Part shown: positions 1 through 44,665 of the stretch, piece after piece
Layout of the letters: each line of letters opens with the position of its first letter
Numbering within the stretch: the first letter of the stretch is position 1
Source: Candidatus Poribacteria bacterium
Lineage (GTDB): Bacteria; Poribacteria; WGA-4E; GCA-2687025
DNA: 44,665 nucleotides
Direction: 5' to 3'
Assembly (NCBI GenBank): GCA_016866785.1
Contig: VGLH01000014.1
Coordinates: forward strand, 1-44,665
Position numbers and translations under genes: made by a program
Notes under the pieces: generated by a model
The model's input: only the letters and a program-made list of their open reading frames with translations
Database searches by the model: none
Told to the model about the DNA's origin: nothing

Positions 1-116
1 TCGCACCCGATGATCTTCGAAGGAATCCACGTCGCCTCTTGCCCCGAAGCCGCCGTTGCCACCAGGAACGTCAAGACGAGCCAACGGCACAAGCTCCATC
101 GAGCATAGGCTTTCAT
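1..116 (-). CDS. Secreted protein, N-terminal fragment (runs off left edge)
   Basis: An open frame begins with ATG at 114-116 on the minus strand and stays open to the window edge. About 38 residues are visible, beginning MKAYARWSLCRW, followed by a hydrophobic stretch (LVLTFLVATAA) and a likely signal peptidase site at ASG-QE, so the product is probably exported. A GAGG Shine-Dalgarno sequence lies about 8 bases upstream of the ATG. The mature part visible (EATWIPSKIIGC) is too short to assign to a family. A small open frame ends 28 bases upstream on the same strand and may be co-transcribed. The start and signal peptide are directly visible; function is unknown. Confidence 0.6.
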   Translation of the reverse strand, partial: MKAYARWSLCRWLVLTFLVATAASGQEATWIPSKIIGC

Positions 117-144
117 CGGAGACCTCGTTCACTGCGCCGTCATG

Positions 145-417
145 TCACGGATCGACCGACGGCAACGCATTCGAGCCGCCACCGATGATCACGTGCAGGA
201 ACGTCATGCGCGCGACAGAGTTCGTCTGGTCGTGGTTGGTGACTCGCAGCTTGTTTCCGACGACTCTCAACAGATTCGAGGGATCGGAAACCTTCACGAT
301 CGTCAAGTCCGTGGCAGCCGGGTAGTTCCAAAGCGCCATCGCCTGACCCAGCGTGTTCCAGCCGGCATCGAAGGTGACCAGCACCATAGAGACTACGCAA
401 AACAAAACGCTTGTCAA
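145..417 (-). CDS. Hypothetical small protein
   Basis: This is a frame of up to 90 codons from a TTG at 415-417; an internal ATG at codon 11 (385-387) is an alternative start. Neither start has a convincing Shine-Dalgarno sequence. The N-terminus is hydrophobic (VLFCVVSMVLV) and could be a short signal sequence. The remainder (for example NLLRVVGNKLRVTNHD) looks like ordinary globular protein but matches no family I recognise. The stretch is less GC-rich than its neighbours. It ends 28 bases before the secreted-protein gene at the left edge, which favours a real gene, but it could be a decayed fragment. Confidence 0.3.
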   Translation of the reverse strand: MTSVLFCVVSMVLVTFDAGWNTLGQAMALWNYPAATDLTIVKVSDPSNLLRVVGNKLRVTNHDQTNSVARMTFLHVIIGGGSNALPSVDP

Positions 418-514
418 GGAAAGCTCAGGGTGCTACGCCCACAGCCTGTCGTGTAGACTCCCTTCGCCGGATTGTAGCCGAATCTGCCTGCCCTCCTGAC
501 GCCACGGAGCGCCT

Positions 515-1123
515 ATGCGCCTCTACTTCACGCGCCACGGCGAGAGCGAAGCGAACACACGGCGAATCTACGTGAACCGCGCGGAGGGCTTTCCGTTGAC
601 CGAGACCGGCGTCCGGCAGGCGGACGCCCTCGCCGAATCGCTCGTCGGCGCGGGGATCGCCCGCATCTTCACGAGTCCGCTGATCCGCGCCGTCCAGACG
701 GCGGAGATCGTCGCGGCGCGGCTGCGCATCGCCGCCGTGACGCCCGACGAGGGACTCCGCGAGTTCGACGTCGGCGACTATGAGATGCAAGAGTACACGC
801 CGGAGAGCAGTGCCCAGTTCGAGGAGACGATGCGCCGTTGGCTGATCGACGGGGACCTGGGCGCGCGCGTGGGCGGCGGTGAGAGCCAACGCGACATCGA
901 GCGTCGGTTTCTACCGTTCATCGAACACGTGTTGAGCGAGGACGGCGACGCGCTCTTGGTGAGCCACGGCGGGGTCTTCGCGGCGGGGCTGCCGCTCGTC
1001 CTGGCGAACGTGGCGCCGGAGTTCGCCTTCCGGCGGCGTCTGAGGAACACGGAGGTCGTGATCGCGGAGGTGATCGGCGGCGAGCTCCGGTGCGTACGAT
1101 TCGGGGACGTGGAGTTCGACTGA
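515..1123 (+). CDS. Histidine phosphatase family protein (phosphoglycerate mutase-like)
   Basis: The 202-residue protein is of the histidine phosphatase superfamily, which hydrolyses or transfers phosphate through a phospho-histidine. The N-terminal RHGE motif (residues 7-10, catalytic His8) and the C-terminal SHGG motif (His about 151) are both present, with the usual acidic residues between (EFDVGDYE). The length fits the small single-domain members such as CobC- or GpmB-like phosphatases; the substrate cannot be read from sequence. A GGAG Shine-Dalgarno sequence lies 7 bases before the ATG. The gene precedes an epimerase on the same strand by 29 bases and the two may be co-transcribed. Family assignment is secure; the physiological role is not. 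Confidence 0.9.
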   Translation: MRLYFTRHGESEANTRRIYVNRAEGFPLTETGVRQADALAESLVGAGIARIFTSPLIRAVQTAEIVAARLRIAAVTPDEGLREFDVGDYEMQEYTPESSAQFEETMRRWLIDGDLGARVGGGESQRDIERRFLPFIEHVLSEDGDALLVSHGGVFAAGLPLVLANVAPEFAFRRRLRNTEVVIAEVIGGELRCVRFGDVEFD

Positions 1124-1152
1124 GGGCGGCCTAGCGGATCGGGAGGGATGAC

Positions 1153-2103
1153 GTGCGGGTTCTCATCACGGGCGGAACGGGCTTCGTCGGGGCGGAGATC
1201 GCTCGGATGCTCGTCGCGCGGGGCGACGAGGTGACGCTGTTCAGCCGGAGCGGCGCGACGGATCGCGTGGCAGACATCGCCGATGGGCTGACGATCCGGC
1301 GCGGCGACGTCGGTGACTTCGACCACGTCCTGCACGCGGTCAAGGAGGCGGCTCCGGAAGTCATCTACCATCTGGGAGCGATGCTGTCGGTTCCGTCGGA
1401 GGCGGACCCGTCCGGCTCCATCCAGGCGAACGTGTTGGGGACGTTCTACGTCTTCGAGGCGGCGCGGTTGTTCGACGTGCCGAAGGTCCTCTTCGCGAGC
1501 AGCATGGCGGTCTTCGGGTCGGGCGTCCACGACGGCGTCATGCGCGACGACTCGATCCAGAAGCCGACGCTCATCTACGGCGCGACGAAGCTCTTCGGCG
1601 AGAATCTGGCGAGCTTCTACCGGCGGAAGTACGGTCTCGACGTGCGGGGGTTCCGCTATCCGTCCGTCGTGGGACCCGGTGTCAGCAATCCGGGCGTTGT
1701 CCAGTACACGTCGTGGATGATCGAGGAGAGCGCGAAGGGGAACCCGTTCGTCGTGTGGGTGAAGCCGGAGACGCGCTGCCCGCTGCTCTACTACAAGGAC
1801 GCCGCGAGGGGAACCATCGAGCTGGCGGACGCGCCGGCAGACCGGATCGAGACGGTTCACTACCTGATGGACGGCGTGCCGCCGACGCCCAGCGCGGGCG
1901 AGATCGCCGATGCCGTTCGCGCGCGCATACCAACGGCGCGCATCTCCTTCGAGCCGAACCTCGAGACGCAGGCGCTGCTCGACAAAGCCCTCCTGCCCAT
2001 CGACGACAGCGCGGCGGAACGCGAATGGGACTGGCAGCCCCGGTTCGACCTCGACGCGATGGTCGACGACTTCCTCCGCGAGATGCGCGACCGCGCCTCC
2101 TGA
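1153..2103 (+). CDS. NAD-dependent epimerase/dehydratase family protein
   Basis: The 316-residue protein is an extended short-chain dehydrogenase. It has the Rossmann motif GGTGFVG (residues 7-13), a conserved serine region (ASSMAVFG) and the catalytic YxxxK as Y142-GAT-K146. The C-terminal third holds the variable substrate-binding part. Such proteins epimerise, dehydrate or reduce nucleotide sugars or related compounds with bound NAD(P); the substrate is not evident. The GTG at 1153 is chosen because GGGAGGG lies just upstream and because the Rossmann strand MRVLITGG then starts at residue 1. It may form a unit with the upstream phosphatase. Confidence 0.9.
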   Translation: MRVLITGGTGFVGAEIARMLVARGDEVTLFSRSGATDRVADIADGLTIRRGDVGDFDHVLHAVKEAAPEVIYHLGAMLSVPSEADPSGSIQANVLGTFYVFEAARLFDVPKVLFASSMAVFGSGVHDGVMRDDSIQKPTLIYGATKLFGENLASFYRRKYGLDVRGFRYPSVVGPGVSNPGVVQYTSWMIEESAKGNPFVVWVKPETRCPLLYYKDAARGTIELADAPADRIETVHYLMDGVPPTPSAGEIADAVRARIPTARISFEPNLETQALLDKALLPIDDSAAEREWDWQPRFDLDAMVDDFLREMRDRAS

Positions 2104-2168
2104 TCGCGCCTATCCCGTCCCGCTGAGCCCGAAGCAGTGCGCCTGCCTGCACCTCGCCCGTTGATTGA

Positions 2169-3032
2169 GCCTGGCTCATCCGCTACACAACCCGAAGCGA
2201 CGACCGGAGCCCGACGCTCGCCATCGGTGGCGCAGTCGATGCGGGCACGCCGGGTGAGTACACCATCATCTACACAGCAACGGACGCTAGCGGCAACTCG
2301 TCGACTGAGACGCGCACGGTAATCGTCAAGGACACCATCGCGCCGTCCATCACGGCATCGCTGACGCCGACGATCAACCCAGCCGGTGAGCCCGCCAAGA
2401 AGGGAGCCGTGCCCGCCGGAGGGAAGAAGTCCGACGGCAGCAACCCGAACGGATTCTTCCTCGTCCGCTACTTGGTCACCGACACGTGCAATGAGTCGCC
2501 GACCGTCTCGGCGACGATCGCCGGGTACGTCGTCGCTGACGGCGAGATGGTCAATGTCACCTACGACCCGAAGGCTCTCGAGCCGACGACCAACCTGATG
2601 GGTCCGACGAGGATCAAGCACATCGTCAGCCCAGCCCTTCCCGCGCTGGTCGTCGGCGCGCTGGACGCCAGCGGGAACGTGGCGACGAAGGAGGTCGCCG
2701 CGAGCGTGCCTCCGGCGGTTGCCGTCCGTCCTGCGCCCATCTTCACGCGCCTCATGGCGAACGACCCCAACCCCTTCAACCCGGAGACGTGGATTCCCTT
2801 CGAGCTGAAGGAAGGCTCCGCCGTCACGGTGAGCGTCTACGACGTGGCGGGTTCCCTGGTGCGCAAGCTCGACCTGGGCTACCGCGAGCCGGGCTACTAC
2901 ACGTCGCGTGACGAGGCGGCGTACTGAGACGGTCGGAACGAGCTCGGGGAGAGGGTCGCGAGCGGGGTGTACGTCTACGAGCTCCGCGCGGGCAGCTTCC
3001 GCGAGACGCGCCGGATGGTCATTCACAAGTAA
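2169..3032 (+). pseudogene. Decayed secreted surface protein (Ig-like domain plus type IX-like sorting domain)
   Basis: One reading frame is open from 2169 to 2925 and again from 2928 to the TAA at 3030-3032, but has no plausible start near its upstream end, where the preceding stop is at 2166. The frame first encodes an Ig-like segment of DUF5011 or HYR type ([15 protein letters not shown]), then a middle segment, then [11 protein letters not shown] and a sorting domain. In that domain a TGA (2925-2927) replaces the tryptophan codon seen in the giant protein at 42.6 kb (AARWDG there, AAY-stop-DG here); the sequence after it, ending RRMVIHK, is intact. The gene has therefore lost its 5' part and acquired a nonsense codon. 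A GTG at 2409 could start a 172-residue product without the end of the sorting domain, but this is unlikely to be functional. Confidence 0.75.
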
Positions 3033-3053
3033 CCCACGCCAACGGTCAGCCAG

Positions 3054-3081
3054 GTAGGGCGGTTCCCAGAACCACCCTTAC
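3054..3081. repeat. GTAGGGCGG-type palindromic intergenic repeat
   Basis: Imperfect palindrome: GTAGGGCGGTT, four bases (CCCA), then GAACCACCCTTAC. It lies 21 bases after the stop of the decayed surface gene. It belongs to a family with copies near 4.05, 10.55, 14.71, 20.68 and 42.77 kb. The downstream stretch 3082-3289 holds no gene or other structure that I can recognise. Confidence 0.65.
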
Positions 3082-3298
3082 CTCATTCCCTATGGCTGAT
3101 TTCTGCCCATTGCCGCCGCGCAATCGATCGGACCGTGGACAGCAGGCGTTGGCACGCGATGGTTGCCTCGCCAGATGGAACCTGCGCCTACGGCAGCGTG
3201 AACGTCTGCCAAAGTGACGTCCGCTCCCAAGACCACAGCCATCTCCCTGGCGCGCGTGCTTGACACATCCCCAACACGTCCCATAGCCCGATGAGCGC

Positions 3299-3537
3299 CA
3301 GGGCTGTTTCAAGAACGGACCGCCTGATCCCGAATCGGGTCCACCCAACGGGTCATTCCCGCGAGCTCCGCCTTCGCGGGGCCAGGAAGCGGGAATCCAG
3401 GACTCTGGGCTCCCGCTTTCGCGGGAGCGACGGGGCGGAAACGGTGGCTCCATGGACGGCTGGTGTCCCGTCGGAGCAGTGGACGTTCGTCTGGACCCCG
3501 CCGTGCGGGGTCCGAGGGGCTTCATGAAACAGCCCTG
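3299..3537 (+). mobile_element. Non-autonomous inverted-repeat element (MITE-like), copy 1
   Basis: The 239-bp element is bounded by CAGGGCTGTTTCAAGAA and, inverted, TTCATGAAACAGCCCTG; the two 17-bp ends differ at one base. It is flanked by a perfect 9-bp direct repeat GATGAGCGC at 3290-3298 and 3538-3546, the signature of a transposition event. It encodes no transposase. A nearly identical copy in opposite orientation lies at 27357-27549, flanked by a different 9-bp duplication. The middle (about 3390-3432) holds a palindromic module that also occurs alone at 5792-5850 and is missing from copy 2. An IS element with matching ends elsewhere in the genome presumably mobilises it. Confidence 0.88.
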
Positions 3538-3567
3538 GATGAGCGCTGCGTCGATTGACTCGCCCCC

Positions 3568-3801
3568 ATGCCGGTGATACGTTTGGTGCAGAGGAATCAT
3601 CGCCAGCCGACGACCAAGCCGGCAGAACCGGCGAAGGCAGAGACGAAGATCGAGAAACGAGCTCAGGCAGCGTCCACGAAGAAGGCGGGCGCAACGACGG
3701 CGGGCAGGAACGCCAAGACCCGATCATGGCAGTCGGCATCGACCCAGGCGAAGCCCCAACAGATCGCCTCGCCCACTGGCAAGGCGGACGCCCTGTTCTG
3801 A
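3568..3801 (+). CDS. Hypothetical small basic protein
   Basis: The frame encodes 77 residues rich in Lys, Ala, Thr and Gln (for example STKKAGATTAGRNAKTRS), with no hydrophobic segment and no recognisable domain. The composition recalls basic, disordered nucleic-acid-binding tails, but this is only compositional. There is no clear Shine-Dalgarno sequence before the ATG. It begins 21 bases after the 9-bp duplication of the transposable element and ends 34 bases before a second tiny basic ORF on the same strand. It may not be translated. Confidence 0.3.
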   Translation: MPVIRLVQRNHRQPTTKPAEPAKAETKIEKRAQAASTKKAGATTAGRNAKTRSWQSASTQAKPQQIASPTGKADALF

Positions 3802-3835
3802 ACGGAAAACGCGATTCAGGAAGGATACAGCCTAC

Positions 3836-3937
3836 ATGGCACGCACGAAGAGCGGCAAGAACGCACGCAGAAGTCAGATTCGGCAGCGTCAGAAGCGTCG
3901 CGCCAAGAACCGGAAGGCGCAGAACGCCGAGAGCTAG
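3836..3937 (+). CDS. Hypothetical 33-residue Arg/Lys-rich protein
   Basis: The ATG at 3836 opens 33 codons ending at TAG 3935-3937. The product starts MARTKSGKNARR and is about 40 percent Arg plus Lys with no hydrophobic core, resembling small basic ribosome- or nucleic-acid-associated peptides in composition only. AGGAAGGA lies about 10 bases before the ATG, a reasonable ribosome binding site. It follows the 77-codon basic ORF by 34 bases. I do not recognise the family; conservation in related genomes would decide whether it is real. Confidence 0.4.
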   Translation: MARTKSGKNARRSQIRQRQKRRAKNRKAQNAES

Positions 3938-4051
3938 CCGACCTCCCTCCGGCAGCCCGACGGCGGGCGACCCGATGCGGTTCCGTCCTTCCTGACGCCG
4001 CACTCTCGGGCGCGGTGAACGCTCATCCTCCATACGACGCCTGAAGCAGTT

Positions 4052-4071
4052 GGGCGGGTTGAAACCCGCCC
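4052..4071. terminator. Perfect GGGCGGGTT hairpin between convergent genes
   Basis: GGGCGGGTT-GA-AACCCGCCC is a nearly perfect palindrome. It lies 36 bases past the stop of the minus-strand sugar isomerase and 115 bases past the last plus-strand ORF, so it could act as a bidirectional terminator or transcript-end stabiliser. There is no T-tract. It is a member of the dispersed GGGCGG palindrome family, so the terminator role is an inference. Confidence 0.5.
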
Positions 4072-4106
4072 TGCATTCGCCCTGCTGGCTGCGATGGGTC
4101 AGCGCG

Positions 4107-5000
4107 TCAAGCGCTGGATGCCGGGAAGTGCTTCCGCATCTTCTCGCGCAGGAAGGCAACGGACGCGCGCAGGTCGTCCATGCCGTTCTCGCCGTCCTCG
4201 ATGGAGACCCACCCGTCGAAGCCGACGCCCGCCAGCGCCGAGAAGATCGCGTCGTAGTCGTTCAGCCCCTCGCCGATGACTCCGTGCTTGAGCGTGCTGA
4301 CGTATCCCAGCGTGCCGTCCGCCTGCTTGAGGTCGTCGAGGTTTCCAGTGGATAGGTAGCGGTCGCTGGCGTGCATCGAGACGACGCGCGTCTTGACGGC
4401 ATGCAGGAGCTCGATGGGATCGTCGCCTGCCACGAGCGCGTTCGACGGATCGTAGTTCACGCGGAACCACGGTGAGTCGATCTGATCGACGATCTCCAAG
4501 AACACGTCCATGCGCTGGGCGAACTCGCGGTAGAGCCAGTAGCCGTCCTTGTAGTGGTTCTCCATCGCCAAGACGATGCCGTGGCGTTCCGCATGCGGCA
4601 GGAGCGCCCGGATGCACTCGACCGTCCAGCGGACGCCGTCGGCGCGTTCCACTTCGGGCCGCGCCTGTCCCGACAGGACGCGGCAGGTCACGCCGCCCAA
4701 CCGCGCCGAAAGCTCGATGCCGCGCTGGGTGCGCTCGATCTCGCGCTGGCGGGCGTCGGGGTCGGGCTGGGTGAAGTCGGGCGAGAAGCAGAGCATCGGC
4801 ATCGCGAGCCGCTTCGCGTCGAGCGCCTTCCGGACGCGGTCGAGGTACTCCGGCTCGAAGGACTCGAAGAACCCGTCGTAGAACTCCAAGCCCTCCACGT
4901 CTAGCTCGGAGGCGAGCTCGATCCAGTCGAGGAGCGTCATCGTCTTGTGGACGCACAGGTCGTCCATGTAGCCCTTGGGAAACACGGCGAGATGCGGCAT
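4107..5000 (-). CDS. Sugar phosphate isomerase/epimerase (xylose isomerase-like TIM barrel)
   Basis: The 297-residue protein belongs to the AP endonuclease 2/xylose isomerase-like TIM barrel family. The four expected metal ligands are visible: Glu147 in LAMENHY, Asp in NYDPSNA (about 180), His in SMHASD (about 206) and Glu in SIEDGENG (about 264). Members isomerise or epimerise sugars or related polyols using a divalent metal; the substrate here is not evident. The start is supported by CGGAGG about 9 bases before the ATG. It stands alone on the minus strand, with about 160 bases separating it from the HNH gene upstream. Paralogue-rich families of this type are typical of polysaccharide-degrading bacteria. 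Confidence 0.88.
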   Translation of the reverse strand: MPHLAVFPKGYMDDLCVHKTMTLLDWIELASELDVEGLEFYDGFFESFEPEYLDRVRKALDAKRLAMPMLCFSPDFTQPDPDARQREIERTQRGIELSARLGGVTCRVLSGQARPEVERADGVRWTVECIRALLPHAERHGIVLAMENHYKDGYWLYREFAQRMDVFLEIVDQIDSPWFRVNYDPSNALVAGDDPIELLHAVKTRVVSMHASDRYLSTGNLDDLKQADGTLGYVSTLKHGVIGEGLNDYDAIFSALAGVGFDGWVSIEDGENGMDDLRASVAFLREKMRKHFPASSA

Positions 5001-5163
5001 GGCGGAATCCTCCGCGATCGTTGACGCTTCGTGGCACTAGGAGTTGTGTCCAGACGTCTTGGGCAAGTCGAGTGCAGTTCGGAAACGGTGCGGACTTGCC
5101 GCCACTGTGCGCCAAGTACCGGTTCCGTCCTGTTGCTTCAGACAGCGAAACTAGCAACCACAG

Positions 5164-5655
5164 CTAAGGGATAGCGTCACCTTTGCGGATGGACTCAACA
5201 AGTTGCTTCCCCTCCTGTGTCAGCTGATAGCCTTTGACAGCCGATAACCCAAGGATCTTCACGGTTCCGCCCACGGATATCTCTGCGATCATCTTGTCCT
5301 TGATGAGATACATCAGCAACACGTCAAGCCCTCCAGGCAGTTTGGCAACCTGGTTCGTCGGGTCGTCTGCGAAGTACTGGAGCAGTCGTCTCTCCATCTC
5401 ACCATATCGGTGGTTCAGTAGTGAGAGATTGGCCTTGTACGCCTGGAGCGCCTTCGAGCTGATCTCCTTCGTACGGTGGGCCCGAGCGTGGCACTCCGTG
5501 CAGAGAGCGATCAGGTTCTCGAACTCATTGCTTCCTTTCTGTTGGCGTGAGACAATGTGGTGGACATCAACAGGATACTTCCTGCACGTCGTGATCGCGC
5601 ATCGATGACCTGCTTCAATGAGGACGTCGTTGCGTGTGCGATCGGGAATACTCAG
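5164..5655 (-). CDS. HNH endonuclease, no ATG start (probable CTG start or 5'-truncated)
   Basis: The only in-frame ATG (5397) gives a 77-residue C-terminal piece, but the same frame is open upstream to about 5812 and encodes a full HNH nuclease domain: GHRCAITTC, then VDVHHIVSRQQ (HNH His pair), NEFENLIALC (Asn) and TECHARAH (His). The CxxxxC and CxxC pairs suggest a structural zinc site. A CTG codon at 5653-5655 lies 8 bases after AAAGGA and would start the protein at LSIPDRTRND, matching where such domains usually begin; I use it here. No ATG, GTG or TTG exists in the open frame before the domain. The sequence upstream is full of palindromic repeats (5705-5850), so the original start may have been lost. 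The C-terminal 110 residues look like a helical winged-helix-type segment. Activity would be metal-dependent DNA cleavage. Confidence 0.6.
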   Translation of the reverse strand: MSIPDRTRNDVLIEAGHRCAITTCRKYPVDVHHIVSRQQKGSNEFENLIALCTECHARAHRTKEISSKALQAYKANLSLLNHRYGEMERRLLQYFADDPTNQVAKLPGGLDVLLMYLIKDKMIAEISVGGTVKILGLSAVKGYQLTQEGKQLVESIRKGDAIP

Positions 5656-5704
5656 TGGACATGTCCTTTGCTCACCAGCGCTCGTCGTTCCCGCCCCTTC
5701 ACCT

Positions 5705-5731
5705 GTCGCTCCCGCGAGAGCCGGAGCCCAG
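5705..5731. repeat. Degenerate copy of the CTCCCGCGAAAGCGGGAG palindrome
   Basis: GTCGCTCCCGCGAGAGCCGGAGCC at this place resembles the left half of the double hairpin at 5792-5850 with two or three changes. It lies inside the open frame upstream of the HNH domain, consistent with repeat insertion ahead of that gene. Confidence 0.5.
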
Positions 5732-5791
5732 TGGTCAGTCAGTGTGGTACCCAGAGCTACTCGACGCCCCGAGCACCGGCGATCAGTGCTT

Positions 5792-5850
5792 GTCGCTCCC
5801 GCGAAAGCGGGAGCCTAGAGTCTCTGGATTCCCGCTTTCGCGGGAATGAC
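5792..5850. repeat. Double-hairpin palindromic repeat
   Basis: Two adjacent hairpins: GCTCCCGCGAAAGCGGGAGC and, after a 13-base spacer, ATTCCCGCTTTCGCGGGAAT, framed by GTC and GAC. About 43 bases match, in inverted orientation, the interior of the transposable element at 3299-3537. It sits between the convergent-side end of the formate dehydrogenase operon and the HNH gene. Confidence 0.75.
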
Positions 5851-5882
5851 GATTCCGAAAGCCCTGCGCGAAGGCCCATCGA

Positions 5883-5898
5883 GGTTATCGTCATAACC
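5883..5898 (-). terminator. Possible terminator of the formate dehydrogenase operon
   Basis: GGTTAT-CGTC-ATAACC forms a 6-bp stem with a 4-base loop, 15 bases after the stop codon of the catalytic subunit on the minus strand. There is no T-tract, so the assignment rests on position and symmetry alone. Confidence 0.35.
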
Positions 5899-5912
5899 AC
5901 CATGACAGACCA

Positions 5913-8684
5913 CTAGGAGGTATTGGGCGCGGGACGCTCGCGCGGGGCTCCCTGGGCGGACGGTTCGACGCGCACGGCGCAGATCTTGTACTCCGGGCAG
6001 CCCGTGAACTCGTCGGCGGCGCAGCTCACCAGCAGGTTCGTCCGCGATTCCGGGAAGTGGAAGGTCATGAACACGGTTCCCGGATTCGTCGCGCGGGTCA
6101 CTTCGAGACGCACATCGACGGAGCCCCGCCGCGACGTGACGCGCACGATGTCGCCGTGGTGGATCGACAGCCGCCGCGCGTCGCTCGGATGCATCCGCAG
6201 CGTCTCCTCCTTGGCGACGTCGAGCTGCACGATGTCCGTCCGGCGCGTCATCGTCCCCGCGTTGTAGTGGAAGAGCTGCCTGCCGGTCGTCAGCATCAGC
6301 GGATACTCGTCGTCCGGGAGCTCGCCGGGCTCTTGCCAGGGCGTCGGGGTGAGCCGAGCCTTGCCGCGCAGAAACTGCCCGCCCGTGTGGAGCATCTCGG
6401 TTCCCGGATGGTTCTCGTCGTAACAGGGCCACTGGAGGAACCCCGCTTCGTCGAGCCGCCGGTAGCTGACGCCGCCCCACTTGGCGTTCAGGGAGGCGAT
6501 CTCGTCCATGATGCGGCTCGGAACGATGGGCGTGCCGGGTCCGTTGTCGGCGGCGAGGTCGTGACCCATCTTCCGGGCGATGGCGTTGACGATGTCGCCG
6601 TCGGGCATCGCGCCGGGGAGCGGATCCATGGCGCGGCGGACGCGCTGGATGCGCCGATCGCTGTTGACGAAGGTTCCGTCCTTCTCCAGGAAGCTCGCCC
6701 CCGGCAGAACCACGTCGGCGAGCTCCGCCGTCGGGTTCATGAAGATCTCCTGAACGACGAGGAAGTCGAGCGATTCGAGCGCCCCGACGACGTGCGCCGT
6801 GTTGGGGTCCGACAACGCGATGTCCTCGGCGAGGATGTACATCGCCTTGAGCGTGCCCTCTTGGGCGGCGTCGAGCATGTCGGGGATGCGCAAGCCCTTG
6901 TTCGACGGCGGCTCGACGCCCCAGACCTTCAGGTGCGCCGCGCGCGCGATGGGGTCGGACACTGGGCGGTAGTCCGTGAACACGTCCGGTAGCGCGCCGA
7001 CGTCCGCCGCGCCCTGGACGTTGTTCTGCCCTCGGATCGGGCTGGCTCCCGTGCCGGGTCTGCCGACGTTCGCCGTGAGAACCGCCATGTTGATGAGCCC
7101 GAACGCCGCGTTGGAACCGTGTCCCGCCTCGGTGACGCCCAAACCCCAGAGCGTCTGCGCCGCGCGCGCGTTCCCGTAGAGTCGCGCCGCCGCCCGGATC
7201 GTGTCGGCGGGAACGCCGCTCAGCTCGGACGCCCATTCCGGCGTGCAGTCAACAAGTTCCGCCTGGAGCTCTTCGAAGCCCTCGGTGTGGCCCGCGACGA
7301 AGCCCGTGTCGATGTAGCCTTCGTCGATCAGCACGCGGATCATCGCGTTGATGACGGCGACGTTGGAACCGGGACGCAGCGCGACGTGGATATCCGCCAG
7401 CCGCGCGAGCTCCGTGTTCCTCGGATCGAGGACGATCAGCTTGCAGCCCTTGAGCGCCGCCTGTCGGATGCGCGCTCCGAAGACCGGATGCGCCTCCGTC
7501 GGGTTCGCGCCGACAATCAGCAGCAGGTCGGAACGCTCCACGTCCTGGAAGCTGCTGGTTCCCGCGCCGGTTCCCAAGGCGTTCGCCAGCGCGTACGCCG
7601 ACGGCGAGTGGCACACGCGCGAGCAGTTGTCGATGGAGTTGGTCCCCATGACGACCCGCGCGAACTTCTGCATCAGATAGTTCTCTTCGTTCGTGCAGCG
7701 CGACGAACTGATGACCCCGAAGGCGTCGGGCCCGTGCTCCTCGCGGGTCTGCGAGAGACGCGACGCGATCAGGTCGAGCGCCTCGTCCCACGACGCCTCG
7801 CGGAACGTCCCGTCCGGTTGACGGATGAGCGGCGACGTGAGGCGATCCTGTGAGCGCGCGTACTGGTGGGCGAATCTGCCCTTGACGCAGGCGTGACCTC
7901 GGTTCGCGGAACCGGCGAGGTCCGGCTCGATCTGGATGATCCGCTCGTCCTTGATGTGCGCCACGAGGGAACATCCGACGCCGCAGTAGGCGCACGTCGT
8001 CTTGACCGAGCGGTCGGGCAAGCCGTGTTCCCGCGTGCCGGGCTCCTCCAGCGCCGCGACGGGGCACTCGAAGACGCACTGACCGCAGCTCGCGCAGTCC
8101 GCCTCCTCCATGCCCGTGTCGTTGCCTGCGATGACGCGGACATCGTAGCCGCGTCCCGCCATGCCGAGGATGAAGGATCCCTGCACCTCGTCGCACGCGC
8201 GGACGCACCGGGCGCAGCCGATGCACTTCTCCATCTCCAGCTTGATGAAGGGATGGGAGTCGTCGCGCGGCGGCGTGTGGGTTCGGGGGTTCTCGTAGCG
8301 CGGCACGCGGAGCCCCACTTCGGACGCGAGCGATTGGAGCTCGCACCGCCCGTTCGCCGCGCAGGAGAGGCATTCCAGCGGGTGATCGCTGACAATCAGC
8401 TCGACGATGTTCCGCCGCAGCCGCGACAGGAACGGCGATCGCGTGCGGTAGCTCGCGTCGGGCGTCACGACGGTGTGACACGCCGCGACGGGCTTCCTGC
8501 CATCGTGCTCGACCATGCAGACGCGGCACGCGCCGTAGGGCTTGAGCCGGTCCGAGTAGCAGAGCGTCGGAACCTCTCGCCCGACGGACCGCGCCGCCGC
8601 GAGGATCGTCGCGTCCGGCGCGACGCGCGTCTGGATGCCGTCGATGGTGACCGTGACCGTCGCACTGCCCGGAAGCGGGTTCAC
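5913..8684 (-). CDS. fdsA: NAD-dependent formate dehydrogenase, catalytic (alpha) subunit
   Basis: The 923-residue molybdenum- or tungsten-pterin oxidoreductase oxidises formate to CO2. In order it shows a NuoG-like N-terminus with a [2Fe-2S] set (TLCYSD, GACRVC, AACHT, residues about 40-70), the His-Cys3 cluster (DHPLECLSCAANGRC), two ferredoxin-type [4Fe-4S] sets (CIGCARC, CASCGQC), then CAYCGVGC for the catalytic-domain cluster. The metal ligand is Cys358 in SRVCHSP, so this is a cysteine, not selenocysteine, enzyme. GQNNVQGAADVGALP is typical of formate dehydrogenases. The C-terminal MopB-binding barrel is present. The GTG start has GAGGGAGG 5 bases upstream and follows the NuoE-NuoF fusion gene by 79 bases. 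No cofactor-insertion gene (fdhD) is in the window. The subunit layout fits soluble FDS-type enzymes. Confidence 0.9.
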   Translation of the reverse strand: MNPLPGSATVTVTIDGIQTRVAPDATILAAARSVGREVPTLCYSDRLKPYGACRVCMVEHDGRKPVAACHTVVTPDASYRTRSPFLSRLRRNIVELIVSDHPLECLSCAANGRCELQSLASEVGLRVPRYENPRTHTPPRDDSHPFIKLEMEKCIGCARCVRACDEVQGSFILGMAGRGYDVRVIAGNDTGMEEADCASCGQCVFECPVAALEEPGTREHGLPDRSVKTTCAYCGVGCSLVAHIKDERIIQIEPDLAGSANRGHACVKGRFAHQYARSQDRLTSPLIRQPDGTFREASWDEALDLIASRLSQTREEHGPDAFGVISSSRCTNEENYLMQKFARVVMGTNSIDNCSRVCHSPSAYALANALGTGAGTSSFQDVERSDLLLIVGANPTEAHPVFGARIRQAALKGCKLIVLDPRNTELARLADIHVALRPGSNVAVINAMIRVLIDEGYIDTGFVAGHTEGFEELQAELVDCTPEWASELSGVPADTIRAAARLYGNARAAQTLWGLGVTEAGHGSNAAFGLINMAVLTANVGRPGTGASPIRGQNNVQGAADVGALPDVFTDYRPVSDPIARAAHLKVWGVEPPSNKGLRIPDMLDAAQEGTLKAMYILAEDIALSDPNTAHVVGALESLDFLVVQEIFMNPTAELADVVLPGASFLEKDGTFVNSDRRIQRVRRAMDPLPGAMPDGDIVNAIARKMGHDLAADNGPGTPIVPSRIMDEIASLNAKWGGVSYRRLDEAGFLQWPCYDENHPGTEMLHTGGQFLRGKARLTPTPWQEPGELPDDEYPLMLTTGRQLFHYNAGTMTRRTDIVQLDVAKEETLRMHPSDARRLSIHHGDIVRVTSRRGSVDVRLEVTRATNPGTVFMTFHFPESRTNLLVSCAADEFTGCPEYKICAVRVEPSAQGAPRERPAPNTS

Positions 8685-8763
8685 GCGAGCCTCCCTCGTC
8701 GTCTGTGTCGTCGATTCCTTGCGCCGTTCGGAACGAACTGTGAGCAGAAGCCGACGGACCCCG

Positions 8764-10497
8764 TTACCGATATCGGGCGAACTCCTGGGGGAAATCGCGC
8801 AGGATCGACTCGATGGGCGCTGGGAGCATCCCTCCCAATCCGCAGAGCGAACCGAACTTCATCGTCTCGCACAGGTCGCCCAAGAGCGCCAATCGGCTCT
8901 CCGTGACACCGGTCTCGATCATCTGGTCGATCAGCTCGACGCCTCGAACGGAGCCGATCCGGCACGGGAAGCACTTGCCGCAGCTCTCGACGGCGCAGAA
9001 CTTCATTAGCCCGCGCGCGACGTGGACGAGATCGTCTTCGTGCGAGTAGACGACGATCCCTCCGTGTCCCAGCAGCCCGCCGACCTTCGCCAGCGATTCG
9101 AAGTCGATGGGCGTATCCAGCGCGCGTTCGGATAGGATTGCGCCCAGGGGGCCCCCGATCTGAACCGCCTTGAACCGCTGCCCCTCCTCCATGCCTCCGG
9201 CGAGATCGAAGAGGAGCTCTCGCAGCGTGACACCGAACTCGACCTCGTACATTCCCGGACGACGGACGCGGGTGTTCAGGCTGACGGCTTTCGTCCCGCG
9301 CGACCGCTCGTGTCCCAGCGCGGAATAGGCGACTCCGCCGTGCGCGACGATCCACGGCAGATTGTGGAGCGTCTCGACGTTGTTGACCGCCGTCGGGCAG
9401 CCCCACAAGCCCTTCTGCGCCGGAAACGGCGGGCGCGTGCTCACGAGCGCGGGAAGCCCCTCCAGCGAGCGAAGAAGGCTCGTCTCCTCGCCGCAGATGT
9501 AGGCTCCCTTGCCCTCGACGACCCGCACGTCGCATCGGAACGACGAGCCCGACACGGGGGAACCGATGAACTCGGCAGCCTGCGCCTCCTCGACGGCGCG
9601 ACGGAGCACGCCGATGGCTTGCGGATACTCGAACCGCGCGTAGATGACTGCTTCTTGGGCCCCACAGGCATAGGCGGCGAGCAGCGTTCCCTCGATCAGG
9701 CTGTGCGGGTCCCGCTCGACGATCTCCTTGTCAATATACGCCCCCGCGTCACCTTCGTCGAAATTGACGACGACGAACCGCCTTCCGGAACCGTCCGACA
9801 CGGGCGATTCGGCGACGGTCTGGAACTTCGTCCCCGTCGGGAACCCGGCTCCGCCGCGTCCGCGCAGTTGGCTCGCTGTCACTTCGGCGCGGAGCTCGGC
9901 AGGCGTCATCGCCGCGACGGCCTTCTCCAGCGCGTCGTAGATGCCGGCGCGCCGGGCGTGCTCCAGCGAGACGACATCGCCGTCGAAGTGGCGCATGACG
10001 ATGCGGGGCTTGCCTTCAACGGGCGTATAGAAGGCGTTCGTCGGCTCTTCGAGTCCGTGTGCCGTGTCTTCGGTGAGGGATCGGACGACGATCGCGCGGG
10101 TTTCGGGATCGCGCAGGCTGAGCGGCGTACCGTCCACCATCGCGTTGGGGCCCTTGCCGCAGTATCCGAGGCAGGAGACCTCTTCGACCCGCACATCGGC
10201 AGAGCCTGCCAGATCGCATTCCAGCTCGGCTTTGAGGGTCGATCCGCCGGCTGCGCCGCACGCTTCGCCGTTGCACACCTTGACGACGTGCCGCGCCGGT
10301 CGGTCGTGGGCGAGCTCCTCGTAGAACTTCGCTGTTGAACGGACATGCTGGGGCGGCAGGTGGTGTTCCCGCGCGATGCGGAGGATGTCGGCGTCGGAGA
10401 TGTAGCCCTGTTGCGAGTGCAGTCGGGAGAGGATGTCGTAGACGGTGTCGCCGGTTCCCAGGAATCGGTTCTGCAACGCGATCAGGTTGGACGACAC
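8764..10497 (-). CDS. fdsB: Formate dehydrogenase NADH-oxidoreductase subunit, NuoE-NuoF fusion
   Basis: The 577-residue diaphorase subunit passes electrons from the catalytic subunit to NAD+. Residues about 1-150 are NuoE-like, with a [2Fe-2S] thioredoxin-fold domain (KVCNGEAC and CLGYCGKGP supply the four cysteines). Residues about 165-577 are NuoF-like, with the FMN/NADH motif GRGGAGFPTG (about 212-222), GEETSLLRSLEG, the SLBB segment, and the [4Fe-4S] set ESCGKCFPC (about 504) plus the distal Cys in GSLCGLGG. In many FDS enzymes these two parts are separate genes (fdsG, fdsB); here they are fused. The GTG start has GGAAGGA 8 bases upstream. It is the first gene of the two-gene operon. Alternative reading as a hydrogenase diaphorase is disfavoured by its formate-dehydrogenase partner. 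Confidence 0.88.
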   Translation of the reverse strand: MSSNLIALQNRFLGTGDTVYDILSRLHSQQGYISDADILRIAREHHLPPQHVRSTAKFYEELAHDRPARHVVKVCNGEACGAAGGSTLKAELECDLAGSADVRVEEVSCLGYCGKGPNAMVDGTPLSLRDPETRAIVVRSLTEDTAHGLEEPTNAFYTPVEGKPRIVMRHFDGDVVSLEHARRAGIYDALEKAVAAMTPAELRAEVTASQLRGRGGAGFPTGTKFQTVAESPVSDGSGRRFVVVNFDEGDAGAYIDKEIVERDPHSLIEGTLLAAYACGAQEAVIYARFEYPQAIGVLRRAVEEAQAAEFIGSPVSGSSFRCDVRVVEGKGAYICGEETSLLRSLEGLPALVSTRPPFPAQKGLWGCPTAVNNVETLHNLPWIVAHGGVAYSALGHERSRGTKAVSLNTRVRRPGMYEVEFGVTLRELLFDLAGGMEEGQRFKAVQIGGPLGAILSERALDTPIDFESLAKVGGLLGHGGIVVYSHEDDLVHVARGLMKFCAVESCGKCFPCRIGSVRGVELIDQMIETGVTESRLALLGDLCETMKFGSLCGLGGMLPAPIESILRDFPQEFARYR

Positions 10498-10553
10498 GCG
10501 ACGATTCCTTCCGTTCGCTGCCGCTGCGCACCGAGCGGCGTTGACGCGCGGTC

Positions 10554-10574
10554 GGGGCGGGTCTCAGATCCGCC
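10554..10574. repeat. GGGCGGGTCTC-type palindromic repeat
   Basis: GGGGCGGGTCTCAGATCCGCC is an imperfect palindrome in the 153-base gap between ilvD and the formate dehydrogenase operon. It is a member of the same dispersed family as 14710-14734. The remainder of the gap (10575-10650) shows nothing else recognisable. Confidence 0.6.
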
Positions 10575-10650
10575 ACCAACCACAAGCCCACGGTATCGCT
10601 GCGACCTCGCTTCCGTCGGACTGGCGCAAGCGCGCCGACAGCGACGGACG

Positions 10651-12324
10651 CTAGCTGGTCACAGCGCCTTCGGCTGCCGAGGAGACGAGCCGGGCGTACT
10701 TCGCCATGACGCCCGTCGTGTAGCGCGGCTCCGGCCTCTTCCAGTCGCGCAGACGCGCCGCGATCTCCTCGTCCGAGAGCTCGACCTTGAGCGTCCTCGT
10801 CTCCGTATCGAGCACGATCATGTCACCGTCGCGCACCGCCGCGATGGGTCCCCCGACGGCGGCTTCAGGAGCGACATGCCCGACGGTGAACCCGTACGTC
10901 GCGCCGGAGAAGCGCCCATCGGTGATCAACGCCACCTGGTCGCTGATGCCCGCGCCGACGATCGCGCCTGTCACGGCGAGCATCTCGCGCATGCCGGGTC
11001 CGCCGACGGGTCCTTCATACCGAATGACGACGACGTCGCCCGCCTTGATCTTCCCGGTCTGCACCGCCTCGAAGGAGCTCTCCTCGTTGTCGAACACCCG
11101 CGCGGGACCGCGATGGTGCATCCGGTTGTGCCCGACGATCTTGAGGACGCAGCCCTCGGACGCCAAGTTCCCCTTGAGGATGAGGATGCCGCCCGTCTTC
11201 TTGATCGGGTTCGAGAGCGGGCGAACCACGTCCTGATCGGGCGTCTCGACGGCGGTCAGCGCGGCTTCGCCGATGGTCTGACCCGTGATCGTGATGCAGT
11301 CGCGGTGGAGGTATCCGCCGTCGAGCAGGCGCTTTGCCACGAGCGGCACGCCGCCGGCGCGGTAGAGGTCGTTGGCGACGTAGCGTCCGCCCGGCTTGAG
11401 GTCGGCGAGCAGCGGCGTCTTGGCGCTGATGCGGTCGAAGTCGTCGATATGGAGCGGCACGCCCGTTTCGCGCGCGATGGCGAGATGGTGGAGCACGGCG
11501 TTCGTCGAGCCGCCCGTCATCGCGACGGACGCGATGGCGTTCTCCAGCGCCTCGCGCGTGATGATGTCGCGCGGAAGGAGCCGCTTCCGCAGGACTTCCA
11601 TGACGAGCTTGCCGACTTGGAACGCGACCTCGTCCTTGAGCGGGTCCATCGCCGGGACGCTCGCGCTGCCGATCATCGAGACGCCGAGGACCTCCATGGC
11701 GGTCGCCATCGTGTTCGCGGTGAACTGCCCTCCGCAGGCTCCGGCGTTGGGACAGGCTTCTCCTTCGAGCTCGATGAGCTCGTTCTCCGACATCTTGCCG
11801 GCGGCGAAGGCTCCCACCGCCTCGAACACGTCTTGGATCGTCACGTTGCGTTCCTGGAACCGTCCCGGCGCGATGGTTCCGCCGTAGAGCATGACGGACG
11901 GCAGGTTGAGCCGCGCCATCGCCATGACGGTGCCGGGGATCGTCTTGTCGCAGCCGGAGAGGGCGACGAAGCCGTCGAGCGAGTGACCGCGCACGACGAG
12001 CTCGATGGAGTCGGCGATCGTCTCACGGCTGACGAGGGACGCCTTCATGCCCTCGGTGCCCATCGAGATGCCGTCGGAGATGACGATCGTATTGAACTCC
12101 AGCGGGGTTCCGCCAGCGGCTCGGACGCCTTCCTTGACCTTCTCGGCAATGCGCCGCAGGTGCAGGTTGCAGGGACCCAGCTCCGTCCAGGTGTTCGCGA
12201 TGCCGATGATCGGGCGGTCGAGGTCGTCGTTGGTGAGCCCGACGGCTCGGAGCATCGCTCGCGCGGGCGACCGGCTGGGTCGGTCGGTGATGTTGTGGCT
12301 CTTGATCTTCAGGTCGTCGCTCAT
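10651..12324 (-). CDS. ilvD: Dihydroxy-acid dehydratase
   Basis: The 557-residue IlvD/Edd-family enzyme dehydrates 2,3-dihydroxy-isovalerate and -methylvalerate to the keto acids in valine, isoleucine and leucine synthesis, in the cytosol. The three cluster-binding cysteines are visible in ELGPCNLH (about 52), ALSGCDKTIPG (about 125) and NAGACGGQFTANTM (about 197), and the C-terminal swivel domain contains the typical DGRFSGATYGF. Length and motifs fit IlvD rather than Edd (usually about 600 residues). The start has GAGGAG about 9 bases upstream. It follows the PhyH gene by 25 bases on the same strand, so co-transcription with it, and possibly with the sigma factor, is likely. No other ilv genes are in the window. 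Confidence 0.95.
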   Translation of the reverse strand: MSDDLKIKSHNITDRPSRSPARAMLRAVGLTNDDLDRPIIGIANTWTELGPCNLHLRRIAEKVKEGVRAAGGTPLEFNTIVISDGISMGTEGMKASLVSRETIADSIELVVRGHSLDGFVALSGCDKTIPGTVMAMARLNLPSVMLYGGTIAPGRFQERNVTIQDVFEAVGAFAAGKMSENELIELEGEACPNAGACGGQFTANTMATAMEVLGVSMIGSASVPAMDPLKDEVAFQVGKLVMEVLRKRLLPRDIITREALENAIASVAMTGGSTNAVLHHLAIARETGVPLHIDDFDRISAKTPLLADLKPGGRYVANDLYRAGGVPLVAKRLLDGGYLHRDCITITGQTIGEAALTAVETPDQDVVRPLSNPIKKTGGILILKGNLASEGCVLKIVGHNRMHHRGPARVFDNEESSFEAVQTGKIKAGDVVVIRYEGPVGGPGMREMLAVTGAIVGAGISDQVALITDGRFSGATYGFTVGHVAPEAAVGGPIAAVRDGDMIVLDTETRTLKVELSDEEIAARLRDWKRPEPRYTTGVMAKYARLVSSAAEGAVTS

Positions 12325-12349
12325 CGGTCGCTCCTCGTAGGTGCCGTCT

Positions 12350-13108
12350 TCACGAGCTGACGGCGTAGGGTCCGTAGGGGTTCGTCATTCCGAGCAGTTG
12401 TCGGCGCAGCGGGGTTGTCGCCTTCGCCCGGAGCGCTTCCGACGGTTCGTAGCCCTCCCAGATGCGCATCCAGGCGTGTCCGTAGTTGTAGATGAGAACG
12501 CGGCGCGGCGAGTCCGAATCGTTGTGCGACGAGGAATGGTACGTCCTGCCGTTGAAGAAGAAGGCGGAACCGGCGGGCAGCGCCATCTTCACCGCGTTGG
12601 GCATGTCGGACGGGTCGTCCACCTGCGGCAGAGCGAAGCCCAGCGGGTAGCGGTGCGATCCGGGCAGCAGGAGCGTCGCGCCGCCGTTCGCAGGGATGTC
12701 TTCGAGGATGTAGAACGCCTTGACCATCATGACGGAGCGGGGATGGTAGACGCCCGCCATGCCGACGTCGTGATGCCAAGCCGTGTGAGACCTGCACCGC
12801 GCCGGGGAGATGAAGTAGTCGTTGTCGATCATCGACACGTCATCGCCGAGGATGTCGCGGATGAGCGGGAACACGGCCGGGTGTTCCAGCAGGTCGAAAA
12901 GCAGGTCGTCGTATTCGATGGGAGCCTGCACCTGCTCGATGCGGGGCGTGCGCCAGCCTTTGAGGGACGTGTCGGTTCGCCATCGGGCTTCGGCGGCATC
13001 GGCAGCGCGTCGGACGGAGGCGAGTTCGTCTTGTGAGAGGGCTTCCGGGATGACGAGATAGCCGTTGGTCTCGAAGGAAAGGCGCTGTGCGTCCGTGAGG
13101 GCGGGCAT
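12350..13108 (-). CDS. Phytanoyl-CoA dioxygenase (PhyH) family protein
   Basis: The 252-residue protein is an Fe(II)/2-oxoglutarate-dependent oxygenase of the PhyH family. The HxD iron-binding pair is in AWHHDVGM, the distal His in GRTYHSSSHND and the 2-oxoglutarate Arg in DSPRRVLIYNY. Members hydroxylate diverse small molecules; the substrate is not predictable here. Start: GGGGAG lies 10 bases before the ATG. It sits between an ECF sigma factor (127 bases upstream) and ilvD (25 bases downstream). Expansion of this family is known from poribacterial genomes, which fits the taxonomic guess. The function in this gene cluster is not evident. Confidence 0.88.
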   Translation of the reverse strand: MPALTDAQRLSFETNGYLVIPEALSQDELASVRRAADAAEARWRTDTSLKGWRTPRIEQVQAPIEYDDLLFDLLEHPAVFPLIRDILGDDVSMIDNDYFISPARCRSHTAWHHDVGMAGVYHPRSVMMVKAFYILEDIPANGGATLLLPGSHRYPLGFALPQVDDPSDMPNAVKMALPAGSAFFFNGRTYHSSSHNDSDSPRRVLIYNYGHAWMRIWEGYEPSEALRAKATTPLRRQLLGMTNPYGPYAVSS

Positions 13109-13235
13109 TCGGATGGGGCTCCCCGTGCCGTTTCGACTACGCGGGCATTGTAGCCAGCGGCACGGGGCGCGTCAATCAACGCAGGGCGGCGAGGAATCGA
13201 ACGCGGCGGCGTTCTTGGCTGCCGCCGCGATGCGG

Positions 13236-13841
13236 TCAGGAATCCGCCAGCGACTCTCTCACGGCGGTGCGGGCGCGGTAGAGGTAGATGCGGACCGTGT
13301 TCCGCGCCGTCCCGAACATCCTGCCGATCTCCTCGCGCGAGTGTCCTTCGGCGAGCAACGAGAGCACCTGCCGCTGCCGGTCCGGGAGCGCTGCCACAAT
13401 CCGGCGGGCGCGCTCGGCATCTTCTTTCGCACGCAGGCGTTCGTGGGCGAGCGGAGCCGGGTCCCGCAGCGACGCGATCGATTCGCGCGACCCGGCGTCG
13501 CCCAGGCAGGCATCCAGCGAGACGCAGGGCATGGCTCGGTCCCGCCGCCACTCGTCGATGGCGAGCCGCTGCAAGATGCGCTTGCACCACTTGAGCCATG
13601 AGCTGCTCGCCCCGACGACATAGCTCTCGCGCATCTGCCACGCGCGCAGAAAGGTCTCCTGGACGAGATCGTCGGCGCGATGCTCGTCGCGGCAAAGCCC
13701 GTGGGCGTGCTGCCAGAGATGGCGTCGGTAAGCATCCGCGAGTCGGCTGAATGCGTCGCAGTCGCCACGCGCGGCGAGTTCCGCCAGCCTCTCGCGCTCA
13801 GCGGCATCCGGCGTGCTCGGCTCGATCTTCCCTGGAATCAT
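13236..13841 (-). CDS. RNA polymerase sigma factor, ECF (sigma-70) family
   Basis: The 201-residue protein has the two ECF domains. Region 2 is at about 20-95 (DDLVQETFLRAW core-binding helix, then a region 2.4 segment) and region 4 at about 145-195 (LPDRQRQVLSLLAEGHSREEIGRMF helix-turn-helix, then RNTVRIYLYRAR). The linker between (about 100-140) is longer than usual. No anti-sigma gene is adjacent; an anti-sigma-like membrane protein lies 13 kb away. AGAGGG lies about 7 bases before the ATG. The gene is divergent from a self-cleaving repressor, and a perfect ACCAG-N5-CTGGT palindrome lies 21 bases upstream of its start codon, so repression by that regulator is plausible. Its targets are unknown. 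Confidence 0.92.
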   Translation of the reverse strand: MIPGKIEPSTPDAAERERLAELAARGDCDAFSRLADAYRRHLWQHAHGLCRDEHRADDLVQETFLRAWQMRESYVVGASSSWLKWCKRILQRLAIDEWRRDRAMPCVSLDACLGDAGSRESIASLRDPAPLAHERLRAKEDAERARRIVAALPDRQRQVLSLLAEGHSREEIGRMFGTARNTVRIYLYRARTAVRESLADS

Positions 13842-13861
13842 GGGATTCCCTCTGCCGGTTC

Positions 13862-13876
13862 ACCAGTATTTCTGGT
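13862..13876. promoter_or_regulatory. Candidate operator ACCAG-N5-CTGGT
   Basis: The palindrome ACCAGTATTTCTGGT lies 20 bases upstream of the sigma factor start codon and shares its half-site with the paired sites near the divergent repressor gene. A 15-bp dyad with 5-bp arms is a suitable size for a dimeric helix-turn-helix regulator. The assignment is inferred from symmetry, position and repetition. Confidence 0.5.
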
Positions 13877-13939
13877 AGGACGTGGCATTTCGTAGCGCCA
13901 ACTTCAGCCCACTCAAACGTGTATCCAGTGCCACCGTAT

Positions 13940-13990
13940 ACCAGTATTATTAGTTATCCATACGAAGTCTACGTGATATACTGGTTCCAG
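13940..13990 (+). promoter_or_regulatory. Repressor gene promoter with overlapping operator half-sites
   Basis: ACCAGTAT (13940-13947) and its inverse ATACTGGT (13978-13985) flank an AT-rich spacer; the latter continues into CTGGTTCCAG, itself a palindrome. A candidate -35 TTATCC (13954-13959) and -10 TATACT (13977-13982), separated by 17 bases, lie between and over the half-sites, 50 bases ahead of the regulator ATG. This arrangement suggests negative autoregulation. The surrounding 60 bases are far more AT-rich than the rest of the window. Confidence 0.5.
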
Positions 13991-14030
13991 CAAGTGTGTC
14001 GGCGGATGCTGGCGGTCAAGGAGGGCTCCG

Positions 14031-14702
14031 ATGCGATTGCGATTGTCCCGGCTGCTGCGAGAGAAGGAGCTTCGGGAGGGGCGTCGGATTCCGCAGGAGG
14101 AGCTCGCGGCGGCTCTCGGCGTGTCGCAGCAGACGATCTCCGTGTTGGTGCGGAACCAGAACAAGCAGGTGGGGCTGGAGACGCTCGACCGCCTATCAGC
14201 CTATTTCGGGGTTCCTGTGGCGTATCTGCTGGAGGAGGCGTCCGACGCGCCATCGGCGGGCGTGAAGGCGGGCGTCGACCGCGTCATCATGCTGCCGGTG
14301 CTGGGTCATGTGAACGCGGGCCCGCTGGACGAAGAGCACCAGAAGATCCTCGACTGGTACGCGTGGGCCCCTGGTCTGGGAGCGCGTCCGGGATGCTATG
14401 TGCTGATCGTCGAAGGGGATTCGATGGTGGACGCGCACATTCTGCCGGGGTCGCGCGTCATCGTCGATCCGAAGCTGACACCTCGGAGCGGGGATATCGT
14501 CGTCGCCCTTCTGAACGGCGGGAGCGGTCTGAAGCGCATCTTCATCGGCGAGAGCGGAGACGCGGTGCTGCTTTCGGAGAACCGGGAGGCGGGCTACCCG
14601 CCGACGTTCGTGCGCCCGTCGGACGACATCCAGATCCAGGGCGTCGTCGTCAACATCGTCCTGACGCCGGAGCCCCGGCGGTTCCCGAAGCCCTCGGCGT
14701 GA
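14031..14702 (+). CDS. LexA/CI-like transcriptional repressor (XRE helix-turn-helix plus S24 peptidase)
   Basis: The 223-residue regulator has an N-terminal XRE-type helix-turn-helix (residues about 5-70, QEELAAALGVSQQTISVLV) and a C-terminal S24 self-cleaving domain (about 90-215). The autoproteolysis dyad is Ser131 in EGDSM and Lys168 in GLKRI; the scissile Ala-Gly is A96-G97 in GHVNAG. Proteins of this type dimerise, repress, and cleave themselves when stimulated by RecA filaments or, in some, other signals. AAGGAGGG lies 7 bases before the ATG, which fixes the start. It is divergent from the ECF sigma factor and the intervening 189 bases carry shared palindromic half-sites. The domain order matches phage CI or HdiR regulators rather than classical LexA, which has a winged helix. 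No other phage genes are nearby. Confidence 0.9.
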   Translation: MRLRLSRLLREKELREGRRIPQEELAAALGVSQQTISVLVRNQNKQVGLETLDRLSAYFGVPVAYLLEEASDAPSAGVKAGVDRVIMLPVLGHVNAGPLDEEHQKILDWYAWAPGLGARPGCYVLIVEGDSMVDAHILPGSRVIVDPKLTPRSGDIVVALLNGGSGLKRIFIGESGDAVLLSENREAGYPPTFVRPSDDIQIQGVVVNIVLTPEPRRFPKPSA

Positions 14703-14709
14703 AGGGCAT

Positions 14710-14734
14710 GTAGGGCGGGTCTGAGACCTGCCCC
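14710..14734. repeat. GTAGGGCGGGTCT palindromic repeat
   Basis: GTAGGGCGGGTCTG then AGACCTGCCCC forms a near-perfect palindrome 8 bases after the repressor stop codon. It may stabilise or end the transcript; it is a member of the dispersed family. Nothing else is seen between 14735 and the lipoprotein gene. Confidence 0.65.
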
Positions 14735-14860
14735 GACGTCCCAGAGCCTGCATGCGGAAGCGACGTCATCGCCCTCGCGGGAAACCGGACGCGGTCATCG
14801 GCACGTATCTGTTGGTGGGCGGATCGATGCGTACGTCTGGCTAGCAAGGGGGTACGGGCG

Positions 14861-15346
14861 ATGAAGCGCTGGTTGGGCTTCTGCCTCGCCGTTCTCGTGG
14901 GCGGCCTGGTGGGCGGCGCGGCGGGATGCGGCGGGGAATCGACGCCGTCGGAGCCGAGCTTCGGCGACATGACGAACGTGGACAAGAACGTGGCGCTCGA
15001 AGTCGGGGTCAACGTGACGCGCTCGCGCGTCGTCCCCGGCGAGACGGTGGACATCGCCGCGACGGTGACGCCGGTGCGGGCGGAGGCGGTGCGGTTCTCG
15101 TGGGTGAACGTCACGGGTCACGGTCAGCTCGTCGGAACCGAGACGGGCACGGCGGCAGGGAGTTTCGCGATCGGTTGGCAGGCTCCCGCATCGCTGGAAT
15201 CGGGCGCGGTGAAGGTGGAGGTGATTCAGCTCATCGTGACGGCGATCTCGCAGGTCATCTCGGTGACGGACAAGGGCGTGCAGACGAGCTACGACATCGC
15301 GTCGGAGACCAAGACGATCCCCATCACGATCACGACGGTTCCGTAG
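14861..15346 (+). CDS. Putative lipoprotein of unknown function
   Basis: The 161-residue protein begins MKRWLGFCLAVLVGGLVGG and has a candidate lipobox ending at Cys23 (GAAGC), so it is probably lipidated and anchored in an outer or cytoplasmic membrane. The rest is beta-rich (ALEVGVNVTRSRVVPGETV; TVTPVRAEAVRFSWVN), suggesting a single Ig-like domain that reads like a bacterial Ig fold of about 110 residues. AAGGGGG lies about 10 bases before the ATG. It stands alone, between a repressor gene and the convergent batD. No catalytic motif is seen and I do not recognise a named family. Confidence 0.75.
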   Translation: MKRWLGFCLAVLVGGLVGGAAGCGGESTPSEPSFGDMTNVDKNVALEVGVNVTRSRVVPGETVDIAATVTPVRAEAVRFSWVNVTGHGQLVGTETGTAAGSFAIGWQAPASLESGAVKVEVIQLIVTAISQVISVTDKGVQTSYDIASETKTIPITITTVP

Positions 15347-15409
15347 GTCCGCAGCCTCCGCCTCGCAGGGGAGGAAGCGTTGCTCCCTCCGGTCTGAGAG
15401 GAACCCAGA

Positions 15410-15447
15410 CTCGCCTCCTTCTCCCTTCGGGCAGAAGGTCGGGCGAG
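15410..15447. terminator. Imperfect hairpin between convergent genes
   Basis: CTCGCC-TC-CTTCT pairs with AGAAG-GTCG-GGCGAG around a CCCTTCGGGC loop region. It lies between the plus-strand lipoprotein and the minus-strand batD, where a shared terminator is expected. No T-tract follows on either side. Related CTTCTCCC/GGGCAGAAGG sequences occur as dispersed repeats in many genomes, so it may be a repeat rather than a terminator. Confidence 0.35.
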
Positions 15448-15488
15448 GGGTAAGACCGGACTCCATGTTGACGGAAGTAGTGCGCGAC

Positions 15489-17171
15489 CTAGCTTGTCGG
15501 CGGATCGTTCGGCGCGAAGGCTCCCAGTGCTGACTGCGCCGCGTCGATGAGCGACTGCTGCTCGGACGCCGATAGTTGGATCGGCGCGAAGGCTCCCTCG
15601 TCGCACCGGCGGATGAGATCGACAACCGCTGAGGCGTTCGGGGTGCCGCTCTGTCCGAGGCGGCTCAGCAGATCGGGGGACTCCGCAGGCACGCCCATCG
15701 CCTGAGCCGCCCGCGCTCGGAGGAGCCCGCCGAGCTCCCGGCAAACCCTCTGCCCGTCTCCGACGCGGATGCCGTCGAGACCTGCCGACGTCGTCCTCGT
15801 CGGGCGAGAGGCGGCGTCTGCCCTCGGTTCCACGGATTCGGCACGCCGGTTCCTGCGCCTCCACAGAAGCCAGCCGACAACGAGCGCCGCAAGCAGCGCC
15901 AGCCACGGAGCCCAGCCGCTCCCTCGGCGGATGGGAACCGGCTGCGCGCCGTCGGAATCATCTCGCAGGGCTTCTCCAACGGGAACCGTCAGGGAGATCG
16001 GCTCCGAGCGCACGTAGCTGCCCTGTGACGGCGAGAAGGTGACGATCTCCGGCACGACGACCGTGAAGGTCCCGGCTTGGGTGGGAGTCAAGACGTACTC
16101 GAACGTACGGGTTCCGCCCCACTGATCGCCGACGACATCCATCGTATCCTTCACGGTGGGTTCGTAGACCGTAACGCCGTCGGCGGTGGGTCTGGGCACG
16201 CGGGTCAACGTCGCCAGGTTCCCGCGTCCTTCGATCCGGGTATGGAGTGTCAGGGGCTCGCCAGCTCTGCCCTGGAACTGCATGAACTCCGCGCGGACGG
16301 TGAACTCGCCGACACCGCCGGAGAAGTCCGGGGGCTCCGCCGGCAAGGGACGCGCCGTGAGCGAGACGGGCTCCGTCGTGAGCTCACGCGACGGCATGCG
16401 CGCGACGGCTGGAAGGATCAGCCGCGTCGGTGGCAGGCGGCGCTCTCCGGGCGTCAGGGGGAACAGCGCGACGCGAATCTCCTCGACGTAGTACTCGCGT
16501 CCGTCGACGGTCTCCTTGCCTTTCTGCGTGGCGCGGGAATCGTCGAGCGGGTGCGCGAGGAATCCCTCGAACGTCGGCAGGGCGTACTGCGGGGCTTCTC
16601 GGGCAGGCAACCAGTTCTCGAAGTAGTAGCGGAACCTGTAGGTCACCTGCTGATGGACGAACGCGCTCGTCCGGTCGATCTCGGCGCGGACGAACCGCCG
16701 TCCGGTGAGGTCTTCCGACGCGGCGCGGTCGGACCGGGAGCGGTTCGCCGCCGGTTCCCGTGCTGGGCTGGAGGGCTTGGCGCGGTCGAAGGTTCGGACG
16801 TTCCGCGTCTGGCGCAGGAGTTGCCCGTTGACCGTCAGCGCGGCTTCCACGGCGACCGAGCCCGTGTCCACGGGTACCAGCAGGTATCGCCAGAGGATGC
16901 CTTCGGACGTGAACCGTCCGCCCGGCGGCGGCAGCGCCTCGATGGCGAAGCCCGGCGCGGTGATCGTCGGGATGCGGGGAGCGTCCGTCGGCGGGTCGCG
17001 GAGTAGAACCTGAAGCGCGGCGACCTCGTCGAGCGGGATGTCCTCCGGCGTGACGCGCATCTCCAGCGACTGGCAGACGGCGGATCCGGCGGCGAGCAGA
17101 AGCGTCAGGCAGAGGGCGGCGACTGCCCTCGTTCGCCGTGACGCGCGGTGCTGCGAGGCGCTTCGGTTCAC
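15489..17171 (-). CDS. batD: BatD-like protein (oxygen tolerance family)
   Basis: The 560-residue membrane protein has an N-terminal signal peptide (AVAALCLTLLLAAGSAVCQS), successive beta-sandwich repeats typical of BatD (for example FVRAEIDRTSAFVHQQVTYRF and FTVRAEFMQFQGRAGEPL), a single transmembrane helix at about 415-440 (WAPWLALLAALVVGWLLW) followed by Arg residues, and a C-terminal cytoplasmic tail of about 120 residues. Bat proteins are thought to work in the cell envelope, with roles in stress tolerance that are not settled. The GTG at 17169-17171 overlaps the upstream TPR gene stop (GTGA), which fixes the start; the same frame extends far upstream of that without being coding. The usual batA/batB von Willebrand genes are not adjacent. 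Confidence 0.85.
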   Translation of the reverse strand: MNRSASQHRASRRTRAVAALCLTLLLAAGSAVCQSLEMRVTPEDIPLDEVAALQVLLRDPPTDAPRIPTITAPGFAIEALPPPGGRFTSEGILWRYLLVPVDTGSVAVEAALTVNGQLLRQTRNVRTFDRAKPSSPAREPAANRSRSDRAASEDLTGRRFVRAEIDRTSAFVHQQVTYRFRYYFENWLPAREAPQYALPTFEGFLAHPLDDSRATQKGKETVDGREYYVEEIRVALFPLTPGERRLPPTRLILPAVARMPSRELTTEPVSLTARPLPAEPPDFSGGVGEFTVRAEFMQFQGRAGEPLTLHTRIEGRGNLATLTRVPRPTADGVTVYEPTVKDTMDVVGDQWGGTRTFEYVLTPTQAGTFTVVVPEIVTFSPSQGSYVRSEPISLTVPVGEALRDDSDGAQPVPIRRGSGWAPWLALLAALVVGWLLWRRRNRRAESVEPRADAASRPTRTTSAGLDGIRVGDGQRVCRELGGLLRARAAQAMGVPAESPDLLSRLGQSGTPNASAVVDLIRRCDEGAFAPIQLSASEQQSLIDAAQSALGAFAPNDPPTS

Positions 17172-17851
17172 CAGTCTTTTTCCACGTCGTAGCGGGGCGG
17201 AACCAGGTTCGTCGTGCGGTCGCGCTGTCGGCTGAGGTTGTCGCTGCCGAGCATGTCGAGCAGCCGTCTCGCCTGATCCGTGGAGAGCCCGGCGGGGTTC
17301 TGCGGCAGGGGTTCTCGGTCGCCTTCGCCAGGCGTGGGAGTGGGGTTCGGGTTGTCGGGTTCCGGGGAACCCCCCGCCGACGACTGCTGTTCGAGTTGTT
17401 CCAGGGCGAGTTCGAGGTTGTGCTTGGCGTCGGCGTCGTGCGGATCGACCTTGAGGGCGGCGACGTAGGCATCGACGGCGCGCGCGTAGTCGTCCTCGCG
17501 GTAGAACGCGTTGGCGAGGTTGTAAAAGGCGCGGACTCGGAACGCGCCCGCATCGCGGTCCCGAGCGGTCGCGGCGCGTTCTGCCGCTGGGAGAAGCTCC
17601 GCCACGGCGCTGCGCGTCTGATCCATGCGGTAGTAGGTCGTGCCGATGTTGTAGCGCAGGCGCATCTCGGCGGCAGACGGCTGCTTGACGGTGTTCAAGG
17701 CGCGTTGGTAGTCTAGCAGCGCGCTTTCGTACCGACCGTTGCGGTACTTGATCTCGGCGTGCGACACCTCGCGCGGAGTGGTTTGGCATCCCGACACCAG
17801 CGCCCCGATGCCAAGGGCGGCGAACAGTCGGTAGACGGTGTTGAGCGCCAT
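17168..17851 (-). CDS. batC: BatC-like TPR lipoprotein
   Basis: The 227-residue protein has a lipobox signal sequence (ALVSGC, Cys22) and at least three tetratricopeptide units (residues about 30-150; AFYNLANAFYREDDYARAVDAY is a typical one), followed by a Pro/Gly/Asp-rich linker (PEPDNPNPTPTPGEG) and a short conserved-looking end (LLDMLGSDNLSRQ). TPR proteins of this layout precede BatD in many bat operons and are presumed to bind partner proteins at the periplasmic face. GGAGG lies about 8 bases before the ATG. Its stop overlaps the batD start by four bases, so the pair is translationally coupled. A divergent oxidoreductase gene starts 149 bases upstream; that spacer shows no clear promoter or operator. 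Confidence 0.85.
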   Translation of the reverse strand: MALNTVYRLFAALGIGALVSGCQTTPREVSHAEIKYRNGRYESALLDYQRALNTVKQPSAAEMRLRYNIGTTYYRMDQTRSAVAELLPAAERAATARDRDAGAFRVRAFYNLANAFYREDDYARAVDAYVAALKVDPHDADAKHNLELALEQLEQQSSAGGSPEPDNPNPTPTPGEGDREPLPQNPAGLSTDQARRLLDMLGSDNLSRQRDRTTNLVPPRYDVEKDW

Positions 17852-18000
17852 CGGGAAGCCTCCAGCCGCACAGTGGAACGCATCCTATTCTGGCTGAGGA
17901 ACAGGGGTGACTCAAGCTTCCAGAGGCGGAACCGGGCTGTTGCCGGCGCGGACGACCCATTGTCTTCCATGCCCCCTCCTCTCTACGCGGGTGGATATCG

Positions 18001-19416
18001 ATGATCGACCAGCAGTTGTTCAGCCAAGTCAAAGACCCTCCGGTCGTCCGGGCGGCGTTGGTCGGATGCGGCAGCTTCGGCGCGTCCATCGTCACGCAGG
18101 CGCGTCTCATCCCTCGGCTTGAGATTCGGATCGTCGCCGACATCGACCCCGCCGCCGCTCGCCGAGCGTTCCAGCAAGCCGGAGTCAGCGAAGACGACAT
18201 CGCAATATGCAGCAACGCCTCGCGGGCTCTGTGGGCGATGGAGGCGGGCAAGTGGGTGATCGTCGAAGACGCCATGCTCCTCATGGGTTTGCCGCTGCAC
18301 GTGATCGTCACGGCGACTCGCGTGCCGGAAGCCGGGGTTCGCCACGCCTACGAGGCGATCCGGCACGGCAAGCACGTCGTCATGGTCGACAAGGAAGCGG
18401 ACGCCACCTGCGGGGCGATCCTGAAATACCTCGCCGACCGTGCGGGCGTCGTCTACACCGCCGAGGACGGCGACCAGCCGGGCTTGGCCCTGGGCTTGAT
18501 CGCGTGGGCAGAGGCGCTCGGATTCGAGGTTCTCTGCGGCGGCTACCTGCATGAGTGGGCGTACGACGCGGCATCGGGCACGCTTTCGAGCCACGGGAGC
18601 CAGATCACGGTTCCGCCGGGCGACCGGTGGGCGTTCGATCCGATCCCGCCGGGCGAGGTGCGCCGGTACACCGAAGTCCGCGACCGGGTGACCGCCGACT
18701 GGCAAGCCGAGGACGACTTCGGCGACACGATGGCGCATCTGGCGGTCATCGCCAACGGTTCGCGGCTGATGTCCGAGAACCCGTCGGCGCATCGGACGCC
18801 GCTGCGGGTCACGGAACTTGCGAGCGTCTTCTGTCCGGAAGCGGACGGCGGGATTCTGCACACACGGAACGCCGTCGCGCTCCCGAACATCCTGCGCACG
18901 GGCGAGTCGCCGTCGGTGGACGGCGGGGTCTTCATCGTCATGACGACCTCCGATCCGCAGGCGCGGCACGTCATGGCGGTCAAGGGAACGCTGACGAACC
19001 GCGACCGCTCGGCGTTCCTCATCTATCGACCGCATCACCTCTGCGGCGCGGAGACGGCGATGTCGATTCTGGTCGCCGGACTGCTCCGCGCTCCGACCGG
19101 CAGCCATCGGATCGTTCCGAGTGTGGATGTCGCCGCGACCGTGACGCGCGGCTTCCGGGTTGGAGAGATGGTGTGCGCCGCCGGCAAGTCCTGTTGGTCG
19201 CGGGACCTGCGGGCTTCTCTGGTTCCCGCTGCGACTCCTGAACCTGATGCTCCGCTGCCGTACTACCTGCTCGAAGGCAACCGGCTGACGGTCGACGTTC
19301 CGCAGGGAACCCTCATCACGCGCCGCATGGTCGAGCCGCCGCCGGACTCGATCCTCTGGACGCTGCGGCAGAAGCAGGACGAGCTGTTTCCCGCTCAACC
19401 GGATAGGACGAACTGA
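18001..19416 (+). CDS. NAD(P)-binding oxidoreductase, homoserine dehydrogenase-like (SAF-type)
   Basis: The 471-residue protein has an N-terminal Rossmann fold (VGCGSFG, about residues 21-27; EIRIVADIDP binding-loop strand) and a middle domain resembling homoserine dehydrogenase-like proteins, with MVDKEADATCG and AEDGDQPGLA. The C-terminal part (about 370-460) resembles the SAF-type segment found in COG4091 members. These are predicted dehydrogenases of sugar acids or related compounds, without a settled substrate. GGGTGG lies about 6 bases before the ATG. A URO-D-family gene follows after 16 bases, so the two are very likely co-transcribed and may act in one pathway of carbon-compound use. 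Confidence 0.8.
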   Translation: MIDQQLFSQVKDPPVVRAALVGCGSFGASIVTQARLIPRLEIRIVADIDPAAARRAFQQAGVSEDDIAICSNASRALWAMEAGKWVIVEDAMLLMGLPLHVIVTATRVPEAGVRHAYEAIRHGKHVVMVDKEADATCGAILKYLADRAGVVYTAEDGDQPGLALGLIAWAEALGFEVLCGGYLHEWAYDAASGTLSSHGSQITVPPGDRWAFDPIPPGEVRRYTEVRDRVTADWQAEDDFGDTMAHLAVIANGSRLMSENPSAHRTPLRVTELASVFCPEADGGILHTRNAVALPNILRTGESPSVDGGVFIVMTTSDPQARHVMAVKGTLTNRDRSAFLIYRPHHLCGAETAMSILVAGLLRAPTGSHRIVPSVDVAATVTRGFRVGEMVCAAGKSCWSRDLRASLVPAATPEPDAPLPYYLLEGNRLTVDVPQGTLITRRMVEPPPDSILWTLRQKQDELFPAQPDRTN

Positions 19417-19432
19417 CCGAGAGGACGCCTCC

Positions 19433-20557
19433 ATGACGAACCGAGAGCGCGTGCTCCGCATCCTCGACGGCAAGGCTCCCGACCGCGTTCCCTGGATCCC
19501 TCGACTACTGATCTGGCATCAAGCGCAGCAGCTTGCCGGAACGCTGCCGGAGCGCTACCGGAACATGCCGCTCCGCGAGATCGAACGCGACCTCGGCATG
19601 GGAACCCCAGCCCGCGACGGGCGCGTCTTTCGGTCGAGCGTGAGCGGCGTCCAGAGCCGCTCGACCGCCCTCGACGCCCGCAACCTGCTGACCGAGCTCA
19701 CCACGCCCGCCGGCGTCGTCACGACGCGGATGCAGGGAAGCGACGACCTCCGCGCGAAAGGCATTCAGGACCTGCAGGTCGAGTTCATGCTGAGGGGTCC
19801 GCAGGATTACGCCGTCGCGGAGTACATCACCGAGAACACGACCTACGCGCCGACCTACGAGGAGTACGCCGCCTACGAAGCGGAGATCGGCGACGACGGC
19901 TATCCGCTCGTGTCGTGCGGCGACTGCCCCTTCCATCACTGGATGCGCGCGCTCGTCGGCTACGGGAGCGCGTTCTACCACCTGAACGACCACGCCAACG
20001 AGGTCGAGCGCCTTCTCGCCGTCATGTCGGATCGCGACCGCTCCGACGTGTGGCATCTCATCGCGGACTCACCGGCGCGGCTCATCCTCCACGGCGTCCA
20101 CTTTTCGAGCCAGATGACGCCGCCGCATCTCTTCGAGCGGTATATCGAGCCGTACTACCGCGATCTGTCAGCGCTTCTGCGGTCGCGCGGGAAGGTTCTC
20201 GCCCTGCACGCGGACAACGATTCGCGCCATATCCTGGAGAACATCCGGCGGGCGGGATTCGGGATGGCGGAGTGCTTCGCGACGCATCCCATGGTCGAGA
20301 CGACGCTGTCCGAAGCGCGCGCAGCATGGGGCGACGACGTGATCGTCTGGGGCGGCGTTCCGTCGACGATCCTCGAAGACCCCTACACGGACGAGCAGTT
20401 CGAGTCGGCGATGGAAGGCATCTTCCGAGACATCGCGCCGGGAACCGCGTGCATCCTGGGCGTGTCGGACAACATCATGCCCGACGCGAAGCTCCGCCGA
20501 ATCCGCCGAATCGGCGAGATGGTTCAGGAACGCGGCGCGGTTCCCATCGCGAGCTAA
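19433..20557 (+). CDS. Uroporphyrinogen decarboxylase (URO-D) family protein
   Basis: The 374-residue protein is a URO-D-fold TIM barrel (COG0407). It has the opening MTNRERVLRILDGKAPDRVPW and the segment ALHADNDSRHILENI, typical of the wide group that includes methylcobalamin:CoM methyltransferases and many environmental homologues. It lacks the N-terminal RFRPxxYT-type signature of true haem-pathway HemE, so haem synthesis is unlikely. Members may be corrinoid-dependent methyltransferases or handle other substrates; no corrinoid protein is adjacent. GAGAGG lies about 9 bases upstream of the ATG and the gene follows the oxidoreductase by 16 bases. Annotators often call such proteins uroporphyrinogen decarboxylase, which is probably misleading here. 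Confidence 0.82.
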   Translation: MTNRERVLRILDGKAPDRVPWIPRLLIWHQAQQLAGTLPERYRNMPLREIERDLGMGTPARDGRVFRSSVSGVQSRSTALDARNLLTELTTPAGVVTTRMQGSDDLRAKGIQDLQVEFMLRGPQDYAVAEYITENTTYAPTYEEYAAYEAEIGDDGYPLVSCGDCPFHHWMRALVGYGSAFYHLNDHANEVERLLAVMSDRDRSDVWHLIADSPARLILHGVHFSSQMTPPHLFERYIEPYYRDLSALLRSRGKVLALHADNDSRHILENIRRAGFGMAECFATHPMVETTLSEARAAWGDDVIVWGGVPSTILEDPYTDEQFESAMEGIFRDIAPGTACILGVSDNIMPDAKLRRIRRIGEMVQERGAVPIAS

Positions 20558-20584
20558 GCGCTACGGTTGTTCGGCATATCAACC

Positions 20585-20636
20585 CCCTCGTCGACCTTCC
20601 CTTCTCAGCCCATTGATGGGGGAAGATCGAGGAGGG
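20585..20636. terminator. Long imperfect hairpin between convergent genes
   Basis: CCCTCGTCGACCTTCCC (20585-20601) pairs with GGGGAAGATCGAGGAGGG (20619-20636) with two mismatches, around a 17-base loop. It lies in the 116-base gap between the URO-D gene and the convergent alpha-2-macroglobulin, where it may end both transcripts. No T-tract is present. Confidence 0.5.
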
Positions 20637-20673
20637 ATGCGTCGCCGCAGCGCTCGGGCGCATCCGTTGATAC

Positions 20674-23600
20674 CTATGGTCTCAGACCCGCCCTGACCGA
20701 CAGCCATTCGCACCGGCTCACTCGGTGACTTCGAGCTCCACAGGAGCCGCGACGGCGACCGCCTCCGGGTTGTAGTACGCGTACGCCTTCGATGCCCGGG
20801 TCTTCGCGCGGATTCGGATACTTCGCCCGGAGCTCGTACCGGAGCGTCAGCGGCTTCTTGGGTTCCAGCTCGTCGAAGTAGAGGGTCACCTGGCGCGGCG
20901 TCATCTGGAACTTCTGGATCGTCTTGGACGCCACGAGCGCCTCGAAGTCCGCTCCACTCGCCGAGAACCCCGGCGGAATCCCCAGATCGACGATGACCAT
21001 CTTCGCCGCGCGAGGCGATTGGTTCTCCACGACGCACTCGGCGCGAACGACGTCGTTCTGCGCGAGCCGCGTCTTGTCGTAGGTGACGCCGATGCGCAGC
21101 GGCTGCTCGCCAACGCGGTCGCGTTCCCGCCACGGCTCGTAGAACCGCGTGACGATCTGGTAGAGCAGGCTGCCCTCGCCCTCGAACGTCAGCTTGACCG
21201 TGTGCTCGCCGGGATCGACCGCGCCGAAGTCCACCAACCGGACGACGTCGCTGTCCTCCGGCGTCACTTCGAGCCGCTGCGCCGACTTCCCGTCGATGGA
21301 CACGGTCACTTCGCCGCGCGTCGCGCCGCCGCCTTCGCTCCCCATCAGGAGCGCCTTCAGGGCGAGGATGGTCGCCTGCGTCGTGTGCCACGTGCCGTTG
21401 GGGTCCTTGGCGCGGACTAGGTAGGTCAGCGACTTCTCGGTGAACGACGGGTCCTTGCCCCACTTGAGGAACGCCAACGTCGCGAGGCAAGTCGCTTCGA
21501 GGTTGGACGACTCATCGCGGGCGTAGGTCATCGTGGGAAGCTCGGACTTCCAGTGAACCGCGTCGCCGTCCACGACCGCGAGTTCCTTGAGCCGCGCCAT
21601 AACCTCGCCGGTCGCTTTGCCAGCCGCGTCCGACGTGACCAACGCGTTGGCGATGAGCGCGAGCATGTACGGATCGCGCGCGTTCTGCCAGCGGCCGCGC
21701 AGATAGTCGATGCCCTTGCCGACGCGTTCGTCCTGCGTCTTCGCCTCGCCCAGTGCCCACAGGATGTAGGCGGTCGGAAGCAGTTCGTTGGACTGGATGC
21801 GCCCCCAGCTCTCGGCGTGGAGATACGACGCGTCCGGCTTCCACGACCCATCCTTGCCCTGCTTGCCGAGGAGCCACGCCGCGGTCCGCTGGATGACAGC
21901 GGCATCGACCTCGTGGACGCTCGCCATGTCGGCGAACTCCATGAGCCCGTAGGCGGTCAGGAGCTGGTTCGCCGGGGCGTTCCCGAACCACTCGAACCCG
22001 CCGCCGTCCACCTCGAACGACAGCAGACGCTGATACCCGAGGCTGATGTACCCCTCGGCTTTGAGCTGAACCTCCGGCGTGTTCTTGCCGGTCGTCCGGA
22101 GATACCGCAGCGCCAGGATGTTCGGGTAGGTCGCCGAAGACGTCTGCTCGAAGCACCCGAACGGCATCTGGAGGATCGCGTCGAGCCCTTCGACGACCTG
22201 GCTGAAGGCTCCCGGATAGAGCTTCACGAACACCTTGCTCGCGTCGGGAACCGCGTTTCGGGGAACCGTCACCGTCCGCTGGACGGTTCCCTTGAGCCGG
22301 TCGTTGACGGTATCGCGGACTTCGCGTCCGTCCGGCACGATATCCACCCGACGGCGCACGGCGTCGCCCATCCGAGTCCCGTAGCCGCGAACCGTCAGCG
22401 GCGCGCTTCCCGCCTTCTTGGCGATGATCTTGAAGTAGCGCACCGTCACCGCGCCAGACGCCAACGTCGCCCGCTGCTCCGACGCGCCGACGAGCTCGAT
22501 GCCCTCGCCCGTCTCGAACTCGATCCTCAGGTCCTGGTTCGTATCGAGGTAGTTGTAGAGCGCGACCGGCACGCTCACCTCGTCGCCGACCGTCAGGCTC
22601 ACCGGCAGGTCAATGTCGAGGAAGAAGTCCTGGAACACGCGGATGCCCGCCGTCGTGCTCCCCAGCAAGCCGTTAAGCGACGACGCCATGACGCTCGCCC
22701 GCCACGTCGTGATGGAGTCAGCAACGGGGAACCGCAGGACGGCGTCTCCCTTCTCGTCGGTGATGAGCGACGGCGTGACCAGCAGCGTTTCGGGGAAGAA
22801 CTCGCGCAGCCGCGTCGGAGCGACCTCCGGCATGGGGGCTGCCGCAGGAGCTGCCATTGCGGCGACTTCCGCCATCTTCATCGCGTTCATCGCGCCCGCC
22901 CCGCCGACAGCCCTGCCGAACATGATGGCGCCGTCCGCCATCTCGAGCTGTTCTTCAATCATTGCGCCGCGTGCCAGCCCGAACCGCCTCGCACGACGTG
23001 GCATATCGCTCACATCGCGCGAACGCTCGATGAGGACGATGCCTTCCGCCACGTCGTTCTGTCCGAAGCGCCACGCGATCCGCTGCAAGTATTTGCCGTC
23101 CTCGAAACGCCAGTCCTCCTCGAAAGCGAGCGCCTCGATGTCGTCGAGCGTGCCTTCTCGTCCGTCGGGCCCCGGACTGGCCAGGACGTTGGACAGCCGC
23201 AGGCGGTTCCCCCACGGATCATCGGCGTCGGCGGAGTGGAGGAGCCGCGACTGAATCAGCGCCGCGATCAGGTCGCCATCCGTCGGCAGGTCCTTGTCGG
23301 CTTCGAGATATCGCTTCAGCGCGACGCGGATCTTCTCGGCAGGGCGCTCGAGCCGGCGAACGAGTTCCGCATGCCGCCGCTCGCGCTTGGCATCCGTCGA
23401 TCGGACGGATAGGGTCGGCTCGCGCCGAAGCGTTTGCGCAGCGGCGAAGAGGACACGCGCCGCCTTCGCCCTTCGCTCCAGCGGTCGGGGCTGGGGCGTC
23501 ACGATGAAGTCCGGCTCGAACCCGTGAATCTCGTAGCGGGGCTGCAGGAGTTCCTTCTCCAGCAGGAAGAAGACGCGCTCCAAGCCCGGCTGGTTCTCCT

Positions 23601-30250: not shown

Positions 30251-33200
30251 ATGCTAGGCACGGCAGGCACGGCGGGAAAAGGATCGCTCGCGTTCCAGTG
30301 TGTGGTCGGGTTGATCGTCGTCGCATTCGGGCTGGCGCTGGCAAGCCCAGCGCTCGCGACGCCTGCCGTGGCAATCGTCGCGCCCTACAATGGTCAGCAA
30401 CTCGTCGGCGTGACGAGCACAAATCTCGATGTCGCCATCACCGACCACACGACCGGCTGGAAGTACCAGCTCGCCGACATGACCGCGGCGGGCGACGTGG
30501 TGGCGTCGGGCTCCGTCCTGTCGGGAACGCGGACGACGTTGTCCGGGCTGGTCGCCGGGCGCTCGTACACGGCGACGGTGACGCTGAGGGATGGGGAAGG
30601 CTTGACGGTCCCCGGCATCAGCGCCGTGTCGATGTTCACCGTCGAGGCGGCGTCCAGCGGGTTCGTCCTGACGGGCAACTACGTGCAGGTCGGGATCAAC
30701 AAAGACGGCTCCCTGATCGACGAGAACTCGCACATCAGCTTCCGCTATCAGCCGGCGGGAACAGGCGTCTTCACGTCGCGCCCTGACTACTTCTACCCCG
30801 GCTCGCCTTTGGAGGCGTACGCCGTCAAGGTGGATTCGACGACAACGCGCGCCGAGGGCCCGCTCAGCACGACGATTCCCGGCGTCCTGCGGAACACGAG
30901 CGCCGGAGCCCTTCGCCGCGCGGAGTACACGGCGACGATCGCCCCCGGCATCCTCATCCAGCAGACCATCTCGTTCGACGGGGGTTCCACCGCCGCTCGG
31001 TTCGACGTGTTCATTCGCAACATCGACCGAGTGCCGCACAACGTGCGCTACCTGCGGAACATGGACCCCGATCAAGGGGTGACCTACGGGTCCAGCTTCA
31101 GCACGTACAACGATATTGTCGCGGTTCCGCAAGGCAAGCTCGTGACCGCCGGAACGACGTCCTGGGGCTGGTTCGGACTGGGCGCGACGGGACTGGGTGA
31201 TGCGGTCGCCTTCGAAGTCGCCAGCTACCAAGTCGATGTCGAATCCTCCGGACTGTTCACGTACGACCCGGATCATGTGCTAACCGCTCCGAACGACCCG
31301 AATGGGACGCTGAGCGACGTCGGGATCAACATCGCGTTCGACCTGGGAACGCTGCTCCCCGGTCAGGGCAAGTCCTTCACGTTCTACATGATCGGCGGCA
31401 ACAGCAAGGACGAAGTCGTCACGACGTTCGACGCGCTGGGAACCGTCGTCTACGCGCCGATCACGCTGGGCGGGCTTGGGATGAACACGAGCGCGCTCAC
31501 GCACCTCGCCCAGGAGGCGGTGCATGCGGCGGTCGCCGCGGCGCCCCTTTCGGAGACGGACCGTTCGCTGCTGGCGTCGGCGCTGGAGAGCCATCTGCTC
31601 GTGCCGGTGATTCCCGGTTATCCTGCGGCTCCGGCGATCTATCCGTCCTATGGAAATGAGGTCGTTCGGGACAACTTTGGGAACCCCCTGACGATTCAGC
31701 GGGGCGACTTCACGACGGACCTGAGCTTCCGCGCAGGGGGAGTGGGCAGAGTTCTCGGTGCGCCGAAGCTGGGACTGGTCGCCGGAACCGGGGCGGATAT
31801 CGCGTCGGTGAAGTTCGAGCTCTCGACGCCGACGGCGACTCATATCGGCGTCAGCGCGTCGGAGGTCACGGCTACGGCGCCGGCTTCCTATAGGTTCGTC
31901 TTCGACGAGGACGCGGCGCTGGAGTTCTTGGGTCATTGGCCCGGCACGGTCCTTCCCGACGGAACGTTCGATGCCGACCTGGTGACCGCGTACTACGCTC
32001 AAGTGGCTTCGCCTCCGGCGGACGCTCGGACGCTCACGTATTCGTCGGTTCCCCTGAGTTACACCGGCAGCGGCGGCGTCTGGGCGGCGGAAGAGCCCGT
32101 CGCGCTCATGCCGGGGATGCACACGGTCTACTACTTCGTCGCCCATCTGAAGGCTCCCATCTCGACGCCGACAGGTCCCGTCTCCACGTGGGCGCTGCCC
32201 GATCCCTACAACATGCAGTGGGTGAACCGGGGCGCGATGGAGAACCTGACGGCTGCCGTAGCGCGCTACGGCTTGGGGCTGGACGACGGCGACGTGGACC
32301 CGCTGGATGCGCGGCGTTTCGCGTCCATCGTGGCGCACAGCCTGGTGAAGAGCGGAAACGTCGCGTTGGCATCGATGTTCGCGTTGCCGCCGACGGGTAC
32401 TACGCGGACTTGGTCGGGCGAGTTCCCGCTGACCTCGCTGCTCGGGCTGTCCGAGGGAGTCCACATGGTGCGGGCGCTGGGCTTCAACGTTGACGGCAAG
32501 CTCATCGCGCGCTCGACCGACATCCCACTGGTGATGGATCGGGCGTACTGGCGCACGGTGAACCTGTCGACGATCAGCGAGTCGCTCATCGGATTTGGCG
32601 CTAAGCCGACGCAGGCGCTGTCGGGTGTCACCGTCGACGACAAGAGCGCGGTGGTCGCCGGAGCGACGGTCGTCGTGCATGAAGGCGGTCTGACGGGCCC
32701 CGTGGTCGACACGGTGATCTCCGGCGCGGAGGGCGGGTTCACGATCGAGCTGGAAGTGGGCGAATACACAATCGTGGCGTCTGCGCCGCTCCATGCCGCC
32801 GCCGTGGCGGTTGTTCCCATCGTCGCGGGCACGTCTCCGGCGACACTGCGGCTGGTCCTGTCGACGAATCTCCCTCCGACCATCGGGACGATTGCGCCTG
32901 TAACCACTCGTCGGAACCGTCCCGTGACGGTTCCACTCCCCATCTCGGACGCTGAGAGCGATCCGATCAACGTCACCGCCGAGCCGGGGTCCGGACTGAG
33001 TGTACGGATTTCCGAGACGACGACGGGATTCTACGCGACGGTAACGCCCTCCGTCGGCTTTCTCGGCGAGACGTCGTTCACCGTGGTTGCGAGCGACGCG
33101 AAGGGCTCCAGTTCGCGCAGCGTTCCGGTGACCGTGCTGGAGAATCGGCTGCCAATACTGGAACCGATCGCCAACCTGATCCTCGATGAAGGACATGGGG

Positions 33201-36200
33201 CGGTCGTTCCGTTGCACGCTGCCGATCCGGACGGGGAACCCGTGACGTTAAGCGCGCGGAGCTCGGACCCCCGTGTCAAGGCGGTACCGGAGTTCTCGGC
33301 GACAGACGGTCACCAACTGGTCATCATCCCAGACTCGACCTTCAACACGCTGGAAACGGGTCCGGTCGAGATCGTCGTGAGCGCCACGGACTTCGTCGAT
33401 GGAGGCATTTTGCCGTTCTTCGCGGTCGGTGGACACGTGGTCAGCGAAGGCGCGCTGCCCTCCACAGCGGAGGTGGATGTCACGGTCCTCGGTATGGGAA
33501 CCGTCGTCACGGCTCCCATCGTCGATGGAGCGTTCGCCGCGACGTTCGGCGGTTCCTTGGGTGTGCCGGTCGGAGCGCTCATCCTCATCGAGGTCTTTGA
33601 AGACGCCGCTTCGACGACGCCCATCGGCACGGTGGTCCGCCAGATGACACCGGCGGACGCGGACGCGGCGAGTCTAATTACCGAAGCGATCGTCGGGCGC
33701 TTCGATCCGGTTCCGGAGCTAGCGTCGACGACGACGTTCCACGTCACGATCAAGCCGCGGGAGGTAGCGCCCGTCGCCACCCCCGCCGAATTCACGATCA
33801 ACGAGGACGAGACGCTGGAGCTCGTGCTGGAGGCGTCCGATCTGAACGCCGAGGACGTCCTGACGTTTCGTATCGTCATCCCGCCGGCTCACGGAACGCT
33901 GACCGGCGTAGGCGCGTCGCTCGTCTACACGTCGGAGAAGGACTACTACGGCGACGATGCCTTCACGTTCGTCGCCAACGACGGGACGTTCGACAGCGAA
34001 CCGGCGCTGGTCAAGATCGTTATCCGCCCGGTGAACGACCGTCCGTTCTTCCTTCCGGTCGCGGAGCGTCCCATCGAGCTGCTGTCGCTCACGGTTCAGG
34101 AGGGACAGCGGCTCATCGGCGTGCCGATCCCCGTCGAAGACGTGGACGACGAGGAGCTCATCTTCCTGCTCACGTCGATACCGACAAGCGGGAATAACGT
34201 CACCTTCAACCACGAGCTCGAATCGTTCAACTACGACGCGCGGCTGGGCTTCACGGGTCTGGACGTGTTCACGATCGCCGCATCGGACGGCGAGTTGGAT
34301 ACCGACCCGCTGGTGCCGTTCGAGATCGCCATCAAAGTGACCGTCGATCCGACGCGCCCCGTAGCAGCGGCGGTTCCGCCGGTCACGACGCCGCGCGCGA
34401 AGCCGGTTGATATCACGCTTGCGGCGACTCCGGTGGGCGTTCCCGTGACGTTCGTCGTCAAGAAGACGCCTGCGAACGGAACCGTCGCCATCAAGGGGAA
34501 CGTCGCGACCTACACGCCGAAGCGCGACTTCGTCGGCGAGGACTCGTTTGACTTCGTTGCGGCGAACGGACCGCTGGAATCGGCTGCGGTCACGGCGAAG
34601 ATCACCGTGACGCCCGCCGACGATCCGACCGTCCTGAACCCGGCGGCGACCTTGCCGCGCGACCAGCGCATCTCGAACACCAGCGATCCCGTGGTCACCG
34701 AACTCGGCGGACCGACGCCGTTGTTCATCGACCCCGATTCCGACGTCGTCCTGAACGTCGCATCGTCGGACTCGAAGATCGTGGCGGCGGCTCTGGATGG
34801 GACGCGGCTAGCCATCACGCCCGGTAAACCCGGCGTCGCCACGATCACCATCGGTGCCAAGACCGCGACGGCGACCGTCACGTTCAACGTCGAGGTCGTC
34901 GCGGGGGCCATCCGCAACACGCCGCCCACCGTGGCGCGCATCCCGGCGCAGACCTTCTTCGCCGGAACGCCTAACGTCTTCTCCATCTCCGCGACCGACC
35001 GCGACGGGGACAAGCTCGTCTACGGCGCTGGCAAGATCACCGAAACCACGACACCCGCGAAGGGCGACGAACCGCTCTCGGTGAACGTCGAAGCCGCGAC
35101 GGGCAAAGTGACGATGAACGTGTCCGCGCAGGTCTCGCGCGACCGCCGGTTCAGCGTCATCCTCACCGCCTCCGACGGCGTCAACGAGCCGGTGACTGCC
35201 GAAGTCGCCGTGCGCGTCCAGCGATTGAATCGCCTACCGGTCGTCGTCGTCGCCGAGACCGCCGCCGCCAAGGTGGGCGAAGCGGTCGCCATCGCCGTGC
35301 GCGCGACGGACCCCGACGCCGGCTCGACGCTCACGTTCAGCGTCTCGTCGTCGGAGCGCGATCCGTCCGTTCTCAGCGCGATCCGCGACTTCCTGACAGC
35401 GACCGCCGCTAAGGACGGAGACGCGTTCATCCAGACGCTGCGGTTCACGCCTGCGGCGCGGCTCGACGGAACCCTCGTCGCCTTCCGCTGGACGGTCTCC
35501 GATGGCGAGCTCGCCACCGGCGCGACGACGAACGTCACCGTCGGCGAGGTGAAGAACCTGCCGCCCGTGGTGGAAGCCATCGCCGCGCAGAACGTCAAGG
35601 AAGGCGAGACCTGGTCGTTTGCCGTCACCGCGAGCGACCCGGAGAAGCAGCCGCTGTCCTTCACCGCCGAGGGGCTTCCCAAACCGGCGAGTCTGGACTC
35701 AAAGACCGGCGCGTTCCTCTGGAAGGACATCCCATACGACGCGTCGGGTTCGTTCGTGATTCGCCTCAACGTGAGCGACGGTGATAAGGTGACGTCCGTC
35801 GGGTTTACCCTGGTCGTCGCCGATGTGAACCGTCCGCCGGTCTTCGACGACCTGAAGGCGGCGATCACGATGCAGAAGGGCGTCGTCAACCGTCTTTCCG
35901 TGTCCGGCAGCGATCCCGACGGCGGCGACGTGGTTCTGGAGCTCGTCGGGCTCCCGTCCTACGCGCGCGTCGTCTCGACGCGGTCGGGACGCAGTCCACG
36001 GCAGAGCCTGGAGCTCCTGCCTCCGACCGATGCGGAGAACTTCTCGTTCATCGCGCGCCTGACCGACTCCGCGCGCGCCGTGACGGAAGTCACCGTCGCC
36101 GTGACGCTCACCGACGCTCCCAACCGCGCGCCGACGATCCGCCCGATCCTTCCCGTCGCGGTGGACGAGGGCGTGCAAGCCGTCGTCACCGTCGTCGCCG

Positions 36201-39200
36201 AGGACCCGGACGGCGATCCGCTGACGCTCACAGCGACGCCGCTGCCGGAGGGCGCGACGTTCGAGAAGGGCACCCTGACCTGGACGCCGGGTCCCAGAAC
36301 CGCCGCCAAGTCGCCGTACCTCATCACGATCAAAGCCGACGACGGCAAGGACGGCATCATGGAGCGCACGGCGCGCATCGACGTCCGTGTCGGTGCGAAC
36401 CTGCCTCCGCGTCTCGCCGCGATTCCGCCGCAGAGGGTTCTCGAAGGCGCCGAGCTCGCTCTGAACCTCCTCGAAGGAGCCGTCGATCCCAACGGCGACC
36501 CGATGACGGTCACCTACGAGACGACGTTCCCTGCGGATCGACTCAGCTACGACAGCGCCAAGAGCATCCTCACGCTCCGTCCCGTCGCCGGCGACGCTGG
36601 CGTCTATCCGGTGCGTCTGCGCGTGTCCGACGGCAGGGGCGGCGAGACCGCTCGCGCGGTCGTGGTCATGGTGCTCCCGGCGGAGGGAGCCGGCGCGGGA
36701 ACGTTCGCGATTCTCGCCGCCGTAGCTGACCCGACGGTCGGCACGTCCGCCGACACCTACTTCGTCAGCGCGATCGTCCAGCACGCCGAGGGCGCGCCGC
36801 CGACTTCCGTGACCGTCGTCGTCAGCGGCACGGGCGACGGCGCGAAGCAGACGGTCGAGATGACCAAAGCCGCCGACGTGAGCCCCACGCTCTCGCGCTA
36901 CTCGGCGGATCTCCGTCTGCCGGTCGGGAACTTCACGCTCGAAGTCACCGCAGCGCTGGGCGAGGCGACGCAGACGCGGTCGGGCGGAACCATCCAGGTT
37001 CTCCCAGAGACGATCGAGATTCGGAACCTGCGGGTGACGGGTCTCTCCGCGGACGGCGTGCTGAACGGCGATGCCATCATCGAGTACGATCTGTTCAACC
37101 CGAACCCCGGCGAGCCGGTCGGCGTCGTCGTGGGATACCGGATTCCCGGGCAGGCCTGGCAGCCCGCGACCGTCCGAGGTTCCATGACGGCGCAACTTCC
37201 CGGTCCCCAGGTGCTGATTTGGTCGTCGGAGACGGACCTGCCGCTGGCGGACGGTCAGGCGGTCGCCATCGCCGTCCAGGCGCCGGGGGCGCTGCGAACC
37301 ATCTCGGCGTCGTTCCTGGTGGACAACGAGGCTCCGCCGCTGACGCTGGACCCGATCGCCTCGCCTTCGTCGGTGAGGGCGCTGACGATCACCGGCGTTA
37401 CCGAGCGGGATGCGGTCGTGTCGTTCCGGATCGACGGAAGGGACGCGGGCGGAGCCACTCCGCGCGGCGACGGCAGCTTCCGGTTCGTGACCGCAGAGCT
37501 GACCGATGGCGACCATGAGATCGTCGCGGTCGCCCGCGAAGGCGCTCTGGAAGGGACGCCGGTCACGGCGCGCGTCCTCGTCGACGCGACGCCGCCGGTA
37601 GTCACCATCGTGACGCCGCCGGAAGGAGCGCGCGAAGTCGCGACGCTGACGCCGATGTTGCGTGCGACGGCGACATCGTCGGGCGGCATCAGCCGCGTCG
37701 AGATGCGCCTGAACGGCGTTCCCGTGTCGGCGACGTTCGACGGCACGACGGGCGAAGCCACCTACACGCCGACGGAACCACTCGTCCAGCGACGTCCGTA
37801 CCTGATGACGGTCGAGGCGACGGGCAGCAACGGACTCGTCGGAACCGGCGCTCGGCTCTTCACGCCGAATGTGACGGCGGCGGATACGGTCGCCCCCACT
37901 GCCGGAACGCTGGAACCCGCGAACGGCTCCACTGTCGTGACGAGCCGTCCGGCGATCAGCGCGACGCTCTCCGACGCGGAGACGGGCATCGATGCCGCGT
38001 CCATCGCTCTCACGATCGACGATGCGCCAGCCGTTGTGAACGTCTCGCCGCTGGACGAACGGAGCGTTCTCGTTACGGTCACGGGCGAGTTGACGCTTGC
38101 CGACGGCGTCCACAAGGTCGCCGCGACGTTCAAGGACAAGGCGACCAACAGCGGCTCCGCGTCCTGGTCGTTCACGGTAGCGACGGCTCCGCCTGCGGTT
38201 CCTACGGTCGTGTTGGCGTCCACGTCGACGAACACGTCGCCGTACACCGTCACCGGAACGGCGGGCGCGGACATCGACGTATCCGTCGTGGCGAACGGGA
38301 CGATCCGCGGGACGACGAAGACGGATGCCAAGGGCAAGTGGAACCTCGCCGTGACGTTCCGCACGCCGGGAGAGAAGCTCGTCCAGGCGTTCGCGACGAA
38401 CGCGGCGGGTCTCTCGTCGGCGCTGTCGTCGCCGCAGGCGCTCCTCTATGACACGCAGGCTCCGCGCATCGTCTTGGCGACGCCGGTACTCGGCACGCCC
38501 ACCGGCAACCTGAAACCCCGATTCGAGGGAGCGGTCACGGACGCCCTGAGCGGCGTCGATGCCGCCTCGGTGAAGCTGGAGATCGCAGGCGCTGCCGTGA
38601 CGGCGACGTTCGACGCCGCTCTCGGCAGGCTCGTCTACGATCCGCCGACGGCGTTCGCCACCGGCACGTCAGTCTCCATCAAGATCACGGCGACGGACAA
38701 GGCGGGGAACAGCGGCGAGCTCGCGGGAACCATCCCATTCGACGCGCGTCTCGCCGACTCGACACCGCCCGCCATCACGTCCGCGCGGATCAACGGAACT
38801 GCCCTCGTCGCCGGGGGCAGCGTGACGGTCGCTGGCGGCCCCTCGACGATCCGGTTCTTCGTGACCGACGAGAACTCCGGCGTCGCGAGCGTGACCGGCA
38901 CGCTGGACGGCTCCGATGCGACGTTCGCCCTCGCCGACGGCGTCGCGACGCTCTCGCAGACCTTCGCCGCCGGGAGCCATACGCTGCTCGTCCAGGCGAC
39001 AGACGCGGCGAGAAACCAGACGCCGATCGTCCAGTACGACTTCGTCGTGGACGATTCGACGCCCGCGCCGACGGTGCGCGTCATCCCCGGCGGGGGCGAA
39101 TCGCGGACGACGGGCAGCGCGCGCGCGGCTGAAGAGGCGATCGTCGGGACGGGGCTGGAGCGCGGCGCGGCGGTGAGAGTGCTCCTCAACGGTCTCCCCG

Positions 39201-42200
39201 TCGAGGCGCGGGTCACCGGCACGACGTTCCGCAGCAGCGCCGTCGTCCTGAATGAGGGCGACAACACGATCGTCGTGACGGTTCAGGATGGGGTGGGGAA
39301 CACGGCGACGACGACGCTGACGGTTCGACGCGACGCGACGCCGCCGACGGTGACGTTCTTGGAACCCGTTCCCGGCGCGTTCGTCGGCGGCAATCAGACG
39401 CGCCTGCGCGTCGGGTTCGCCGACGCCAGCGGGATCGACCCGTCGAGCGTCCGCGTGACGTTGGACGGCGCGCTCCTGGCAGTTACCGCCGAGGGAACCG
39501 GCTTCACGCACTCGCTGGCGGGACCGCTCGCCGGGTCGGACACGCTGCTTCCGGCGCGGCACGACCTTGTCGTGACGGTGTCCGATACGTCTGGGAACCA
39601 GGCGACAGCGTCGAACCGGTTCTACGTCGATGCCTCTGCGCCGCTGGTCGAGGGCTTGAGCCCGCGTCCCGACGAAGTCATCCGCAACACCGAGCCGACG
39701 ATCTCCGCGACGATCCTGGAAGCGAACCCGGATCCGAGAGGGCTCGTGGTGCGCTTCGGACCGTCGGGCGGGACGCTCGAAGACGTTACGGCGAGCGTGA
39801 CGTACAGCGTCGTGTCGGGTCAGGTGACCTACGCGCCGCTGGCGCTGACGAACAGGACGAGCTACACGGTCAGCATCGACGCGAAGGACGCCGCCGGGAA
39901 CGCCGCGCCGACGACCACGTGGACGTTCACCGTGGACACGTCGGCGACGGACCGCACGCCGCCGACGATCACGATCACGTTCCCGAGGCCCGATTCGTCC
40001 ATCAGCGACACCGGGTTGGACAGCCTGAACTTCTCGATTGGCGACGGCTCGCCGCTGGATCCGAGGAACATCTTCCTGTTCCTGAACGATCCGACGGGCG
40101 GCAGGCCGCTGTCGCTGGCGGGACTGATCAGCACCGGCAGCGCAGCGTTCAACCGCGAGACGGGTGAAGTCCAGTTGATGGGCCGCCGGCTCTTCCTGCC
40201 GCTGCAGACGACGCGCGGCGGGTTCAGCCTCGATCCGCTGGAGCTGTCGGCGCTCGAACGCTCTCTGGGCGGCGGCGGCGCATCGTTCGATCCGTTGGAG
40301 CTGAACGCCCTCGAGCGGTCGCTGGGAAGCGGGACGACGGGATCGTTCGACCCGTTGGAGCTGAACGCGCTCGAGCGCTCCCTGACATCGACGACGGGCG
40401 CGCTGGGCGTCGGCACGAACACGATCGGGATCCAGGTCGCAGACGACTCGGGGAACGTGTCGTTCGTCGAGTGGCCCTTCACCGTGTCGCTCCAAGCGCC
40501 GGCGGCTCCGACGTTCGACGCCCTGCCCAGCCCGACGAACCAGGGAACCATCTCCGTCAAGGGACGCATTCCCGATATCACGGGGCCGCTTCCGATGACG
40601 GTGTCTCTGTCGGTGAACGGCGTTGGCGCGGGGTCCGCGCAGGTGACGGATGCCTCCGGCGTGTATGAGGTGAAGAACGTCATCCTCCGCGCTGGGACGA
40701 ACCGGCTCACGGCGACGGCGCAGGACAGCGCCGGCAACCTGAGTCAGGTATCCAACGTGGCGAGCATCGTCCTCGACCAGACGCTGCCGACGATCACCGT
40801 GGACCCGATCGCGTCGGTGTCGGCGAGCGCATCGCTCCGCGTGAAGGGCAGCATCACGGACAACGTGACGAACGCGCTGAAGTCGGCGGCGGTCGTCGTC
40901 AACGGCGTCGAGACGGCGCTTTCGACGGTTCAGGGGGCGTTCGACCGGTCGGTGACGCTGCGCGACGGCGCGAACACGGTCGTCGTCAAGGCGTCCGATG
41001 CAGCGGGGAACGCGACGTCCAGCGCGACGATCAACGTGACGCTCTCCGGCGCGGCTCCGAAGTCGGCTCCGTCGCTTCCGTTCGTCCGTCCGACGGCGGA
41101 TAGCAGAGGCGTGCGGCTCGACTGGAGCGCCGATCCGAACGCGGCGTCTTACGCGGTCTTCCGGTCGCCCAACGCCATCGCCAACGCGAGCGGCCTGACG
41201 CCGCTGGCTCCGTCCGTCGCGGCCGTGTCCTACACGGACACGACGATCACGGCGGGTAGCACGGTTCACTACGGGCTCGTCTCGGTGAACGTCGCCGGGG
41301 TGAGCGATCCGACCGTCGTCTCGCCCGATCTGAACGTCGCGCTCATCAAGGGCACGGGCGGAACCGCGAGCCTGTCGGATGGCACGCGGCTGGTCGTCCC
41401 GAGCCGGGGGTTGTTCAGCAACATCCTGCTCGCCGGGACGGTGCAGCTTACCCAGCCGTCAGGTCTGCCGGCGCTGGCAGGAGCCGTCGCCGGGTCGGCG
41501 CGGGGCGTCGTTGTGCGCAACGCCGCCGGCGAGCTCATCGAGTCGTTCAACCAGCCCGCGACGCTGACGCTGCCGGTTCCGACCGGCATGTCGATTACGG
41601 CGGACTCGCCGCGTGTCCATCAGCTCGTCGGCGGAACGTGGCGTCAGCTCGACGCTCGCGCGAGCGAGACGACGCGGACGGTGACGCTGTCGGTCTCCGG
41701 TTCGGCGACGTTCCAGTTCAGCGCTGTCTCGGCGACGCCGTGGGACGCCAACGGCGACGGCACGGTGGACATTATCGACCTGGTGAGCGTGGCTCGCCGG
41801 TTCGGTGAATCTGGAGCCGGGCTCGCCGAAGATGTGACGGGCGACGGCGTTGTCGATATCGCGGACCTGGTGACGGTTGGACGGCACTTCGGCGAATCGA
41901 CGCGCTCAGCAGCGCCGTCGCTCGCCGCGTCGTCCGACGGGCCCGTGCGCGTCTCGATGCGCGTCGCGGCGCTGGGCGACGAGCGCTACGAGGTTCGTCT
42001 GAGCGCCGAATCGTCGGTGGCGCTGGGCGGGTTCCAGTTCCGTGCCGAATCGTCCGATACGCGTGTGAGCATCGAGGAGGTGGAGGATTCCGCCATCTTC
42101 GGCGAGCGGGCGTTCTGGACGCCCGCGCGGGTGACGGCGACCGATGCGCTTGTCGCGTCGGCGCGTCTCGACCTGAACGACGGGAGCGTGTCCGACGAGC

Positions 42201-44665: not shown

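Follow-up and report, generated by a model that had tools for sequence, protein, structure and literature searches.

The repeats described here are best explained, with high confidence, as a family of MITEs that is moved in trans by an ISAs1-family transposase and carries a REP dimer at its center. We analyzed a 44,665-nucleotide stretch of DNA from a Candidatus Poribacteria bacterium (the window; contig VGLH01000014.1, positions 1 to 44,665), which contains two copies of the element, together with the draft genome to which it belongs (G000; 4.35 Mb in 291 contigs). This genome holds about 20 dispersed copies, some of them mixed, and an insertion sequence with an intact transposase; the ends of MITE and insertion sequence match, and their duplications are of the same length.

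Copy 1 spans positions 3299 to 3537 of the window, and across its 239 bp no transposase open reading frame is listed. Its left terminal inverted repeat (3299 to 3315, plus strand; CAGGGCTGTTTCAAGAA) pairs with the right one (3521 to 3537, minus strand; CAGGGCTGTTTCATGAA) at 16 of 17 positions, and the whole is flanked by a perfect 9-bp target-site duplication, GATGAGCGC, at 3290 to 3298 and 3538 to 3546 (9/9). Between the ends lie a 36-bp left arm common only to copies that we call type A (3316 to 3351), a central CGTC-type REP dimer made of two inverted palindromes (3352 to 3433), and an 87-bp type A right arm (3434 to 3520), all on the plus strand. Copy 2 (27357 to 27549, minus strand, 193 bp) is a type A element in the opposite orientation whose ends pair at 17 of 17 positions and whose duplication matches at 8 of 9 (CTCCTGAAT at 27348 to 27356 versus CTCCTGAAA at 27550 to 27558). 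It sits between a minus-strand gene without a Pfam match (26226 to 27293) and nusB. The two copies are 97.4% identical over 193 aligned bases, with copy 2 lacking 46 bp of the central REP dimer. An exact 12-bp end occurs four times in the window, each time as an end of copy 1 or copy 2. The RNA fold of the whole unit is predicted to be one long hairpin (z = −5.9), and because of this hairpin a transcribed unit could act as a terminator or stabilizer.

An earlier, sequence-only reading had proposed a 239-bp unit at this site with 17-bp inverted ends and a perfect 9-bp duplication, along with a near-identical second copy that was inverted and had its own 9-bp duplication. The first unit and its duplication were exactly as claimed, as were the location and orientation of the second. 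The 17-bp pairing is complete in copy 2 only, the second duplication carries one mismatch, and “near-identical” holds for the common parts but not for the missing center. The mobility had also been called recent, which is a relative term; type A copies are 92 to 98% identical among themselves. That reading did not mention that the element is modular, that its center is a REP dimer, or that some copies are chimeric.

The window has two other features of note. Just upstream of copy 1, a partly degraded open reading frame carries a duplicate (2755 to 3031, against 42381 to 42657; 71 to 84%) of the C-terminal FlgD-like end of a 4,135-amino-acid Ig/cadherin/dockerin surface protein (30251 to 42658). 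A beta/gamma-crystallin and GH43_C2 protein (42972 to 44324) has an evident paralogue that directly adjoins MITE copy C15a.

To collect family members, we ran DNA searches with three queries (copy 1, a copy of type B, and a divergent one) and also searched for the end pattern. The exact 12-bp end occurs 28 times genome-wide, compared to zero times for a reversed control pattern. Family elements are 185 to 259 bp long with 17-bp ends, under the ∼600-bp limit for MITEs; they are dispersed and transposase-less, have terminal inverted repeats and target-site duplications, and share their ends with an autonomous element. Type A comprises both window copies, C75, C54, C158, C129, C50, C26, and the half copy C40, while type B comprises C78, C164, C38, C23, C3, and C15b, with decayed pieces at C18 and C4. 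C203 and C15a are mixed (chimeric), and members at C4, C159, C51, and C198 have diverged. Duplications of 8, 9, or 10 bp, perfect or with one mismatch, flank 9 of the 17 copies measured, and the remaining 8 have no clean duplication. As a control, we paired left and right flanks taken from different copies, in 272 non-self combinations. A single pair matched, in which the left flank of C203 (3899 to 4139) and the right flank of C38 (14532 to 14769) are the same 9 bp, CTCCACAGT; this suggests either recombination between these two copies or misassembly. When the flanks of insertions were joined, no interrupted gene was found, and wherever a gene was recognizable the element was inserted upstream of the probable start (read by eye). 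A DNA-level search of the genomes of 58 relatives returned no copy, except for the REP part in G002, and a plasmid search returned no copy of the element. Two matches to the 17-bp end in IMG/VR are at the level expected by chance.

The same genome contains an intact insertion sequence of 1,213 bp (G000:C13:12324-13536) whose ends, CAGGGCTGTTTCACGAATG, face each other, agree with those of the MITE at 16 of 17 positions, and are flanked by a perfect 9-bp duplication, GTAACCAAC (9/9). Between these ends is a single open reading frame encoding a 383-amino-acid DDE transposase, which scores 216.6 bits on the NF033564 ISAs1 model (cutoff, 70) and passes both Pfam DDE_Tnp_1 and DDE_Tnp_1_assoc. Its triad, D120, D181, and E314, is invariant in an alignment with five relatives; a search of solved structures by sequence gave no match to the protein. 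Helpers of the IS4, IS1380, or IS1634 families were also tried and rejected, the transposase scoring far below the cutoffs of those family models. Pieces of the same insertion sequence, 5 to 9% diverged, are present on C129, C122, and C174, and in two cases the piece is at the end of its contig. The data support the earlier idea that a helper acting in trans moves a nonautonomous element. Of the checks suggested for it, both further copies with duplications (8 to 10 bp) and a transposase-bearing element with the same ends were found, although the candidates named for the helper, IS1, IS4, and IS256, were all wrong.

To see whether such ends are typical, we also examined the surroundings of ISAs1 genes in other genomes, looking for inverted ends bounded by an 8- to 10-bp duplication. 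About ten ISAs1 relatives have such ends with duplications of 9 to 10 bp, nearly all of them beginning CAGGG and two CAGAG. Among the 59 genomes in our search of relatives, 29 carry ISAs1 genes. The intact insertion sequence of G000 has CACGAA and nearly all MITE ends have CATGAA; given this difference, the true partner of the MITE may be a sister of the intact insertion sequence that is lost or unassembled. An ISAs1 end with CATGAA is present in a Ca. Poribacteria relative. Because the MITE and the insertion sequence have no more than ∼17 to 20 bp in common, at the ends, we rejected the possibility that the MITE arose from the insertion sequence simply by internal deletion. A divergent type E MITE at C159:∼2124-2364 (ends, CAATGCCATTTCATGAACG; 9/10 duplication) has ends similar to the ones next to the decayed ISAs1 genes that remain on C21 and C37, as if MITE ends and helper ends had diverged together.

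What types A and B have in common is limited to the ends and the CGTC-tagged REP dimer of ∼82 bp at the center. Identity between the two types is 94 to 100% in the ends and 95% in the center, compared to 50% and 41% in the arms. The center is a head-to-head dimer by the published definition of CGTC-tagged REPs, with the AT-rich start of a GC-rich stem (PMC3733652). Left REP edges in A and B are GGTC or TGTC, and the variants TGTC and CCTC have been reported for CGTC REPs (PMC3733652). The dimer is found, at least as a remnant, in every recognizable copy. A strict REP pattern, CGTCRYTCCCGC, matches 85 times in the genome and 9 times in the control. Of ∼71 REP loci collected, 22 are in ISAs1-type MITEs (some incomplete) and 5 are in a second MITE, type D; the same REP also stands alone at other genome sites. 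No dedicated REP transposase (RAYT) is evident in the genome, where one weak, partial Y1_Tnp match sits on a contig without a listed REP. Lengths of left arm, center, and right arm are 36/82/87 bp in type A, 38/82/86 bp in type B, and 36/80/87 bp in type E. The right arms of A and E are significantly alike (z = 6.2), and a comparison of A and B arms gave no significant likeness; a common ancestor of the A and B arms is suggested by their equal lengths only. Both chimeras are type B on the left (97%) and type A on the right (92 to 93%), switching within the REP, and C15a has its own 8/9 duplication. All shortened copies, copy 2 included, lost DNA within the REP.

The same REP is hosted by the ISAs1-type MITEs (A, B, and E), by the TA-flanked type D, and by type F in another genus. 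Type D has ends GTGGTCTGTCA, is ∼203 bp in full, and has a CGTC REP dimer at its center. Its copies are C20, C207, C57, and C119 in G000 and a degenerate element in the window (5731 to 5913, REP dimer at 5791 to 5851), which is unrelated to the MITE of copies 1 and 2. The better copies, C20 and C207, are flanked by TA on both sides, and our guess is that the target is the TA of IS630-type elements. In G002, which belongs to another genus of the same family, the short type F element (L082 to L088) has conserved arms with the same REP in the middle and ends around GTTGGGACAT, and L086 has an 8-bp direct repeat, CGTTTGGA, on either side, as judged by eye. L087 and L088 keep the type F left arm and REP and have a different right arm. 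It is possible, although we put this forward tentatively, that CGTC REP dimers spread as the fixed center of MITEs served by unrelated DDE transposases, with the common center letting arms recombine into new elements.

A 9-bp duplication is by itself compatible with IS1, IS4, and IS256, and so allows a helper of one of these types. Another DDE insertion sequence could then have moved the elements, the match to the ISAs1 ends, which differ from those of the MITE by one base, being a coincidence. We consider this very unlikely. Just one intact insertion sequence with these ends was recovered, and it encodes an ISAs1 transposase that is far below cutoff on the IS4 and IS1380 models, and CAGGG termini with 9- to 10-bp duplications recur among ISAs1 elements of unrelated genomes. 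Furthermore, the 17-bp end is essentially confined to G000: almost none of the other relatives searched has it, and its match in G003, a relative of the same family, flanks an ISAs1 gene. We give even less credence to the element being a REP palindrome composite (BIME) spread by REP-type processes or recombination, with incidental inverted repeats and duplications. The constant presence of the dimer or its remnant and the occurrence of the same REP alone elsewhere would fit such an origin, but the precise 17-bp ends and the 8- to 10-bp duplications surround the whole unit and not the REP, each type has conserved arms on either side of the REP, and the genome offers no clear RAYT transposase beyond the weak Y1_Tnp match.

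Doubt of another kind concerns the chimeras and the flank common to C203 and C38, which could be products of the draft assembly and not of cellular recombination. Repeats longer than short reads are often misjoined, C203 is close to one end of a 4,473-base contig, and its left flank is identical to the right flank of C38 over 9 bp. Because the draft genome is in 291 contigs, assembly errors may indeed account for some of the chimeric or reciprocal joins, such as C203/C38. We nonetheless regard misassembly as an improbable, if far from negligible, source of the pattern: C15a has a duplication of its own, G002 repeats the arrangement with one left arm and REP joined to two right arms, and the chimeras have diverged from both parents, which argues against a fresh misjoin.

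Returning to the ISAs1 model, we propose that the transposase would bind the 17-bp CAGGGCTGTTTCAYGAA ends in trans and pair them, and would then cut and insert the element, with the staggered cut giving the 8- to 10-bp duplication. Either the intact transposase or a decayed sister probably acted on the MITE, and copies may still be able to move; catalysis, current activity, and the route of recombination are all things that we infer from sequence. The REP dimer would be a passenger, and since the elements have it in common, it would promote recombination and slippage. Since the REP center is common to them, copies could recombine at it into the B/A chimeras and the shortened centers that we observed. 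Apparently the REP is carried along for free and allows halves to be exchanged between different elements.

The helper resembles other members of the ISAs1 family (NF033564; H-repeat relatives) in its CAGGG ends, 8- to 10-bp duplications, and DDE transposase with an N-terminal DDE_Tnp_1_assoc domain, whereas the window MITE has no transposase and only ∼17 bp per end in common with the insertion sequence. Like the bacterial MITEs Correia/NEMIS, RUP, ERIC, and Nezha, the element is short and noncoding, has terminal inverted repeats, target duplications, many copies, and a strong predicted hairpin; unlike these MITEs generally, its helper would be of the ISAs1 family. A limited search of the literature on both ISAs1 and MITEs found no ISAs1-driven MITE. 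QMITE2 of Coxiella burnetii, a 150- to 190-bp MITE with 7- to 11-nucleotide direct repeats and a GTAG REP inside, has been described as an IS1111 target (PMC5896051), so the combination of REP and MITE is not new in kind. In contrast to QMITE2, which is likewise short with direct repeats, the present element has a CGTC dimer, an identified helper, and arms swapped around the REP. CGTC-tagged REPs, including Neisseria dRS3, are GC-rich palindromes with AT at the stem base that form head-to-head dimers and have no dedicated transposase; no transposase link was reported, and palindromic surroundings were seen in only a few species (PMC3733652). Here, by contrast, the MITEs that enclose the REP have defined ends and duplications. 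As far as our limited literature search goes, three features may be new: that the helper is of the ISAs1 family, that a CGTC dimer forms the constant center, and that arms are exchanged around it.

On sequence evidence, then, the element is a MITE of the ordinary kind whose helper has been identified and whose REP passenger is unusual. An orphan MITE is tied to its helper within one uncultured genome, and the transposase-less CGTC REPs are given a concrete way to move, as passengers of MITEs. Di Nocera and colleagues suggested that CGTC REPs are possibly mobilized by a broad spectrum of transposases (PMC3733652), an idea that becomes directly testable by counting, per genome, the CGTC REPs that lie between recognizable MITE ends. 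The family also provides a case of small elements diversifying by arm swaps around a common palindrome.
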